64,000 nucleotides of DNA from Marine group II euryarchaeote REDSEA-S11_B3N4 (lineage in GTDB: Archaea > Thermoplasmatota > Poseidoniia > Poseidoniales > Thalassarchaeaceae), in assembly GCA_001628485.1 (NCBI GenBank), contig LURR01000012.1, positions 1 to 64,000 on the forward strand, in the 5' to 3' direction. Below the pieces are notes generated by a model. It saw nothing but the letters and a program-made list of their open reading frames with translations. It was not told the DNA's origin and made no database searches. Both the position numbers and the translations under genes were made by a program. Below, one piece after another: positions 1-64,000 of the stretch. Position 1 is the first letter of the stretch. Each line of letters begins with the position of its first letter.

Positions 1-587
1 AACAAGGTCGCTGAGACGATGATTAGAACGCCCAGTACTACGAATGGATCCGCAGCCTCCAATACCTCTACCGGTCCACCGAGCGTGATGGTGAGTTTGT
101 TCCACATATCCCCTGAAGTTCCTCCTCCCGCTCCGTCTGCGTTTCCGTTAACCGAGTTTACATGCAGGATGAAATCCACGTTAGTGTCCGTAGCAGGCGC
201 GGTCCAGGTCAGAGTCCAAGCCACCTGGTCGTTACCTGCTTCCGTGTGTCCAACCTCGTTCTCGTTATACAGTTGGGCAGTTGCGTCGTTAACCCCCAGA
301 GATCCTTGACTAGCCCACAAGTGGAACCCGCCCTGGTTCACGTTCCCCTCCTGACTTGGGCCCCCCTGGAAGGATACGGTGATGTCGTAGGTTTCTGAGT
401 AGTTGTAACTCTCAGGAAGGCCATCTATGGAGGCTACCACTGAATCTGATGGTACTGCACCGTGGCAGTTACACCCAGATTGCTGTACCCCAGAGATTCC
501 AGCAGGGAGGGATTGGGCGGATGGAATCGCCAGCATCGCCGAAATGACCACCAAGGCGGCGATTGCACCTTTCGTTCTGCTTCTCAT
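1..587 (-). CDS. Secreted choice-of-anchor-V-like protein, 3' part cut off by window edge
   Basis: The minus-strand frame opens with ATG at 587 and stays open to the window edge, so the C-terminus is missing. The N-terminus is a clear signal peptide (MRSRTKGAIAALVVISAML). A GCNCHG motif (a CxCH variant of the CxxCH seen in heme-type domains) follows, then a beta-rich domain with GGFHLWA and WTLTWTAPAT segments. This layout resembles the choice-of-anchor V family, and a hydrophobic C-terminal anchor starts near the edge. It lies 12 bases downstream of coxB on the same strand, with a GGTGG ribosome site before the ATG, so it is probably co-transcribed with the oxidase gene. An electron-transfer role is suggested only by that neighbour. 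Confidence 0.75.
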   Translation of the reverse strand, partial: MRSRTKGAIAALVVISAMLAIPSAQSLPAGISGVQQSGCNCHGAVPSDSVVASIDGLPESYNYSETYDITVSFQGGPSQEGNVNQGGFHLWASQGSLGVNDATAQLYNENEVGHTEAGNDQVAWTLTWTAPATDTNVDFILHVNSVNGNADGAGGGTSGDMWNKLTITLGGPVEVLEAADPFVVLGVLIIVSATL

Positions 588-599
588 TGTGTTTCCACC

Positions 600-1397
600 T
601 TAGTTGTGAGCGATCAGTTTGGCTGCCATGACCGAGTGAGCATCCCCGCAATATTCAGCACAGAGGACCATAGATTCCTCGGTCATCGTTTCTGATATGG
701 GGAGCCAGAGAGTGGTTTGCTGACCAGGCAAAGTATCTTCCTTCGTTCCGAGATGTTGGAACCAAGGCGCGTGCGTCACGTCTATCGAGGTCATAGTTGC
801 CAAGTACGTCTCGCCCTTCTTCAGACTTAGCACCGGAACGCTTCCGTAGACCTCCATGGTCTCGGTTCCAGTATCGCAGATGCTAGTACCCAGTTCTAAG
901 CAGTCGAAGCTCCAGAACCACTGCTGACCGGTAATCTCAATCACATGATAGCAGTCTGAGGAGATTATTCCGGAACTGTCTATGGAGTTGTTCGAGGATT
1001 GGCCCTCCTCACACTCATATCCATGAATACCTCCATCTGCAGATGTCCACATTGCATCCAATGGACCCCACGAGTAGTAGGTCAGCCAGACAATCAGAAG
1101 GAATGGAAGTACGGTCCAAGCCACTTCCAGACGCATGTCATCGTTGTGCTTCGGGAAAACTCCGATCTTAATCTCGTCAACGTTTGGTAACTTTTCTCCA
1201 TCTTTGGAGGTGAACCAGAAGGAGTGATGGTAAAGCCATCCGAAGGCGAATCCTCCTACTATTAGGGACCAGAAAATGTAGTGGTCCCACAGGCCTGCGA
1301 AGATTGGAGTCATCACTGACATGGTTGTTTCTGTATCTTCGGACGAAACACCTCTGATAAGGGTCGCGGGTAGGCCTTCTGCCTCGGACCTCATCAT
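600..1397 (-). CDS. coxB: Cytochrome c oxidase subunit II (CuA subunit)
   Basis: 265 residues. Subunit II of a heme-copper oxidase takes electrons from a cytochrome c or cupredoxin through the CuA centre and passes them to subunit I. Two membrane helices are visible (about 32-50 and 90-110), followed by an external cupredoxin domain. The CuA ligands are all present: His209 in VTHAPW, then Cys246, Glu248, Cys250, His254 and Met257 in CAEYCGDAHSVM. An insertion rich in Ser/Asn/Cys (about 125-150) separates the helices from the conserved GQQWFW region. No cytochrome c domain is fused to it. Translation could also begin at Met26 (1322). The full ligand set predicts a working CuA site and therefore aerobic respiration. 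Confidence 0.95.
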   Translation of the reverse strand: MMRSEAEGLPATLIRGVSSEDTETTMSVMTPIFAGLWDHYIFWSLIVGGFAFGWLYHHSFWFTSKDGEKLPNVDEIKIGVFPKHNDDMRLEVAWTVLPFLLIVWLTYYSWGPLDAMWTSADGGIHGYECEEGQSSNNSIDSSGIISSDCYHVIEITGQQWFWSFDCLELGTSICDTGTETMEVYGSVPVLSLKKGETYLATMTSIDVTHAPWFQHLGTKEDTLPGQQTTLWLPISETMTEESMVLCAEYCGDAHSVMAAKLIAHN

Positions 1398-1461
1398 TTA
1401 GTCAAAACTACTAGAAGAGAAGGCAAGAAAACTGCCTCCAATCCCTTGCGAGTGTTTCGAG

Positions 1462-1986
1462 ATGACTGGATTTCCCTCATTACCTGATTGGGGCGGAAAG
1501 AGGGACAACATTACAGGAAACTCAGATAGAATTGCTCGCTTCGAGAAGGCTGCAAAGGCACTAGCAAGTTGCATTATCAGGAATAGGGGGCATGGACAAG
1601 ATGGAGGGGGAATTCCAGTGGTGGTCGAGGGAACAAGGGACGAACGTACTCTCAGGGCCCTTGGATTCACTGGCCCTATTGAGAAGGTGAATAGGGGATG
1701 GGACAGGCCGAGGCTCATCGCCTACCTTCATTCCGAATACTGCTCGAGACCAACTCCCGATAGATCTCCCTCCGTGATTCTACTGATGGACTGGGATCGG
1801 ACAGGAGGCAGGATTCAGTCATCGATTAGGGAGCGACTCATGGCTATGGATTGCCCAGTAGACGAGGACCTGAGAAATGTACTATTGAGAACTATGAAAC
1901 CTGAGGGCAGGACAGTCGAGTCACTTCTGGCTCATGCCCCATCTCTTAATCCACTAATTGAACGAATCCTGTTGGAGACCGATTGA
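1462..1986 (+). CDS. Small Toprim-domain protein (archaeal RNase M5/primase-like)
   Basis: 174 residues. The Toprim fold is marked by the acidic residue in VVVEGTRDE (Glu56) and the DxD pair in LLMDWDRTG (Asp110, Asp112), which bind metal in primases, topoisomerases and M5-type nucleases. Stand-alone archaeal Toprim proteins of this size form a family of uncertain function, probably a nuclease or nucleotidyl-transfer enzyme acting on RNA or DNA. The ATG at 1462 lies 64 bases from the divergent coxB start. The gene ends 3 bases from the stop of the convergent Lrp regulator. The fold is secure but the substrate is unknown. Confidence 0.8.
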   Translation: MTGFPSLPDWGGKRDNITGNSDRIARFEKAAKALASCIIRNRGHGQDGGGIPVVVEGTRDERTLRALGFTGPIEKVNRGWDRPRLIAYLHSEYCSRPTPDRSPSVILLMDWDRTGGRIQSSIRERLMAMDCPVDEDLRNVLLRTMKPEGRTVESLLAHAPSLNPLIERILLETD

Positions 1987-1989
1987 CCA

Positions 1990-2433
1990 TCACTCCGGGA
2001 TGGAGGGGGGCATCTCCTTCACGGAGTTCAGAACAAGGTGGGTGACAGAGCGCTCGATTCCCGACATACTAAGCACGTTCTTGATTAGGTCGTCCAAATC
2101 ATCCCTGTCTTTTCCTCTGGCTAGGACCATGGAGTCGTGGTCCCCAGTCACGTCGTAGACCCCATACACCCTGTTGTCCTTCGCTATTTTCTCCTGGATC
2201 TCAATCAGTCGGCCCTTCTCGATCCTCAAACCTATTACGACGCTGAGCCCCCAACCAGCCTTGTCCGGGTCTAGCAGAACAGTGTATCCTCTGATAACCC
2301 CTAGGTGCTCCATCCTTCTAACTCGGTTGCTTACCGTGCCCAGGGCAACCCCTACCTCCTCTGCGATCTTCCTGAGGGAGGTCCTAGCGTCTGCCTCTAG
2401 GACCCTTAGTATCTTCTTGTCTACGTCGTCCAT
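1990..2433 (-). CDS. Lrp/AsnC-family transcriptional regulator
   Basis: 147 residues in the standard two-domain arrangement. An N-terminal winged helix-turn-helix (about 5-50, with LRKIAEEVGVALGTVSNRVR) is followed by a RAM/AsnC ligand-binding domain (about 65-140) containing the GDHDSMVLARG segment. Such proteins assemble as octamers and respond to amino acids or related metabolites. Its target cannot be read from the sequence. The length is typical of the family. The start at 2433 gives the usual MDDVDKKIL opening. A separate protein made only of the ligand-binding domain is encoded at 61822-62055. Confidence 0.93.
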   Translation of the reverse strand: MDDVDKKILRVLEADARTSLRKIAEEVGVALGTVSNRVRRMEHLGVIRGYTVLLDPDKAGWGLSVVIGLRIEKGRLIEIQEKIAKDNRVYGVYDVTGDHDSMVLARGKDRDDLDDLIKNVLSMSGIERSVTHLVLNSVKEMPPSIPE

Positions 2434-2527
2434 ACCTTCACCGGGGCACCAAGTTCAGATTACACGGCTCATGAACATATTCTATCTCGATTCGCTCAGC
2501 AATGAACGTTTGACCAGAAATTATGAC

Positions 2528-4168
2528 TTATTCTTCTTCTTTGGGCTCAAATGACAAATCTCTCACGCCTCTCATGACAGTTCTCTCAGACTGGCTCACC
2601 ATGGGAGTGACTCTGTTGCCCACCCACACCGCCAGGCAGTAACCTCTCGACCCCACCAGTATGCGACTCCCTCGATCGGTATCCTGCAGTGAACTTATGT
2701 CCGTCCTTAGGGGCTCCTTACCTCGGAGAATGTCGTCAATTACATTTTCCTCCACATTAACGAATGGACCTGAGATCTCCTCCCTCAGTCTTCTGGCTGC
2801 TCTGGATACTGTTCGGTCCAATCTTCCTTTTCTCAGCCTAGCTGCAATCAGTCCTAGATGAATCACCTTGAGCGGCCTCCACCTGTCTCCGGGAATCAAC
2901 TCTCTACCGCTCTTCCTGGTTCTTTGAGCACCCCAGATTTCTCTGATTTCGTCTGAGGACCAGAGCAGGCTCTTACCCCTCGACCACATATTCGTTGGGA
3001 CGGAACCCCAGACTTCTCTGAGTTCTCTTTTCCGCTTCTCGTCAATAGGCTGAGGAAAAGCCTCTGGGTCATCGAATGTCTTCTGCGATGGAAAAGGGTC
3101 GATTGACCCGCTGACATCTTCTTCCATGATTCTTTCTAGAACGGCCAAAAAGAAACCTCCACCTCCAATCTCGTCGTTCCAGACTCTTAGGCAGTCATTC
3201 AATTGTGATGATACTGTCTTGTCTTTCGTTGGAAGTAGGTACTCTTCGGATTCAGATTCTGTATCTAACTCTCCTCTGTCGTTCAGCAATGGCCAATTTG
3301 CCATCCCTGGTTTGGAAGGTACTCCGGAGAGTGAATCCCCACAGGGAACCACTCTCACCTTACCACCTGCTACGACTCTAGCCACAACTGCTTCGTTCTC
3401 GATTGGATCCAGAGAGCAGGTAGAGTAGACGACTCTTCCACCAGGCTTGGTTAGTTCGATAGCTCTACTGAGTAGGTCGTATTGCAAAGAGTGAAGTGAC
3501 CGGCCAGAGGATGGTCTCCATTTTCCCCAGACATCTGGGTTCTTCCTCGTGGTTCCGGAGCCAGTGCATGGAACATCTACTAGAACCCCATCGAACCCAG
3601 AACCTGGGACCTTGGGCATGTGTCTACCGTCATGCTGGACGACAAGCACTGTCCTAGATGCGTGTCTCTGAACGTTAGTTACCAGTGTGTTCACCCTTCC
3701 ACTGATTACTTCGTTAGCGATAACGGCTCCTGAGTCCCCAAGGTGCTCGCATATCTGAGTTGTCTTCGAACCCGGGGATGCGCAAAGATCGAGGATGATT
3801 TGTCCTGGAGTAGGATCGAGAGCTAGGACAGGAAGCATTGAGACCGCCTCTTGGCGAGTGATTCTTCCAGTCTCATGGAGAGCAGCCATCAGGCTCTTTA
3901 CCTCCTCTTCGGCAGAACCCCTATCGAAGGGCATCTCCCATGCACTACCGGGGCCTGAGAACCATGGGATTCTATTTGCACCGATACCCGAAAGCCAGGA
4001 CTCCACCCAGTCCTTCTCTTCGCTCATTGGATTGACTCTGACAGTCTCTGGCAATCTATTGTAGGAACCTCGGAACCATCTCTCTGGCTTCTCCCTCCAG
4101 TGGGACACTGACTTGAGAAGAATGCTGTTCTCCGCCTCCCTTCTCCAGTCGGACTCCCTGCTTGCCAT
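2528..4168 (-). CDS. RNA cytosine-C5 methyltransferase, NOL1/NOP2/Sun (NSUN2-like) family
   Basis: About 546 residues from the ATG at 4168; a TTG 12 bases upstream is the alternative. The enzyme transfers methyl from SAM to cytosine C5 in tRNA or rRNA. The SAM-binding segment LDLCASPGSKT is followed by both family cysteines: the DVPCTGSG motif (Cys near 201, which helps release product) and the STCSL motif (catalytic Cys near 251). The PCTG and adjacent TRKNPDVW wording resembles eukaryotic NSUN2/Trm4 more than bacterial RsmB/RsmF. The 300-residue C-terminal part is divergent and contains a PUA-like ending. tRNA is the most likely substrate by family analogy. Confidence 0.9.
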   Translation of the reverse strand: MASRESDWRREAENSILLKSVSHWREKPERWFRGSYNRLPETVRVNPMSEEKDWVESWLSGIGANRIPWFSGPGSAWEMPFDRGSAEEEVKSLMAALHETGRITRQEAVSMLPVLALDPTPGQIILDLCASPGSKTTQICEHLGDSGAVIANEVISGRVNTLVTNVQRHASRTVLVVQHDGRHMPKVPGSGFDGVLVDVPCTGSGTTRKNPDVWGKWRPSSGRSLHSLQYDLLSRAIELTKPGGRVVYSTCSLDPIENEAVVARVVAGGKVRVVPCGDSLSGVPSKPGMANWPLLNDRGELDTESESEEYLLPTKDKTVSSQLNDCLRVWNDEIGGGGFFLAVLERIMEEDVSGSIDPFPSQKTFDDPEAFPQPIDEKRKRELREVWGSVPTNMWSRGKSLLWSSDEIREIWGAQRTRKSGRELIPGDRWRPLKVIHLGLIAARLRKGRLDRTVSRAARRLREEISGPFVNVEENVIDDILRGKEPLRTDISSLQDTDRGSRILVGSRGYCLAVWVGNRVTPMVSQSERTVMRGVRDLSFEPKEEE

Positions 4169-4297
4169 GATAATGCGCAATTATCATCATCCATCAAGTG
4201 CACGTTAGACCCTGGGATTTCTAACTGACTGGAATAATGGGACATTTGGCATTGACAATACTGACAACGGTTAAACCTCCTTTGATTCGCTGAGGCG

Positions 4298-4315
4298 TTA
4301 CGGCATTTGCCGTAA
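4298..4315. repeat. Perfect 7-bp inverted repeat with 4-base loop
   Basis: TTACGGC and GCCGTAA flank ATTT in the intergenic region between the methyltransferase start and the next plus-strand gene. It could be an operator for a dimeric regulator or a small RNA hairpin in the leader of the downstream gene. No U-run follows, so it is not a typical terminator. Confidence 0.5.
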
Positions 4316-4402
4316 GGGATGCACATGACACGATTCGGGTATAGAAGGAGGATCTCAAACGAGTCCTCAGAACCAACAAAGACAGATGAGATTGGAACCA
4401 AG

Positions 4403-4687
4403 ATGAAGTTGGGAGACTTGGTCAAGAGAGCGAGGGATTTCGGTATGGCAACGGGACCATTGAAGCCCATAGAGGCACTGATGACAGTTGATCAGAAAGA
4501 ATGGACTTGGCAGGTAGTTGACAGAGATGTCCTCAGTAAGCTGAGTCATAGATTGGTATTCCAGTCAGATGCCGGTCTGAGGAGGGAGATTCTGATGACC
4601 GAGGGACTGGAAACTGCAATGGGCGCAGCATCGATGATTGTGGAGCTTGACGGCGGTTGCGTCCTAATTGAGACTCTAGAACCATAG
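4403..4687 (+). CDS. Small unrecognised protein
   Basis: 94 residues if translation starts at MKLGDLVKRARDF (4403). An in-frame ATG at 4319 would add 28 polar, low-complexity residues and lies directly after the 4298-4315 hairpin. The protein is soluble with mixed alpha/beta character, has no cysteine motif or membrane segment, and ends in a hydrophobic strand pattern (MIVELDGGCVLIETLEP). I do not recognise the family. It sits 49 bases upstream of the Sec61-beta gene on the same strand and may be co-transcribed with it. Confidence 0.6.
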   Translation: MKLGDLVKRARDFGMATGPLKPIEALMTVDQKEWTWQVVDRDVLSKLSHRLVFQSDAGLRREILMTEGLETAMGAASMIVELDGGCVLIETLEP

Positions 4688-4736
4688 AATTAGACTCTAG
4701 TGGCCTTGAAATAGGGACTGTGGGTGCGGTGCTTCG

Positions 4737-4943
4737 ATGGCTAAGGAGAAGAAGGGCAGCGGCATTCAGCAGGCTGCAGGACTTATTCGCTACTTCGACG
4801 AGGAGTCAGAGGATGCCATACAGATTTCCAAGGGCTCTGTTTACTTTGTCTGCGTGGTGTTCAGCATCATAGTCTACCTAGCTAATGAGCCTACTCCAGA
4901 TAACAATGTCTGGAAGTGGATGTGGGAAACTCTGGGATTCTAG
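4737..4943 (+). CDS. Preprotein translocase subunit Sec61-beta (SecG-type)
   Basis: 68 residues. This is the small tail-anchored subunit of the archaeal SecYE-beta protein channel. The cytoplasmic N-terminus is Lys/Gly-rich, then comes the family signature AGLIRYFDEE with an ISKGSV turn. A single membrane helix spans about 35-50 (VYFVCVVFSIIVYLA). A 17-residue outer tail with several Trp residues follows and is a little longer than usual. The match to archaeal Sec61-beta in length and motif order is strong. The gene ends 2 bases from the stop of the convergent minus-strand gene. Confidence 0.88.
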   Translation: MAKEKKGSGIQQAAGLIRYFDEESEDAIQISKGSVYFVCVVFSIIVYLANEPTPDNNVWKWMWETLGF

Positions 4944-4945
4944 TT

Positions 4946-5704
4946 CTACAGGAGTTCCCTCTCCATCACACCCAGTTCCGAATTCGGATCTGCTCTCACT
5001 ATGGCGCTCGAAGCCCTGCTCAGTGCCCTTTCCACTGCCGGGGCGTTTTTGTCTGCAAGCGCCTCCCTGGCCCTGTCTAGATCATAATCTGCAGAGTCTA
5101 GTATCTCATCTCCTGACTCGTCAATCCCTCTCATTCTATGAATCGAGTCCTGTAGTCTGGAGATATCGTCGCTCATGCTCTCCCTCGCTACGGAGATTAG
5201 ACCCTCCCAGCTTGAGGTGTGCTCCGACATCGTTCCGGATGTCGCTCTCTCGAACGCTCTGACTCGGATTGGTTCCCACGGGTTACGTCCTAGAGATGCA
5301 ACGATGTCCATTGCGCATCTGGCTCTGGTCTGGAGGGGTCCATCTATGACTATCTCATTCATGAAGCATTTGGCAAACAGTCCGAACCCCCAGTAGTGCC
5401 GACTTGAGACAAACATCCTGACCTCTTCAGTCTCGCATTCTAACTCCCACCTCTGCTCATCGACCCTTGGCATCTCTGTGAACTTCGGGGGACCGTGCGT
5501 CCCTAGGGATCTCAGAGCTGCCTTGGCCACATCTCCCAGATACACCTTACCGAATGAGCCCCTGGTTCCGAACTGATGCATCATACCTCCCTCGTCGAAA
5601 GCCATTCTTGGATCGGAGTCACTCACCTGTGCGAATAGTACTGAACGTTGCGGATGGACCCCCACTGGTCCGCTATCACTGGCCGCTACCTCTCCCATAT
5701 CCAT
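4946..5704 (-). CDS. Unrecognised soluble protein
   Basis: About 253 residues from ATG 5704 (or ATG 5698). The open frame runs further to 5836, but that part would overlap the divergent small gene at 5778 and looks non-coding. The protein has no membrane segment and no signal peptide. The N-terminal half is a mixed domain with conserved-looking aromatic stretches (SRHYWGFGLFAKCFMNEIVI). The C-terminal 100 residues are acidic and helical (ADYDLDRAREALADKNAPAVERAL), suggesting a helical bundle. I cannot assign a family or role. It converges on the Sec61-beta gene. Confidence 0.6.
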   Translation of the reverse strand: MDMGEVAASDSGPVGVHPQRSVLFAQVSDSDPRMAFDEGGMMHQFGTRGSFGKVYLGDVAKAALRSLGTHGPPKFTEMPRVDEQRWELECETEEVRMFVSSRHYWGFGLFAKCFMNEIVIDGPLQTRARCAMDIVASLGRNPWEPIRVRAFERATSGTMSEHTSSWEGLISVARESMSDDISRLQDSIHRMRGIDESGDEILDSADYDLDRAREALADKNAPAVERALSRASSAIVRADPNSELGVMERELL

Positions 5705-5777
5705 CAGAAATAGCAGGGGCGATTCAAATTTGCGTGTACGGCAATCGCTAAGTTCCTCCCATTTCAGTAACGGCACT

Positions 5778-5972
5778 ATGCCACGCAGGAAGTATGGGAA
5801 GCTACAGAAGGTGGTCGAGAGGCCTCCTCCGGACAATTGTAGCAGGTGTAGGGCAGGGAAGCATTGTCCGATAGAAGGACACCCAGGGTATCAGGAAGGG
5901 GCCAGTAGGCAGTGGAAGGGGCCAGGAGCAGTCTCAAAGCGCAGTAACAAGAAGAACCCTGCAAGAAGGTGA
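5778..5972 (+). CDS. Small basic Cys/His protein, possible zinc knuckle
   Basis: 64 residues from ATG 5778. The protein is highly basic at both ends. A compact CSRCRAGKHCP segment gives three Cys plus His within ten residues, and a second HPG lies about eight residues on, so a small zinc site is plausible. The tail (SKRSNKKNPARR) resembles nucleic-acid-binding or ribosome-associated peptides. It lies 31 bases upstream of the next plus-strand gene. The family is not recognised and function is inferred only from composition. Confidence 0.5.
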   Translation: MPRRKYGKLQKVVERPPPDNCSRCRAGKHCPIEGHPGYQEGASRQWKGPGAVSKRSNKKNPARR

Positions 5973-6003
5973 GATTCAAGACTCACATCCCAACCCCGAA
6001 TCG

Positions 6004-7092
6004 ATGACCAATTCTTCTGTGCCTGACTATTCCGGTCAGAACCTAGGGAGAATAAGATGTGTCGTGGATGTTGGGGAGAACTCAATCGAAATCGACCCCT
6101 ACGTTGCCGACTTCTTCTTCGAACCAATCTTCCTATCTGGTAGGTTTCCAGACTTGACCTGCACTGCCCAGGTATTGGGGCTCGATGGGGGCGAGGAACC
6201 TCTGGTGAATGTGGAGATAGTGTCTAAGAGAAGAGGTCAGAGGTACGATGCTCTGAGGATTACTAGCGAAGAGATTTTCTCGAAACCGAACAAGTTCTCT
6301 ATTATTTTCGGATTTGATAGTGAGAGACTGAAGGCTCCACTACAGTTGGAAGCAGAAGTAGAGGTTAGAAACGCAGGAACTCCAATAATTGCTAGAATCC
6401 ACTCCGGGATGTCGGAGTCGTTCGAGGGAAATGTCAGCTCAAATCTCTCTGACGTAAGCTCTACTGTCCGAAAGGAGAGATCGATGACCTTCTGGGACTG
6501 GCCACTCAGCGACGCTAGGCTCGAGGTCAGGGCAGACCAGAGCTGGATCAGTGAGTTTGGGGAAATAGACGTGCTGTACAGTGGAGGGGATGGAGGGGTC
6601 GGAGGCTCTGTGAAGCTCACAGATGAATTCCAAGAGATTGACTTCAGTGCTGTGAGGCCTCTGATGCTTCCCAAGGACGGCTTCCCAAGAGCCCCATATC
6701 ACACATGTGCATCCATCATCATCAGAATGGGAAGAGATGGGACTGAGATACCAGTCGTTAGCCATCTTGTAGACAGCAGACCGTCTAGAAGGGGCTCTTA
6801 CGGAAAGATATCAGATTTGGATGATCGCGATGGTTGGCCGTATTTCCTCTGGAGGGGAATGCACTTCAAAGAGCAACCAAAGGAAGAGAAATTTCTAATC
6901 AAGAAGGGAAGGCTATGGGAGGGCTTCACGTATCTGGATTCGGAGATCTCTGACACCATAAAGAGGGTCCAGCATGATCGCTACACCAGCGTCGTGCCCA
7001 CCAGGGCCTGGTTCTCGTACAAGGAAGAGGAGTTCATTGTGAACTGGTTCCATTTGGATGAGTATGGTTGGAAGGTTAACTTCTCTGACTAG
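6004..7092 (+). CDS. Unrecognised 362-residue soluble protein
   Basis: The ATG at 6004 opens a frame of 362 residues without signal peptide or membrane helices. The sequence is beta-rich, with alternating hydrophobic strands (IRCVVDVGENSIEIDPYV and similar) in the first two thirds. The C-terminus is richer in aromatic and basic residues (FLIKKGRLWEGFTYL). No catalytic motif is evident. It follows the small Cys/His gene by 31 bases and its stop overlaps the convergent recombinase stop by 4 bases. I cannot name a family. Confidence 0.6.
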   Translation: MTNSSVPDYSGQNLGRIRCVVDVGENSIEIDPYVADFFFEPIFLSGRFPDLTCTAQVLGLDGGEEPLVNVEIVSKRRGQRYDALRITSEEIFSKPNKFSIIFGFDSERLKAPLQLEAEVEVRNAGTPIIARIHSGMSESFEGNVSSNLSDVSSTVRKERSMTFWDWPLSDARLEVRADQSWISEFGEIDVLYSGGDGGVGGSVKLTDEFQEIDFSAVRPLMLPKDGFPRAPYHTCASIIIRMGRDGTEIPVVSHLVDSRPSRRGSYGKISDLDDRDGWPYFLWRGMHFKEQPKEEKFLIKKGRLWEGFTYLDSEISDTIKRVQHDRYTSVVPTRAWFSYKEEEFIVNWFHLDEYGWKVNFSD

Positions 7093-8360
7093 AGCTCGGT
7101 TGGAATTCTTCCCGTCTCCTCAACTTCCTTATTTTGATTCTCTCCCTCTCCATTTGCATCTGACTCTAGTCCAGCTAACGGCGGACTCCTCTGGGCCCTG
7201 TGGTATATCTCTCTCAGTGTCTGATCCCCTATCTCCAGGTAAACCCTGGTTGTTGCAATACTCGAATGCCCGAGAAGCCTCTGGATAGTAACAAGGTCCG
7301 CACCCCTCTCAAGTAGACCGGTAGCGAAAGTATGCCTCAGGGTATGTGGACTAAGTCTGCTCTTCGGGATGTCTGAGGCGTCTGCAAGTCTGTCCATCAT
7401 CTTCTGTATAGACCGGGGGTTGATCCTACGTCCCCTGCTTGACACGAACATTGCCCTTAGCCCCACGTCTTGGCTTTCCCTAATCCTACTCTCCCGTATT
7501 GGCTCCCATGATTCCAGGACATCAACCGAGTTTTTCGTGAATAGGACGGTTCGGTCCTTCTCCCCCTTTCCTCCTATCACCAACGCGGATAGGTCTTCCT
7601 TGTCTATGTCGTCGATATCTAGAGCGCAAAGCTCTGACACTCTTAGTCCGGTATCTAGCATTAGAGTCGATACTGGCATCGCCAAAGGGTCCTCGGACTC
7701 GCTGACCGCAATTCTGAGCCTTTCCAACTCTCTCCTGCCTAGAGTCTTCGGAAGCGATCTACTCCTTGATGGCCTTTGTATCCAGTCCGGAACGATGTGA
7801 CCGAGCCATTTCAGTAGGTGAGTTAGGGCTGCTATCTTGGCATTAATCGTAGTTGGCTTGAGATCCCCGAGTCCATTCATCCAAGCATCCATTCTGCCAT
7901 TGTTAGGGTCAGCAAAGAGGTGGAAATCTCTTACTGACATTCTGGCAGACTCATCCCAAACTAGGGTCCCATCTCCTGGAAGAGATGTGGTTGAAAACGT
8001 CCTAGCAGCTACGTCGTATGCTCTGATGGTGTGCGAGCTCTTCTTCTCCGAGCGTAGCTGCTGTAACCAGCATTCGTGCCACTGCAATTGCGATATCCTG
8101 TGTAATCTAGAAGGTAGCGAGTCGGAAAGCCCGACATCTTCGGAATGGAACCTTTGGCCCAATCTACCTACCGAATCGAATAGCGCCTCTTTGCTTCCCC
8201 CTTCTTTGTTCAACCCTTCTCGCCTCCAGCCGCGAACGGCATGTGCATCCCTGTCCCGTAGGACGTCGGCAAGGAGACGTATTGTGACTTGAATGCTTCT
8301 CTGCGCTATCGCACCTTGGGACGCATTGGGATAGTAGCCAAAAATAGCCGAGTGGATCAC
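7089..8360 (-). CDS. xerA: Tyrosine recombinase, XerA/XerC/XerD type
   Basis: 423 residues. It cuts and rejoins DNA through a phosphotyrosine link; in archaea the XerA type resolves chromosome dimers at a dif site. All catalytic residues are visible: Arg240 (TGLRVSEL), Lys265 (GGKGEKDR), His339 and Arg342 (HTLRHTFA), His365 (LLGHSSI) and nucleophile Tyr374 (TRVYLE). The core-binding domain is at about 92-190. The first 90 residues are an extension not seen in ordinary Xer proteins, and the last 40 are acidic. The GTG start at 8360 overlaps the RimK stop in a GTGA junction, implying coupled translation. No phage or integron genes are nearby, which favours a housekeeping role. Confidence 0.9.
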   Translation of the reverse strand: MIHSAIFGYYPNASQGAIAQRSIQVTIRLLADVLRDRDAHAVRGWRREGLNKEGGSKEALFDSVGRLGQRFHSEDVGLSDSLPSRLHRISQLQWHECWLQQLRSEKKSSHTIRAYDVAARTFSTTSLPGDGTLVWDESARMSVRDFHLFADPNNGRMDAWMNGLGDLKPTTINAKIAALTHLLKWLGHIVPDWIQRPSRSRSLPKTLGRRELERLRIAVSESEDPLAMPVSTLMLDTGLRVSELCALDIDDIDKEDLSALVIGGKGEKDRTVLFTKNSVDVLESWEPIRESRIRESQDVGLRAMFVSSRGRRINPRSIQKMMDRLADASDIPKSRLSPHTLRHTFATGLLERGADLVTIQRLLGHSSIATTRVYLEIGDQTLREIYHRAQRSPPLAGLESDANGEGENQNKEVEETGRIPTEL

Positions 8361-9307
8361 AGAGCGTGCTCAGACTCGTTTTCACTGGAACTGACAGAGA
8401 ACGAACGCTCCTCGGAGATGGTAGAGTTACTGGAATAGAGGTCGTTTAGGTGCTCTGCTACCTTGCCTGCTACATTTACCTTGGTCGCACCCTCTATCCC
8501 CTCTAGTCCCGGGCTGGAGTTAACTTCCAGCACCAATGGGCCTCTGTCGGACTCGAGCATATCGACTCCCGCCACCTCGAGTCCTAGGGTTTCTGCAGAG
8601 AGGATAGCAATCCTCCTCTGCTCTTCCGTCAAATCTACTCCTGTAACAGACCCGCCTAGGTGGAAGTTGGAGCGGAACTCGCTCCCATGTGCTTTGCGCC
8701 GCATCGATGCGACAACCTCCCCGCCAACAACCAGTGCCCGAACATCGCTACCATGGGACTCCTTGACGTATTCTTGCACTAGGGGCCTCATACCTCTCTC
8801 GAGCATCTGGAATACTAGTTGCCTGGCCTGCTGAGAGGAGTTTACCAGAAATACTCCAGAGCCATGAGTCCCCTCTGTCGACTTAACGACGCATGGTGAA
8901 CCCCCCACCCTTCTTACTGCGCGATCTGTGTCCTCCCATGCACCAACATGTGCTGTGATCGGAACTGGGACGCGAGCCTCGGCCATCATCTGGCAAGCAA
9001 CCAGCTTGTCTCTGCTTCTCAGAATGCCCTGACTTGAGTTCAGCACTATCACACCGGTTTGCTCGAACTGCCTGACTATCGCTACTCCTCTCCGAGTGAT
9101 TGAATATCCAATCCTAGGTAGAACGGCCTCGCACTCTACGGGCCATCCCTTGTGGAAGACCCTCCCCCCATCATCATCCACAACGATGGTTAGCGCGAGA
9201 GGATCGATGATGTCTACCATCCATCCTTCCCTCTCGGCCTCAGTTGCCAGCCTTCTGGTGCTGTAAAGCTCGGGGCCCCTGGAGAGTAGTACTAGCCTTG
9301 GCTCCAT
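8357..9307 (-). CDS. rimK: RimK-family ATP-grasp ligase
   Basis: About 316 residues from ATG 9307, chosen because RimK proteins open with a short strand then SRGPELYSTRRL, exactly as in this reading. A GTG at 9391 would add 28 basic residues. RimK-type enzymes join an amino acid, often glutamate, to a protein C-terminus or small acceptor by way of an acyl phosphate. The ATP-grasp landmarks are visible: SRDKLVACQMM, the PCVVKSTEGTHGSGV phosphate loop, the LVQEYVKESHGSDVRALVVG segment, and metal ligands in LVLEVNSSPGLEGIE. Whether the acceptor is a ribosomal protein, a cofactor or LysW cannot be told. Confidence 0.88.
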   Translation of the reverse strand: MEPRLVLLSRGPELYSTRRLATEAEREGWMVDIIDPLALTIVVDDDGGRVFHKGWPVECEAVLPRIGYSITRRGVAIVRQFEQTGVIVLNSSQGILRSRDKLVACQMMAEARVPVPITAHVGAWEDTDRAVRRVGGSPCVVKSTEGTHGSGVFLVNSSQQARQLVFQMLERGMRPLVQEYVKESHGSDVRALVVGGEVVASMRRKAHGSEFRSNFHLGGSVTGVDLTEEQRRIAILSAETLGLEVAGVDMLESDRGPLVLEVNSSPGLEGIEGATKVNVAGKVAEHLNDLYSSNSTISEERSFSVSSSENESEHAL

Positions 9308-9438
9308 GTCCTGCGCCGCCCAAGAGACCGCCTTCAACCCTTTCCTCCGGGAACTCGTGACTCTATTGTGAGTATGCATTGTGAGACTCACGAAGTCGGA
9401 GAGATTGAAAGCCTCAGGGTGGGACTGGCTAACAGAGC

Positions 9439-11532
9439 ATGTCCGAAGACGATTCGATTGACAGAGAGTCCCTTACCTCGAACACGGTTGCGAAGCTTAG
9501 GGAAATCTGCAAGAAGCGGGGACTCCTTGTCTCAGGGAAGAAATCGGAGTTAGTAGATAGAATTCTTGAGGATGCAGGAGTTGTTGAGGAGCCTGTTGAC
9601 ACATCTGAAGAAGATGATTGGGACGAAGGCGATGCTCTCGTCATGGATGACGAACCCGATGTTACAAGAGAAAAGGTAGAAGAGGTCATTTCTAAAATTG
9701 AGAATGTCGTAGAGGCCGAGGTAGTCGAGGCAGAGGTATTGCCAGCAGAATCTAATGAGATCCAAGAGGACGAAGCTCCGTTAGTAGTCGCCGAGGACGA
9801 TCAACCTTCATTGGTCATCTCGATGCCTACAATTTCTTCATTGGGAGACAGATGGAAGGCTCTAGCAGCGGTGATAGTTGTGGTCATACTGGTCGGGGCT
9901 GCAACTACGGTTTTCCTTCAACGCAGCTCTGGTTTCGAAGTAGCTAAGCTGAGGTATGGGGATAGGATGGAGTTTCAGGTAATTGACTCCAGCATAAGCA
10001 TAGATGGAGAGGAGATGCTCTCTGTTGTGAGGGACTCTACTGGCGGTATTCTGGAACCAGCCTGTGGAGAGGTATCGATGGATTTGGATGGAACTGGATC
10101 AGTCTCAGTAACTGAAGGACCCAATTCGGGAGCCGTAGAAACTACTGATAGCCTAGGAAGAACAGGCTTCTTGGCGGCCGAGAAGGGAATAAGCCTCGAC
10201 TTGGACGTTGACTTCGAGGGAAGGACATGGAGGGACGACTCTAACACAGACTGTGGGAACATCCGATGGGTAATGTCTGGAAACGACCTGAGTATGGACT
10301 CAACCAGCTGGGTGGAGTTGGAGAAGACTGAGGTAAAGAGGACTGACACCTCCATCTCGTTCAGTGATGTGGACTCGGTAACAACGAATGCCAGGACCGT
10401 AACTTACGACTCGGAGGGACTAGGTGGATTAGGCGCACTCTTGCCTACCCTTTCTTTCCCACTGACTCCCATCGAGCTACACGACTTTTTTGGAGAAGCT
10501 GTGATCAAGGAGGGAGCTAGATCCTCCGATCCGGATCTAGGTTGGAATTCCGATTGGAAATGGGAGGTGAAGAAGGAGTTCAGAGACGATACCCATGGTC
10601 TGGTATACCCGGTTTATCTCGACCACGAGGAAATAGGGAGGTGTTATGGCCATGCTACAATTCTACTACACTTGCAGGATGGGAGCCCTTGGCCCGTTAG
10701 GCAGGTTGCGGACATAAGACTGGATAAGAACCTCCAGACAAATGACTGTGACTTCCTAGTTAGCACTCTTTCGGATGAACTCCTGCCGGAAGGAACTCTC
10801 AGTATCAGCATGACCTACTCGAGTATTTCTTTCTCCACTGGTAGCAGTGAAGTCGATTGGGAGAGGAACTACCTCGGGAGTCCCAATGATGGAGAGGACA
10901 GGCCTGGTACCTCAACTAAGAGGAACTGGGTAGACTCCATGTGGGACGATACAGAAATCAGACAGTTCGATATGGAAGAGGCAGTATCTTGTCTCAAATC
11001 GAGGTATCCGGACTCGCAGGCGACCCTGGCGCTAGAATCCGGAGGATACATCTGGAGAGCCTCCTGGTCCAGGCCTACTTCAGAACCCCAGTGGAACATG
11101 TCCTGGGTTGACGAGGATGACGACTCCGGTTGGCTGGTACTTCAGAGATCATCTGAAGGCTGCGAGATTCTATCAACGGGATCAAATGATAGGGGTGAAG
11201 TTACTTGGAATAGAGACTCTATACCCAGTACTCAGACCCTCTCTTTGCTGGAATCGAGGATTCTAGACTCTGAGAGATATCCCGACCTGTCTCCATATGT
11301 ACAGTCCGGAGAATCCTGGAATCTTCAAGCACAGGTTGGTTACAGACTATCTGTCACAGAGGATAGTGAGATTCTGAGCCTCCTACCTGGCGACTTGGGA
11401 GATGGAAAGGTAACCATGACCGCAGTTAGGGAATGGGAAGAAGAAGGACGAGAAAAGTCAGTTGATTTGGCCATGGACTCTGAGACCGGAGAGATGGTCA
11501 TATGGTGGCTCATCGACAGTCCTAGCGAGTGA
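9439..11532 (+). CDS. SAP-domain single-pass membrane protein with large external domain
   Basis: 697 residues in three parts. Residues about 12-46 form a SAP motif (NTVAKLREICKKRGLLVSGK), a helix-extended-loop-helix that binds DNA or chromatin in other proteins. Residues 47-135 are a very acidic linker. A single membrane helix (about 141-160) precedes about 535 outer residues that are acidic, Ser/Thr/Trp-rich and beta-structured with several cysteines. There is no signal peptide, so the SAP end should be cytoplasmic. It lies 69 bases upstream of parA on the same strand. A membrane-anchored DNA-binding role is an inference from the domain order. Confidence 0.75.
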   Translation: MSEDDSIDRESLTSNTVAKLREICKKRGLLVSGKKSELVDRILEDAGVVEEPVDTSEEDDWDEGDALVMDDEPDVTREKVEEVISKIENVVEAEVVEAEVLPAESNEIQEDEAPLVVAEDDQPSLVISMPTISSLGDRWKALAAVIVVVILVGAATTVFLQRSSGFEVAKLRYGDRMEFQVIDSSISIDGEEMLSVVRDSTGGILEPACGEVSMDLDGTGSVSVTEGPNSGAVETTDSLGRTGFLAAEKGISLDLDVDFEGRTWRDDSNTDCGNIRWVMSGNDLSMDSTSWVELEKTEVKRTDTSISFSDVDSVTTNARTVTYDSEGLGGLGALLPTLSFPLTPIELHDFFGEAVIKEGARSSDPDLGWNSDWKWEVKKEFRDDTHGLVYPVYLDHEEIGRCYGHATILLHLQDGSPWPVRQVADIRLDKNLQTNDCDFLVSTLSDELLPEGTLSISMTYSSISFSTGSSEVDWERNYLGSPNDGEDRPGTSTKRNWVDSMWDDTEIRQFDMEEAVSCLKSRYPDSQATLALESGGYIWRASWSRPTSEPQWNMSWVDEDDDSGWLVLQRSSEGCEILSTGSNDRGEVTWNRDSIPSTQTLSLLESRILDSERYPDLSPYVQSGESWNLQAQVGYRLSVTEDSEILSLLPGDLGDGKVTMTAVREWEEEGREKSVDLAMDSETGEMVIWWLIDSPSE

Positions 11533-11601
11533 TAAAAAACACCATTACAGGCCTATTGGCAAGCGTCATATTCAACACATCATTGACTACCGTTGCCCTA
11601 G

Positions 11602-12552
11602 ATGGGTTCGAAGGATAGTGACCAAAGTCTTCCTGAAGTCGGGGAGGCTCCCCTGATCATCGATGTCGAATTCTTGGAGGAAGAGGACGAAACGCTCGCC
11701 CAATCCCTTGATTCAATTGAGGAGGTCAGTTTTTCGAGGCCAAGAAGCGCGATGGAACTCCCCCCATCCCTACCTACTCCACAAGGGAGGGCCAGAGTAG
11801 TGACCGTGATCAATCAGAAGGGAGGGGTGGGTAAAACCACCACGGTAATCAATATCGCAGCTCAGATTGCTCTTAGGGGGTTCAGAGTCCTGGTCATTGA
11901 TTCCGACTCACAGGGGAACTGCGCTACAGGTCTTGGTGTGGACAAGAGCAAGGTCAAGAACACCACGAGAGACCTGATCCTCAGTCCCGAGACGGCAGTC
12001 GACTCCAGGCATGCAACTGCAGTTGAGAACCTACACATCATCGTCGGGGACAGGAGTCTTATCGGACTGGAGCAGGAGATGATGAGACAGCTTGGAAGAG
12101 AGAAGAGAATGAAGGAGGCACTTCAACCACTACTGGCTCACTATGATCTAGTGCTAATCGACACGCCCCCTTCACTGGGCCTAGTGACAATCAACGCATT
12201 GGTGGCCTCGGATGGTGTTCTAGTACCCGTACAGACAGAATACTTCGCTCTGGAGGGACTAGCCTTGCTGTCCGGGACCATCAGAGAAGTAAGGAGCCTC
12301 CTCAATGAGAGGTTGGGAGTGGATGGGGTGCTATTGACCATGCACTCCCAGACACTTCTGAACAAGCAGGTTGCAGGAGAGGTCTTGGAAAACTTCCCGG
12401 ACTTAGTCGTCAGACCAGCGATTAGGAGGAACGTCAGGCTTGCCGAGGCACCAAGTCATGGAATCCCTATCCATCTACACGATCCTTCCAGCCCCGGTGG
12501 CAAGGATTACCAGGACATAGCAACCGAACTTCAACACCGATGGAGTCTGTGA
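11602..12552 (+). CDS. parA: ParA/Soj-family partition ATPase
   Basis: 316 residues. ParA ATPases bind DNA non-specifically as ATP dimers and position chromosomes, plasmids or protein clusters. The deviant Walker A motif KGGVGKTTT carries both lysines (signature Lys73 and Lys78). Walker A' (VLVIDSDSQGN) and Walker B (LVLIDTPPSLG) follow, so an active ATPase is expected. A 60-residue acidic N-terminal extension precedes the core and is unusual for Soj-type proteins, which mostly start at the first strand. Only 3 bases separate it from the next gene, whose N-terminus resembles that of ParB. No full parB with a DNA-binding domain is present nearby. Confidence 0.92.
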   Translation: MGSKDSDQSLPEVGEAPLIIDVEFLEEEDETLAQSLDSIEEVSFSRPRSAMELPPSLPTPQGRARVVTVINQKGGVGKTTTVINIAAQIALRGFRVLVIDSDSQGNCATGLGVDKSKVKNTTRDLILSPETAVDSRHATAVENLHIIVGDRSLIGLEQEMMRQLGREKRMKEALQPLLAHYDLVLIDTPPSLGLVTINALVASDGVLVPVQTEYFALEGLALLSGTIREVRSLLNERLGVDGVLLTMHSQTLLNKQVAGEVLENFPDLVVRPAIRRNVRLAEAPSHGIPIHLHDPSSPGGKDYQDIATELQHRWSL

Positions 12553-12555
12553 TTA

Positions 12556-13521
12556 ATGGCAAAAGGTGGTCTGGGCAGAGGACTGGATGAGATATATTCC
12601 AAAACAGAAGGGCCCGATCTATCTTCTTTCGTAACCGAGGAAAAGATGCCAGATTCTCCTAGGGCCGCAGTCATCTGGATGATATTCGGAAGCTTCTGCT
12701 TCGGGACCATGAATGCACTGGTCAAATGGACCAGCGATTACACTGATGTTTGGATGATTATCATGGTCAGGTCAGCAGTTATCGCACTCGCTGTTGCAGC
12801 ATTCGCTGCCTCTAGGGGCATTAGTCTGAAGGTAAACGATCACAGAACCATGTTGCTAAGGTGCATAGTAGGGCTAATTGCCATGATTCTGTACTTCACC
12901 GCACTTGGAAGGATTCCAATTGGTCAAGCCGTGACTCTCCAGTACACTGGTCCCCTATTCGTTACCCTCCTTTCTGGGAGGATACTGGCTGAGAGGGTTT
13001 CCGCATCGGTGGCGAGTCTGGTATTGACTGCATTCGCTGGAATCGTTCTAATTGTCTCTCCAGAGGTAGGCACTGTAGACCCAAACGCACTGCTTGCTCT
13101 CGGCTCTGGATTCTTCGCAGCATTGGCGTACATGTACGTCAGGGAACTAAGAAAGACAGACTCTCCGGCTACCGTCATATTCTGGTTTGCAGCCTTCTCA
13201 GTCGTTGGAAGCATCGTCCAGTCTGTACCACATATTTCCGAGCTTGATTCAAACACGATTGCAGCCCTGATCGGCATCGGCATCGGTGCTGGAGGGGGGC
13301 AGGTAGGTATCACAATGGCCTACCACAAGGCAAATGCTGCCTGGGTTAGTGCTTTTTCCTACCTCACAGTACTGGTTGCAACTTTCTACGGCTTCTCTCT
13401 ATTCGGCGAAACTCTCTCTCTTGCGGATTGGCTGGGAGGAGCATTGGTCGTAGGATCTGGAATCGCACTTGTTTTCGTTTTCCCTCCGCGTGAGAATAGT
13501 GAGTTGAGTAAAACTTCCTAA
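12556..13521 (+). CDS. EamA/DMT-family transporter with ParB-like N-terminal peptide
   Basis: 321 residues. From about residue 34 onward it is a ten-helix drug/metabolite transporter with two EamA repeats, of the type that moves amino acids, nucleotides or other small metabolites. The first 30 residues do not belong to that fold: MAKGGLGRGLDEI matches the conserved beginning of ParB proteins, which stimulates ParA ATPase. This peptide sits 3 bases after the parA stop. A second in-frame ATG at 12646 has a GAGG ribosome site 5 bases upstream, so a transporter without the peptide may also be made. The transporter call is firm; the ParB resemblance is by eye and short. Confidence 0.85.
   Translation: MAKGGLGRGLDEIYSKTEGPDLSSFVTEEKMPDSPRAAVIWMIFGSFCFGTMNALVKWTSDYTDVWMIIMVRSAVIALAVAAFAASRGISLKVNDHRTMLLRCIVGLIAMILYFTALGRIPIGQAVTLQYTGPLFVTLLSGRILAERVSASVASLVLTAFAGIVLIVSPEVGTVDPNALLALGSGFFAALAYMYVRELRKTDSPATVIFWFAAFSVVGSIVQSVPHISELDSNTIAALIGIGIGAGGGQVGITMAYHKANAAWVSAFSYLTVLVATFYGFSLFGETLSLADWLGGALVVGSGIALVFVFPPRENSELSKTS
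12637..12648 (+). promoter_or_regulatory. Internal Shine-Dalgarno and ATG within the ParB-like/DMT gene
   Basis: GAGG at 12637-12640 is spaced 5 bases from an in-frame ATG at 12646 (MPDSPRAAV). Initiation here would give a DMT transporter of normal length lacking the 30-residue ParB-like peptide. Both starts share one frame with no stop between them. Confidence 0.5.
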
Positions 13522-13529
13522 CGACGGCG

Positions 13530-14816
13530 TTATCTTGTTCCCCATCCACTGTTTCTAATTGTCAAAATAGCCCAAGGTAGCAAAATCAGAGTGAAGAAAA
13601 TCCATACTGGAAGCATTGGCATTAGGGAAAAAAATCCGACTTTACCTGCAGGAGGCAATTGAAACGCCCAATAAAATGTCTGATGCATGAAAATGATAAG
13701 CGCTAACCCGGCGATATATATGAGGGGGTTGAAATCTTGAAAAACAGGTCCAATTATAAGAAAATAAGAGACAACAAAAGGAGAAAGTATGGTTAGACCA
13801 AGGACTAGATGAAACATCAGAGATGCCGGCAAAGGTCTTCTCCACATGTGTTTGAGACCTGATATCGATTCCATCAAGAAAGACCTTCTCCATCTTAGTT
13901 GCTGCTTGATGTAGATTCTCAGATTCTGCGGTACAATTGTTCTAGCCTTTGCTTCGGGGACGTAAATTGTGTCATAACCATCCCTGAGAAGTAAATTGGT
14001 CAAACCTCGATCATCTCCAAAGGTGCGATTCTTACCGAGAAAAATTTGCGTGTTCCATTCATCAATGAGAGGTCTTATGCATTCGGTCCGATATAGACTG
14101 AATGCTCCACTACAGCAAATCACACTCCTAAAGTAACCCTCTAGGGACTTGAAAGTCTTGAATGCGATGAAATACTGTTGAGACTGCATTCTAGTTAGCC
14201 AAGTGTCCTCTGTATTCGCTACGTCTGTGTGCCCACAAACTCCTGCGACATTCGGCGACAAGAAACCCCTCAATCCTTGTTTTAGCGCCTGACTTTCTAG
14301 GCCTGAATCACTGTCGACCAATACTGTAATCTCAGAGAGGTTGTCTCTCATTGCCTCGGTAATTGCGGCCCTTTTTCCCAGATTTTCCTCTAGGTGTATC
14401 GCTTGGAAATCAAACTCTTGTGAAATTTTATTCAACCATTCACCTGTGTCATCATCACTTCCATCGTTGACCATGATCACACTAATTTTCTCCCGAGGAT
14501 AATCAATTTCATTGAGAGATTTCGCTGTTTCGTATATCGCCTCAGACTCATTCTTTGCAGGCACAATTATACATACAGTTGGCTCATACTCACCGTAATC
14601 GAATAAATCTGGATTGTAAATTGAATAGAAGATGTATCGAAGTATTATCGTTACAGCAACTGCCCAAACATACGTTATGAACAGTGGGTGGGCGTCGAAT
14701 GCGACCATTGTTCTAACATAAACCATCAGCAAGGACGTTCCGGCAAATAACATCCAGAAAGCCAATCTCTTACCGTCGAGAGTTCTAGGAATGGGTTGGC
14801 TGTAATTCAAAGTCAT
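13530..14816 (-). CDS. Membrane glycosyltransferase family 2 (HasA/NodC/IcaA-like)
   Basis: About 428 residues from ATG 14816, which has GGTGG eight bases upstream; a GTG at 14876 would add 20 residues. It is a processive-type GT2 that builds beta-linked polysaccharide or a glycolipid at the inner membrane face. Visible landmarks are VPAKNE, the nucleotide-sugar site NDGSDDD, the DxD in VDSDS, and the acceptor motif QQLRWRRS. Membrane helices lie at the N-terminus (two) and C-terminus (three or four). The product is unknown. The gene is richer in A/T than its left neighbours and opens a surface-glycan island. Confidence 0.88.
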   Translation of the reverse strand: MTLNYSQPIPRTLDGKRLAFWMLFAGTSLLMVYVRTMVAFDAHPLFITYVWAVAVTIILRYIFYSIYNPDLFDYGEYEPTVCIIVPAKNESEAIYETAKSLNEIDYPREKISVIMVNDGSDDDTGEWLNKISQEFDFQAIHLEENLGKRAAITEAMRDNLSEITVLVDSDSGLESQALKQGLRGFLSPNVAGVCGHTDVANTEDTWLTRMQSQQYFIAFKTFKSLEGYFRSVICCSGAFSLYRTECIRPLIDEWNTQIFLGKNRTFGDDRGLTNLLLRDGYDTIYVPEAKARTIVPQNLRIYIKQQLRWRRSFLMESISGLKHMWRRPLPASLMFHLVLGLTILSPFVVSYFLIIGPVFQDFNPLIYIAGLALIIFMHQTFYWAFQLPPAGKVGFFSLMPMLPVWIFFTLILLPWAILTIRNSGWGTR

Positions 14817-14959
14817 GAGGATTCCACCATGGCGAACCGCCATGCCCAACAATCTCAATATTGTTACAAATGACACCCTAATTGGTATTGATTAAAGAAC
14901 AGCAACCGTTGTCCCCATAATGAAAGATCGTACCACTTTCCGGCCTATTCGTGATTTAA

Positions 14960-15856
14960 ATGAGGGGTAATTTGGATTCTGTCCCAGGAAGAACTCTCGT
15001 CACTGGTGGTTCAGGATTCATCGGCTCGATGATAATCAAAGCATCTACCTCAAACATAAGGGCGCTGGTTCACAAAGAAGCCGTCGAGGGCAACAAAATT
15101 GACAGAGTATACGGCGATTTTCTTTCCAGTGAAAACCAACTTGAAAAATGGATAGATGGAGTTAATTCGATTATTCATACTGCCAGGCCATCCTCCGGAA
15201 ATACCGCAGGAAGGTACCGGATAGCAAGAAGAACTAGGAAAGCAAATCTTTCAATGGTTTCCGTCGTCAAAGAGTCTAACATTCCTTCTACCATACTAAT
15301 GCATGGATCCCTGTCATATGGACATAGGGGAGAGGATCTCGTGCATACTGATTCAATTCTGAATCCCGTAGGCTATGCTGAGGCTTACTCAATCGGAGAA
15401 AGGCCTTGGGTGGACTACCTACATTCTGGAGGTGGAGTGAAGGTTGTCAGGGCACCTTGGGTAATGGGGCCCGGGTCTTGGTTCGAAATGATATACTGCG
15501 ATGAAATAATTCCCGTGTTTGGAGATGGTAGGCAGTGGATGTCACTGGTCTCTGTTGAATCTCTGGCCGATTTCACATGGTCGATTCTGAGTGATGAACC
15601 CGGAGTGTATCATCCCCCCCTCCTGTACAGGTGCCGTCAATCGGATTTCGCCAAAATAGTCAGTGAAATTAGAGGGGTTGGCACATCGGTTGTAAGCCGT
15701 TCTGGTTTAACAAGAAAATTTGGGAAGATGGCTGCTGACTCGATATGCTCTAGCATAAGGTTGGATGATGGTAATGGAATGTCCAGCGAATCGGACTCTT
15801 CGCTGGAGAAACTCGTGAACTACTTGGCATCCATGTTGGGGTTCTCGAACACATAG
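14960..15856 (+). CDS. Extended SDR / NAD-dependent epimerase-like protein with altered active site
   Basis: 298 residues. The N-terminal Rossmann motif VTGGSGFIG marks an extended short-chain dehydrogenase such as sugar-nucleotide epimerases or dehydratases. At the expected YxxxK catalytic site the sequence reads AYSIGERPW, with Glu where Lys is normal. The protein may therefore be catalytically altered or a binding protein. Its 3' end overlaps the convergent methyltransferase gene by 37 bases. Its position between glycosyltransferase and methyltransferase genes suggests a nucleotide-sugar substrate, but nothing in the sequence identifies which. Confidence 0.75.
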   Translation: MRGNLDSVPGRTLVTGGSGFIGSMIIKASTSNIRALVHKEAVEGNKIDRVYGDFLSSENQLEKWIDGVNSIIHTARPSSGNTAGRYRIARRTRKANLSMVSVVKESNIPSTILMHGSLSYGHRGEDLVHTDSILNPVGYAEAYSIGERPWVDYLHSGGGVKVVRAPWVMGPGSWFEMIYCDEIIPVFGDGRQWMSLVSVESLADFTWSILSDEPGVYHPPLLYRCRQSDFAKIVSEIRGVGTSVVSRSGLTRKFGKMAADSICSSIRLDDGNGMSSESDSSLEKLVNYLASMLGFSNT

Positions 15857-16635
15857 AGGCTGTATTCTCCAAAGTTCCAGAATGGAGTCCACTGCAAAAA
15901 ATAGTCAATCCGACGCAAGAGTCGACTTCTGATAGACCCTTTCGGAGCCCAGTGCTTCCTGTACCAGGCTGGGTGTAAGATGCAGTACCCTCTTTGCTCT
16001 GCGAGATCTAGATACGGCTGGAAGCTTCTCCTGATCTCGCGGGCGGAATAACAGCGTGAAGGCAGGCTTCTTGTCGGGCTGTAACCTGTCCAAATTTCAC
16101 CCAGACGTGCTAATGATTTTCGAGGCCTCAGAAGCAGAGCATTCCATAGAATATCGAAAAGGTACCACCGGTTTACGAAGGTCAGAATAGCTACGCCACC
16201 GGGTTCTAGAACCTGCGAAATACCCGCAGCCACCTTATTCAAATCCTTGGAGGTGTTGAGAGCGCCGAAGTAGACAAAAACAGTATCTACGCCTCTTTCC
16301 CCGATTACACTCACAATGTCCTCAGCAGATCCGATGTGGGGGATTAACTTCGAATCATTCCTCTTCAGCGCCTTACCTTTGACAATTTCATGGAACTCGG
16401 GTGAAATATCGACACCATGAACTATCTCAGTTTCCTCTCTATCCGCGAACCAAGTCATATCCAGGCCTGGACCATATCCTATTTCGAGCAACTTTCTAGG
16501 TTTGAAAGAAAGCGTAATTTCCCTGAAATCATCCCTTAACCACATTAGCACATGATTCTCTTCCGCTCTTTGTTCGAAGGTGCTCGCCTCCTCATTGTAA
16601 TAATCAGCAACAACCTCATCGTAGTCCTCTCTCAT
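15820..16635 (-). CDS. SAM-dependent methyltransferase (class I)
   Basis: 271 residues. Motif I (LLEIGYGPGLD) and the following acidic strand (VHGVDISPEF) define a class I Rossmann methyltransferase. A GSAEDIV segment and a PGGVAILTF strand match motifs II-III of the UbiE/small-molecule group. The C-terminal 90 residues are basic and aromatic, possibly for binding a lipid or membrane substrate. The start overlaps the end of the upstream nucleotidyltransferase by 20 bases, so the two are probably translated together. The likely substrate is a sugar, lipid or polyprenyl intermediate of the surrounding glycan cluster; this is inference. Confidence 0.82.
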   Translation of the reverse strand: MREDYDEVVADYYNEEASTFEQRAEENHVLMWLRDDFREITLSFKPRKLLEIGYGPGLDMTWFADREETEIVHGVDISPEFHEIVKGKALKRNDSKLIPHIGSAEDIVSVIGERGVDTVFVYFGALNTSKDLNKVAAGISQVLEPGGVAILTFVNRWYLFDILWNALLLRPRKSLARLGEIWTGYSPTRSLPSRCYSAREIRRSFQPYLDLAEQRGYCILHPAWYRKHWAPKGSIRSRLLRRIDYFLQWTPFWNFGEYSLYVFENPNMDAK

Positions 16636-17473
16636 GCGTTGACACCTCCATAGCTATCTCTACTATTCTCGCTTCAATCCTAGACCTATGTTCGTTTTCA
16701 TGGCCAATGCAACGTAGTTTATCGTAGACAGACTCGAGAGAAGAAGACTCCTTTTTGCATTCGGATATTCTGCGTCTGGCCTCCCATTTCTCAGCAAGAA
16801 TTCCAACCATCGGCAAGCGCATAGCACCCCACCATGACGGAAACTTGCCAATAGCCTCAGTGAGTTCGATTGAAGGAGAGAGGTTAGCATTTGGTAGATG
16901 CCCTAGAAACCATGGATTTTGAGAAATCATCTCTTCAAAAATTTCCCTCCCTTTCACCGGCCTCATCATCGCGAGTTCCCTGGCTGCATAGACAGAAGGT
17001 CGCAGCTTCAGATTTCTCCGGTCCAGCACCATATTTGGGCAAATCCTAGTTTTCACCCTCGCATTGTGCTCGAGATACACCGCAAGCGCCCTCACTCTCC
17101 ATACGTAATCAGCCTTCGTCACAATAAGGAGGTCCAGGTCAGCTCCTTCGACGCTTGAACCAGATGCTAGGGACCCAGTTATCGCGACTCCCAAAATAGA
17201 GCTCGTTTCACACAACTTTGAAACAACAGGCAAACCTTCTTTGAGATGGCGATCAGCATTAGTTGTTCTTTTCTTGTAGTCTACACTGGGGTATTCTTTT
17301 CCTGTGAGGTACCATCTTCCCGCCCTTTGCTCGAACTCGTCGATACCACCCAGCACCGCAGATACTTCTTCGATTGTGCTCTTCTTAGTGAGATACCTCA
17401 AAACCTCACTGGATTTCAATCCTTGATCGAAGACTGCTGCCCACGACAGTACATCGATAATTTCAGTCTTCAT
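16616..17473 (-). CDS. Nucleotidyltransferase-fold protein (MNT-like)
   Basis: 285 residues. A helical N-terminal region with winged-helix character (about 1-60) precedes a minimal nucleotidyltransferase core. The core shows the GS motif (Gly100-Ser101 in AITGSLASGSSVEG) and the metal-binding DxD (Asp112, Asp114 in ADLDLLIV). Such folds attach a nucleotide to a protein, antibiotic or sugar; the MNT branch also acts as an antitoxin paired with HEPN proteins. No HEPN partner with an RxxxxH motif is evident next door. It overlaps the upstream glycosyltransferase gene by 11 bases, which places it in the glycan operon. Confidence 0.72.
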   Translation of the reverse strand: MKTEIIDVLSWAAVFDQGLKSSEVLRYLTKKSTIEEVSAVLGGIDEFEQRAGRWYLTGKEYPSVDYKKRTTNADRHLKEGLPVVSKLCETSSILGVAITGSLASGSSVEGADLDLLIVTKADYVWRVRALAVYLEHNARVKTRICPNMVLDRRNLKLRPSVYAARELAMMRPVKGREIFEEMISQNPWFLGHLPNANLSPSIELTEAIGKFPSWWGAMRLPMVGILAEKWEARRRISECKKESSSLESVYDKLRCIGHENEHRSRIEARIVEIAMEVSTHERGLR

Positions 17474-19415
17474 CGAGAAGTCCCACCTTTACCAGATATC
17501 TTGTACCTTCGGGGACGAGAAACTCCTGCATGCAACTCTTTCCATCGCAGATCAGTGAGGCATTCCCCCCCTTCCCGAAGATCATATCCATGGCCTCTTT
17601 TCCGTTGCTCGATTGGTCCTTTAGATCAATAATCTCTATGATACTCCAATCATCAGGTGCCGAGACATTCACGCCCCCGGAAGCAAGGAAGACGTCCCCC
17701 TCGTGTCCACTGCTCCAGTCAACATGTAGCATCGATGCAGCTCGGTGATAATTGCCCCTGGTGTTATTTGTCGACCAGAGAGAAGCATAAACAACTTCTC
17801 TGGATGAACTGGCGATTGGGTCAATTGGCGCTCCAAGAATGTACAAAGGCTCAGACTCCCACTCAAACCTAGATGCCACCCCTCCTATGATTACATGGGT
17901 TGCATCGACGACTTCTATTGAATCGTGAATAGGATCATCAGAAGGACCGAAACGATATGTCGGGACCCCATATCTAACGCCCAGAGTTATGTCAAAACCG
18001 GCTAGAACAATGGCATCAGATGGCAGATGATTTCCAATCTCGACAAATTCATCCAAATAGCGCTCTCTGTATTGAATTACACTAAGACCATTCTCCCTGT
18101 TTTCGAGGGAATCCACTGCAACTGATGTGACATGATGGGACAGCAATAGCATCACCAGGAAAGAACCAGCGATTTCAGTATTGATTGTCGCTTTGTCGGC
18201 TAAGGACTCAAGATTCTGAAAAGCCCAATTGCAAGTTAGGCAAATCAAAACAGAAAGCCAAGGCAAATGATATCTCGGATATCCGAAATCAAGTACAACC
18301 GTAAAAATGACCATACTAGGAAGCGCTATTGATGCCATTACCGGAAATCTTCGGAGCGTATCCTGCCTAATCCAGAGCCAGCTTGCAGTGAGGAAGCACA
18401 CCATCAGTGTGAAGCCGACTTCGGCCGATATGTCGTTGATCGCCATCGCTAGGCCGTAGTTTCCGACTTCATCAGTCATGCTATTCACAACTCCCAATGC
18501 CTGGGGCTCAAAACTGGCGAAAGGACTCCCGTGGTCAATCATATCAGAAACCAAAAAAGGCAATTGAAACAAAATCCATGAACCCAAGAAAACAGGAATC
18601 GCATTCCTGTGCCGATGCATTGCCCAGATGCAAATTGGGAGCGAAATTCCTAGGTATAGGTATGGATATTTTACTGCGCCCACTAAAGATGCAACTATGC
18701 CCAGTCCGATATAGTCAGCTCTGTTCAGAACGTCATCGTTCAACACATCCAGTGCGATTCTGAAGGCCATCACCAATCCTCCTGTGGCCAAAGCCTCTAG
18801 GTACGCTGTTCGCCCGAATAATAGCATGGTTGGAAGGGCCAGAACCACCGCGGCCGCAGTCACGCCCCCAAGGGCCCCATTGCCTCTTTCCGCCAGGGCT
18901 TGAATTTGCCAGCCGCACGCGACAAGACATGCAATCGGCACGAAATTAACCTCGTACCTACTTCCTGTCAACCCAATCTCAATCGCGAGCAATCCAGACA
19001 TTATTTTGGGTCGGAACGAGAAATCCATATCTTGGTGGAATGGCTCCCAACTCCATCTACCTAGGTATCTGTTTGCAGTTTGCAGGTGGTCGGCCTGATC
19101 CCACTGCATTGGACTCGACCAAAGCGGATCAATCCAACCCAAAATCACCGCAAAAGCCGGCACGAATAACCATCTCAAGTCTCTCTTCGAAAAAAACGAA
19201 TCCTTGAGAATGATTGTGACCAGTATGAGAATTAGCCCCATCGACGCGATAATGGGGGGCCAGACATCCCATCCTAGCTCTCCAAAAGATGCCACCAACC
19301 AACCGGAGAGTAGAACTACTGCTAACCAGCTCTTCGCTAGCCTTTCACCCGCCGTGCCACTAATGCCTAAGGTTCGCATTACCGTGACTAGTTGATACCA
19401 AACACGCCTCTGCAT
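17463..19415 (-). CDS. Multi-pass membrane glycosyltransferase, GT39/PMT-like (GT-C fold)
   Basis: About 650 residues from ATG 19415; a TTG at 19439 is upstream and an ATG at 19379 is also possible. Some ten hydrophobic helices fill residues 30-430. An acidic pair in the first outer loop (WDQADHLQTANRYL) is placed where GT-C enzymes keep a catalytic Asp. The C-terminal 220 residues form a soluble external domain. GT-C enzymes transfer sugar from a polyprenyl-phosphate donor on the outer membrane face to proteins or lipids. This is the first gene of a three-gene overlapping minus-strand operon with the nucleotidyltransferase and methyltransferase. Confidence 0.72.
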   Translation of the reverse strand: MQRRVWYQLVTVMRTLGISGTAGERLAKSWLAVVLLSGWLVASFGELGWDVWPPIIASMGLILILVTIILKDSFFSKRDLRWLFVPAFAVILGWIDPLWSSPMQWDQADHLQTANRYLGRWSWEPFHQDMDFSFRPKIMSGLLAIEIGLTGSRYEVNFVPIACLVACGWQIQALAERGNGALGGVTAAAVVLALPTMLLFGRTAYLEALATGGLVMAFRIALDVLNDDVLNRADYIGLGIVASLVGAVKYPYLYLGISLPICIWAMHRHRNAIPVFLGSWILFQLPFLVSDMIDHGSPFASFEPQALGVVNSMTDEVGNYGLAMAINDISAEVGFTLMVCFLTASWLWIRQDTLRRFPVMASIALPSMVIFTVVLDFGYPRYHLPWLSVLICLTCNWAFQNLESLADKATINTEIAGSFLVMLLLSHHVTSVAVDSLENRENGLSVIQYRERYLDEFVEIGNHLPSDAIVLAGFDITLGVRYGVPTYRFGPSDDPIHDSIEVVDATHVIIGGVASRFEWESEPLYILGAPIDPIASSSREVVYASLWSTNNTRGNYHRAASMLHVDWSSGHEGDVFLASGGVNVSAPDDWSIIEIIDLKDQSSNGKEAMDMIFGKGGNASLICDGKSCMQEFLVPEGTRYLVKVGLLDED

Positions 19416-19471
19416 GTATTCACGTGGGCACTGTGGCAATTATCACTGTAATCGAGAGTCTAGACTGCGTG

Positions 19472-20046
19472 TTACTCTAGGAAGGAGGAAAATTCCGGGA
19501 GACTCTTTCTTGTCAAATCGGGGACCTTTGCAGCTTCGGAAGGATAGCCCACTGGCATCAGTAACATCGCATGCTCATGGTCTGGCCTATCGAGAATATC
19601 GCGAAGAAATCCCATCGGGGATGGAGTGTGAGGAAGCGTCGCAAGCCCCATGTTGTGAATCGATGAGATGAACAGGCCAGCAGCAATACCACATGACTCT
19701 TGGGAGTAGTATGTGGGAGCCATCCCCTCCTTTCTTTCTCTCTTAGCTTGCCTGAAAAGAACAACAACCCAAGGCGCATTGGTGATGTGGCTCTTCACGT
19801 GGTCTGTTCCCAGGGGGGCTAGCACCTCCTCCCACTCTTCAGGAAGTGAGCCCCTGAAGGAGCGGTACCGGCAGTCCTGATTGCTAACTCTATCAACTCA
19901 CGGGGGACTTTCTTTTTCGAAAAGTGACGGGTGGTTCTCCTTGAACTCATTTGGCTGTAGAAAGACTTCGCTCTTCGAAGCATCTCCTCACGCTCTATCT
20001 CGGAGAATTCAAGGGGGACAAAACCTCCACTCTCGCCGGCACTCAT
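19472..20046 (-). pseudogene. Broken nitroreductase, iodotyrosine-deiodinase-like family
   Basis: Two adjacent frames carry the two ends of one protein. From ATG 20046 the first frame gives the FMN-binding start RRTTRHFSKKKVPRE and ends in RTAGTAPSGAH, then runs into a stop. The second frame resumes with SLPEEWEEVLAPLGTD and continues through YYSQESCGIAAGLFIS, THTPSPMGFLRDIL and PVGYPSEAAKVPDL to the stop at 19472. In the intact family about 35 residues, including the PWxFVVV strand and a helix, lie between GA(H/N) and the (P)xEW segment. Here they are missing and the frame shifts at about 19846-19855. A deletion not divisible by three explains both. The flanking motifs are still well kept, so the loss is recent or an assembly artefact. 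Confidence 0.85.
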
Positions 20047-20612
20047 GTATTCCCTAAGTCGCGTCTTACCATCAAGGCTGCCATGGTGATAGATGCCATT
20101 ACTAACGTAATCGTAAACCCTGGAAGCGAGCTATCCTCGTCTTGGCAGTATGTCTCGGACCCTCCCCAAGTGCCATTGTCGAACCAGCAGTCTGACCAGA
20201 CCCTCCAACCGAAGCCAACATCTGGTATATTGGACTCTGAACCGTTCTCCGTCTCAATGATGAATTTCCAGTTGATGTAAGAGTAACCGGGCTCGGTATC
20301 GAGCTTGCCAACGAATTCACCATCATCTCCTCTATCCATATGTGTCTCTTGGGGAGGGTAACAGATTCCAGAGTTGATGCAAACCTGGGTAATCCACCTG
20401 ATGTTTGAGATATTTGAATCATCATCCATAAGCAAAATCACACTGTAATCAGCAGAATCAGAAGTACCGTTACTCGTTCGCATTACCTCATCGTAGTGCA
20501 ACGTCTCGATACTCGTACCCTCTAGAGAAATCGACTCGTTTACGCCCCCTTGGGACGCGCTGACCGGTAAGGACACCAAACAGACCAGTAGAAGCGCCCG
20601 CAACCTTCGCAT
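20043..20612 (-). CDS. Secreted protein with PGF-CTERM-like membrane tail
   Basis: 189 residues. The N-terminus is a signal peptide (MRRLRALLLVCLVSLPVSAS). The mature part is acidic, with several Asn-x-Ser/Thr sites and four cysteines that could pair. The end is tripartite: PGF, a hydrophobic helix (TITLVMASITMAALMV) and RR. That is the layout of PGF-CTERM signals, which archaeosortase A cleaves while attaching a lipid. No archaeosortase gene is in the window. The stop overlaps the start of the broken nitroreductase by 4 bases (ATGA), so the two once formed an operon. The function of the mature domain is not recognised. Confidence 0.7.
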   Translation of the reverse strand: MRRLRALLLVCLVSLPVSASQGGVNESISLEGTSIETLHYDEVMRTSNGTSDSADYSVILLMDDDSNISNIRWITQVCINSGICYPPQETHMDRGDDGEFVGKLDTEPGYSYINWKFIIETENGSESNIPDVGFGWRVWSDCWFDNGTWGGSETYCQDEDSSLPGFTITLVMASITMAALMVRRDLGNT

Positions 20613-20651
20613 GGATTGCCGTGTGTCTCATTGCAAATGAATGCTGACCAC

Positions 20652-21152
20652 TCAGACTTCAAGATTCCAGAGGTCATCTCCAACCCAGTGTACAGTAGAT
20701 ATGGCCTTCCCCTTGGTCATCGACATCATCTCCTCTCCATCTACGATTGCAGTTCCAGTTGCAATGGGCTCTCCTGTCTCTTGATCCCTTATCCAAACGA
20801 AGTCTCCCTCTCCTAGAGAGGGGTCGGCTATGTGGATCCCCGCTCCCATGCAGTCTGCTCCATTCCTGAGGAATGGAATTGCTCCCTCGTCTACTGCAAC
20901 CCAAGACCTCTCGACATTCCATGCAGCGATCCCCTTCAGAGTGGGGTACCAACCCATCTTACCGCATACCTCAATTCGCATAGCTAGAGGAATCCTGTCA
21001 ACCAGTATCAGGTCTGTCTCCTGATAGTGGGCCTGTTCTAGGAATCCCGAAAGGTCCACTTCTTCTCCCAGCCAATCGCCAATCTCCTCGGCAACCCCAC
21101 GAATCTGTTTGAGTCTGACAGGGGTCCTCCTCCTGAGCCTCTTGTCGACCAT
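20652..21152 (-). CDS. PUA-domain RNA-binding protein (MCT-1/Tma20-like)
   Basis: About 166 residues from ATG 21152, which gives a basic MVDKRLRRRTPVRLKQ opening; an upstream start would add a cysteine-rich leader of doubtful value. The C-terminal PUA domain is clear (VAVDEGAIPFLRNGADCMGAGI, then GDFVWIRDQETGEPIATGTAIV). The N-terminal half matches the domain that precedes PUA in archaeal homologues of MCT-1/Tma20. Eukaryotic relatives act in ribosome recycling and re-initiation with a DENR/SUI1-type partner. A role in translation is therefore likely. Confidence 0.82.
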   Translation of the reverse strand: MVDKRLRRRTPVRLKQIRGVAEEIGDWLGEEVDLSGFLEQAHYQETDLILVDRIPLAMRIEVCGKMGWYPTLKGIAAWNVERSWVAVDEGAIPFLRNGADCMGAGIHIADPSLGEGDFVWIRDQETGEPIATGTAIVDGEEMMSMTKGKAISTVHWVGDDLWNLEV

Positions 21153-21226
21153 AGTTGTTCGTGTGCAGGTAAGCGCAAGAACATGCCGAGCGCACACTTG
21201 AAGCGCAGCGCCCTTAGCGGGGTAAG

Positions 21227-21850
21227 ATGTTGGCTATCTGCCTGGACCTCGAGGGAGTGCTTATTCCTGAGATATGGATCAATGTGGCAGAAAGGACGGG
21301 AATTAGCGCACTAACCAGAACGACCAGGGATGAGCCAGACTACGACCGTCTGATGAGTTACAGACTCGGAATTCTGGACCAGAACGATATCAAGATGGGC
21401 GACATAACATCAACGATTGAATCGATGGATCCTATGGAGGGGGCGACGGAGCTCCTCGTCTCTCTGGAGTCTCGGTGGCCCACTCTTATCCTGTCTGATA
21501 CCTTCTCCCAGTTCGCGAAGCCGATGATGAAAAAATTGGGTAACCCAACACTTCTCTGTCACACTCTAGTGATAGACGAAACTGGTAGGATAGAGGACTG
21601 GGAGATCAGGTACGATGACCACAAGAGAAAGACAGTCGAATCGCTAATCGAGATGAATTACCAAGTAATCGCCGCAGGCGACTCATACAATGACACTTCT
21701 ATGCTATCGGCTGCAAGTGCGGGAATCCTCTTTAGACCCCCAGACAATGTCGTCCAGGAGTTTCCTCAATTCCCTGTTGCAATGGATTACTCGGAACTGA
21801 TTGATGCGATAGAGTCGGCTGCAAGAGACCTTGGTGAGCTATGGAATTAG
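21227..21850 (+). CDS. thrH: ThrH-like phosphoserine phosphatase / homoserine phosphotransferase
   Basis: 207 residues, HAD superfamily. ThrH removes phosphate from phosphoserine and can pass it to homoserine. The sequence follows ThrH closely: the nucleophile motif is DLEGVLIPEIW (Asp7, with Glu9 where other HADs have Asp), followed by TTRDEPDYDRLM, the LSDTFSQF motif II, and GDSYNDTSML motif IV. ThrH is best known from Proteobacteria, so this gene may be of bacterial origin. It would supply serine or feed threonine synthesis. It lies between the divergent PUA gene and S8e. Confidence 0.87.
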   Translation: MLAICLDLEGVLIPEIWINVAERTGISALTRTTRDEPDYDRLMSYRLGILDQNDIKMGDITSTIESMDPMEGATELLVSLESRWPTLILSDTFSQFAKPMMKKLGNPTLLCHTLVIDETGRIEDWEIRYDDHKRKTVESLIEMNYQVIAAGDSYNDTSMLSAASAGILFRPPDNVVQEFPQFPVAMDYSELIDAIESAARDLGELWN

Positions 21851-21901
21851 GCGTTTTCGACTCCAATCGTTTGAAATAAGGCTGGTAGGTCGGCGAGACG
21901 C

Positions 21902-22294
21902 ATGGCGAAGTGGCACGGCATCTCTCGTAGGAAGCCTACAGGTGGACGCTTGAAGCGTCCGAACAGGTACAGGGGCAAGAGGAGGACGGAGGTCGCTAGC
22001 GAGGAGCAACTAGCATACGTCGGAGAGGCCGACGCTCGCAAGAATTACCGAAAGAGATCCGGTTCACAAACCGTTCGAACACTCTCGGTTAATCAGGTAA
22101 ACGTCAACATGAAGGGAGGCAAGACCGTAAGGGCCACGGTCAAGAATGTAGTCGGTAACGATGCAGATCCAAACTACATCAGGAGGAACATCGTGACCAA
22201 GGGAGCCGTTCTGGATACTGACCAAGGCCTAGTCAAAGTAACTAGCAGGCCGGGTATGCACGGTGTAGTCAGCGGTGTCCTCGTGGAAGAATGA
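21902..22294 (+). CDS. rps8e: Small-subunit ribosomal protein S8e
   Basis: 130 residues. The N-terminus MAKWHGISRRKPTGG and the next basic stretch are the family signature, and the beta-barrel core ends with GRPGMHG-type turns (SRPGMHGVVSGVLVEE). S8e is shared by archaea and eukaryotes and absent from bacteria. Length is typical. The gene starts the S8e-SRP19 segment on the plus strand. Confidence 0.96.
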   Translation: MAKWHGISRRKPTGGRLKRPNRYRGKRRTEVASEEQLAYVGEADARKNYRKRSGSQTVRTLSVNQVNVNMKGGKTVRATVKNVVGNDADPNYIRRNIVTKGAVLDTDQGLVKVTSRPGMHGVVSGVLVEE

Positions 22295-22341
22295 TCTCAC
22301 GAAGGCCTCAAGTCACACGTCACATAGGGTAAGGCGTTAGC

Positions 22342-22782
22342 ATGGCGGCAAAGCGGGATGAGATGACACTGTGGACCGGTTATTTCGATTCCAGGCTTAG
22401 CCGTTCAAATGGGAGGAGAGTACCTAAGCAGGCTAGTATCCCAAAACCCACTCTAGAATCAGTAGTTTGGGCTGCTCGCAGTGCGGGGGTTAGGAAGATG
22501 AGGCAGGAGCCTGAAGCCAGCCATCCATCCAGGCCACATGCTAAGGAAGGCAGGTTGGTGATGCCACCGAGCCACGTCTTCGAAGTAACTGGTACTTCCA
22601 GCAAGGAAGGTGCCATGCAAGCAATAGGAACGGCGCTCAACAGGAGATCCAAGGAGGCTAAGGAGCAGGGCAAGGAAACATCCAGAGGTCCAGCCAAGGG
22701 AGATAGAAGGAGAAGAGCCCAGAGGAAGCCATTCAAACACAGAAAGAGCCCACAGAGGAAAAAGAAGTTCGGTCGGAAGTGA
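22342..22782 (+). CDS. srp19: Signal recognition particle subunit SRP19
   Basis: 146 residues. SRP19 binds the tips of helices 6 and 8 of SRP RNA and prepares it for SRP54. The archaeal/eukaryotic signature YFDSRLSRSNGRRVPK is followed by the IPKPTLESVVWAARSAGV segment. The last 50 residues are a Lys/Arg-rich tail, longer than in many archaea, probably extra RNA contact. It follows S8e by 47 bases. Confidence 0.9.
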   Translation: MAAKRDEMTLWTGYFDSRLSRSNGRRVPKQASIPKPTLESVVWAARSAGVRKMRQEPEASHPSRPHAKEGRLVMPPSHVFEVTGTSSKEGAMQAIGTALNRRSKEAKEQGKETSRGPAKGDRRRRAQRKPFKHRKSPQRKKKFGRK

Positions 22783-22786
22783 AGAC

Positions 22787-23188
22787 TTGTTCAATATCGA
22801 AGAGGGGGCTCCGGATCCTGAGACCTTCCTCAGACTCAGGTCTGCAGCAGGGATGAGACCTAGATCGGTGAGAGGAGCTTCTAAGGGACTTGGACAGGAA
22901 CTATTCTCGGTCATTCTTAGGTTAGAGAAATCTGGAGAAATAGTTGGAATGGGACGAGTTGTGGGTGATGGTGGCACCATTTTCGTGATTTGTGATATGA
23001 TGGTGATAGAGAGTTTTCAGAAGAAGGGAGGGGGTACCATGATCATGGACGCGATAATGGACTATCTGCTAAAAGAGGCTCCACCCAACTCATACATCAA
23101 CCTCATGGCAGATGTGGACGGATTCTACGAGAGGTGGGGGTTCGAGCCATCTCTCCCTCGATCAAGAGGAATGGTATTGAGGAATTAG
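22787..23188 (+). CDS. GNAT-family N-acetyltransferase
   Basis: 133 residues from a TTG at 22787, five bases after the SRP19 stop; no in-frame ATG precedes the fold. GNAT enzymes move acetyl from acetyl-CoA to an amine. The acetyl-CoA loop is seen as VIESFQKKGGGTMIMDAIMDY, and the C-terminal FYERWGFEPS is the usual last motif. The acceptor is unknown and could be a small amine or a protein N-terminus or lysine. Short spacing suggests co-transcription with S8e and SRP19. Confidence 0.85.
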   Translation: MFNIEEGAPDPETFLRLRSAAGMRPRSVRGASKGLGQELFSVILRLEKSGEIVGMGRVVGDGGTIFVICDMMVIESFQKKGGGTMIMDAIMDYLLKEAPPNSYINLMADVDGFYERWGFEPSLPRSRGMVLRN

Positions 23189-23192
23189 ATCT

Positions 23193-24221
23193 CTATTCCA
23201 CTGTCACGGTCCAGCCGAATTCATCAGGGGTACGTCTTTGCTGTATCTCTGTTAGTGACTCGTATAGTTCCATGGCGATTGGCCCCACGTCTCCTCCGCA
23301 GTACTCGACAACTCTCTCCCCATGCTCTATCTTCCCTATCGATGAGATGACAGCGGCAGTTCCCACGCAGAAGCACTCATCAGCTTCCAAGGCGTAGTCT
23401 ACGTCTATCTTTTCCTCCCTGACCTCGTAGCCCTTTGACTCCGCCAGCTGCATCACTGAGGATCTCGTGACTCCTGGTAGAATAGTCCCTGTCAACTCGG
23501 GTGTCGAGATGACTTCATTCTTCACGCAGAAGAAGTTAGCAGCCCCCACTTCCTCGATGTACCTGTGGTTGACCGCATCGAGGTAGATTATTTCCGAGTA
23601 ACCCTCGCTCTTTGCCATCTGAGAGGGAACCATTCCAGGTGCGTAGTTACCAATCGCCTTTACCCCTCCCGAACCTCCTGGAGCAGCTCTGTGGAACTCG
23701 TCTGAGACTCTGAGAGAGGTTGGCGTTATTCCTCCCTTGAAGTACGGTCCGACTGGTGAGACGTAGACCAGGAAAGTGTATTCTGGGGCAGGTGCGACTC
23801 CCAGTATCGCCCCGCTTCCGAATAGGAGCGGCCTGACGTAAAGCGCACCCTTACCCATCGGTGGAACCCATCTGGAGTTCTCTCTCACGGTCTGCATTAT
23901 TGCATTGAGGAACATCTCCTCTGGAACGGGAGTCATCCCGAGCCTTCGTGCCCCTTCCCGAGACCTCCTTGCGTTCTCCTGAGGTCTGAAGAGAACGATA
24001 CTACCGTCTGCCGCATGCTGTGCCTTCATACCCTCGAACAGTCCCTGGCCGTAGTTGATAACCCCAGCAGCCGGAGACAGGCTTAGGTTCTGGAAGTCCT
24101 GCATCTTCCCTTGTCCCCAGTCATCTCCCTGCTTACATGTGGCTATGTACATTCGATCAGTTTCCGTGAAACTGAAAGTGAGTGAGTCCCAGTCTACCTC
24201 TGGTAAACCGTCTTCAGTCAT
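23193..24221 (-). CDS. ilvE: Branched-chain amino acid aminotransferase
   Basis: 342 residues, PLP fold type IV. It performs the last step of valine, leucine and isoleucine synthesis, using glutamate as amino donor. The INYGQGLFEGMKA segment, the PLP lysine in GGVKAIGNYA, the YLDAVNHRYIEEVGAANFF stretch and the phosphate loop TGTILPGVTRSSV all fit class IV aminotransferases of the longer (BCAT, group II) type. Length is typical. The N-terminus MTEDGLPEVDW with ATG at 24221 is consistent with the family. Confidence 0.93.
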   Translation of the reverse strand: MTEDGLPEVDWDSLTFSFTETDRMYIATCKQGDDWGQGKMQDFQNLSLSPAAGVINYGQGLFEGMKAQHAADGSIVLFRPQENARRSREGARRLGMTPVPEEMFLNAIMQTVRENSRWVPPMGKGALYVRPLLFGSGAILGVAPAPEYTFLVYVSPVGPYFKGGITPTSLRVSDEFHRAAPGGSGGVKAIGNYAPGMVPSQMAKSEGYSEIIYLDAVNHRYIEEVGAANFFCVKNEVISTPELTGTILPGVTRSSVMQLAESKGYEVREEKIDVDYALEADECFCVGTAAVISSIGKIEHGERVVEYCGGDVGPIAMELYESLTEIQQRRTPDEFGWTVTVE

Positions 24222-24358
24222 CCGCGCACCCCGATTGTTGGGGAGGGGACCGCCTCGGCTTTCAACGGTTCCGCTGGTGACCCCCCCGGCATGGTTATGG
24301 CCCCTCGTGATTACGTAGTGTAAGGCAGTCGGTCTGAGTGCGGGATGCGGGTGAAGTC

Positions 24359-26998
24359 ATGCAATGGGGAGAGGAGGTCTGCATCGTTTCGGGAGACAAT
24401 AGGGCTTGGCCAGAAGAGCCAAAGACGGTCGTCGAACTGTGGTGCAGGTCAAGGTCCGGACATTCGTCCATGCTCCTGGTCAACGGCCTCAGACCGTATG
24501 TCGAGATATCCGATCCAAAGTCCGAAGGAAGCTCAGATGAACCCGACTCTCTTAGTGAAGTCTCCTCTGTGAGGGGCGTTCAGGGGGAGCCCGAGTCGAG
24601 TGGAATGAAACTCTCCCAAGACGGAGTCGTAAGGCCCCACTACCGAGTCTACGTCGGAGATACTACCAAGGTCAGGGGGGTTAGGAAATCATTATCCGAA
24701 CAAGGATGGAGAGTGACGAGCGCAGATATCCTATTTTTTCAGAGGCTCCTTCTTGACCTAGACCTGGGGCCTCACATTGCTATGAGAGGAGAGGTACTCT
24801 GGGCCGGTGAGAGAGCCCCAGAGGAAGCAAAGACTCCGGAGAATACCAATAGGGAGACCGCTGAGAAGAGGATACAAGCAGTCGGTGGCTCGGGAATCTA
24901 TCCTCTCGATATGGTGGTATCATGCGATATCAGTGGCTTGAGTAGGGCTGAACCGTTTCCCGCCCCATTCGTCACCATGTCGTTCGACCTCGAGACGAGC
25001 ATTACAGACAACACCATACTATGCGCAGCAGCCGTGGTGGACAGGTACGGAGAAAGGAAGGAATACCCAATAACAGGCACTGAGATAGAAATATTGGAGA
25101 AACTCACAGAAGTAGTAAGAACAGAGGATCCTGACTTCATAACTGGATACAACATCGATAACTTCGATCTTCCCAGAATGGAGGAGCGTTCAGAATATAT
25201 CGACACGGAATCTGAAATGGACAGATCGACTCTTCTAGGATGGGGCAGGGTCCCGATAAATGAGACAGAGACTAAGCGTGGCTGGAGGAAGCCGGGGAGA
25301 ATTTTTCCAAACAGGGAACAGAACAGGACCTGGACAATAAAGGGCAGGATACCTCTAGATGCCTGGTGGCAGGCAAGACAGACCCTAAGGCCTCAGAGAG
25401 AGTCTCTGAGGTATGTGTCACAACTCCTCTGGCCTGATGATGAGGAGATGCAGAAGATGGATATCGATGCAAGTAAGATGGACGAGGAATGGGCCTCCAG
25501 ACCGGATGAGGTACTGGAGTACTGTGTACGTGACACAGTACTGCCTCTGGATATACTGGAGAAAATGAAGTCAATAGCTAGGAAGGAGGCCCTCGCATCG
25601 GTTTCTTTGACTACTGTAGATATTGCAGCAACCAGTACAACTAGCCGTTGGATAGACTCACTAGTTATTCGGCTAGCTGATAGGAGTGGTGTCGCAGTCC
25701 CAAACACCAACCAAGGTCCTAGAAAGCAGGATAAGATAGCCGGAGGTTATGTTCACGAGGTTGATCCTGGAGTCAAGCCTTGGGTTGTCGTTCTTGATTT
25801 CAAGTCGATGTATCCCTCGATAATGATATCCAACAACATCTGCTCGACCACCTTGGTTCGTGATGGTAGCGAAGACGATTCTCATAGCGTATCCCCCGTC
25901 ACAAATACCAGATATATCTCCAAGGAAGAGAGGCTAGGTCTGGTACCACAACTCCTTCAGGGTCTAATGGACAGCAGGGATAGACACAAGGCCGCTCTCG
26001 AGAAGGCGAACGAAGAGGGCGACGATGCCGAGGCTTTCCTCCAAGACCAGTTGCAGTACGCCGTGAAGATTTTGATGAATTCGTTCTATGGAGTCTTCGC
26101 ATCGAACTTCTACAGATTCACACATCCGAGCCTCGGTGCGAGCATCACGGAGTGGGCACGTCATAACATCAAGGAGATAATCTCCAAGGTTGAGGATGAT
26201 GGTGATGAGGTGGTGTATTCAGACACCGACTCGATTTTCGTAATCGCGCCAACTGAAGGGGCCCCTATGAATAAACCACCTGGAGGGGTGGAGCTTGAGG
26301 GTTGGGAGAAAGCAAGGACCTCGACACTTGAATTCGGGCAGTCACTAGCTGAAAGATTCACCAGAGAGGGAGCCGAGCTGGAGTTTGAGACCGCACTCTC
26401 CTCTTTCTTCAGCCACGGAGCGAAGAAGCGCTACGTAGGTAGGGTTGTATGGCCCAGGGAGGAGATGCTGATTAGAGGGTACGAGGTAAGGCGAACCGAC
26501 TCTTTCCAACTCCTCTCCGAAACAATGACCCAGATGTTTGAGATGATACTGGATGGTAACGAAATTGGCGCCGTTGACATGACCAAGTCTGTAATTGATA
26601 GGGTTAAGGCTGGAGAAGTAGAAGCGTCCCAACTCATAATCAGTAGGTCCTGTAAAGGAAAGTGGAACAGCAAGAAAGAGGAATGGGACTTCAGTGTTTA
26701 CAAGAATGAGAACGGACTTCCCTACGTCAGAGCGGCCAAGCAGAGGATTGCTGCAGGTCTACAGTTCACCCCTGGCATGAAGGTAGGATATATCGTCACT
26801 GAGCCCGATGAGAATGAGAAGAAGTTAGGCGTGAAAGCATGGTTGGTAGATGAGATAGGCGGCGATCCACCTGAGTACGATAGGGAATACTACGCTAAGC
26901 GACTCGCTAAGTCACTGGGACGAGTCACCGAGGCCTTCGGATGGGACGAAAAGAACTTACTCAAGGGCAATAGGCAGAGCAACTTATTCGATTTCTAG
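24359..26998 (+). CDS. polB: Family B DNA polymerase (replicative PolB)
   Basis: About 879 residues from ATG 24359; a GTG at 24338 would add seven. Both domains look complete. The 3'-5' exonuclease carries Exo I (FDLETS), Exo II (TGYNIDNFDLPR) and Exo III (YCVRDTVLPLDI). The polymerase carries motif A (DFKSMYPSIM), motif B (KILMNSFYG), motif C (YSDTDSIFV) and the KKRYVG contact. No intein interrupts the motifs. The N-terminus (about 1-190) carries a charged insertion. The C-terminal LFDF could be a PCNA-interacting tail. It should be the chromosomal replicase or a repair polymerase. Confidence 0.96.
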   Translation: MQWGEEVCIVSGDNRAWPEEPKTVVELWCRSRSGHSSMLLVNGLRPYVEISDPKSEGSSDEPDSLSEVSSVRGVQGEPESSGMKLSQDGVVRPHYRVYVGDTTKVRGVRKSLSEQGWRVTSADILFFQRLLLDLDLGPHIAMRGEVLWAGERAPEEAKTPENTNRETAEKRIQAVGGSGIYPLDMVVSCDISGLSRAEPFPAPFVTMSFDLETSITDNTILCAAAVVDRYGERKEYPITGTEIEILEKLTEVVRTEDPDFITGYNIDNFDLPRMEERSEYIDTESEMDRSTLLGWGRVPINETETKRGWRKPGRIFPNREQNRTWTIKGRIPLDAWWQARQTLRPQRESLRYVSQLLWPDDEEMQKMDIDASKMDEEWASRPDEVLEYCVRDTVLPLDILEKMKSIARKEALASVSLTTVDIAATSTTSRWIDSLVIRLADRSGVAVPNTNQGPRKQDKIAGGYVHEVDPGVKPWVVVLDFKSMYPSIMISNNICSTTLVRDGSEDDSHSVSPVTNTRYISKEERLGLVPQLLQGLMDSRDRHKAALEKANEEGDDAEAFLQDQLQYAVKILMNSFYGVFASNFYRFTHPSLGASITEWARHNIKEIISKVEDDGDEVVYSDTDSIFVIAPTEGAPMNKPPGGVELEGWEKARTSTLEFGQSLAERFTREGAELEFETALSSFFSHGAKKRYVGRVVWPREEMLIRGYEVRRTDSFQLLSETMTQMFEMILDGNEIGAVDMTKSVIDRVKAGEVEASQLIISRSCKGKWNSKKEEWDFSVYKNENGLPYVRAAKQRIAAGLQFTPGMKVGYIVTEPDENEKKLGVKAWLVDEIGGDPPEYDREYYAKRLAKSLGRVTEAFGWDEKNLLKGNRQSNLFDF

Positions 26999-27051
26999 GA
27001 CATCAAGGAGCCGTAGGATTGATTTCACTCCACTTAGGCCCGCCCATTAGA

Positions 27052-28245
27052 ATGGCAAGGACCGGAGACCTAGCATGCCTGATGGTGGTGGTGTTTCTAG
27101 CACCAATGCTAGCTGGATGCACCGACCTACTGGGTAGCAATAGCGCACCCACTGCGACCATGTCAGTGGACCCGAGTGGAACCGTGAAGGCAGGCGACCC
27201 AGTGACATTCAGCGCCGCGGGGTCCTCTGATCCAGACGGGGACGATCTCACCTTCGAATGGGACTTTGGAGACGGGAATACTGGAACTGGATTGACCACT
27301 AGCCACACATATGCGCAGTCAGGTAATTTCGTAGCAAAACTAGCAGTAGGAGACGGTACACATGAGGCATCAATCAGCAAGACGATTACTGTAGTCGACT
27401 CATCTGCTAGAGAGCCGAATGCAGAGATTACTTCCAGCAAGGATAACGATTGCGAGGGAGAGGAGCCATCCGCTAGTGGAAATATGGTGATTGTTTGGGT
27501 TTGCGAGGACGATAACGATGTCAACGAGCGTGATGTTGAGGTCTCAGCAACCGTAACCTTGGATGGCTCAGACTCATGGGCAGGTTGCGATCCCGATGAC
27601 TCAAGTTGTTACTCCGAGGAATATCTGGTTGAATGGAAGTGGGATCTAGACACATACACGGACTCTGATAACGATGGAATCACAGATAATGACATCGATG
27701 CAACAGGTGAGACATATTCATGGGAATCCAGACCAGCAGGAGCTTGGGAGGTCAAGTTGACCGTGGTGGATAACAATGGTTTCGAGGATAGTACAAAATC
27801 GATGGTTTACGTCAACTACAGAGGAGTATGGAAGGACTTCGTAATCGATAGAGCCTCACCTAACCCCGTGATAATGACTTGGGAATATCCTGTCTCCTAC
27901 GATCAGGACTCAAAGGACAGGATAAGATACATGAGAGCCAAACTTTCCTATCCAAAGGAGGATGATGATCAGCCCGGAGGGGGTCTACCGGGACAAACCA
28001 CCGACAATCGCTTGGATCTTTACATGTACAACAGCACTGATGAGGCTGTTTCGAATACCTCAGGAATTGAGAATGATAACAGAGACGCAGGAGACTGCGG
28101 AAGCGATGAGTTCTGTGTATGGATGGTTATCGGGGGCTCGACCGTACGAGGCTTCCTACCAGGGGATTGGACGGTTGACTTGGAGAATGCGGAGACCCAC
28201 AACACTGAGGTTAATGAGTTTGTGATCGAACTCCAGTATCGTTAG
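27052..28245 (+). CDS. Lipoprotein with PKD domain
   Basis: About 397 residues from ATG 27052 (MARTGDLACLM). A signal peptide ends in a lipobox LAGC, so the protein should be lipid-anchored outside the cell. Residues about 35-115 form a PKD domain (SSDPDGDDLTFEWDFGDG, HTYAQSGNF). A second acidic module contains DTDNDG-like calcium loops (TYTDSDNDGITDNDIDATG) and a PKD-like end. The C-terminal 130 residues are another beta domain. PKD domains mediate surface contacts in proteases, glycosidases and S-layer proteins; no enzyme motif is seen. Confidence 0.82.
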   Translation: MARTGDLACLMVVVFLAPMLAGCTDLLGSNSAPTATMSVDPSGTVKAGDPVTFSAAGSSDPDGDDLTFEWDFGDGNTGTGLTTSHTYAQSGNFVAKLAVGDGTHEASISKTITVVDSSAREPNAEITSSKDNDCEGEEPSASGNMVIVWVCEDDNDVNERDVEVSATVTLDGSDSWAGCDPDDSSCYSEEYLVEWKWDLDTYTDSDNDGITDNDIDATGETYSWESRPAGAWEVKLTVVDNNGFEDSTKSMVYVNYRGVWKDFVIDRASPNPVIMTWEYPVSYDQDSKDRIRYMRAKLSYPKEDDDQPGGGLPGQTTDNRLDLYMYNSTDEAVSNTSGIENDNRDAGDCGSDEFCVWMVIGGSTVRGFLPGDWTVDLENAETHNTEVNEFVIELQYR

Positions 28246-28313
28246 TTTTCGGAATCCACGGAAAGACCGATATAGCAATCTGGGACTAGCATACCGAAAA
28301 CCCCGGGGAACGG

Positions 28314-28322
28314 TTCATATAC
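28314..28322 (+). promoter_or_regulatory. TATA-like element upstream of the EF-1alpha gene
   Basis: TTCATATAC lies about 40 bases before the ATG, the expected position for a short leader. A GC-rich palindrome (CCCCGGGG) stands just upstream at about 28300-28308. The assignment rests on position and base composition. Confidence 0.5.
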
Positions 28323-28357
28323 ACCTCTTCGGTCGGCGGGCCTACCATAGAGGTGTA
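28320..28357. repeat. 9-bp inverted repeat spanning the EF-1alpha leader and Shine-Dalgarno
   Basis: TACACCTCT (28320-28328) and AGAGGTGTA (28349-28357) are exact reverse complements separated by 20 bases. The right arm contains the GAGGTG ribosome site (28350-28355) of the EF-1alpha gene, whose ATG is at 28362. If transcription starts before 28320 the arms could pair and hide the ribosome site; if it starts later, the repeat could act as a DNA operator. Confidence 0.6.
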
Positions 28358-28361
28358 AATA

Positions 28362-29645
28362 ATGGGTTCACAATGGGAAGACAAGAGCAAACCGCATCTG
28401 AATATCGTTTTCGTAGGTCACGTCGATCACGGGAAGTCGACAACCGTCGGAAGACTGTTGCTAGATAGCGGCCACATAGAGGAACACGTGATTGAGAAGT
28501 TTGAGCAGGAAGCTTCAGAGCGAGGGAAGGCCGGTTTCGGTTTCGCCTACGTTATGGACGGACTGAAGGAGGAGAGGGAGAGAGGGATTACTATTGACGT
28601 CGCTCACAAGGAATTCTTCACTCCAAAGTACTACTTCACAGTCATCGACGCACCTGGTCACCGTGACTTCGTCAAGAACATGATCACCGGAACCAGCCAA
28701 GCAGATGCTGCGGTTCTGAATGTAGCAGCAAACGACGGCGTGAACGCTCAGACCAAGGAGCACGCTTTCCTAGCAAAGGTGCTTGGAGTCAAGGAGCTCA
28801 TCGTCAACATCAACAAGATGGATATCAGTGGTGTAGACTGGTCAGAGGACAAGTACAAGAGTGCAGTTGAGGAAGTCTCCAACCTTCTGAAGATGGCAGG
28901 ATTCAACCCTGCAGACATCCCATTCGTGCCATGCAGCGCACTTGCTGGGGACAACGTCTTCAACAAGAGTGACAATACTCCATGGTACAACGGACCAACT
29001 CTGTTCGAGGCTATCGATGCAGTGGAGATGCCGCCAAAGCCAACTGACAGGCCGCTCAGGCTACCGATCCAGGATGTATACAAGATCAGTGGAATCGGGA
29101 CTGTTCCAGTAGGGAAGGTCGAAACGGGAGTCCTTGAGAGAGGAAAGACCGTTGTATTCAACCCCAGTCAGAAGTCTGCAGAGGTCAAGGATATTGAAAT
29201 GCATCACACCAGCCACGCCAAAGCAGAGCCAGGTGACAACGTCGGTTTCAACGTCCGTGGTCTAGCCGCCAACGATATCCGCAGAGGAGACGTCGCAGGA
29301 TACTCTGACAGCGAGCCTATGTTCGTAAGACACGACGAAACCTTCGTGGGTCAGATACAGCTTATGGATATACCAAAGGCAATCGGGTCTGGATACACCC
29401 CAGTGTTCCACGCTCACACCGCTCAGGTAGCTGTCCGATTCGCAGAACTTCTTGAGAACTCAAAAACCAAGGAGGCCAATCCAGCATTCCTAAAGACCGG
29501 AGATGCGGCTCTAGTGCGCTTCGCACCTACCAAGCCAATGGCAATCGAGCAGATGGATGCTTTCCCAGAACTGTCCAGATTCGCAATTAGAGACATGGGC
29601 AAGACCGTGGCCGCAGGCGTCTGCATGAAGATCGAGAAGAAGTGA
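28362..29645 (+). CDS. tef1a: Translation elongation factor EF-1alpha
   Basis: 427 residues. It is the GTPase that brings aminoacyl-tRNA to the ribosome. GTP-binding motifs are complete: GHVDHGKST, the switch regions with [22 protein letters not shown] and NINKMD, followed by the two beta-barrel domains. Length and motif wording are archaeal/eukaryotic, not bacterial EF-Tu. The start is fixed by GAGGTG six bases upstream. The S10 gene follows after 18 bases, the common euryarchaeal order. Confidence 0.98.
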
Positions 29646-29663
29646 TGCGACCTTGGTGAAGTT

Positions 29664-29993
29664 ATGCCGGTTGTCACAACAATAAAGCTGACCGGCGACA
29701 ACCATCAGGACGTAGACTTAGTCTGCCAGCAGATTAAGGCTATTTCCGATGAGACAGGAGTAAATCTGAGGGGACCCATACCTCTCCCTACACGAAGGCT
29801 TGTTGTTCCATGCAGAAAAAGCCCAGACGGCGAAGGCTCTGAGACGTGGGATCACTGGGAGATGAGAGTTCACAAGAGGCTTCTAGAACTGGTTACCAAC
29901 ACTGCGAAGGATGAGAAATCACTGAGAAAGGTCCTGAGGATACCTATCCCAGACTCGGTAACTATCGAGCTATCTCTAAGGAACCTCGATTGA
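29664..29993 (+). CDS. rps10: Small-subunit ribosomal protein S10 (uS10)
   Basis: 109 residues. The family core GPIPLPTRRLVVPCRKSPDG, then HWEMRVHKRLLELV and the PIPDSVTIELSL ending are present. Position directly after EF-1alpha supports the call. An acidic GEGSETW insertion replaces part of the usual extended loop. Confidence 0.95.
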   Translation: MPVVTTIKLTGDNHQDVDLVCQQIKAISDETGVNLRGPIPLPTRRLVVPCRKSPDGEGSETWDHWEMRVHKRLLELVTNTAKDEKSLRKVLRIPIPDSVTIELSLRNLD

Positions 29994-29995
29994 GA

Positions 29996-31342
29996 CTAAA
30001 GTAAACCTTCTTCTCTAGCCAGAGAACCCATCGGGTCCCATGCCGGGAGGACTATTGGATCTCCTTTCAGTCCACTCTTCATCTCGTCAGTCAAGTACTC
30101 CTTGGGAGCGGCTATCTCAAACATATGTTCGTCATACCAGTTATCGTTCATTGTGTAGAACCCCTTCTCCCCACTGTCTTCAGAACCCCAGGAGTTCTCA
30201 ACTCTCCATCTTCTGGGCTTTCCATCTACCACATCAACACCAGTGAATAGCATTGCATGGGTCATCATTGTCTGTCCAAACCTCAAACGATCAGCCTTCT
30301 CCATTCCAAATTGAATTCCATACAATCCCTGCAAATCGTAGAGCTCAGCATCCCATAGCCCCCTCTTGCGGGCCATGTTCTTTCCGACGTCACATCCCAT
30401 CCAAACGGGAACCCCATCCTCTAGGAGTCTCTGTGTTATGTCTTTCATCTCATCAGATGGAACATTGAGATAAACCACGGGCGGGCCTCCGGCTACATTC
30501 TGTAGGAAATCAACTGTATATGTTCGATAGTACTCGTTTCTAGGATCGTTTACGATGCAAATATACTCCTCCCAATCTACTTCAACATACTCATCTACGA
30601 ACTCCAAAGGAGTCATCGTCCCCTTCCTGTGGAACTCGTTGTCCTTGTCTCTCCACTGCCAGTCGAACTTCTCTGGAGGGGTTCCCAGGTGAATGCAAAG
30701 AACCCTCCAAATCTCTTTCATCCTCTCCTCTTTGTGCTTTCGCGCCTCATTATTGGATCCTCCACCATCGAGAATTCCCCTTATCTCGCTTGCAGTTGTC
30801 CGTAAGATGTCTTTCAGAACGGTGTTCATGGACCTAGTATTGCTACTGCTATGTGACTCCGGATATGCTGACATTGGAACTAGACCGTGCTTCCTGATGA
30901 GGTTCATGGCCATGTTCCACTGTCCCCCATCTCCAATTGGATCGCTAAGTAGAAAGTGAATAGTTCGGTCATCAACCGGTCTGTCAGAAGTCTCTAGTAT
31001 CGCTTCCAGGAAGTGATTGGCTCTTTCGAGCTTGTCCCAGAAGTGGATATGGGCTTGGCTGAATTCGAAATTTTTCACATTCATCTTCTTCATAGCACCT
31101 ACTCTGAATAGATTCAGGGTGGCGAAGAGCCAACATCGACCGCTTCTTCTCTGGTTTGTAGCATTCCACTCATCCAGTTTCGTACTGAACGAGAAATCCA
31201 TGTTCTGGACTAGTTCCCTACGAAGTGCTAGTGTTGATAGATCTGCATTGCTAACTGCATTCTGAGCGATAGTGGCCGATGGGTCCGAATCGAATGACTT
31301 CCTGAATTCCTCAATCTGTGCTTCAGTTACTCCCTTGGACAT
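29996..31342 (-). CDS. pepC: Bleomycin hydrolase / aminopeptidase C family (C1B) peptidase
   Basis: 448 residues. These cytosolic cysteine aminopeptidases form hexameric barrels and trim peptides. The catalytic Cys is Cys70 in QRRSGRCWLFA, the His lies in MTHAMLFTGVD and the Asn in RVENSWG, so the papain-type triad is intact. Length matches PepC. There is no signal peptide, consistent with a cytoplasmic role in peptide recycling. The family is common in bacteria and eukaryotes but patchy in archaea, so transfer from bacteria is likely. It converges on S10 with a 2-base gap. Confidence 0.93.
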   Translation of the reverse strand: MSKGVTEAQIEEFRKSFDSDPSATIAQNAVSNADLSTLALRRELVQNMDFSFSTKLDEWNATNQRRSGRCWLFATLNLFRVGAMKKMNVKNFEFSQAHIHFWDKLERANHFLEAILETSDRPVDDRTIHFLLSDPIGDGGQWNMAMNLIRKHGLVPMSAYPESHSSSNTRSMNTVLKDILRTTASEIRGILDGGGSNNEARKHKEERMKEIWRVLCIHLGTPPEKFDWQWRDKDNEFHRKGTMTPLEFVDEYVEVDWEEYICIVNDPRNEYYRTYTVDFLQNVAGGPPVVYLNVPSDEMKDITQRLLEDGVPVWMGCDVGKNMARKRGLWDAELYDLQGLYGIQFGMEKADRLRFGQTMMTHAMLFTGVDVVDGKPRRWRVENSWGSEDSGEKGFYTMNDNWYDEHMFEIAAPKEYLTDEMKSGLKGDPIVLPAWDPMGSLAREEGLL

Positions 31343-31392
31343 GCTATCTCTCAGCCCCAGTCCGGAACCGGAGAGAGTTAGTAATTGCCCTG

Positions 31393-32259
31393 CTATATCG
31401 GGGCTGCTTCAGCCAGGCCCGCTGCAATCAGAATCTCAGCGATCAATGATGGGCAGGTCTCGATGTCACCCTGTGTAAGAACGACCTCTGTACCGTCTGC
31501 CATTAGAATAGGATCCTCGACATCCTTCAGAACTTTGATTCTCAGAAGGTTGTCCGGTTCTTCGCTGGGTTGCTCTTCCACAGAACCTGACTCGGAAGGA
31601 GAGGATGCGTGTTCGGGGTAATCGTTCATCTCCCGGATCCTGTCCTCTTCGTCAAAGTCCGGCTCTTCCCATTCTTCCTCCGTTGGGGCGAATCTTTTGG
31701 TAATCGACTCTTGGTTATCATCATCTGAGTAGTCCCTCAGAGTCTCGCTCACTTCGGTGACCACACCTACGGACTCAGAGTAACCTAGCATATTTGACCA
31801 AGAAGTAGAGGCCTTGTACATCTCAGTGAGATCCTTCAGTCCATTGTAGAATATCCTCTCAGCCGGGTCGTGCTTATTCCAATCCATCAACGGCAATCCG
31901 ATACTTTCCCTAGAGTCCTTGTTTACGGAGTTTAGTAGGTTTGAGGTGATAGCGTGACGCGTAAAGGAAGCAAGCCTGATTCTAGTCAAATCTCTGACAC
32001 ATGTTCTCGCAACCCCAAGTCTTCTAGACAGAAGTTGGGCCTTAGCAGTCATCCCTTCTTCTCTCACAGTCTCAGAGAGCTCAGTTTCCATGTTCTGCAA
32101 TAACTGACCGACTGCATCCCAGAAACCAATCCCGTCCGGCATAGCTACATCTACTGGAGTATCGCTTCCCCTCTGCTTTCTGGTGACCTCAATCAGTGAT
32201 TTATGGACAGACTCTAGTTCTCCCTTCGATAGTCTACGAGGACCAGAACCGACTGTCAT
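31393..32259 (-). CDS. GINS-family replication protein (archaeal Gins51/15-like)
   Basis: About 288 residues from ATG 32259; a TTG three codons upstream is less likely. The helical A domain (about 20-165) includes RRLGVARTCVRDLTRIRLASF. A long acidic, disordered linker follows. The C-terminal 50 residues form the small B domain (RIKVLKDVEDPILMADGTEV, then LTQGDIETCP and AEILIAAGLAE). A-before-B order is that of Sld5/Psf1-type archaeal Gins51. GINS joins MCM and a Cdc45/RecJ-like protein in the replicative helicase. The match is by domain pattern, so the call is good but not certain. Confidence 0.78.
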   Translation of the reverse strand: MTVGSGPRRLSKGELESVHKSLIEVTRKQRGSDTPVDVAMPDGIGFWDAVGQLLQNMETELSETVREEGMTAKAQLLSRRLGVARTCVRDLTRIRLASFTRHAITSNLLNSVNKDSRESIGLPLMDWNKHDPAERIFYNGLKDLTEMYKASTSWSNMLGYSESVGVVTEVSETLRDYSDDDNQESITKRFAPTEEEWEEPDFDEEDRIREMNDYPEHASSPSESGSVEEQPSEEPDNLLRIKVLKDVEDPILMADGTEVVLTQGDIETCPSLIAEILIAAGLAEAAPI

Positions 32260-32369
32260 CAACACCAACTACCCATCATCCTACGAAGGAGATACATCAA
32301 CAATTCCTTGTGAAATTGACTATGACCATCATGCGGGAGAATAAAATCCATGTCTCCACTCGCGGAGGT

Positions 32370-32454
32370 GCAGGTGTACCCGAGTGGTCAAAGGGGGAGG
32401 GCTCAAGATCCTCTGCATAGCGCTTCGCAGGTTCGAATCCTGCCGCCTGCACCA
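32370..32454 (+). tRNA. tRNA-Leu (anticodon CAA)
   Basis: An 85-base class II tRNA with CCA encoded. The acceptor stem pairs GCAGGTG with CGCCTGC, with one G-U pair. The anticodon stem GAGGG/TCCTC holds loop CTCAAGA with anticodon CAA at 32404-32406. A 13-base variable region lies at 32414-32426 and the T arm is GCAGG-TTCGAAT-CCTGC. The long variable region and CAA fit tRNA-Leu reading UUG. No intron is present. The convergent HAD gene ends 3 bases after the CCA. Confidence 0.93.
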
Positions 32455-32456
32455 AT

Positions 32457-33176
32457 CTAGAATAAATTTAGAAGAGCCCTTAGAAGCTCCACAGAGCCAT
32501 CCTTGCCTCTTGACTCGGTAATCAGATCTGCAGACATGGATACCTCTGGGAACTCATCATTTACAGCGACTGAAAGCCCGACTACATCGAACATCGGTAA
32601 GTCATTCGGAGCATCCCCACACGCGATTACCCTAGAGGGATCCACTCCTCTCTGTTCCATGGCCACTTTCAATCCATTTGATTTGTCGAGTCCAGGGCTT
32701 GCAATGTGTACAGCAAAACCAGTGGACACGACCTCTAGATCAGACCATTTGCTATCTGCAATTAGATCCCTAATCAGTTCAAAGGAATCGGTTTCACTGA
32801 GGCACCATTCAGTCTCTCTCCATCTGTTTGACTCAATTCCTCTTGGGTCCAAACCATCGATTTTCGTGGCCAGCCACTCTGCCGCTTGCTTCGCCCTGCT
32901 CCCATCGGAAAGAGACAGAATTTCATGGCCTTCGCCACTGTCCCAGACCATACCTCCGTTCTCAGCCACTATGAAACCAGAGGCGCCTATAGCCTGCATA
33001 ATTGGAGTGACATTCGGCAGAGTCCTACCTGAAGCCAGTGAAACCGGCATAATTTCTCTGTCAACCCTTCTCGAGAGCTTGACTAGATCCTCATGAAAAC
33101 CCTCTCTATCCAGCAGAGTCCCATCTACATCAAATACTATCATATCCCAATTACCAGGGTCTGGGATTTCGATCAT
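32457..33176 (-). CDS. HAD-family phosphatase, phosphoglycolate phosphatase-like
   Basis: 239 residues, HAD subclass IIB. Motif I is FDVDGTLLD, motif II the Ser/Thr in VSLASGRT, motif III the Lys in LDKSNGLK, and motif IV GDAPNDLPMF. The C2B cap between motifs II and III has the size seen in archaeal phosphoglycolate phosphatase and sucrose-6-phosphate phosphatase relatives. It may clear phosphoglycolate formed during DNA repair or oxygen stress, but substrate choice cannot be read directly. Confidence 0.85.
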   Translation of the reverse strand: MIEIPDPGNWDMIVFDVDGTLLDREGFHEDLVKLSRRVDREIMPVSLASGRTLPNVTPIMQAIGASGFIVAENGGMVWDSGEGHEILSLSDGSRAKQAAEWLATKIDGLDPRGIESNRWRETEWCLSETDSFELIRDLIADSKWSDLEVVSTGFAVHIASPGLDKSNGLKVAMEQRGVDPSRVIACGDAPNDLPMFDVVGLSVAVNDEFPEVSMSADLITESRGKDGSVELLRALLNLF

Positions 33177-33257
33177 GAACGCTGGGATTCATTCCTGTTC
33201 ATGATTCCACCGACAAGAGAACATCATCTTCAAGCCACACATTACTGTCGATGAATT

Positions 33258-35957
33258 GTGTCCGAAGGCCCCGAGGACTATCTCATTCTCGATGAGGAAG
33301 AGGAAGAAACTCCCAAAATGGGCCGAGAAAGAATATCACTCCCAAAGATTGGATTCCCGAGACTTTCCAAGCCAAGAAAAGAGTATGATGACGAGATTGA
33401 AGATCAAGGGCAGTTTATGGAGGATGGATTTGAGATAACCTTGGACGGGACTCATACTTTTGATTGGATCATAAGGGGGATGGATTGTCCGGACTGTGCG
33501 ATGAAGGCAACAAGAGCAGTAAACAGGCTTCCTGGTGTTGAATCATGCAGGATTTCAGTTTCAGATGGTTCTGTAGAGGTCTCTCAGGATATTTCCCATG
33601 GGACTGTTTCACGGGTATCATCTGTCCTCTCCAGTCTGGGTCATGACCCTGACATTAGCTGGCTCAGAGTTGTTGGAATATCTCCTTCATCTCTCTCCTC
33701 AAGACTTAGAGTTGACTCCAAGGAACTCAGAGAATGGCTTCTGAATGTGCCAGGAATTCTCGATGTTAGGTTGGAGAAGGGTAGGATTGAGATTCAGAAG
33801 GTCTGGATACTGGATTCCGATCTCAGGCAAGCAGCGGATCAAAAGCTCCGCGAAATCCTCGGCTCAAATCACCGACTCGAGCCTTCAAGAGAATCTGGAT
33901 TCAGGAAGGACCAAATCCAACTACTTTCTTCTATCCTCTCAATACCACTAATCCTAATTGTCTCATTCCTTGAGACAAGCTCCGCAATTCCTAGCCTAGT
34001 CCCTTCTATACTAGCTCTTGGTGGAATCGTTTTCATCGGACAGAATATTTTCCAAGAGGCAATTGCTAGTCTAAGAAACAGAGTAATCGGATTCCAGGTT
34101 TTGATTTCTCTAGCAATTATTGGAGCTGTGGCGCTCGGAGAATTTGTCGAAGCTCTCCTTGTTGTGGCTCTTGTTGCATTCGCTTCCCATCTAGAAAACA
34201 GAGCTCTCATCAAGGCCAGAGAGTCGATGCAGGGAGGTTTGAACAGACTGCCTAGGATGGCTAGAATAGCCAAACAAAAAACCTCTGGCATGAGTGACGG
34301 GAAAAGGAGGATGATGGTGATTCAGATTGCCAATCAAGAACCAACTCCATCAAATTGTTCTGTTGAAGAACTAATCCCAGTTGAGGCTTTGGAGATAGGA
34401 GAATTAGTAGAGGTCAGATCAGGGGAAAAGATTCCAGTTGATGGAAAAATTGTGGAGGGAAGTGGATCCATAGATAGAGCCCCGTTGACTGGAGAACCTA
34501 TCCCAGCTCCTGTGAAAAAGGGGGACCGAGTTGAAGCTGGACTGACCTTAACCAGAGGACCATTGGTAATTAAGTCTGAAGCAATAGGTCAGGGAACTAG
34601 ACTTTCAAGCCTAATTGATTTAGTCAGGCACTACAAGGATCAACCAACTCGTACTCAGAGCACTATAGAGAGGTTCACCATGGTATGGACGCCACTAGTG
34701 GTCCTTGTCGCTCCGGTAATTGGCTTGTTAACTCATCCTGGATCGATAGAACAAGCCATTCTTACAACTCTTTTATTGTGGGTAGTATCTTGTCCATGTT
34801 CACTCCTACTTGCCTCGCCTGTTCCACACGCAGTAGCTCTAACCTCAGCATCATCGTTTGGAATTATCGCGAGAGGTGGAGATATTCTAGAATCTGCAGC
34901 CGATGTACAACTAGCTCTATTGGATAAGACAGGGACTCTTACAACGGGAAATCCAACAATATCTAGCATAATTGTCGTAGAAGGAGAGACCGAGGAGAGG
35001 GCTCTCGAATTTGCTGCTGGTTTGGAGGCACGCTCGAATCATCCCTATGCTAGGACAATTATACATGAGGCTGAGAAAAGGAATCTGATTCCAATCAAGA
35101 TGGAGTCAATGAATGATGGTGAGGCAGGAGTTTCAGGGAAATTAGATGGAAAAAAGATAATTCTTGGTAGAGCAGATTGGGTTGCTTCTGAGGGGGCCAC
35201 CATTCCAGAATCATTAGTACAGGCTCTAGAGAAGTCAAGACAGGCAGGGATGGGATCTAGCCTGCTCTCAGTAGACGGTTCGGCGATCGCACTCATGGGT
35301 TTCGCTCATGACGATGCAAGATCCGGAGTTGGTGAGGCAATCAATGAATTGAATTCCCACGGAGTCAGAGTGGAAATATTGAGTGGAGATGAACAGAACA
35401 GTGTAGAGGCATTCGCAAAATCAATCGGTATTGATCCTGGAATGTGTAAGGGAGGGGTTAATCCGGAAGAGAAGGCATCGTACGTGACTAACAAATCTAG
35501 TGAGCACCGTACTATGATGGCAGGGGACGGATTCAATGATGCGGGCGCCCTTGCAGCAGCAGATATCGGTATTGCGATTGGTAGTGGCGATCAGGTCAAT
35601 CTTGATGCAGCCGATATCCTAATCCCAGGAGAGGATCCTAGGGCTCTTTCTCGAATGATCGTCCTCGCAAAGAGGACGCGGAGAGTGGTATACGCAAACA
35701 TCACAATTTCTGTTTTGGTGACTTCTCTTTTGGTAATTAGTGTGTTAATGGGATTTAGAATGAATTTAGCAGCGGGGATTGCTCTCCATGAGGCAAGTGC
35801 TCTGATGATTATCTTGAATGGAATGTGGGTATCAGGTTCCGAAACTAGGAGACTCTCTACTTTGGTGGATATAGGTAGAGATATTATTCAGGATACCAGG
35901 GAGATCTGGAGAATAATCACTAACAAAGAACCAGGAGACAATTCTGCGACCGCTTGA
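33258..35957 (+). CDS. Heavy-metal P-type ATPase (P1B)
   Basis: 899 residues from GTG 33258. It is a membrane pump that exports a transition metal using ATP. An acidic 60-residue leader precedes a metal-binding domain with GMDCPDC (Cys77, Cys80). A second, weaker HMA-like domain lacks the cysteine pair. Transmembrane CPC (512-514), phosphorylation site DKTGT (Asp556), the HP motif in ARSNHPYA and the hinge GDGFNDAGAL are all present. The last helices contain HEASALMIILNGM, closer to Zn/Cd or Co-type pumps than to the copper type, so divalent metal export is the better guess. Local codons are richer in A/T than those of neighbours. Confidence 0.92.
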   Translation: MSEGPEDYLILDEEEEETPKMGRERISLPKIGFPRLSKPRKEYDDEIEDQGQFMEDGFEITLDGTHTFDWIIRGMDCPDCAMKATRAVNRLPGVESCRISVSDGSVEVSQDISHGTVSRVSSVLSSLGHDPDISWLRVVGISPSSLSSRLRVDSKELREWLLNVPGILDVRLEKGRIEIQKVWILDSDLRQAADQKLREILGSNHRLEPSRESGFRKDQIQLLSSILSIPLILIVSFLETSSAIPSLVPSILALGGIVFIGQNIFQEAIASLRNRVIGFQVLISLAIIGAVALGEFVEALLVVALVAFASHLENRALIKARESMQGGLNRLPRMARIAKQKTSGMSDGKRRMMVIQIANQEPTPSNCSVEELIPVEALEIGELVEVRSGEKIPVDGKIVEGSGSIDRAPLTGEPIPAPVKKGDRVEAGLTLTRGPLVIKSEAIGQGTRLSSLIDLVRHYKDQPTRTQSTIERFTMVWTPLVVLVAPVIGLLTHPGSIEQAILTTLLLWVVSCPCSLLLASPVPHAVALTSASSFGIIARGGDILESAADVQLALLDKTGTLTTGNPTISSIIVVEGETEERALEFAAGLEARSNHPYARTIIHEAEKRNLIPIKMESMNDGEAGVSGKLDGKKIILGRADWVASEGATIPESLVQALEKSRQAGMGSSLLSVDGSAIALMGFAHDDARSGVGEAINELNSHGVRVEILSGDEQNSVEAFAKSIGIDPGMCKGGVNPEEKASYVTNKSSEHRTMMAGDGFNDAGALAAADIGIAIGSGDQVNLDAADILIPGEDPRALSRMIVLAKRTRRVVYANITISVLVTSLLVISVLMGFRMNLAAGIALHEASALMIILNGMWVSGSETRRLSTLVDIGRDIIQDTREIWRIITNKEPGDNSATA

Positions 35958-35982
35958 TTAACTCGACGTATATCCCGATATC

Positions 35983-36372
35983 ATGGTACCTCCCGAAGTC
36001 GAGTCTAGGGTCGCCCCTCCATTGGTGAACTGCCCGGAGTGCGATTCTATGCTGCCTCAGGGATTGGGAGAGATAGAGTGCCTTCTATGTGGGGCGGTTT
36101 GCCGAGTTTCCCATGCACCAACAGTGGCAGCTCTGAAGGAGGAGAAGGTGCAATGCCCACATTGCATGACTGTAGTTGAGGCTGGCACGGACAAGAGGCC
36201 AGCGGACTTGACTTGTGCAGCATGCTCTAAGATATTCACCCTGACTAGGAAGATAGTAAAAGTCGAGATTGAATGTCCCTCTTGTGAATCCAACCTAAGG
36301 ATCAGGCCAAGACCAGGAAAGAGGGAGCTAACCTGTCCTGGATGCCAGAGCTCCTTCTTTGTCACATTCTAG
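35983..36372 (+). CDS. Protein with three zinc ribbons
   Basis: 129 residues with six CxxC pairs: CPEC/CLLC, CPHC/CAAC and CPSC/CPGC. They pair into three successive zinc ribbons of about 35-40 residues joined by short linkers. There is no other domain, signal peptide or membrane helix. It could be a protein-protein or RNA-binding adaptor. It starts 25 bases after the metal ATPase stop, so it may be co-transcribed with it or with the coiled-coil gene that follows. Confidence 0.75.
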   Translation: MVPPEVESRVAPPLVNCPECDSMLPQGLGEIECLLCGAVCRVSHAPTVAALKEEKVQCPHCMTVVEAGTDKRPADLTCAACSKIFTLTRKIVKVEIECPSCESNLRIRPRPGKRELTCPGCQSSFFVTF

Positions 36373-36443
36373 ATATCGTGAAGTAATTAGGATAGAGAAA
36401 CCAGCATTTGCCACTGTTTTCCACCCTCTTGTCTCAAATACCC

Positions 36444-37568
36444 ATGAAAGGGCGTCGGATTGGGGATGGGGGCGTGAGTGAGAGCAAGCCGGATGAATCT
36501 GTTGAGCAAGATAGTCTTGACGAGCTCGATGCCTTGAGGGCGGAACACGCACTTTCCTCCTCTGCCATGGGGGCAGCTGCAAGAGCCCGTGAGAGACTCG
36601 ACGAGGAATCGACTCTTCGCTCAGCAATCAGAAGAGAGAGAAGAATGAGAATTTCTGAAATGACAGATCGGGTCTCCGGAATGCGGGGTGCAATGAGAAA
36701 GGCAAATGAGATACTTTTCGAAGAGCAACTACAGCAGATAGAGGCAGATCTTAGAGACGAATTGGAAGATGAACTAGAGAGGCTGGAAAAGGAGTCTTTG
36801 GAGAGGGAGGAAAGACTACTTCGCGAGGAGATGCTTCACAGGCTCAGAAGGGAGGAGAACAGACTCAGAGACCAGTTGGATCTGGAGAGGGACCGAAGGA
36901 TAGAGGCTCATACATCGAGATTAAGGGACCGTTTGAGGGAAGAGATGGAGGTCGAGTTCTCCCGTAGGAAGGCTTTCCTTGCCGAGAGACTCGAGCTTGA
37001 GGCTAACCAGGGAATCGAGAGGATGGAGAGAAGGGTCGAGATGGACCTCAGAGAAGCAATGGAGTCAGAGGTCCACAGGAAGGCTGAGGCATTCCGTCTA
37101 GAGCAGGAAATCAAGATGAGAGATAACATCGCCAAGAAGAGACGCAAACACGAGTCGAAGTTGGAGAAGCAACTTGAGAACGAGCGCGAGTCTCTCGAGA
37201 AGGAAATGAAGTCCGACATAGAAGTGAGGACTAAATCACTCAGGGAAGAGGCGGAGAGGGCCTCTCTTTCGGATCTCGAACGGAGATTCAGAGCAGAGAG
37301 AGACAGCATGGAGGCTGCACTAGCCCTCAGGAGACAAGAACTGGCGCTTGAGAGCGAGGTTGAGATGGAGCAGAGAGTAGCCGACTTCGTTAATGAGCGG
37401 GAGTCAGAGATGCTTTCGAACCTTGAGAAGCAGTTAGCGAAGAGAGGGGAACTTTCGAAGAAGGAAGTTTCTGAGATAATCAAGACTCTGGAGTCTGAGA
37501 TTCGTGTGAAGATGGAAGCAGCCCTTCTGGATGCAAGGCATAGTGCGATGGAGCACTATGAGTCCTAG
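36444..37568 (+). CDS. Long coiled-coil protein
   Basis: About 374 residues from ATG 36444; a GTG at 36474 with GGGG upstream is an equally good start. Almost the whole length past residue 45 is a charged alpha helix rich in Glu, Arg and Leu (for example LRDELEDELERLEKESLERE), continuous enough for a coiled coil of roughly 45 nm. There are no membrane or globular domains. Such proteins often have structural or scaffolding roles. It lies tail-to-tail, 2 bases apart, with the atypical ParA at 37571, which may be chance or a functional link. Confidence 0.75.
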   Translation: MKGRRIGDGGVSESKPDESVEQDSLDELDALRAEHALSSSAMGAAARARERLDEESTLRSAIRRERRMRISEMTDRVSGMRGAMRKANEILFEEQLQQIEADLRDELEDELERLEKESLEREERLLREEMLHRLRREENRLRDQLDLERDRRIEAHTSRLRDRLREEMEVEFSRRKAFLAERLELEANQGIERMERRVEMDLREAMESEVHRKAEAFRLEQEIKMRDNIAKKRRKHESKLEKQLENERESLEKEMKSDIEVRTKSLREEAERASLSDLERRFRAERDSMEAALALRRQELALESEVEMEQRVADFVNERESEMLSNLEKQLAKRGELSKKEVSEIIKTLESEIRVKMEAALLDARHSAMEHYES

Positions 37569-37570
37569 TC

Positions 37571-38473
37571 TCAATCCTCAGAAATAGTGCTGATTCTCCT
37601 GTCCGCCTCCTTTGCGAACTCCCAGTATGATCTGCTTGCAGAGTTTGTCTTGTTGGGTTTCTGTGCTATTACAATGGGTGCACCTTCAAGGGGGGACTCC
37701 GCGATAGATACAGACCTTGGAATATGAGAATCGAATACCCTGTCTCCGAAGTGTCTCCTAGCTTGCTCAGTGACCGTTTCGCACAGTTTGCTCCTTGTCT
37801 GTACCATCGTCATCAGAATGCCTAGCAATCCGAGATTTGGGTTTACTGACTTCTGCACATCTCTGATTGCAGATATCAACTGTCCCATTCCTTCTAGAGC
37901 ATAGAACTCTGCTTGGATTGGGATTAGGACCCACTCTGCAGCGCACAGCGCATTTACTGTCAGTAGACCAAGTGATGCTGGCGTATCGATAATGATAACA
38001 TCGAAACTGTCCATAGCTTCACTCAGAGCCAGCTTGAGCCTGTTCTCCCTACCAACCCTTGTCGCAAGATCCACTTCTATTCCAGATAGGTCCATGTCGG
38101 CAGGAAGAATCCATAGGTTTCGGACTGCTATGTGATTAGGCGGACCCCTTGATTTTCCTGGATTACTCTTCCTCCATGATGCCTTCATCGATCTAGTCAG
38201 AAAGTCAGGTCCAAGAGTGCAGTCCTCCAGTTTAAGTGAGGAGCTATCCACACCCCTCGAGAATAACTCGTTCATAGTCGGTCCGACTGTCCTTTTGTCA
38301 ACTCCGAATGTCGTTGCCACGTTCCCTTTCGGGTCCATGTCCACTAGCAGAACCCTCCTGCTACTAATCCCGTACTTCTCGCTACCCAGGGAAAGGGCAG
38401 ATGCCAGATTCACAGAAGTAGTCGTCCTAGCGCATCCTCCCTTGTGATTGACACAAGCGATTACAATGGCCAC
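37571..38473 (-). CDS. ParA-family ATPase with altered Walker A motif
   Basis: 300 residues from GTG 38473. It aligns along the full ParA/Soj fold: signature Lys11 in the KGG start, Walker A' VLLVDMDPKGN, Walker B VIIIDTPASLG and the PIQAEFYALEG segment. The phosphate-binding loop reads KGGCARTTT where the family has KGGxGKTTT, so the invariant glycine is Ala15 and the ATP-binding lysine is Arg16. Hydrolysis is probably weak or absent, while dimer or DNA binding may remain. It differs from the intact ParA at 11602 and lacks an adjacent ParB. It follows the MoxR gene by 39 bases on the same strand. Confidence 0.87.
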   Translation of the reverse strand: MAIVIACVNHKGGCARTTTSVNLASALSLGSEKYGISSRRVLLVDMDPKGNVATTFGVDKRTVGPTMNELFSRGVDSSSLKLEDCTLGPDFLTRSMKASWRKSNPGKSRGPPNHIAVRNLWILPADMDLSGIEVDLATRVGRENRLKLALSEAMDSFDVIIIDTPASLGLLTVNALCAAEWVLIPIQAEFYALEGMGQLISAIRDVQKSVNPNLGLLGILMTMVQTRSKLCETVTEQARRHFGDRVFDSHIPRSVSIAESPLEGAPIVIAQKPNKTNSASRSYWEFAKEADRRISTISED

Positions 38474-38512
38474 GCATCTGTGTGTGCAATCCGGTTAATT
38501 GGGATTGCCCGA

Positions 38513-39499
38513 TTATTGGATGACAGGGACGTTCACTTCGCTGAGGATCTTGTTCACGACCCTCCTACCAGTTACTCCTCGAATCTTCGACTCCGGCTTT
38601 AGCACGATTCTGTGGCTGACCACGTCAAGAGCGACTCCCTTTACATCGTCAGGAATTACGTAGTCCCTTCCGTCTATCGCTGCTGACGCTCTAGAAGCCT
38701 TGAACAGGCCTTGACTGGCCCTGGGTGATGCACCAGCCTCAATTCTCGGGTCTGCTCTCGTCCTCTGAACCACTTGAACGATGTAACCAAGGATTGCTGG
38801 ATCGATGTGGACCGTCTCCAGAGCCTTCTGCATCGCAACCACCTTCCTGGGCTCTACTATCTGCTCCACGTCGTAGTTATCCTTTCCACGAAGCTTCCTC
38901 CTCTGAAGGATTGCCTTCTCCTCGTCCATTGATGGGTATCCCATGCTCATTTTCATGAGGAATCTGTCCATTTGAGCCTCTGGAAGCGGGTATGTCCCTT
39001 CTTGCTCGATTGGGTTCTGGGTAGCCATTGTCACGAACGGAGCCGGTAGCTTGTGGGTGATTCCTTCAATCGTTACTTGCTTCTCTTCCATAGCCTCTAG
39101 CAATGCAGCCTGAGTCTTAGGAGGGGCCCTGTTTATTTCGTCTGCTAGCAGAATATTGGTGAATAGAGGTCCGAACCTTGGCCTGAACTCACCTGTCTTC
39201 TGGTCGTACATGTATGTCCCGATAATGTCAGCAGGCAGCAGGTCGGGAGTAAACTGAACCCTCTTGAACTTGCATCCGAGTGCCTCAGCGAATGTGTTCG
39301 ACATCAGGGTCTTGGCCAGACCAGGGTTGTCCTCAATCAGGATATTACCATTTGCTAGTATCCCAATGGCTACCTTTCTGATGTTTTCGGGCTTTCCGAT
39401 GATGACCTTGGCTACCTCGCTCATCAGGTTGTTAGCATGTCCCGAGACTGACCTAATCAAATCTTTAGAGCTAGAGCCACCACCTTGAGCAATCGTCAC
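38513..39499 (-). CDS. MoxR-family AAA+ ATPase
   Basis: 328 residues from GTG 39499. MoxR ATPases act as chaperones that activate partner proteins carrying VWA domains. Walker A is IEDNPGLAKT, Walker B LLADEINRAPPKTQ, and the sensor regions ATQNPIEQEGTYPLPEAQ and the C-terminal lid are typical. The usual DUF58/VWA partner genes are not adjacent; its neighbours are the atypical ParA and aIF5B. The client is therefore unknown. Confidence 0.92.
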   Translation of the reverse strand: MTIAQGGGSSSKDLIRSVSGHANNLMSEVAKVIIGKPENIRKVAIGILANGNILIEDNPGLAKTLMSNTFAEALGCKFKRVQFTPDLLPADIIGTYMYDQKTGEFRPRFGPLFTNILLADEINRAPPKTQAALLEAMEEKQVTIEGITHKLPAPFVTMATQNPIEQEGTYPLPEAQMDRFLMKMSMGYPSMDEEKAILQRRKLRGKDNYDVEQIVEPRKVVAMQKALETVHIDPAILGYIVQVVQRTRADPRIEAGASPRASQGLFKASRASAAIDGRDYVIPDDVKGVALDVVSHRIVLKPESKIRGVTGRRVVNKILSEVNVPVIQ

Positions 39500-39576
39500 A
39501 CTGAACCCTCTGTGCCCGATGCCGATTCCATGACTACTTGAGTGTTAGGTGCCCTTGAACAATTGAGACTCCGGTC

Positions 39577-41355
39577 TTATCTGCCCCAAAAGTGGTCATT
39601 CTTCCTGTGTATGGACAGTAACTCCTCGTAGACTTCCTCCTCTACGGGAGTCATCTCCAGCTTCCTAAGCTTCCTGGCATGCGATTCCGGAATGTCCACT
39701 AGTAGGATATCCCCCTCCTCGATCTGCCTACCGACAGTAACACCATCTACTGAGATTGCAACTTCAGCACCCTGCCTTGCCTCCTTTAGGCTCTCTTGCC
39801 CGGATCTAATTGACTTGATCCTGCCTACTCGATTTCCGTCTTTCAGCAATCCTTGACCAATGTGGACCCTCCCAGCAAGAACTCTCACTCCTACAACAGC
39901 CGGTTTGGAGACTCTGAAAGTATGGTCCGGTAGGAGCATGATCCGTCCGGGATAAACCACGATTTCTCTGCTCTCCTCTTCAAGCTCGTTCTTCCTGGCC
40001 TCCACCCATTCCTCTCTCTCCTCCAGGATTCGGTAGATGATGTCCGAGCCTATGTGCTTGACTCCTGCCTCAGAAGAGGAAATCTCATCTTCCGCCTCCT
40101 CTAGAATTTCAGTACTGAATGCCATGATTATTCTGTGAAGTGGATCAGAGGATGCCTCTGCACTGCGAACGTCCCTTCTACTTACTTTACCTATCGAAGC
40201 CTCTCGGATGGGAACGCCTACTTCTCTCAGCTCTTTTGCAAGGGCCTCTAGACCGCCCACTGTATCGGATTTGATGCATACTCCCTCTTCATCTAGCTCA
40301 ATAGAGAGGTTCGCCTCTTCGTCTGCCGATGCAATGGCAGCGCTCCGCTCCTCATCCGAATTAACAACCCTGAGAGTAGTCCCTACCAGGACCCCATCCA
40401 ATGATGGCGCACTGATCTTGACACCTGCTGCAGCATAAGCAGCATCGGTGTTGTCCCAGCGATCCCCCGCATCTCTCATCTCGCTCATACCTCTAGGAGA
40501 GAATAGGCCCTTCACATGGGTGCTTATTCCCCCTCTGTCGCTTACTAGGACAATTTCATCGCCCTTCCTGATTGACCCCCTGTGTAGGATCAGGTCCAGG
40601 GTCTTTCCAAGACCCCTCTCCTCCTTCATCTCTAGAACTGTGGCCTCTCCAGATCCATCCACATCTGTCAACTGGTCGGAAAGATATCTTTCTGCAAGCC
40701 CTATCACGACCGCCAGAAGATCCTGGATACCCTCTCCCTCCCTAGCAGATATTGGCACCATGGCTATCTCTTTGGTGAAATCCTTGATCTTCTCATACCT
40801 CTCGAGGTTGAACCCTTCTTCAGCAAACTGGCCAACTAGTTCCCAGTATCTCTGGTCGAAAAGTCCCAGGGATTCCTTAGACTGCCCCCTCATCGAAATC
40901 GCCATGGATCTGCCGTCTTCGGCATCCCATCCGTGGATCCTGTCCACCTTGTTCGCGGCAACTACGAAGGGGGTCTTGGATTGCTTGAGAATCCGTAGGG
41001 ACTCTTTGGTCTGTGGCCTGCATCCCTCCATAATGTCCACCATTAGAATCGCAATGTCGGCCAAAGAACCTCCTCTTGAGCGGAGGGACGAGAATGAGTG
41101 GTGTCCTGGAGTATCTATGAATAGAAGTCCTGGTGAGTCGAATGTCTTACCACCAAGAAGGGGGGCGCAAAGCTCGTTCAGAACCTCTGAAGGCACCTCG
41201 GTTGCCCCGATGTGTTGAGTTATCCCTCCGGCCTCTCTGTCCATCACAGAAGAACGGCTTTGCTCTCCGAGCGACCTCACGTGGTCTAAGAGGGATGTCT
41301 TGCCATGGTCAACATGACCTAGGACAGCGACGATGGGTTGTCTACGTTCCGACAT
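39577..41355 (-). CDS. infB: Translation initiation factor aIF5B (IF-2 family)
   Basis: About 592 residues from ATG 41355, chosen because the GTPase domain then begins at once with MSERRQPIVAVLGHVDHGKT as in other aIF5B proteins; an upstream start at 41400 would overlap the ndk stop. It promotes subunit joining and Met-tRNA placement. G motifs GHVDHGKT, DTPGHHSF and NKVD are present, followed by domains II, III and IV. The length is archaeal/eukaryotic, without the bacterial N-terminal extension. It is downstream of ndk on the same strand. Confidence 0.95.
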   Translation of the reverse strand: MSERRQPIVAVLGHVDHGKTSLLDHVRSLGEQSRSSVMDREAGGITQHIGATEVPSEVLNELCAPLLGGKTFDSPGLLFIDTPGHHSFSSLRSRGGSLADIAILMVDIMEGCRPQTKESLRILKQSKTPFVVAANKVDRIHGWDAEDGRSMAISMRGQSKESLGLFDQRYWELVGQFAEEGFNLERYEKIKDFTKEIAMVPISAREGEGIQDLLAVVIGLAERYLSDQLTDVDGSGEATVLEMKEERGLGKTLDLILHRGSIRKGDEIVLVSDRGGISTHVKGLFSPRGMSEMRDAGDRWDNTDAAYAAAGVKISAPSLDGVLVGTTLRVVNSDEERSAAIASADEEANLSIELDEEGVCIKSDTVGGLEALAKELREVGVPIREASIGKVSRRDVRSAEASSDPLHRIIMAFSTEILEEAEDEISSSEAGVKHIGSDIIYRILEEREEWVEARKNELEEESREIVVYPGRIMLLPDHTFRVSKPAVVGVRVLAGRVHIGQGLLKDGNRVGRIKSIRSGQESLKEARQGAEVAISVDGVTVGRQIEEGDILLVDIPESHARKLRKLEMTPVEEEVYEELLSIHRKNDHFWGR

Positions 41356-41396
41356 TCCACCCACCTCATGCTCCTTCCCCTTCAGAATTGATTCAT

Positions 41397-41852
41397 TCAC
41401 TCGTAGATGTGCGCTTCTGCATCACGGGTCCATTCGACTAGACCGTCTGGGAACCAAAGCCCCAACTCGAAGGAGGCCGTGTCCTCACCGTCAGAGCCGT
41501 GGATAACATTGTGGCCGATATCCATGGCGAAGTCCCCTCTGATGGTACCAGGAGCGGCAGTTCGACCGTCAGTAGGCCCGATTATGTTTCGAGCCACGCT
41601 AATCGCATCGACTCCGGTCCACGCCATAGCCACTACTGGGCCAGACGTGATGAACTCGATCAGGCCACTGTAGAAGGGCCTCTCGTTGTGAACCTCATAG
41701 TGAGCCTCTGCTAGTTCCATAGAGGGGGTCAATTGCCTCAGTCCTACTAGTCGTAGACCCTTTGTCTCGAATCTACCGATTATGTCGGCTACCAGTCCCC
41801 TTTGAACACCGTCTGGCTTGATCATTACGAAGGTCGTCTGCATTTCTCCCAT
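41397..41852 (-). CDS. ndk: Nucleoside diphosphate kinase
   Basis: 151 residues. It transfers the gamma phosphate between nucleoside tri- and diphosphates through a phosphohistidine, found here in NVIHGSD. The opening [14 protein letters not shown], the [15 protein letters not shown] segment and the final [10 protein letters not shown] are textbook Ndk. Start may be ATG 41852 or ATG 41843. Position before aIF5B fits the archaeal translation neighbourhood. Confidence 0.96.
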
Positions 41853-41985
41853 ATTCCGGCCGAAAACCCTCCCCTATTTCAACGAGAGCAATATTGGTTG
41901 ATAGCAAAAGCAGGACTATCCTCCACCGTTTTCTGTCTGATAATCACATGCAATGGTTAATTCACATGACTTCTCGTGTAGTACC

Positions 41986-42441
41986 ATGAAGGCCCAACTA
42001 GCGCTACTGATTTCACTTTGCGTCGTTCTTCCAGGATGTATGGATGATGTGAATGACGCCGTCAACCCAGAACAGGAGCTTTTTGACGACAACACATTCG
42101 TCAATGAGGACCAGCACATCAAGCTGACTTGGACCATTGAATCGCCATCAACTATCAGAATATCCCTAGAAAAGCAGGATGGGCCCAACATAGACCTCTA
42201 CACCATGACAGAATTAAATTATGACAAATACGAGGAATGCGATAGCTTCGTGTATCTTGCTGACCTCAGTGATCCAAATACCGCTGCATCAGACCTCGAG
42301 GCAACTATCGATGCTGGAACCTATGTCACAGTGATTGACAACACAGACTGTGGGGAAGCTCAGCCGCCTGATCAGGGAGGACTATTCTCTGAGGATGAAA
42401 ACGACGAAGCTAGAGTAGACTACAGGATAACTGCTCAGTGA
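41986..42441 (+). CDS. Small secreted lipoprotein, function unknown
   Basis: About 151 residues from ATG 41986 (MKAQLALLISLCVVLPGC). The signal peptide ends in a lipobox with the Cys of LPGC as lipid attachment site. The mature part is acidic and beta-rich (KLTWTIESPSTIRISLEKQD), resembling a short pre-peptidase C-terminal or sugar-binding sandwich. It has four further cysteines. I cannot assign a function. An upstream ATG (41953) would spoil the signal peptide. Confidence 0.7.
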   Translation: MKAQLALLISLCVVLPGCMDDVNDAVNPEQELFDDNTFVNEDQHIKLTWTIESPSTIRISLEKQDGPNIDLYTMTELNYDKYEECDSFVYLADLSDPNTAASDLEATIDAGTYVTVIDNTDCGEAQPPDQGGLFSEDENDEARVDYRITAQ

Positions 42442-42481
42442 CGTAGATATCATTATGATGCCCATCTAACGTACAATTTTT

Positions 42482-42766
42482 GTGTCCGTGATACTAGATC
42501 TCGTTTGCTGCTTGTCCGATTTTGTTTTATTCGGTGGCGGTGCAGGTGCATTGTCTTCGAAAGGATCTAACTCGCCTGTCTCCTTCGATAATTCTCAGAC
42601 TGTGAAACACAGAAGTCAGAAGTGCCAATTTGCCGATTGTCGTTCCCTGACATTCAGGACGACTGATTACTGTTGGAAGCACCAGGACGGAAAACCCCAC
42701 GAGTCTGATGGTCCTTGGAAGCCAAATGCCGATGATTCCTTCTGGTGGGAGGATAAGGAAGAGTGA
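42482..42766 (+). CDS. Small Cys/His protein with possible zinc finger
   Basis: 94 residues from GTG 42482. The hydrophobic first 25 residues (VILDLVCCLSDFVLFGGGAGAL) resemble a membrane or signal segment. A compact C-x4-C-x9-C-x2-H group (CQFADCRSLTFRTTDYCWKH) could hold one zinc. The tail is Trp- and Asp/Glu-rich. It is tail-to-tail with the L24e gene, 9 bases apart. The family is not recognised. Confidence 0.5.
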   Translation: MSVILDLVCCLSDFVLFGGGAGALSSKGSNSPVSFDNSQTVKHRSQKCQFADCRSLTFRTTDYCWKHQDGKPHESDGPWKPNADDSFWWEDKEE

Positions 42767-42775
42767 CCTACGAGG

Positions 42776-42967
42776 TCACTTTATTCCGCCCTTCTCGTAG
42801 CGCCGAGTCCATTTTAGCCTCCTCGCGTTCCTCTTGAGCTTGAGCATGTTCTTCCTGGACTTGCTGTCTCTGAACCAGTAGACAGAGCCGTCCCTCTTGA
42901 CGTACATCATTCCTGTCCCAGGCTCTATCTCCTCGTTTGTGAAGCTGCAAATTCTTTGCTCTGGCAC
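42776..42967 (-). CDS. rpl24e: Large-subunit ribosomal protein L24e, zinc site lost
   Basis: 63 residues from GTG 42967, which has AGGTGA a few bases upstream. The EEIEPGTGMMYVKRDGSVYWF core and the KNMLKLKRNARRLKWT stretch identify L24e. In most archaeal and eukaryotic L24e four cysteines (CxxC then CxxxC) bind zinc. Here only the first remains: the sequence reads CSFT and RDSKS at those places. The protein should still fold on the ribosome but without zinc. It is 4 bases downstream of S28e. Confidence 0.92.
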   Translation of the reverse strand: MPEQRICSFTNEEIEPGTGMMYVKRDGSVYWFRDSKSRKNMLKLKRNARRLKWTRRYEKGGIK

Positions 42968-42971
42968 AAAA

Positions 42972-43214
42972 TCACCTCGAACCTATCCTTCGGGCTTCTC
43001 TTCCGGTATCTCTGAGCATCAGAATATCTCCGCCCTCTCCTGTTACTGGATCTGGTCCCCTAACAGGGCCGAGCACATTCCTGGTGATGATTCGACCGAC
43101 GTCACGAGGATTGTCAGAATCGAGAACACGAACCTTGACTTGCATAGCCTCGCCGGTGAGACCTGTTCTGCCCACTATCTCAACAACTTCAGCAGGCCAT
43201 GCCTCTGTTGCCAT
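42972..43214 (-). CDS. rps28e: Small-subunit ribosomal protein S28e
   Basis: 80 residues. The S28e OB-fold signature is present: [20 protein letters not shown], then [19 protein letters not shown] and the [15 protein letters not shown] ending. It is archaeal/eukaryotic only. It stands in the conserved order L7Ae-S28e-L24e with 17-base and 4-base gaps. Confidence 0.96.
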
Positions 43215-43231
43215 GCATCAAACCTCCAAAA

Positions 43232-43612
43232 TCATGACGAGAGCGTCTCGAAGTGAGACTTGACCTCGTTGAATCGATCCATCCCATCCTTCTCCACTTG
43301 CATTACCGCAATCGCCGCTGTCCTGGTGCCTGCGCTCATCCCCGCAGCCTCTGCCAGGTATGCTTGGTCCTCCACGTAAATGAAAGGAATCTCCTTCTCT
43401 TTGCAAATCATCGGGATATGGGCTAGAAGCTCCCCTGGGTTGACATTCTCAGCCATAACTACCATCTGCGCCGTTCCTCTCTCTGCAGATTTGGTGACCT
43501 CATTGGCACCCTTCTTTAGGCGCCCCTTGCCATCCTTTCCTAGGCTCTTGACCATCTCGTAAACTTGCTCTTGTACGTCTTGGGGTGTTTCGAAAACAAT
43601 ATGTACACTCAT
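43232..43612 (-). CDS. rpl7ae: Ribosomal protein L7Ae
   Basis: About 126 residues from ATG 43612 (MSVHIVFETPQDV); upstream starts add residues not seen in the family. L7Ae binds kink-turns in 23S rRNA, C/D and H/ACA guide RNAs and archaeal RNase P. The NEVTKSAERGTAQMVVMAENVNP segment is the RNA-binding signature, followed by PMICKEKEIPFIYV. It leads the L7Ae-S28e-L24e operon. Confidence 0.95.
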   Translation of the reverse strand: MSVHIVFETPQDVQEQVYEMVKSLGKDGKGRLKKGANEVTKSAERGTAQMVVMAENVNPGELLAHIPMICKEKEIPFIYVEDQAYLAEAAGMSAGTRTAAIAVMQVEKDGMDRFNEVKSHFETLSS

Positions 43613-43682
43613 TGGAACATCTCCTCGTGTTAGTAAGCCGCCGCACGGCATGACCGATATAAACGCAGCGTATTGCATCCAG

Positions 43683-44630
43683 TCAGCCGTTATCAGGCGC
43701 TCTGCTCATCATTGCACCCAATCCCCTCGCTAATGCCGGAGCCGCAGAAACACTAGCCCTTGGATTTGGAAGAGAATCAGTAGTGTATACTCCATCAACG
43801 TGATTGGCTAGACGAGATAGTGCCCCGCCTGTGAATAGTCCATGAGTACACGCAGCATGGACCTCGACAGCCCCTTGTCTTCTGAGGGCATCACTAGCCC
43901 TGCAGATGGTACCTCCAGTACTAATCATGTCATCGACGATAGCTACCACCTTGCCTGAGACATCAAGATCCTTCGGAGTATGTTCTATTGTATGCGCGTC
44001 GATCCGCTTCTTTTCGAGATACGAGAAATCACAACCGATTAACTCAGCAACTTCTGTGGCCCTCGAGATTGCACCCTTGTCTGGGCTCAGAATGAAATCA
44101 GGAGACACGTCCCTACGGAGGCTATCTGCTATCTCTGGCATAGAGCTCACAAACTCAATATCGGCCCCCATGTCCCTAAGTACTTCTGGTGCATGAAGAT
44201 CCAGAATTACAATCCCATCACATAGTTCCGATAGCAAATCAGCAACTAGTTTGGCAGAAACTGACTCTCCAAAACCGAATCTCTTGTCCTGCCTAGCGTA
44301 TCCATAGTACGGAATAGCAAGGAAAATACCAGGACCAACATCGTGTGTTTCACCCTCCCACTCTCCCTTCAAACTGGAAAGATCGCCCTTCCTAACGTCT
44401 CTGACAGCACCAAGTAGGAATAGAGTTTGCATAATGCCTGAATCAGGGAACGTATTTGAAACAAGAACCACACTCTCCGATCTCACTGACTCTATCGATT
44501 CGGGAGGAATCCTCACGTAAGCCTCACCATCCGGGAATCTTCTACTTTCTAGTGCAACATATTCCATATCAAGAATAGCTGCAAGGCCAGATGCGATTTC
44601 TACTCCTGAGGCCCCGCTCAGAACTGGCAT
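43683..44630 (-). CDS. prs: Ribose-phosphate pyrophosphokinase (PRPP synthetase)
   Basis: 315 residues. It makes PRPP from ribose 5-phosphate and ATP for nucleotide and histidine synthesis. The PRPP loop VDDMISTGGT is intact, as are the ATP-site region YYGYARQDKRF and the metal-binding DLHAPEVL segment. A 20-residue insertion after GAVRDVRKGD is an oddity compared with shorter archaeal Prs. The ORF lies between L7Ae and tRNA-Ile. Confidence 0.93.
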   Translation of the reverse strand: MPVLSGASGVEIASGLAAILDMEYVALESRRFPDGEAYVRIPPESIESVRSESVVLVSNTFPDSGIMQTLFLLGAVRDVRKGDLSSLKGEWEGETHDVGPGIFLAIPYYGYARQDKRFGFGESVSAKLVADLLSELCDGIVILDLHAPEVLRDMGADIEFVSSMPEIADSLRRDVSPDFILSPDKGAISRATEVAELIGCDFSYLEKKRIDAHTIEHTPKDLDVSGKVVAIVDDMISTGGTICRASDALRRQGAVEVHAACTHGLFTGGALSRLANHVDGVYTTDSLPNPRASVSAAPALARGLGAMMSRAPDNG

Positions 44631-44700
44631 TTGAACACAGGGACAGGCGGTCCCTTCATGATGCTTCTTGTCGTGCTGACGGCCTAATTCTGGTCGTTAT

Positions 44701-44778
44701 TGGTGGGCACGACAGGATTTGAACCTGTGACCTCCCGGTTATCAGCCGGGTGCTCCAGCCAAACTAAGCTACGCGCCC
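44701..44778 (-). tRNA. tRNA-Ile (anticodon GAT)
   Basis: A minus-strand tRNA of 78 bases including encoded CCA (complement of 44701-44703). The acceptor GGGCGCG pairs with CGTGCCC. The D arm contains AGCTTAGTTTGGCTGGAGC, the anticodon loop is CTGATAA with anticodon GAT, and the T arm is ACAGGTTCAAATCCTGT. There is no intron. It reads AUC/AUU codons. Confidence 0.94.
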
Positions 44779-44830
44779 TTGAGCGTCAACGGCACATGGG
44801 ATTGTGATTTGAAGGCTACTCAAGGAGAAA

Positions 44831-45418
44831 TCACTCTTCCTCGTAATCCTCAAAGTTCAACTTCATGTAACTGGGTAGCGTAATCAGCCTCGAAAAGGTA
44901 CACTTCAGAATGACTTCATCCAGTCGGGAAGTAGTCTTTGCTAGTTGTCCGCAGGGCACTGCTATCGTCTCTGGAAGGCCATGTCTGGCTCTCACCATGA
45001 AATGCGGTTTTACTAACAGACCCTTGTAGGTCCTCTTGATTTTGATTAACTCAACTACGTTACCAATATCCATTCCATCATTGTCAAGAACAGCCCTGTC
45101 TAGAAGCTCATCAGGAGCATACAGATCTTCTTGAATTCTGACCGTATTTCTCCATCTCCTCTGTAACTCTCTCATAGACTTTGATAGTTTGATACCGCCA
45201 TCGGGCCTGATGCTGTGAACCAACTCCTTTGCCAGAGGTGCCAGATCTGCCGGCTTTCTCATGAATTCACTAGCAACCTCTCCCTCGACCTTAATTCTTA
45301 GAGACTTGACAAACTCATCTCTGGGGTGGAATCTCTCTCCAACCACCACTCCAACGTGCTTGTCTCCAACGTATACGTCTCTGTGTATCATTTCCTGTAT
45401 TTCGTAGTCCTCTACCAT
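44831..45418 (-). CDS. Protein with PRC-barrel-like repeats
   Basis: 195 residues. Two stretches follow the PRC-barrel pattern of short strands around an xxG motif: DVYVGDKHVGVVVGE near the start and LDNDGMDIGNVVELIKIK in the middle. PRC barrels occur in RimM and in small archaeal proteins linked to RNA processing or cell division. No catalytic residues are visible. The GAGGG ribosome site upstream of the ATG sits inside a small CTCCC/GGGAG inverted repeat. The barrel assignment is by pattern only. Upstream neighbour of tRNA-Ile on the same strand. Confidence 0.6.
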   Translation of the reverse strand: MVEDYEIQEMIHRDVYVGDKHVGVVVGERFHPRDEFVKSLRIKVEGEVASEFMRKPADLAPLAKELVHSIRPDGGIKLSKSMRELQRRWRNTVRIQEDLYAPDELLDRAVLDNDGMDIGNVVELIKIKRTYKGLLVKPHFMVRARHGLPETIAVPCGQLAKTTSRLDEVILKCTFSRLITLPSYMKLNFEDYEEE

Positions 45419-45482
45419 TGTTCTCCCTCAGGGGAGGAGCGCATCCCCCTTGCCTCTCCTGAGCTTCAGAGGCCGGAGTGGC

Positions 45483-45577
45483 ACTTATATTATTCGCAAA
45501 TCAAGACTGATAATTCAATTGAAAAATTTTTGCTATATTGAAAATTACAATTGAAAAATTAATTTTAGTTTAATTTT
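45483..45577. promoter_or_regulatory. AT-rich divergent control region with 13-bp direct repeats
   Basis: This intergenic stretch is far richer in A/T than anything else in the window. CAATTGAAAAATT occurs twice (45516-45528 and 45548-45560), starting 32 bases apart, about three helical turns. The first copy is part of the palindrome TTCAATTGAA (45514-45523). A TATA-like CTTATATTA begins at about 45484. It separates the divergent PRC-like gene and the class III aminotransferase gene, so an operator/promoter role is most likely. Confidence 0.6.
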
Positions 45578-47188
45578 TTGAATGATTATCAGAAAAGATG
45601 CTTCGTTCCTATTCCACAAATTTCTGATGTCTACTCTGACCAATTTCGGAGAAGATTGATGTGCGTGCTCTCTTGCCCAGTGGTGATGGTGGGAAGCCTC
45701 CAGGCGTTGTACGAAATCCGATCCTCTACGGGTAAAGCTGAGACAGATGGGCTTCCCGACTCAACAATCTCTGAGTTTCTAGAGATCGATCCCTCTCTAA
45801 GTAGGGCAATTGAGGAGGCTTCTGTCAATTTTCAAAGTCTAATCAACGAAATGGGGGACAATTTACTTTCCATGAACGAGAGCGAATTATCATCTCTTCT
45901 CCAATCGGACTACGTAAATTTCTACTCTGCTGCAACAGTTAATCCGTACGTGGCAATAGCGGCAAGAGGTCCTTGGATTGTTACCTCTCATGGAGCTGTA
46001 ATTCACGATAATGGAGGATATGGGATGCTCGGGATGGGACACGGGCCAGATGATGTGATTCATTCAATGCAGCAGAATTGGGTGATGGCAAACGTCATGA
46101 CTCCCTCGTTTAGTCAAAAGAGACTCTCTGACAGACTAAAGAAGGAAGTTGGCCACACAAGGGGGAACTGCCCTTTTTCCAAGTTCGTCTGTCTGAATAG
46201 TGGGTCAGAATCGATGACTATCTCTATGAGGATAGCAGACGCAAACACCCTCAAACTTACTGGGAAGGGGGGGATTCATGAAGGAAAACCAACCAAGATG
46301 CTGGCTCTGGTGGAGGCATTCCACGGGAGAACCCACAGACCGGCTCTGATTTCTGACTCATGTAGTGGGAAATACGAGAAGAATCTAGCCTCTTTCAGAG
46401 AAAGGGATAATGTGATATTCGTACCTAACAACGATTTGAGCTCTCTAAGACAGGCCTTTGAAAGAGCGGAAGAAGAGGGCTTCTTCATCGAACTAATGGC
46501 TATGGAGCCAGTAATGGGTGAAGGAAATCCCGGACTATGCGTAACTAGAGAGTTCTATGATTTGGCGAGATCCCTATGCACACAACATGGAAGCATGCTC
46601 ATAGTCGACTCAATTCAAGCAGGATTGCGAGGGCAAGGGTGCTTGAGTATTGTTGATTATGAGGGATTCCAGGACTGTCTTGTACCGGATATGGAGACTT
46701 GGTCCAAGGCTCTGAATGCAGGACAGTACCCCCTATCTGTTGTGGGGCTCTCAGACAGAGCGGCCGAATTGTACGTGGTAGGAATCTATGGTAATACAAT
46801 GACCACGAATCCGAGAGCCTTGGAGACTGCAATTTCTACTTTAGATAGAGTCACTCCAGAGCTAAGAAAGAACATCAAGGATAGGGGCGAAGAATTCGTT
46901 TCTAAGTTGAGAGATCTATCTCAAGAACTACCGGGAACAATCACTGAAGTTCAGGGGACTGGGCTATTGCTATGTGCTGAACTCGATCCGCAAAAGCTTC
47001 CAGTAGTCGGTTTTGGCTGTGTTGAGGAATGGTGTAGGAAGAATGGACTCGGGGTCATTCATGGAGGCCAGAATGCTCTGAGGTTCACTCCTCACTTTGC
47101 AATTACAACCGAGGAGATAGATATGATAATTGGAATTCTAAGGGACGCCCTCATCGCATTCACCTCCAAGTCTATTGAGGCAAACTAA
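45578..47188 (+). CDS. Class III PLP-dependent aminotransferase
   Basis: 536 residues from TTG 45578; the first in-frame ATG is at 45659 and an internal start is possible. The fold-type I, class III pattern is clear: NSGSESMTISMRIADA, EAFHGRTHRP, the cofactor Asp in IVDSIQAG and the PLP lysine in ETWSKALNAGQYPLS. Relatives include lysine 6-, ornithine and 4-aminobutyrate aminotransferases. The first 110 residues form an extension not found in the short members. The substrate is not predictable. It sits behind a distinctive AT-rich control region, suggesting regulated expression. Confidence 0.85.
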   Translation: MNDYQKRCFVPIPQISDVYSDQFRRRLMCVLSCPVVMVGSLQALYEIRSSTGKAETDGLPDSTISEFLEIDPSLSRAIEEASVNFQSLINEMGDNLLSMNESELSSLLQSDYVNFYSAATVNPYVAIAARGPWIVTSHGAVIHDNGGYGMLGMGHGPDDVIHSMQQNWVMANVMTPSFSQKRLSDRLKKEVGHTRGNCPFSKFVCLNSGSESMTISMRIADANTLKLTGKGGIHEGKPTKMLALVEAFHGRTHRPALISDSCSGKYEKNLASFRERDNVIFVPNNDLSSLRQAFERAEEEGFFIELMAMEPVMGEGNPGLCVTREFYDLARSLCTQHGSMLIVDSIQAGLRGQGCLSIVDYEGFQDCLVPDMETWSKALNAGQYPLSVVGLSDRAAELYVVGIYGNTMTTNPRALETAISTLDRVTPELRKNIKDRGEEFVSKLRDLSQELPGTITEVQGTGLLLCAELDPQKLPVVGFGCVEEWCRKNGLGVIHGGQNALRFTPHFAITTEEIDMIIGILRDALIAFTSKSIEAN

Positions 47189-47201
47189 TTGATGCGTTAT
47201 C

Positions 47202-47873
47202 ATGCCCAGAAACGTGCATGTTTTCGGGAAATCGGACGGTCTTAGGGAAGCACTGGAAGAGAGGCTCCGAAGAGCAGGAGCCTCGATAGTAGAAGATCCT
47301 TCTGACTCTGAACTGGTCGTGGGAATTGATCAGCAAGAGGATTGCGATATTGCGATTATTCCCATGGGCTCAAATCCTCCGAACTCAACGATTGTGGTGG
47401 AACTGAAGGATGTAGTCATTCCGAATGGTGGGAGGAACTGGGGAAATGAGATAATGATAGATTGGATACGACAAATTAAGCTTGGACGCGAACCAAAAAC
47501 CGAACCTAGGGACAGGTTCTGGGTCAATGTCAGGGATGTAACTGACGCAATTTCCTGTTTGTGCATGAATGAGAAGGAAACCAATCTATCCGGGACCTTC
47601 AGAATGTGCGGTAGGAGGGCATGGTCATCGGAGCACGTTATCGACGAGATAAGAATTCTCTGGGAGCGTTTCAACAATGCAATCAATCACTCCCACACTA
47701 TCGAGTCTCTATCCGAAGTCCCCAGTCCCGTGAGAGGGATTTATTCCGAGAGATCCGAAACTGTAGACCTAGGCAGCCTCCATAATGCTCTGATTGCAGT
47801 AGGGGGCGAGGGTTGGCATCCTATGGTGCCAATGAGAGTATCAATAATGGAAATGATTGCCCATCACGATTAG
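47202..47873 (+). CDS. Degenerate SDR/epimerase-like protein
   Basis: 223 residues. The middle segment FWVNVRDVTDAISCLCM resembles the (V)HVxDVxxA motif of extended SDR proteins, and the C-terminal half fits the substrate domain of that group. The N-terminal Rossmann fold is shortened: the usual GxxGxxG is replaced by VFGKSDGLREAL, and no YxxxK is seen. It may be a non-catalytic binding protein. It begins 13 bases after the aminotransferase stop and is probably in its operon. Confidence 0.55.
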   Translation: MPRNVHVFGKSDGLREALEERLRRAGASIVEDPSDSELVVGIDQQEDCDIAIIPMGSNPPNSTIVVELKDVVIPNGGRNWGNEIMIDWIRQIKLGREPKTEPRDRFWVNVRDVTDAISCLCMNEKETNLSGTFRMCGRRAWSSEHVIDEIRILWERFNNAINHSHTIESLSEVPSPVRGIYSERSETVDLGSLHNALIAVGGEGWHPMVPMRVSIMEMIAHHD

Positions 47874-48052
47874 CGAGAATTCTTGTCTCCCTGAATCTTC
47901 ACTCTAACATCCTGAGCAAGGCTCTTGCAGGTTTGCATTACTTTCCTAACCCTGGTTCCAGCAGCATTGTTCCCAGAGTCGTGCTTCTCAGCATCTGCAA
48001 TAGCTTCCGTCAATTCATTTATCATGTCCTGAATCATATCTCTGACTGTCAT
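47870..48052 (-). CDS. Histone H1-like (Hc1-type) small protein
   Basis: 60 residues from ATG 48052 (MTVRDMIQDMI). A helical, charged peptide containing DAEKHDSGNNAAGTRVRKVM and the lysine-bearing end VRVKIQGDKNSR. This follows the pattern of bacterial Hc1 histone-like proteins (AEKGNKAAAxRVR with a spaced lysine helix), though without a long lysine-rich tail. Upstream residues in the same frame overlap the deoxyhypusine synthase gene and are probably untranslated. A DNA-binding role is an inference from resemblance. Its stop overlaps the convergent SDR-like gene by 4 bases. Confidence 0.6.
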   Translation of the reverse strand: MTVRDMIQDMINELTEAIADAEKHDSGNNAAGTRVRKVMQTCKSLAQDVRVKIQGDKNSR

Positions 48053-48101
48053 ACTCCAACCCGGAAAATGTGACCTAATAGCCGTTTCTCCGGCACATAT
48101 C

Positions 48102-49094
48102 TCACTTGCTAGCAAATAAGTCAGAACCTAGGATGGGAAGAATCAGGCTCGCCTCACCCTCAACGACAATCTGGTCGGCATTGGGACGAATCTTGCCCCA
48201 TGAAATAGCCTCCTTCAATCTAGCTCCGGAGAGGGATCCGTCGAACTCTGGGGCGGTGGTTATCGAAACTGCTGAATCCATACCTGACTCTTGTCTGAAC
48301 TGGTTCCACCAGATTACGTGATGCTTGGAAATACCCCCTCCTACCATCAGACCATGGCTTTCGTCTGCCGTCCAAATCAAGTCGGAGAGAATCTGTTCGT
48401 CTGCGAGAACATCAATCATGAAATCCGGGCTCTTTTGTCTATGCATGAATAATTGCGAACCTATCGAGCCATCGGTAATTCCGGGTATAACCATCGGAAT
48501 CCTATTCTTAGCAACCCAGTGAAGAAGAGAACTAGGGTCATCGATCCTGTCACCTATCGCCCAGCATAGTTCCACTGAACCAAAGCCTCTCCAGGGGTTC
48601 GCATCGTCAACAGACTTCCTCTCATCCTCAATCTCCTCCAGCCAAGGTAGTAGGACTCTCTCTAGAATCTCGCCGTAGCATTCATTCGGAATCACCACAT
48701 TGCCAAGCCTGTTCAGGCCCTCCTCAGCCAAGGCAACGTCATCTAGACTGAAGTCTCCATGAAAGTAACTCCTGTAAACTCTGGCTATGTCATGATCGAG
48801 AGTTCCACATGTGGTTATGACTACGTTGTACGCTCTCCTCTTCAGTGCCTCAATGAAGAATCCCCTGGTTCCTGTAGCACATAGACAGGCAGGGAATGAT
48901 AGCCAGTTGAGAACCCCTTCTTCATCGGATCTTGAAATTGCTTCTCTCAAGATATCTCTGGCTTTAGCCAACTTCGATGCAGTGAAACCACCAGCTCGAG
49001 ACATCTGATCTATCAGAGATCCAACATCAGTAACTCTCGAAAAATCATAGTCCTCTACAGGGACTTCGAAATCGTCACGGGAGTATCCAACCAT
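48102..49094 (-). CDS. dys: Deoxyhypusine synthase
   Basis: 330 residues. It uses spermidine and NAD to modify the lysine of initiation factor aIF5A, the first step of hypusine formation. The active-site segment GGGISKHHVIWWNQF contains the catalytic lysine, and the NAD-binding parts (CGTLDHDIARVY, NVVIPNECYG, PGITDGSIGSQLF) are intact. Length is typical for archaea. The substrate factor aIF5A is not in the window. Confidence 0.95.
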   Translation of the reverse strand: MVGYSRDDFEVPVEDYDFSRVTDVGSLIDQMSRAGGFTASKLAKARDILREAISRSDEEGVLNWLSFPACLCATGTRGFFIEALKRRAYNVVITTCGTLDHDIARVYRSYFHGDFSLDDVALAEEGLNRLGNVVIPNECYGEILERVLLPWLEEIEDERKSVDDANPWRGFGSVELCWAIGDRIDDPSSLLHWVAKNRIPMVIPGITDGSIGSQLFMHRQKSPDFMIDVLADEQILSDLIWTADESHGLMVGGGISKHHVIWWNQFRQESGMDSAVSITTAPEFDGSLSGARLKEAISWGKIRPNADQIVVEGEASLILPILGSDLFASK

Positions 49095-49118
49095 GGTACC
49101 CGCACAACCCTCTGGGCT

Positions 49119-51389
49119 TCAATTGGTGGTATTCCGAATTCTGTATATTCTGTCTCTCAGTTCTGCTGCTCTCTCGAAGTCCAGCCTATCTGCAGCCTGC
49201 CTCATCTCCATCTCAAGCCTGGAAATAACATCTGCCTCTCCATCATTATCTTCGAGATCCCTTCCTCCTTCACCTATCCACTCGGGCTGACTTACGTTCT
49301 CTAGAACTGAATCGGAGTTATTCCAGACTCCAGCCCCTAGTCCAAATCTCTTTGCTAGTCCCTCCAGACCCTTCTTGCCCGGAGGCTTGGCGACCATTCT
49401 CCTACCGCCTTCACTCCCCCTACCAGCAACTCCAGAGACTAGGTCCTCCATCTCTGACCCCATTACGGGCAAGGCCTTTTCGATGGTTTTAGGGACTATT
49501 CCATTCTTTTCGTTGTGCTCTCCTTGCATGGCTCTCCTCCTCACCGTCTGACTGATGGCAGCTTCCATTGAGGCAGAGACGGAATCTGCGTACAGAATTA
49601 CAGAGCCATTTACGTTTCTGGACGCTCTTCCAATGGTCTGGAGAAGGGACCTTTCGTTCCTTAGGAAGCCCTGCTTGTCAGCATCAAAAATTGCTACAAG
49701 CGAAACCTCGGGAATATCCAGACCTTCTCTAAGTAGATTAATTCCCACAATCACATCAATCAGACCCAATCTGAGTGCCTTGATTATCTCGGTTCTCTCC
49801 AGTGTATCTATCTCACTGTGGAGGTAGTGTGCCTTGACCCCCATCCCTTCTAGGTACTCAGCAACTTCCTCCGCGAACTTGATGGTCATCACTGTAACTA
49901 GGACTCGTTCATCACGACTAACCCTATCTCCAATCTCGCTAAGCAGGTCCTGTACCTGTCCCTCTGTACTTCTAACCTCAATCTCCGGATCTAGCAGTCC
50001 AGTAGGCCTTATCTCCATTTTAGCTATCCCATCTATATTTTCCAGTAACTCCTCCATACTTTGCTTAGTTTCCGGCTTCCCGACTTCGGACTTTCTGGCA
50101 CCGCCCTCGCCGTCCACATGCATCAGTCCCGAGGGGATGTTTTGCCCTGTAACCTCTGCAAGGTGCCTAAGCTCCCTCTCTCCAGGAGTAGCACTAACGT
50201 AGATCATCTGCGGGACAAGGGTTTGGAACTCGTCTATTCTAAGTGGACGGTTGTCATACGCTGACGGTAGTCTGAAGCCGTGGTCCACCAGGTTCTTTTT
50301 CCTTGAGAAATCTCCTCCGAACATCCCTCCCACTTGGGGGAGAGTCACGTGAGACTCGTCCATGATAACCAGATATCGGTCTGCCCCCCCATGGAATTGT
50401 TCTGCATTACTGGCGAAGAAGTCCAGAAGGCAGTATGATCTCTCTCCCCTTCTTCGGCCATCAAAGTGCATCGAATAGTTCTCAACCCCCTTGCAAGAGC
50501 CTACTTCATCCAGCATCTCTAGGTCAAATCTGGTCCTCTGCTCAAGTCTATGGGCCTCAAGACCCCTATCTTTAGACTCGAACCAGTCCAACCGATCGCC
50601 CAACTCTTCCTCGATATCTTCTAGGGCTTGGTTGAACCTATCTTCACTCGTCATGTAGAATTCTCTCGGATGAATCCAAGCCTCTTCGAACTCATCTAGA
50701 GGCTCCCAGGACACTGCTTCGCAGACCTGAATTCTCTCTATTCCTTCCCATCCAAATTTGACTCTGATTGGATCATCCCTGCTTGGCATCCACACATCAA
50801 GAACCTCTCCTCTGAGTCGGACGTCTCCCCTGGTAATCTCTCTGGTAGTTCTCCGATATTGAAGTTCCACGAGACTCCTAACCACATCCTGAGGATCAGC
50901 ATTTTGTCCGACATGGAGCCTCAGGTGATTCTGCTGGAAAACCTCTGGCGGATTTAGACCATAGATCGTGGAAACGGTCCCTATTGTTATCACATCTGGA
51001 CGGGAAACTAGGGAAGCAACTGTAGAGAACCTCTCTTGCTCTATTCTCTCATTCATCTGCAGCTCCTTGTCAATGTAGAGGTCCCTTCCGGGTATGTATG
51101 CCTCCGGCTGATAATAGTCGTAATAGCTGACGAAGTACTCAACAGAGTTATCCGGGAACAATCCTGACATCTCCTGCCAAATTTGACGTGCAAGTGTTTT
51201 ATTGTGTGACAGGATTAGGGTAGGTAACTGCATCCTCTCGATTATCTTAGCCATGGCGAACGTTTTACCCGACCCGGTAACTCCGAGCAGGACACATCTT
51301 TCCTGGCCCTCTTCGATTTGCCTTACCAATACATCAATCGCTTGCTGCTGATCACCCGCACTGTCATATTCCGATTGAAGAATGAACAT
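49119..51389 (-). CDS. uvrB: Excinuclease ABC subunit B (UvrB)
   Basis: 756 residues, about 80 longer than bacterial UvrB. It is the DNA-damage-verifying helicase-like subunit of nucleotide excision repair. Walker A (GVTGSGKTFAM), the beta-hairpin (YYDYYQPEAYIP), the DESH box (VIMDESHVTLPQVG) and motif VI (QTIGRASRNVNG) are all present. The final 40 residues form the UvrC-binding UVR motif (RQAADRLDFERAAELRDRIY). The extra length is a 90-residue insertion near residue 650. UvrABC is bacterial, so acquisition by lateral transfer is likely. uvrA and uvrC are not in this window. Confidence 0.97.
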   Translation of the reverse strand: MFILQSEYDSAGDQQQAIDVLVRQIEEGQERCVLLGVTGSGKTFAMAKIIERMQLPTLILSHNKTLARQIWQEMSGLFPDNSVEYFVSYYDYYQPEAYIPGRDLYIDKELQMNERIEQERFSTVASLVSRPDVITIGTVSTIYGLNPPEVFQQNHLRLHVGQNADPQDVVRSLVELQYRRTTREITRGDVRLRGEVLDVWMPSRDDPIRVKFGWEGIERIQVCEAVSWEPLDEFEEAWIHPREFYMTSEDRFNQALEDIEEELGDRLDWFESKDRGLEAHRLEQRTRFDLEMLDEVGSCKGVENYSMHFDGRRRGERSYCLLDFFASNAEQFHGGADRYLVIMDESHVTLPQVGGMFGGDFSRKKNLVDHGFRLPSAYDNRPLRIDEFQTLVPQMIYVSATPGERELRHLAEVTGQNIPSGLMHVDGEGGARKSEVGKPETKQSMEELLENIDGIAKMEIRPTGLLDPEIEVRSTEGQVQDLLSEIGDRVSRDERVLVTVMTIKFAEEVAEYLEGMGVKAHYLHSEIDTLERTEIIKALRLGLIDVIVGINLLREGLDIPEVSLVAIFDADKQGFLRNERSLLQTIGRASRNVNGSVILYADSVSASMEAAISQTVRRRAMQGEHNEKNGIVPKTIEKALPVMGSEMEDLVSGVAGRGSEGGRRMVAKPPGKKGLEGLAKRFGLGAGVWNNSDSVLENVSQPEWIGEGGRDLEDNDGEADVISRLEMEMRQAADRLDFERAAELRDRIYRIRNTTN

Positions 51390-51420
51390 CTTATGACCTC
51401 GTTATTGTTTCTGTCAGCGA

Positions 51421-52353
51421 TTAACCTACGTAAATCATACTCCCCAGAAGGGCCCAGCCAGTCAGCATGGAAGAAAGGAATAGCGTACTCTGATACGCCT
51501 CCATTAGTTGTGCAGAATCAGAGGAAGACTCGGCCCTTTTAGTCATAACATACAGGTTTACCCCGCCCATGCTGATGGCGGACAGAATCCAAACAGGCGA
51601 GCTAAAACGACCCGATTCGCTAAATTCGTGCATCCCCGCAAGTAGGAAGCATATCACCCAACCTATTGTAAGAAAAATGCTAAGGTTCCTGGTCGCGATA
51701 GATCCGAAGGCTGCTGGGAAGGACTTGATCCCCTGCTCCCTGTCAACTTCCTTGTCCATCAGGGCGTAATTAACATCGAATGCAGTAATCCAAAGAGCTA
51801 CACCAAGCGAAATGAAGAACACCTCCGGGAACCAGAGAAACTCCAATTGATCTTGTCCTATTCCGAAAATCGCCTCCCATCCATGGTGATCAGCCGCGAT
51901 TGCGACCCATGCACCAGCTGGTGCAAGAGCGAGGCAGAAACCAATCCAAAAGTGACACAACCATGTAACCCTCTTCGTGTATGGATATATCACAAAGGCT
52001 AGTACCGGCAGCCATGACATCTTCAGCGCTACTTCATTCAGGCTCCATGCAGAAAATAGTAGCATACCAAGGAACAATCCCGCGAGAACCCAAGATGATT
52101 GTACCGATATTGTGCCCGTCGGAAGGTGCCTTGATGCGGTTCTTGGGTTTTCTGCATCGATATCCTTGTCTATAATTCGATTAAGTACCATTGCAAGACC
52201 ACGTGCTCCAACGGCAGCAAAAATAATCCAAAAACCATCTGAGACCTCGCTACCGAACTCTTTGTCTGCAAGTACAAATCCAATTAGGACGAATGGAAGT
52301 GAAAATAGTGTGTGTTCGACCTTGACGAACTCCAGAACTTCCTTAGCGCCCAT
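51421..52353 (-). CDS. ubiA: UbiA-family prenyltransferase
   Basis: About 310 residues from ATG 52353, which lies one base after the UbiD stop; an upstream frame to 52503 would overlap that gene. It attaches a polyprenyl chain to an aromatic ring in quinone synthesis. The first Asp-rich motif is NRIIDKDIDAENPRTASR and the second DVNYALMDKEVDREQG; nine membrane helices are visible. Directly coupled to UbiD, so the substrate is probably 4-hydroxybenzoate or a menaquinone-type precursor. Confidence 0.9.
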   Translation of the reverse strand: MGAKEVLEFVKVEHTLFSLPFVLIGFVLADKEFGSEVSDGFWIIFAAVGARGLAMVLNRIIDKDIDAENPRTASRHLPTGTISVQSSWVLAGLFLGMLLFSAWSLNEVALKMSWLPVLAFVIYPYTKRVTWLCHFWIGFCLALAPAGAWVAIAADHHGWEAIFGIGQDQLEFLWFPEVFFISLGVALWITAFDVNYALMDKEVDREQGIKSFPAAFGSIATRNLSIFLTIGWVICFLLAGMHEFSESGRFSSPVWILSAISMGGVNLYVMTKRAESSSDSAQLMEAYQSTLFLSSMLTGWALLGSMIYVG

Positions 52354-52354
52354 T

Positions 52355-54244
52355 TCAAATCCTCTGGGTAAGCCACGCATCAACTCTCCTAACCATCTCT
52401 GGATCATGGAGGGTGACAGCAGGCCATCTTCGAACGGGAAGAGGACCGTCATCAGACGGTATTGGAACCGTGGCATCCCAAGCCACTCTCGTACCAGTTC
52501 CATCGAAGTGAAGATCCCTGCCTACATCAAATCTGCAGAAAAGCTGCCAAAGGAGCCTCCTCTTCCAATCTTCATGTTCCAGATCTGCATCCGAGTCTGT
52601 GATGAACAGCCACTTAAGTCGCCTAGAAGCATTAAGGCTCCAGATGGAATCTCTGATTGCTGAAATCTTCTCTCTCTGTAGACGCGCCAGATGATTATTG
52701 GTTACTTCCACACTCTCCTCCGGGCTAGGGCTGCCTTCGACTTCGGTAGTTACCACCATCATCGAAGGCCGTAACATCCTAGCCTGGACAACGCCCTCAA
52801 TTGCGGATGCTGAGATTGCCAGAGATTCACTAACATTGCTCTCTTCTGGCCGAGAAATAGGATCTCCCTCTGATGGTGTGGTCGCATCGATGATTAACTT
52901 GTCATGGATATTTTCCCAGGGAGATGTGTGAGCTAGAGAATCAGCGACCATTCCTTCCAGTATGACTAGATCATCGGGAATATTGACCTTGTTATTTAGA
53001 GCGTCAAGAAGCTTCTCGAGATCTTTGACTTGATGATCCTCATCGACAACTATGATCACTTTTAGGAACATCATCTGTCCAGCTCCCAGAAGTCCGAGAG
53101 CAGTCTTCCGCGCCTGGCGTGGAAACCTTTGCTTCGAGGAGACGACAGCGAGATTGTGGAAACCCGTCTCGAGAGGCAGGAAAGTATCGATGACATCCCT
53201 GTGCTGGAATTTCAATACTGGCAACAGAGCATCACCAATAGCCTCGCCTAGGTAACCGTCCTCCATCGGGGGTATGCCGACTATCGTCATTGGTATAGTC
53301 GGGTCCTTCCTGTGAGTGATTGCTGTAACGTGCATTACTGGATACTCGTCCTCCAGGGAGTAATGACCGAAGTGGTCACCGAACGGGCCCTCCATCCTTC
53401 TCTCCGAAGGCAGTGTGTACCCTTCAATTACGAAATCGCAGTCTGCTGGGACCCACAAATCATTGGTCAGGCATTTTGTAATCTTGAGTCTTCTACCGCT
53501 CAGAAGTCCTGCAAACTCGTACTCTGAGAGGTTGTCTGGGAGGGGGGAGATCGCGCTGAAGATTACCTGAGGGGGGCCCCCAAGGCAAATCGCGACTGGC
53601 ATCCTATCGTCTGATGCCTCAGCATGATCTGCACCATGCTTGTGTTTCTGCCAGTGAAGGCCGACTTCATCAGGGCCGAAAACTTGGCTCCTGTACATCC
53701 CTAGGTTGTGAACTCCGGTTTCTGGATCTGATGTGACAACAAGTGGAAGCGTCATGAAGGGCCCGCCATCCTGGGGCCAACTCGTTGGGATGGGGAGCCT
53801 AGTCACATCAGGATTTTCCATCCTGACCTGCTGACATTTCCCCCTCGAGACTCTCCTAGGAGCCATTGAAATTCCTTGTTTTAGCAACCCAAGACCTGTC
53901 CACGGCCTCCTCAGGATTCCTCCTATATCCGGCTTCATGAGGCCAGTCATCATTTCACCGATTTCCTTTGGCTCCACGACACCCAGCGCGAGATTGGTCC
54001 TGTCACGGGTTCCGAAGAGGTTCATCGCAAGGGGGTACCTGCTGATACTTCCATCTCCCAACCTGGGCTGATCGAAGATAACCGCTGGGCCGTTCCTCTT
54101 TACCAACAGGTCTGCGATACAGCCCGCTTCTAGCTCGACATCGACTGGATGGCTCACTCTCAACAATTCGCCTCTCTGTTCCAGAGCCAGTATGAATTCC
54201 TCTAGACTTCTCCAACCCATGCCATAACGCAGTGCTCTTGGCAT
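52355..54244 (-). CDS. ubiD: UbiD-family decarboxylase
   Basis: 629 residues. UbiD uses prenylated FMN to remove a carboxyl group from an aromatic quinone precursor. Landmarks are the N-terminal LEEFILALEQRGELLRV, the central PIPTSWPQDGGPFMTLPLV, and the active-site E-R-E region (CDFVIEGYTLPSERRMEGPFGDH). Translation may start at ATG 54220, which fits the family opening MGWRSLEEF better. It is about 120 residues longer than most UbiD, the extra lying at the C-terminus. The UbiX flavin prenyltransferase is not in the window. Confidence 0.93.
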   Translation of the reverse strand: MPRALRYGMGWRSLEEFILALEQRGELLRVSHPVDVELEAGCIADLLVKRNGPAVIFDQPRLGDGSISRYPLAMNLFGTRDRTNLALGVVEPKEIGEMMTGLMKPDIGGILRRPWTGLGLLKQGISMAPRRVSRGKCQQVRMENPDVTRLPIPTSWPQDGGPFMTLPLVVTSDPETGVHNLGMYRSQVFGPDEVGLHWQKHKHGADHAEASDDRMPVAICLGGPPQVIFSAISPLPDNLSEYEFAGLLSGRRLKITKCLTNDLWVPADCDFVIEGYTLPSERRMEGPFGDHFGHYSLEDEYPVMHVTAITHRKDPTIPMTIVGIPPMEDGYLGEAIGDALLPVLKFQHRDVIDTFLPLETGFHNLAVVSSKQRFPRQARKTALGLLGAGQMMFLKVIIVVDEDHQVKDLEKLLDALNNKVNIPDDLVILEGMVADSLAHTSPWENIHDKLIIDATTPSEGDPISRPEESNVSESLAISASAIEGVVQARMLRPSMMVVTTEVEGSPSPEESVEVTNNHLARLQREKISAIRDSIWSLNASRRLKWLFITDSDADLEHEDWKRRLLWQLFCRFDVGRDLHFDGTGTRVAWDATVPIPSDDGPLPVRRWPAVTLHDPEMVRRVDAWLTQRI

Positions 54245-54325
54245 GAGAAGGTTTGTCTGTTTTGGAGGGTATCAAACCGAGGGTTTCTTTGATAGGGCCC
54301 TTACCGTAACTACGTGGGCGACGGA

Positions 54326-55558
54326 ATGACGGTCTGCGACGTTCTTGTTGTGGGGGCTGGTCCCGGAGGAGGAAATGCCGCTCTGCAATGCTCACGAAAG
54401 GGGCTATCAACGATAATTATCGAGGATCACCCCGAGATAGGAACCCCGGTTCATTGTGGAGAGTGCATTTCGGAGATAGCTTGTCAGAACCTAGAGCTTA
54501 CTCTCCCGGAGGAGGTAATCAGCAAGAGGGTGCAAGGAATAAGAGTCATTTTCCCAGATGGTACCGAAAAGCGACTTACCGAGGAGGGTTATGTTCTGGA
54601 GAAGCACCTCTTTGAGAGGTGGATAACAGACGAGGCAGTCTCAGCAGGCGCCACGCTCAACCTAGGACACAAACTACTTTCCATGGAGAGGGCCGAAGGA
54701 GAACCGTTTTCAGGATGGGTTTGTGATGGCAAGGGGGATCAATTCCCCATAATGGCCAAGATAGTAATCGATGCCTCGGGGGTTGCAGCGGTCTGCTCCC
54801 GTTTAGTCAAGCCTGATGGAGAGAACCCTCTGAATCAAAAGGGCAAGGTTGTCGCTGGGATGCAGTACGAGCTTCTAGAGGTGCCCACTGATGGTTATCT
54901 GGATTTCTACATATGGCCTAGCTATGCTGAGAAAGGGTACCTGTGGATGATTCCCAAGTGCGATGGCAGGGCAAATGTCGGACTCGTAACCGAGGACAAG
55001 CCCAGGACAAAAAAGGCTCTCGATGAATTCATAGCAAACACACATTTTAGTGAATCTGAACAGGTTCTTCCCCCGTGGAAAGAAAAGGGGAGCCCGGCCT
55101 TCGGGGGGACCATCCCAATCTCGGGACCCTTCGAGCGGACCCACTATGACGGGCTGATTTTAGTGGGAGATGCTGCAGGATTCACCTCTCCCCTGTTCGA
55201 GGGTGGCTCCCACCTGGCATTGAAATCAGCCGTTTTCGCGGCAAATACCGCTGCAAACGCTATTTCAGAAGGAGACCTCACCTCGGAGAGGCTATCAGAG
55301 TACACTAGACTATGGAAGGCAGAGTTTCCACCTTATGGCAAAATTCTGAGGGGGAAGACAGCCCTCTTCGAACTATCAGATGATGAGATGTCCGTTATGG
55401 CAACATGCTTTCCGGATGAGATGTCGGGGATGGGAATTACCGGTAAGGCGATGGTCGGGCTCAGACTTCTATTCAGAAAACCAACGTTGTACTTGAAGCG
55501 AATCGTGCCAGCGATGCTAGCATTTGGATACAGCAGGGCGAAGTACTACGGATGGTGA
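54326..55558 (+). CDS. Geranylgeranyl reductase family FAD protein
   Basis: About 410 residues from ATG 54326 (a GTG at 54314 is less likely). It saturates isoprenoid double bonds in archaeal membrane lipids or quinone tails. The FAD-binding motif DVLVVGAGPGGGNAALQC, the family cysteine in TPVHCGECISE, and the second FAD motif LVGDAAGFTSPLFEGG are present. Length is typical. It is divergent from UbiD and 3 bases upstream of ccmF, so it could act on menaquinone as well as lipid. Confidence 0.92.
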   Translation: MTVCDVLVVGAGPGGGNAALQCSRKGLSTIIIEDHPEIGTPVHCGECISEIACQNLELTLPEEVISKRVQGIRVIFPDGTEKRLTEEGYVLEKHLFERWITDEAVSAGATLNLGHKLLSMERAEGEPFSGWVCDGKGDQFPIMAKIVIDASGVAAVCSRLVKPDGENPLNQKGKVVAGMQYELLEVPTDGYLDFYIWPSYAEKGYLWMIPKCDGRANVGLVTEDKPRTKKALDEFIANTHFSESEQVLPPWKEKGSPAFGGTIPISGPFERTHYDGLILVGDAAGFTSPLFEGGSHLALKSAVFAANTAANAISEGDLTSERLSEYTRLWKAEFPPYGKILRGKTALFELSDDEMSVMATCFPDEMSGMGITGKAMVGLRLLFRKPTLYLKRIVPAMLAFGYSRAKYYGW

Positions 55559-55561
55559 ACG

Positions 55562-57931
55562 ATGCTCACCTTTCTCGGGTACACGTTGGTCTTCCTAGCC
55601 CTGCTAGTCAGCCTGTACCTAGTAATCCGCCCCGAGGCTAGCTCACGGTCTTTCTTGAGGACGGCTGCAATGGGGGCCCAGTCCTCTCCCTTCCTGCTTC
55701 TGTCACTATCATTCATTTTCGAAGCGACGTCGCTGGATCTCGTCTCGAGTTACGTCGGTGAGGGATTGCCATTCTTCTATCGCATTTCAGCGGTATGGGG
55801 AAGCAGGTCCGGGCCTCTCCTTATGTGGGCCTCGATGATGAGCGTAATCGCATGGTTGATGTCTAGGGACAGAACGACCGATGCTGAAACCATAAGGGTC
55901 ATGCACTTCTGGACATTACTTCTCCTGCTTATCTCAGCAGGCCTGCGCCCCTTCTCCCCTGCTATTCCCGGCTCTGCTGGGGAGATCAGTCCCTTGCTAC
56001 AGACAGACCTGATGGTGATTCACCCGCCAGTGGTCTTCGTCTACTACTCACTGTGCCTTGCGACGGCTAGCATTGCGGTGTCTGGCCTGATTAGGTCAAG
56101 GCCCTCGAATGAGACCCACGCCTCGATGATTCCATGGGCCAGATACTCATTCCTGGCAGGAACAATCGGCATAGGGCTTGGTGGTCTCTGGGCCTATACG
56201 GTTCTGGATTGGGGAGGGTATTGGGCATGGGACCCAGTCGAGACAGGATCACTTCTCCCGTGGCTGGCACTACTTGCTATACTTCACTCGAGAGCAAGGC
56301 CAAGGGCATCCAATCCCTACGCATTATCGCCCGCGTTCGGAATGATAACCGGGGCTCTGGTGATGCATGCCACCCTGGTTACCCGAGCAAACGGGGTCTG
56401 GGCCTCTGTCCATGCCTTCGTGGGTGATGGGGAGAATTCTCTCCCGAGGGACCCATATGTACGCGTCCTGGAGATTATCGATTTCACCGCAGTAGGATTC
56501 GAGATCACGGTCTACATGACGTCAGTTTTTGCCCTGCTCGGTCTTTCGGTTGCCCATGCCCTGAGGGAGCAGAGAGCCACCCTGCTCGCAAAGGGATCAC
56601 AGACTCTGTACGAGAAGAACCGGTTTCTAGCAGTCTTCCTGTTATTCTACTTCGCTGCTGTCGGTCTCTGGATAGGCTCATCCGCAGTCCTCTTCTTCGG
56701 GCTAGCCATTCTGACACTGCTTATCTTCGGGGATGGAGACGAACCCCCGGTCCATTGGGTCTCCCTTGGAGTCCTCCTGATGCTCTTCTCGGGATGGGCG
56801 TGGATCTCCGAGTGGTACCAGTCTTTGGCTGGAATCGCGCCTTTCCTCCTGGTTTGGGTAATGCCCGATGAACAGAAGGACGACTTCTCTCGAATAACCG
56901 GCTTAATTTTAGATCCCAAAAAGAGGGCCGTCATGGCTCGGTCCTTTCCATGGTACCTGTCCGCGGTATTCCTGCTGCTGACCTGGGTCCTACTGACTGT
57001 CGAGATAGAGGGCACAAGCATCGAAGCGCACGAGTACTATGGTGCCCCTCTGGTGTCCCTTCTCGCCGTGGGGCTAGCACTGTACGCTTGGGGCGACAGG
57101 ATAAGCGGCAGAGCAGGAGCAATCGCGCTCTCGGTGACCTTGGCCCTCTCAGTGGTTCTAGCCGCTTTCTCGGATAGGCTGGAGCTGCCTGGGAATCAGG
57201 ACGGAGCAATCACGGATAGCATTTCCAGGGGCGCTGTCTCCATGTTCATCCTGACCTGGCTAGCCCTGGCCATCCCGCCAACGCTGCTGAAGCTGTGGAG
57301 GAGCTCTAGAAAGACGATTCCCATAATAATCCGTGGCGGCATAGCGACTCAATCAGCTCGAGCGAGGTTACTGGGCACCCACATCGCCCATGCTGGCATC
57401 CTGATCCTGCTGGTGGGGCATGTCCTCACTACCACTCTTGTTGATAGGACAGATCCGTCCCACTTCGTCACACTGGAGAGAGATGTTCCGATACAGCATC
57501 AGGGGATGGAGCTCGTGTTCACCGGGGTAGAGGTCCTATCCGCAGACGAGGAAGGCTACGGGTACCGCATAGGAGACGGCTATGTTGGAGTGGTCATCGA
57601 GGCGAGGGACGATGGTGGTTCACTGCTCGGGACTATCACGCCCGGAATGCTCCGCTTTGATTCTCCCTCCGGCATGGTGTCCGCCAGATCGGAGGTCGAT
57701 AGGCTGACGGGGGTGACAGGGGACACGATAGTAATCCTGGACCTACTGCAGTCAAACGAGCTCTTGTCATCGATGATCCTGGGCCAGTCTGACGATGTCA
57801 GCGAGGTCAGGGTCACCGTACACCGCCTCCAGGGCAGCCATCTCGTTTGGGCGGGTTGGCTAATGGTGGTCATTGGGAGCGCCTTCGCATCCCTCCCAAG
57901 AAGAGTGACTGAACCATCCGAGGACGAGTAA
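55562..57931 (+). CDS. ccmF: Cytochrome c biogenesis protein CcmF
   Basis: 789 residues, longer than the usual 650. CcmF is part of the system I heme lyase that attaches heme to apocytochrome c. The WWD heme-handling motif is seen as [19 protein letters not shown], and external His residues sit in nearby loops ([16 protein letters not shown]). About 14 membrane helices and an outer C-terminal domain of 150 residues are present. Base composition is clearly richer in G/C, with many CTG and GCC codons, than its neighbours. Other ccm genes are not in the window. Confidence 0.93.
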
Positions 57932-58001
57932 AGGCCCTCATCGCCCCTTACCGTTTGAATGAAAAAGGGGGAGCCGGTCGCGAGGCCCCTGAGGTGCTGT
58001 A

Positions 58002-58694
58002 ATGGATAATGGCTCAATCGTTCATGTAGACTATGATTTGTACAATGCTAGCAATGACAAGCTGATAGAGACAACGAGGGAGGAGGTAGCCAAGGAACAC
58101 GATATCCATGACGAAAACAGGGAGTACTCCCCAATGATTACAACCGTCGGAGATGGCAGACTAATTCCCGGTTTCGAGTCTCACCTGGCAGGAGCCGAGG
58201 CTGGAAAGGATTACGAGTTCGATATCGAACCAACCGAGGCCTATGGGGATAGGGACCAGAACAAGGTTGAGACTATCTCACAGAATGTCCTCCTAAGGAG
58301 CGTAAGAGACCCGAACACACTGGCAATAGGGGCTCCAGTCGAGATTGGTGGGAGACAAGGAATTCTTCAGTTCATGAGTGCTGGTAGGGCTAGGATAGAC
58401 TACAACCACCCACTAGCAGGGGTCACCCTGAGGTACAACTATCAGATTGTTAAGGTCGTTGAGGATAGGGATGAGAAGGTTCAGACCCTGATGAAGATGA
58501 ACACCGGAAGAGACGACTTCGAGATCGAATTCGAAGGTGACGACCTCACGATGACTCTCCCGGAGGAGATGGCTTACGATCAGAACTGGGCATTCACGAA
58601 GTTCTCTCTGGTCACCACTCTGAGGGAGAATGTAGGAGTCGCCAAGGTAATCTTCCGAGAGGTTCACGAGCCAAGGCAGATCGAAGAAGAGTAA
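58002..58694 (+). CDS. FKBP-type peptidyl-prolyl isomerase, SlyD-like
   Basis: 230 residues from ATG 58002 with a GAGGTG site upstream. The FKBP half is split by a flap domain as in SlyD: IVHVDYDLYNASNDKLIETT, GDGRLIPGFESHLAGAEAGK and FDIEPTEAYGDRD. The C-terminal 80 residues are an acidic extension typical of archaeal long FKBPs. It is cytoplasmic (no signal peptide), working as a chaperone and proline isomerase. The stop is directly next to the convergent site-2 protease stop. Confidence 0.92.
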   Translation: MDNGSIVHVDYDLYNASNDKLIETTREEVAKEHDIHDENREYSPMITTVGDGRLIPGFESHLAGAEAGKDYEFDIEPTEAYGDRDQNKVETISQNVLLRSVRDPNTLAIGAPVEIGGRQGILQFMSAGRARIDYNHPLAGVTLRYNYQIVKVVEDRDEKVQTLMKMNTGRDDFEIEFEGDDLTMTLPEEMAYDQNWAFTKFSLVTTLRENVGVAKVIFREVHEPRQIEEE

Positions 58695-60206
58695 CTAGAT
58701 CATTCTCGGAATGATAACCGGTATTAGCAGAATCAGTAGGATGAAGATACTACTCAGGCTGCTGATTCTATTCGATATGTTCTCGATCCGTATCGGATGA
58801 GAAGACCGACTGATCTTTCTCAGTACCGAGTGGACCCCATCTCTAACAAGGTGACCACCATCGAAGGGAATCATGGGAATCAGGTTTGCGAAACCAAGAA
58901 GGAAGTTGATCCAGACAAGCCAGAACAGGAAGTCGAACAGCATCAACATCCCATCAGTTCCGAGGACCGAACCCATGGTCCCGCTTCCAGCAACCAGCAT
59001 CTCCCTCTCTTGGAGGATCATCGTCTGCCCTTCGTTTGAAATCGGGACATTAAGCATTAGAAGAGGGCGAATCAAAGTGAGTATTGCCGTACCTGACGCT
59101 GAGTACTCTCCGTCGATGATATTGGCATATGCATCCACTCCCGCCGTTGATGAAACAAGATCGGACACGCCTAGGAAAGCATCACCGGGCTCAATTTCCA
59201 GTAATTCCAGTAGTTCTACTCTGTCTTCAATAATGCAATCACTATCTTTCTCACAGTCTTCGATGTAGTACTGGTAGCGATCACCCATAGTGACAGTTAT
59301 GCTCCTCTCTGACCAAATATCAGTGGAATCATCCCTGGATAGCACGGTTAGTTGGGCAACTTCCCCAGCGGAGAGTCCGCCCATCTCATTCGAGAAATCG
59401 GAGTAATCAGAGATCTCGATACCATCGATATGTGTAATCGTCTCGAATGGCATTAGGCCGGCTTCTTCTGCCCCTCCTCCGACCACAATTCCTCTTGCAT
59501 GAACGCCTTTGTTTTCTGCCGCCATCCCACTGGCAACAGAACAAAGGAGAATCAAAACCACGTAGGTTACGAAGATATTGATAGAAGGTCCAGCTGCGAA
59601 AAGCCTCAACCTGTCTCTCCGGGGGGCCCTCTCCATCTCCTTCTCTTCGGGCTCTGCGAAGGCCCCGATGGGCAGAGGCCCCAGTTGAAGCAGTCCGAAG
59701 CTCCTCAACCTCATTCCATGGGCCCTAGCTTGAATTCCGTGACTGTATTCGTGAATCACTATCGCAACTATGAGTGCCAGGGCTGGCCACCATAGTGGGA
59801 CGAAGCTGGTGACTCCTGGGATAAGCAGTAGGTCGCTTGCAGGAATGGACTCCTCAGGAGGACTTACTGCTGCTGCGACTGCACTAAGGAGAAGAAGCAG
59901 TACAACCATGAACATTACAAAGAAGCACAGCCAGATTGAGACCTCTCCGAATCCCCTCCAGAATCTTCTGGGTTTGGATACTGATTCCAGAAGACGCATG
60001 CCTCTTCTAGTTCTGATCATCAGGATAATCCCTAGAGCTCTAGTTGCATCCATCTTGTCCAGGAGGCCTGTCGACTCTGCGTACAACAAACCCGAATACC
60101 AAATTGCGAGTAGAGCTACTAACCAAACCGGTGCACCTAGGTTGTACACAAGGAATAGCAGTAGCAATGGGATTAGGATGCTCCTATTCTCCCCCTGTTC
60201 CGCCAT
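58695..60206 (-). CDS. Site-2 protease family (M50) intramembrane metalloprotease
   Basis: 503 residues. It is a zinc protease that cuts membrane-anchored regulators. The HExxH zinc site is at His152-Glu153-His156 (HEYSHGIQAR), and the third ligand lies in NLIPMIPFDGGHLVRDG. A PDZ domain (about 220-330) follows, with a small acidic cysteine-containing insertion. Six or so helices frame the site. The N-terminal 60 residues hold two extra helices. The client is unknown, and there is no anti-sigma-like partner as in bacteria. Confidence 0.9.
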   Translation of the reverse strand: MAEQGENRSILIPLLLLFLVYNLGAPVWLVALLAIWYSGLLYAESTGLLDKMDATRALGIILMIRTRRGMRLLESVSKPRRFWRGFGEVSIWLCFFVMFMVVLLLLLSAVAAAVSPPEESIPASDLLLIPGVTSFVPLWWPALALIVAIVIHEYSHGIQARAHGMRLRSFGLLQLGPLPIGAFAEPEEKEMERAPRRDRLRLFAAGPSINIFVTYVVLILLCSVASGMAAENKGVHARGIVVGGGAEEAGLMPFETITHIDGIEISDYSDFSNEMGGLSAGEVAQLTVLSRDDSTDIWSERSITVTMGDRYQYYIEDCEKDSDCIIEDRVELLELLEIEPGDAFLGVSDLVSSTAGVDAYANIIDGEYSASGTAILTLIRPLLMLNVPISNEGQTMILQEREMLVAGSGTMGSVLGTDGMLMLFDFLFWLVWINFLLGFANLIPMIPFDGGHLVRDGVHSVLRKISRSSHPIRIENISNRISSLSSIFILLILLIPVIIPRMI

Positions 60207-60283
60207 GTTGATTACAATCGTCCTTGTCTCTTCAACCTGCTCTAAAACAAAAGTGAGAATACCTCCGACTGATTCGCGTAGTC

Positions 60284-60469
60284 ATGTCAAGGGCATTCGG
60301 AGGCTCCGCAAGGAGTACCAATCGCAGAATCGACTCTTTAGCTAGGGAGAGGGACAGTATCGGACGAATCCTGGTCCAAGCTGAACTTCATAGCGTTAGG
60401 GAAGAAGTTGAATCTGTCAGGCAATCACTGGAACAGATAGAAGGGCTCCTTTGCGGTACGAGAAATTAG
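60284..60469 (+). CDS. Short helical protein, uncertain
   Basis: 61 residues. A basic start (MSRAFGGSARSTNRR) is followed by a charged helix (ELHSVREEVESVRQSLEQIE) that could form a coiled coil. It is divergent from the protease gene and its stop overlaps that of the Hjc gene by 4 bases. Coding status rests on position and composition, as no family is recognised. Confidence 0.4.
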   Translation: MSRAFGGSARSTNRRIDSLARERDSIGRILVQAELHSVREEVESVRQSLEQIEGLLCGTRN

Positions 60470-61041
60470 CTAACTACTGTTTCTTTAGCGGACGAATTGC
60501 CCGAATTGGACCTCACTCCAATTGCTCCTTCCGAGCTACAAATTAATGACAGGAACCTGTGCACTGGCATTCCAGCATTCCAGTCTAGGTGAGGGGTACC
60601 TCTGCTTGTTAGTGGAAGTGCGGGGATACTTCTGGATAGGTGTCTAAGTTTTCCGGTCAATCCCTCAACTTCTACTTTCATGATTCTCCAACTATCCCCC
60701 CTTACTCCCTTCAACCTGAAAGCATAAAGCGGGAGAAGCCCGCATTTCTCACCAGTAGATTTCAGGGAATTGTACTGGTCCATGGTTCTACCTGAGAGGT
60801 ATATCCTCTCGCTCTTGGAGGTCTTCACCTCTATTGGGAAGCAAATGTCTCCCCTAAGAGCAAGCAGGTCACCAGTCCCCTCTGAACCGCTTCCTGGGGC
60901 CCGAACTACCAGAAAAGGCCTCTTTACGACTCTCATTGCTTTCGCGCGCTCAACTTCAGAGCAAGATCTCGTGACAGCGCGGACTCCCTTTATTTCTCCA
61001 GCGAGAACCGAACGCAACTCTCTTTCGTAACTGGTCCCCAT
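60466..61041 (-). CDS. hjc: Holliday junction resolvase Hjc
   Basis: About 191 residues from ATG 61041 (MGTSYERELRSVL). Hjc cuts four-way DNA junctions in recombination. Nuclease residues are in the expected order: Glu in SYERE, then FLVVRAPGSGSEGTGDLLAL with the metal-binding Asp, and EVKTSK with the catalytic Glu and Lys. The enzyme is about 60 residues longer than classic Hjc because of a C-terminal tail. A TTG at 61053 is a less likely start. Confidence 0.85.
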   Translation of the reverse strand: MGTSYERELRSVLAGEIKGVRAVTRSCSEVERAKAMRVVKRPFLVVRAPGSGSEGTGDLLALRGDICFPIEVKTSKSERIYLSGRTMDQYNSLKSTGEKCGLLPLYAFRLKGVRGDSWRIMKVEVEGLTGKLRHLSRSIPALPLTSRGTPHLDWNAGMPVHRFLSLICSSEGAIGVRSNSGNSSAKETVVS

Positions 61042-61084
61042 GGCGCTATCCAATTCTCAGGGTTATTGAGGACACCGGTCCAAA

Positions 61085-61726
61085 TCACTGAATCTTTCCC
61101 TTTCTGTAATCCCTGGTTCTGTCTACACCCGGGAATTGATCCTCACTTTCTCTATAGACAGTTTTCATGTTATTCAAGAAATTGTCTTCATTGGTTACAA
61201 TGAGAACCATGTCAACCCCCGGATCATCCTCTCCATCCATCCACGGGAGAATTATTTCCATGGTCATCCTAGCTCCCTCTCTGTGCGGGTATGCGAAAAC
61301 ATCCATTCCTAGCGGTGGGAGGACGAGAGTCTTCCTAGGCTCGATGGTCTCTACTGTCTCGAATAGAGCACCGTATGAGTTTCTCAGAAGCTCCCTCCTG
61401 AAGTTGTCCTGCGTGGGCCTCCTACAGTCTGGACCAACTACATGCACAAGTTTGGATACTGGGAGGTCGAAAGCATCCGTAGTCACTGCCTCCCCGACTC
61501 CACATGGCTGCAGATTCAACTTCCTCCTCTCTTTTGCAATATTGGCACATGCCTCCCTGAGGCCGTCTCCAGCAGCTTGCTGCATCCTCTCATCCAGACC
61601 TTCTCTTCCGGCTAGTCTACTATTCGCGGGGATTACCATTATGTCCCCCTCTACGCCGACTATATCTCCGTAGAGAACCCGTACTTGTCCGTGCGTACAT
61701 TCTCTCACGATTACAACATCGGCCAT
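61085..61726 (-). CDS. Macro-domain protein
   Basis: About 213 residues from ATG 61726 (MADVVIVREC). Macro domains bind or hydrolyse ADP-ribose and its derivatives. The nucleotide site is visible as VIPANSRLAGREGLDERMQQAAG and the GVGEAVTTDAFDLPVSKLVHVVG strand. A later DVFAYPHREGARM segment is also typical. A role in reversing ADP-ribosylation or in tRNA-splicing by-product turnover is possible. Confidence 0.87.
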   Translation of the reverse strand: MADVVIVRECTHGQVRVLYGDIVGVEGDIMVIPANSRLAGREGLDERMQQAAGDGLREACANIAKERRKLNLQPCGVGEAVTTDAFDLPVSKLVHVVGPDCRRPTQDNFRRELLRNSYGALFETVETIEPRKTLVLPPLGMDVFAYPHREGARMTMEIILPWMDGEDDPGVDMVLIVTNEDNFLNNMKTVYRESEDQFPGVDRTRDYRKGKIQ

Positions 61727-61821
61727 AAGCATGCGAAGGCAGGCCATCGGATATGTATCCATCGTAGGTATTTTCAGAAAGACTAGGGAACTTTAATCGC
61801 CACGAACCCCCTCCCATAGGC

Positions 61822-62055
61822 ATGTCAACCGGATACGTACTCCTAGATGTAGAGCCAGGAACGGAGTATACGGTGTTCGAAAAAGCCTCTTCACTGGCCT
61901 TCGTTTCTGATGCCCAAGTTCTGTTCGGAGACCATGACATGATATTGAAAATAGAAGCTGACAGCATGGGAGAAATTGCAAAACTAGTTGTCGACTCAGT
62001 ACGCTCGATTGAGGGAGTAACTAACACGAAAACCCTGGCTTGTGCAGAATTATAG
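61822..62055 (+). CDS. Stand-alone AsnC/Lrp ligand-binding (RAM) domain
   Basis: 77 residues forming only the regulatory half of Lrp-like proteins: TGYVLLDVEPGTEYTVFEKA, FGDHDMILKIEADSM and SIEGVTNTKTLACAEL. There is no helix-turn-helix. Such short proteins (SraA-type) form rings that bind amino acids or modulate full-length Lrp partners; a full Lrp is encoded at 1990. It lies upstream of the MC1 gene on the same strand. Confidence 0.87.
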   Translation: MSTGYVLLDVEPGTEYTVFEKASSLAFVSDAQVLFGDHDMILKIEADSMGEIAKLVVDSVRSIEGVTNTKTLACAEL

Positions 62056-62115
62056 CATTCGCATCTACTAGAAATCAGCCCACTTTGCTTCAGTATGCCG
62101 ATATTCCGGCTCAAG

Positions 62116-62151
62116 TTTATTATCTATGTAATACCACAGCTAGCCGGAGGA
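62116..62151 (+). promoter_or_regulatory. TATA-like box and Shine-Dalgarno of the MC1 gene
   Basis: TTTATTAT at 62116-62123 lies 37 bases before the ATG, and GGAGGA at 62146-62151 lies 8 bases before it. Both match archaeal positions for a short-leader transcript of an abundant protein. Confidence 0.55.
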
Positions 62152-62159
62152 ATCCAAGA

Positions 62160-62423
62160 ATGGCAGACAAGAAATATTTCGTGTTAATGCAGAACGGCAA
62201 GGACACTGCTCAAGTGTTCCACAGCAAGCAGCCCAGAGGAGCAGCTCTGAAGGCAGCTTCAAGAGGTGTCACCGACATCCACCTCAGGGAAAGAGGAACA
62301 AACAGAGTTCACGTGTTCTCTGGATCAAAGAGCAAGGTCCCTAAGGGGGCGAACGCACCAGACTGGCTACCTGACATGATAAACAAGGCCAACGTGAAGA
62401 AGTTGCGAATCGACCGTATTTGA
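62160..62423 (+). CDS. mc1: Non-histone chromatin protein MC1
   Basis: 87 residues from ATG 62160, with GGAGGA 8 bases upstream; the longer frame from 62040 overlaps the preceding gene. MC1 is a monomeric architectural protein that bends DNA sharply. The family pattern is well kept: YFVLMQNGKDTAQVFHSKQP, RGAALKAASRG, then IHLRERGTNRVHVF with the Arg/Thr-rich DNA-contact turn, and a WLPDMINKANVKK end. It is slightly shorter than the methanogen version in the loop after RG. No archaeal histone is seen here. Confidence 0.93.
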   Translation: MADKKYFVLMQNGKDTAQVFHSKQPRGAALKAASRGVTDIHLRERGTNRVHVFSGSKSKVPKGANAPDWLPDMINKANVKKLRIDRI

Positions 62424-62494
62424 GCATAGTCTGAATCGACTTTCACATGTGGTTTTCCTGTACAAGTAGCGGAAGCCAGGGAATCTCGAAGAAT

Positions 62495-63424
62495 TTAGTC
62501 CGAACGGAATCTCTCTCGGGCCCTTTCTGTCCTCTCGCTTTCTAGCTTCTTCGCCTCTTCTATTCTAGCTCTCTCGGCATCTTGAGCAGTAGTAGCCTGC
62601 TTATTGTTCCCAGGATCGGCGGTCTGCACGAACTCTTCCGAGAAATAGCTTAAAACTCCTGATGTTAGGTTTCCTACGGCTTTAATTGGGTTTACCAATG
62701 GGTCGAAATATTCCGTTACTACCCTTTCTTTCAGTGGAATCAGAGCATTATCTGTAATTTGTATTCCTGCGGGACACACTTCAGTGCAACACCTTGTGAT
62801 GTTACAATAGCTAATTCCAAAGTCATCTTTAATTTCTGGAATCCTATTCTCGGTATCCAAAGGGTGCATTTCTAAACTAGCGAGTCTGACAAAGAAACGA
62901 GGTCCTGCAAACTCATCGAATTTCTGGTGCTCCCTCATCACGTGACATGTATTTACACAAAGCATACACTCAATACAAGACCTAAACTCTTGAATTCTGT
63001 CAGCCTCATGTTGGTTGAATACCCAATCAGGGTCTTCTGGGCCGTTTATCGGCTTGATCTTCCTATCAACCTCGTAGGCCCATGAAGTATCTGTTACCAA
63101 ATCTCGGACCAATGGGAATGACTGCATCGGCCGAATATCCACAGGGCCCTCGTAGTCTCCCATTTCTTCCTTTATGTCATCCATTCTTGTCATGCACATT
63201 AGTCTTGGCTTGCCATTAACTTCCGCACTACACGAACCACACTTACCCGCTTTACAGTTCCAGCGACAAGCTAGGTCCGGGGCTTCCTCTGCCTGAATTC
63301 TATGAATCACATCCAGTACAACCATGCCCTCATCTAGGTCCACAGTATATTCTTTCATTTCTCCAATTGGAGAACCAGATTCATCCGGATGTCCTCTGAA
63401 AACACTGAATGTAACTTTATCCAT
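62495..63424 (-). CDS. sdhB: Succinate dehydrogenase iron-sulfur subunit
   Basis: 309 residues. It passes electrons from the FAD of SdhA to quinone. Three clusters are marked: [2Fe-2S] by CRWNCKAGKCGSC, [4Fe-4S] by CIECMLCVNTCH, and the last cluster by CNITRCCTEVCP. The C-terminal 45 residues form a charged helical tail (rich in Glu, Arg, Lys) not needed for the clusters. The ATG follows the SdhA stop after one base, so both are translated as one operon. Membrane anchor genes are outside the window. Confidence 0.95.
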   Translation of the reverse strand: MDKVTFSVFRGHPDESGSPIGEMKEYTVDLDEGMVVLDVIHRIQAEEAPDLACRWNCKAGKCGSCSAEVNGKPRLMCMTRMDDIKEEMGDYEGPVDIRPMQSFPLVRDLVTDTSWAYEVDRKIKPINGPEDPDWVFNQHEADRIQEFRSCIECMLCVNTCHVMREHQKFDEFAGPRFFVRLASLEMHPLDTENRIPEIKDDFGISYCNITRCCTEVCPAGIQITDNALIPLKERVVTEYFDPLVNPIKAVGNLTSGVLSYFSEEFVQTADPGNNKQATTAQDAERARIEEAKKLESERTERARERFRSD

Positions 63425-63425
63425 C

Positions 63426-64000
63426 CTACTCCTCCTCTAACAAGTCCTCTGAGTCTAATAGATCCCTCAAATCATCAGGCATGGGGGGGTAGGAAGTGTA
63501 GTCAATTTCCATTTTCCCATTTACTTGTTTAATTCTACTATTTAACTTGCCCCACTTTGAATTGTCAGGGGATGGGAAATCATCCCTTGTATGGCCTCCC
63601 CTACTTTCCTCCCTCATCAGCGCAGATAGAGCACACATCCTGCTTACATCTATCATTGCTGCTATCTCTAATGCTTGGTGCCAGCCAGGATTGTAGACTC
63701 TCCCGCCCGGAGACGTAGTGTTCTTCCCCCTAGCCTCCAGATCATCTAGGTCCTCCAAAGCTTCTTCCAGAAGCTTGCGTGTTCGGATTATTCCTACTTT
63801 ATTCTGCATCATTACCCTGAGATCATCTACCACTTTTGCAGGATTTTCTCCATCTTCCCTCCCGAGCGGTTCGAGCATCTCCGTTATCACCCTGTCAATT
63901 TCCTCATCGTCTATCTCTTCGAAATTACCCACCTGACTTGCAGACTTCGCTGCATTCTCTCCAGCAATCTTCCCGAAGGTAATGAGGTCAGACAAAGAAT
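63426..64000 (-). CDS. sdhA: Succinate dehydrogenase flavoprotein subunit, C-terminal part
   Basis: The frame is open at the right edge, so only about the last 191 residues are seen. The SDLITFGKIAGE segment is the end of the FAD domain. The remainder is the helical C-terminal domain, with LRVMMQNKVGIIRTRKLLEEAL and SRGGHTRDDFP (His and Arg of the active-site side). SdhA oxidises succinate to fumarate. It is coupled to sdhB downstream. Confidence 0.93.
   Translation of the reverse strand, partial: SLSDLITFGKIAGENAAKSASQVGNFEEIDDEEIDRVITEMLEPLGREDGENPAKVVDDLRVMMQNKVGIIRTRKLLEEALEDLDDLEARGKNTTSPGGRVYNPGWHQALEIAAMIDVSRMCALSALMREESRGGHTRDDFPSPDNSKWGKLNSRIKQVNGKMEIDYTSYPPMPDDLRDLLDSEDLLEEE

Follow-up and report, generated by a model that had tools for sequence, protein, structure and literature searches.

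A ParB-type peptide heads a transporter encoded next to ParA in Poseidoniales archaea and may couple the two proteins

The DNA analysed here, referred to as the window, is a stretch of 64,000 nucleotides from the genome of a Poseidoniales archaeon (1.3 Mb, 92% complete). On the plus strand it encodes, in this order, a SAP-membrane protein (SAPm), a ParA ATPase and an EamA/DMT transporter (Table 1). The initial annotation had singled out these genes as a co-directional trio with 69-base and 3-base spacing, and the coordinates and both gaps were confirmed. It had also described a SAP motif on a membrane protein followed by an intact ParA with an acidic leader. SAPm scores 41.5 bits against Pfam SAP (curated cut-off 23.9) and has one TM helix, and ParA has its Walker motifs and a strong AAA_31 match, so both descriptions hold. 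The loci that were fetched with enough flank share the gene order XerA(-), RimK(-), SAPm(+), ParA(+); in the two Poseidoniales families searched, it is conserved throughout Thalassarchaeaceae and in part of Poseidoniaceae. In every EamA-bearing locus fetched, EamA directly follows ParA, which supports the initial annotation on the gene neighbourhood.

Table 1. Features of the ParA locus and of the second ParA-like gene, in positions of the window
Feature	Positions	Strand	Remarks
XerC/XerA-type tyrosine recombinase	7089..8360	-	conserved neighbour
RimK-type ATP-grasp ligase	8357..9391	-	divergent neighbour; conserved across the order
SAPm (SAP-membrane protein)	9439..11532	+	697 aa; SAP domain at the N-terminus, then acidic linker, single TM helix, ectodomain
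SAP domain, putative DNA binding	9472..9570	+	SAPm residues 12-44; Pfam E 9.5e-11
SAPm single TM helix	9853..9921	+	residues 139-161 by AF2 helix; hydropathy peak 142-160
SAPm ectodomain, presumed extracellular	9919-11529	+	~530 aa; predicted beta-rich; six invariant cysteines; alignment and AF2 model
ParA ATPase with ~60-residue acidic leader	11602..12552	+	316 aa; Pfam AAA_31 E 2.2e-54
ParA deviant Walker A KGGVGKTT	11818..11841	+	residues 73-80
EamA/DMT transporter, entire ORF	12556..13521	+	321 aa
ParB-type leader of transporter	12556..12645	+	30 aa, MAKGGLGRGLDEIYSKTEGPDLSSFVTEEK; kept in window's genus, g6, g7, parts of g5 and g11
GLGRGL, putative ParA-binding motif	12568..12585	+	EamA residues 5-10
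EamA/DMT body, two EamA repeats	12646..13521	+	Pfam EamA PF00892 E 1.9e-24; orthologue only in seven non-adaptor genera
Highly charged coiled-coil protein	36408-37568	+	convergent with second ParA-like gene
Second ParA-like gene	37571-38473	-	found in 56/60 relatives

ParA contains the P-loop QKGGVGKTTT, the stretch VIDSDSQGN and the Walker B motif LVLIDTPPSLG, as does a Walker-type partition ATPase, and residues D100, D102, Q104 and N106 are invariant across the family. The C-terminal RRNVRLAEAPSHG block is also present by sequence, and non-specific DNA binding and ATP-dependent dimerisation are predicted. The gene turned up in 124 of the 148 genomes of the window's family, Thalassarchaeaceae, including all 14 with a completeness of 90% or more, and its pN/pS is 0.062 in the window's genus (g1). 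The protein is of the chromosomal type: its closest solved structure is 8ray_B (ParA family protein, E 4e-58), which from its length and D60A appears to be the M. xanthus ParA21-274-D60A of PMC12462528. In M. xanthus ParB, residues L11, L15, L18 and I19 are needed for binding and R13 for activation, and the ParA pocket at the dimer interface is formed by V116, L150, L152, L155, L187 and L192 (PMC12462528). At these six mapped positions the window ParA has four hydrophobic residues (L192, L194, I197 and L234), which are invariant in 38/38 leader-bearing ParA rows, and two polar ones, Q158 and E229, in place of M. xanthus V116 and L187. A contig of genome G135 (L075, C42:71200-82000) encodes a ParA with 44% identity, and the product of the next gene has the N-terminus typical of ParB; the contig looks like a bacterial contaminant in this MAG.

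The window encodes a second ParA-like protein, in which the P-loop lysine is replaced by arginine (KGGC[A/S]RTT) in 20/20 species examined of the window's genus, and 13 loci from other genera read KGGC[A/G]KTT. This genus-wide change may alter or abolish its ATPase activity. The charged coiled-coil protein encoded convergently with it is a possible partner, and similar charged ORFs lie beside the second ParA in loci of g11, g7 and g3 (L234, L235, L237).

SAPm is present in all ParA loci. Its SAP domain could touch the DNA to which ParA would bind, and a contact between SAPm and ParA is conceivable. With E values of 2.5e-4 to 0.04 and low TM-scores, the predicted fold of its ectodomain weakly matches an ApoB barrel, DUF1849, LmcA and RseB/MucB, which we treat as a lead only.

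The N-terminus of the transporter, MAKGGLGRGLDEI, resembles a ParB-type ParA-binding peptide. Residues L11, R13, L15 and L18 of M. xanthus ParB correspond to L6, R8, L10 and I13 (and Y14) of the leader, in which GLGRGLDEI fits the pattern L-x-R/K-x-L-x-x-hydrophobic. The exact GLGRGL occurs in 32 of the 39 leader-bearing relatives, with one or two changes in the remaining 7, and across 35 leaders the column entropy is 0-0.73 bits within GLGRGL and mostly 1.2-2.8 elsewhere. A rough composition estimate puts the probability of LG[RK]GL among the opening 12 residues of any one gene below 1e-4, and a chance origin of the motif is unlikely. The leader has a second conserved patch, PDLSSF, outside the ParB motif. 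Since the N-termini of 10-TM DMT transporters are cytoplasmic, the leader peptide would face ParA.

The leader begins -4 to +3 bases from the ParA stop, and its frame is open in all leaders. Genera g5-g7 lack a Met at the start of the transporter body, which makes the leader start plausible, and in g1 pN/pS is 0.115 for the leader and 0.116 for the EamA body. These three lines of evidence exclude an untranslated leader or a mis-called start and argue that the leader is translated. In the same genus, pN is 0.053 for the motif codons, 0.035 for the PDLSSF codons and 0.280 for the rest of the leader, with pS alike at ~0.67; the same comparison in eight separate pairs gave 0.018, 0.009 and 0.110, respectively. 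This pattern points to strong purifying selection on the motif in the window's genus. The ParB-type peptide that the initial annotation placed at the head of a ten-helix transporter is accordingly a genuine conserved motif under selection, and the transporter has two EamA repeats. The annotation also staked its proposal on conservation of the ParB-like residues across orthologues, which failed in that they are absent in g3, g8 and parts of g5 and g11.

The slot after ParA is filled by one of two unrelated genes. It holds EamA in g1, g3, g5, g6, g7, g8 and g11, and in g2, g4, g9, g10 and ParA-bearing Poseidoniaceae it holds a soluble protein of ~140 aa (131-165) with the N-terminus [..]K/R-GLGRGL-D/G-D/H-L, which we call the adaptor. 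Profile searches of Thalassarchaeaceae found the adaptor in 38 genomes, from just g2, g4, g9 and g10, and an EamA orthologue in 86 genomes, from just the other seven genera; the two are therefore mutually exclusive within this family. The idea that the adaptor survives elsewhere in EamA genomes was rejected, as the profile search returned no match there. Matches to the adaptor family came from Poseidoniales only, no Pfam family was matched by more than one of its members, and its C-domain showed no sequence-level homology in Pfam or PDB. Its AF2 fold is alpha-beta-rich (pLDDT above 90); the Foldseek matches of this fold are weak (E 0.008 for the C-terminal domain of MotA, E 0.03 for chaperones of type III secretion) and were not taken as functional evidence.

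The adaptor is accompanied by MemX, a two-TM protein with a conserved cytoplasmic tail encoded between RimK and SAPm, and full-length MemX is missing from the EamA genera. MemX was noted in the RimK-SAPm interval of seven loci, and in Thalassarchaeaceae members its C-terminal tail reads YTDEQL-A-GW-xEQI. The tail region also has weak matches, with E about 1e-4 to 1e-6, in other proteins that are often very large, which suggests a shared short module.

In a ParA tree rooted with Poseidoniaceae, all EamA rows group together in a single clade (SH-aLRT 96) that lies within the adaptor genera and has g4 as its sister (93). We reconstruct the ancestral slot after ParA as that of a soluble adaptor, with MemX before SAPm. 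The view of the trio as a system thus stands only in part: the three genes are neighbours in relatives, but the arrangement is not an ancestral module, a possibility ruled out by the soluble adaptor in the slot in four Thalassarchaeaceae genera and Poseidoniaceae. In the simplest history, one event or a short series of events would have removed MemX and the adaptor from the locus and brought EamA into the slot, with the partner peptide of ParA kept at the head of EamA. Individual leaders match the profile of the adaptor N-terminus weakly (E 0.005 to above 1), yet the leaders are set apart from the ORFs of the window; descent of the leader peptide from the adaptor is therefore likely rather than proven. 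PDLSSF of the leader may correspond to DLPFL of the adaptor.

Natural losses bear on the link between motif and ParA. Most Poseidoniaceae lack ParA, and their SAPm gene abuts that of the adaptor (-36 to +32 bases). These adaptors keep RGLDHL-EQN, and their 'LG' has become DG, DE, IP, MA, IG and others, a site diversified throughout the ParA-less clade. Adaptor 'LG' is kept in 65/70 loci with ParA and in 1/42 loci without it (lost in 41/42); the Fisher p of 8e-24 for this association is overstated, because ParA was lost only once on the Poseidoniaceae tree and the coupling represents one event in a large clade. The decay of 'LG' after ParA loss indicates that the motif is tied to ParA. SAPm persists in these ParA-less Poseidoniaceae together with the adaptor, which may therefore be its closer partner. 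Some Poseidoniaceae have ParA and an adaptor with STGRGL or GGRGL, not GLGRGL (L100/L212, L101, L102); these adaptors may represent intermediate states on the way to the loss of ParA.

Within the EamA clade, the ParA tree places about five losses of the leader, and the leaderless orthologues (g3, g8) begin at TM1 in the same slot. ParA is under equal constraint in leaderless pairs (pN/pS 0.053), so the peptide is not indispensable to ParA in those species. Comparison of ParA in leaderless lineages gave no clear signal of convergent changes, with conservative differences only. The possibility that the peptide had moved elsewhere in leaderless genomes was rejected, as no long ORF with an N-terminal GLGRGL (exact motif, ATG start) was present in 16 genomes. 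Two g1 species (loci L008/L073 and L022/L074) have lost the central Arg, reading GLGISL in G144 and GLGMGL in G135, and conserve the rest of the leader; by their sequences, they are natural point mutants.

We consider it probable that EamA is, or recently was, a partner of ParA, most plausibly its cargo, and that it obtained its leader on replacing the adaptor of an older SAPm-MemX-adaptor-ParA system. In such a mechanism, ParA-ATP dimers would bind the nucleoid, and EamA proteins lying in the membrane as pairs or clusters would insert the L-x-R-x-L-x-x-I/L helix of their cytoplasmic N-termini into the ParA dimer interface. The insertion would tether a patch of transporter, and perhaps DNA-contacting SAPm too, to the nucleoid; the leader peptide would stimulate ATP hydrolysis by ParA, and the ParA cycle would spread or position the membrane complex. 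The more specific proposal, that ParA naturally changed its cargo when a metabolite transporter took over the partner peptide of a soluble adaptor and so became a ParA-positioned or ParA-coupled membrane transporter, is put forward tentatively, its chances being a little short of even.

The leader could instead be a relict of start-site capture, in which EamA inserted into the adaptor gene and uses its start and first codons. The peptide would then be a leftover heading to loss, with the operon as the only link between transporter and ParA. Such a history fits the repeated leader losses in the EamA clade, the absence of the central Arg from two g1 species and the short EamA orthologues in this slot that have no leader and begin immediately ahead of TM1. 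However, a passive leftover would not keep just these residues: across the whole of g1, constraint on the motif codons is about fivefold that on the adjoining codons of the leader, with synonymous divergence equal, and the motif persists in five genera. We regard this history as unlikely. The relationship might also run in the opposite sense, with EamA acting as an anchor or brake that draws ParA to the membrane or tunes its activity to the transport state, and with ParA and SAPm serving DNA-envelope attachment or chromosome segregation, not transporter positioning. SAPm, with its SAP domain and TM helix, is an invariant part of the locus and in Poseidoniaceae has survived the loss of ParA, the conserved XerA neighbour suggests a chromosome-maintenance setting, and the window's genome has no ParB_N match above cut-off, all in keeping with this arrangement. 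Set against these points, ParA is dispensable in most Poseidoniaceae and the data hold no sign of DNA segregation, which leaves a reversed relationship with a poor chance of being correct.

The leader might have some other function, such as helping the transporter to insert into the membrane or regulating it from the N-terminus, and resemble the ParB motif by convergence. The weakness of the single-sequence matches to the adaptor N-terminus and the conservation of PDLSSF, which is not part of the ParB motif, would be compatible with this, but the motif stands directly after ParA, in the slot of a GLGRGL adaptor elsewhere, and the adaptor motif tracks the presence of ParA; convergence is accordingly very improbable. 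Our preferred reading therefore remains that EamA is a present or recent partner of ParA.

If this is true, ParA systems gain new cargos through a peptide of ~30 residues that is moved between unrelated proteins in one operon slot, and integral transporters join the list of ParA cargos. A search of open-access papers found no precedent for a ParA cargo of the transporter kind, and the statement of the initial annotation that no system of this make-up had been described agrees with that literature. The locus would also make the spatial organisation of Poseidoniales accessible to tests; these are abundant marine archaea for which no cell-biological study was found in the open-access literature, and lineages that have lost the peptide, the Arg or ParA are ready-made natural controls.

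The closest parallel is ParABS, in which the M. xanthus ParB1-20 peptide (PMC12462528) likewise has L-x-R-x-L-x-x-I/L in an unstructured N-terminus. The partner gene also adjoins a canonical ParA here, and four of the six mapped ParA pocket positions are hydrophobic. The rest of the partner differs, being a membrane transporter here and a parS-binding CTPase in ParB. Pfam found EamA domains only, and no ParB_N, in the transporter, and in the whole genome the one ParB_N match is sub-threshold, a 142-aa protein with a ParB_N/Srx-like match (E 2.5e-5; L113, G000:C28, near 5097-5282) that lies far from ParA and is without the N-terminal motif. SegAB/SegC of Sulfolobales (PMC12284271, PMC11381335) similarly combine an archaeal ParA-type ATPase with a neighbouring partner; they are set apart in that SegB is a DNA-binding partner, and no gene resembling SegB appeared in the slot. 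Two EamA repeats and about ten TM helices are shared with EamA/DMT transporters (TIGR00950 2A78, YddG, RhtA), from which the window transporter differs by its ParB-type leader; plasmid-borne bacterial relatives are ~30% identical to it. The action of a partner through a peptide is established in other systems (PMC12462528, PMC10241942). Partners of ParA/MinD ATPases commonly use short N-terminal peptides (PMC10241942), and in McdAB, ParC, FlhG and PomXYZ, as proposed here, the dedicated protein that connects a ParA ATPase with non-DNA cargo via such a peptide is the product of a nearby gene (PMC10241942). Those partners are soluble or in large assemblies, whereas the candidate in Poseidoniales is an integral 10-TM transporter that replaces a soluble partner.
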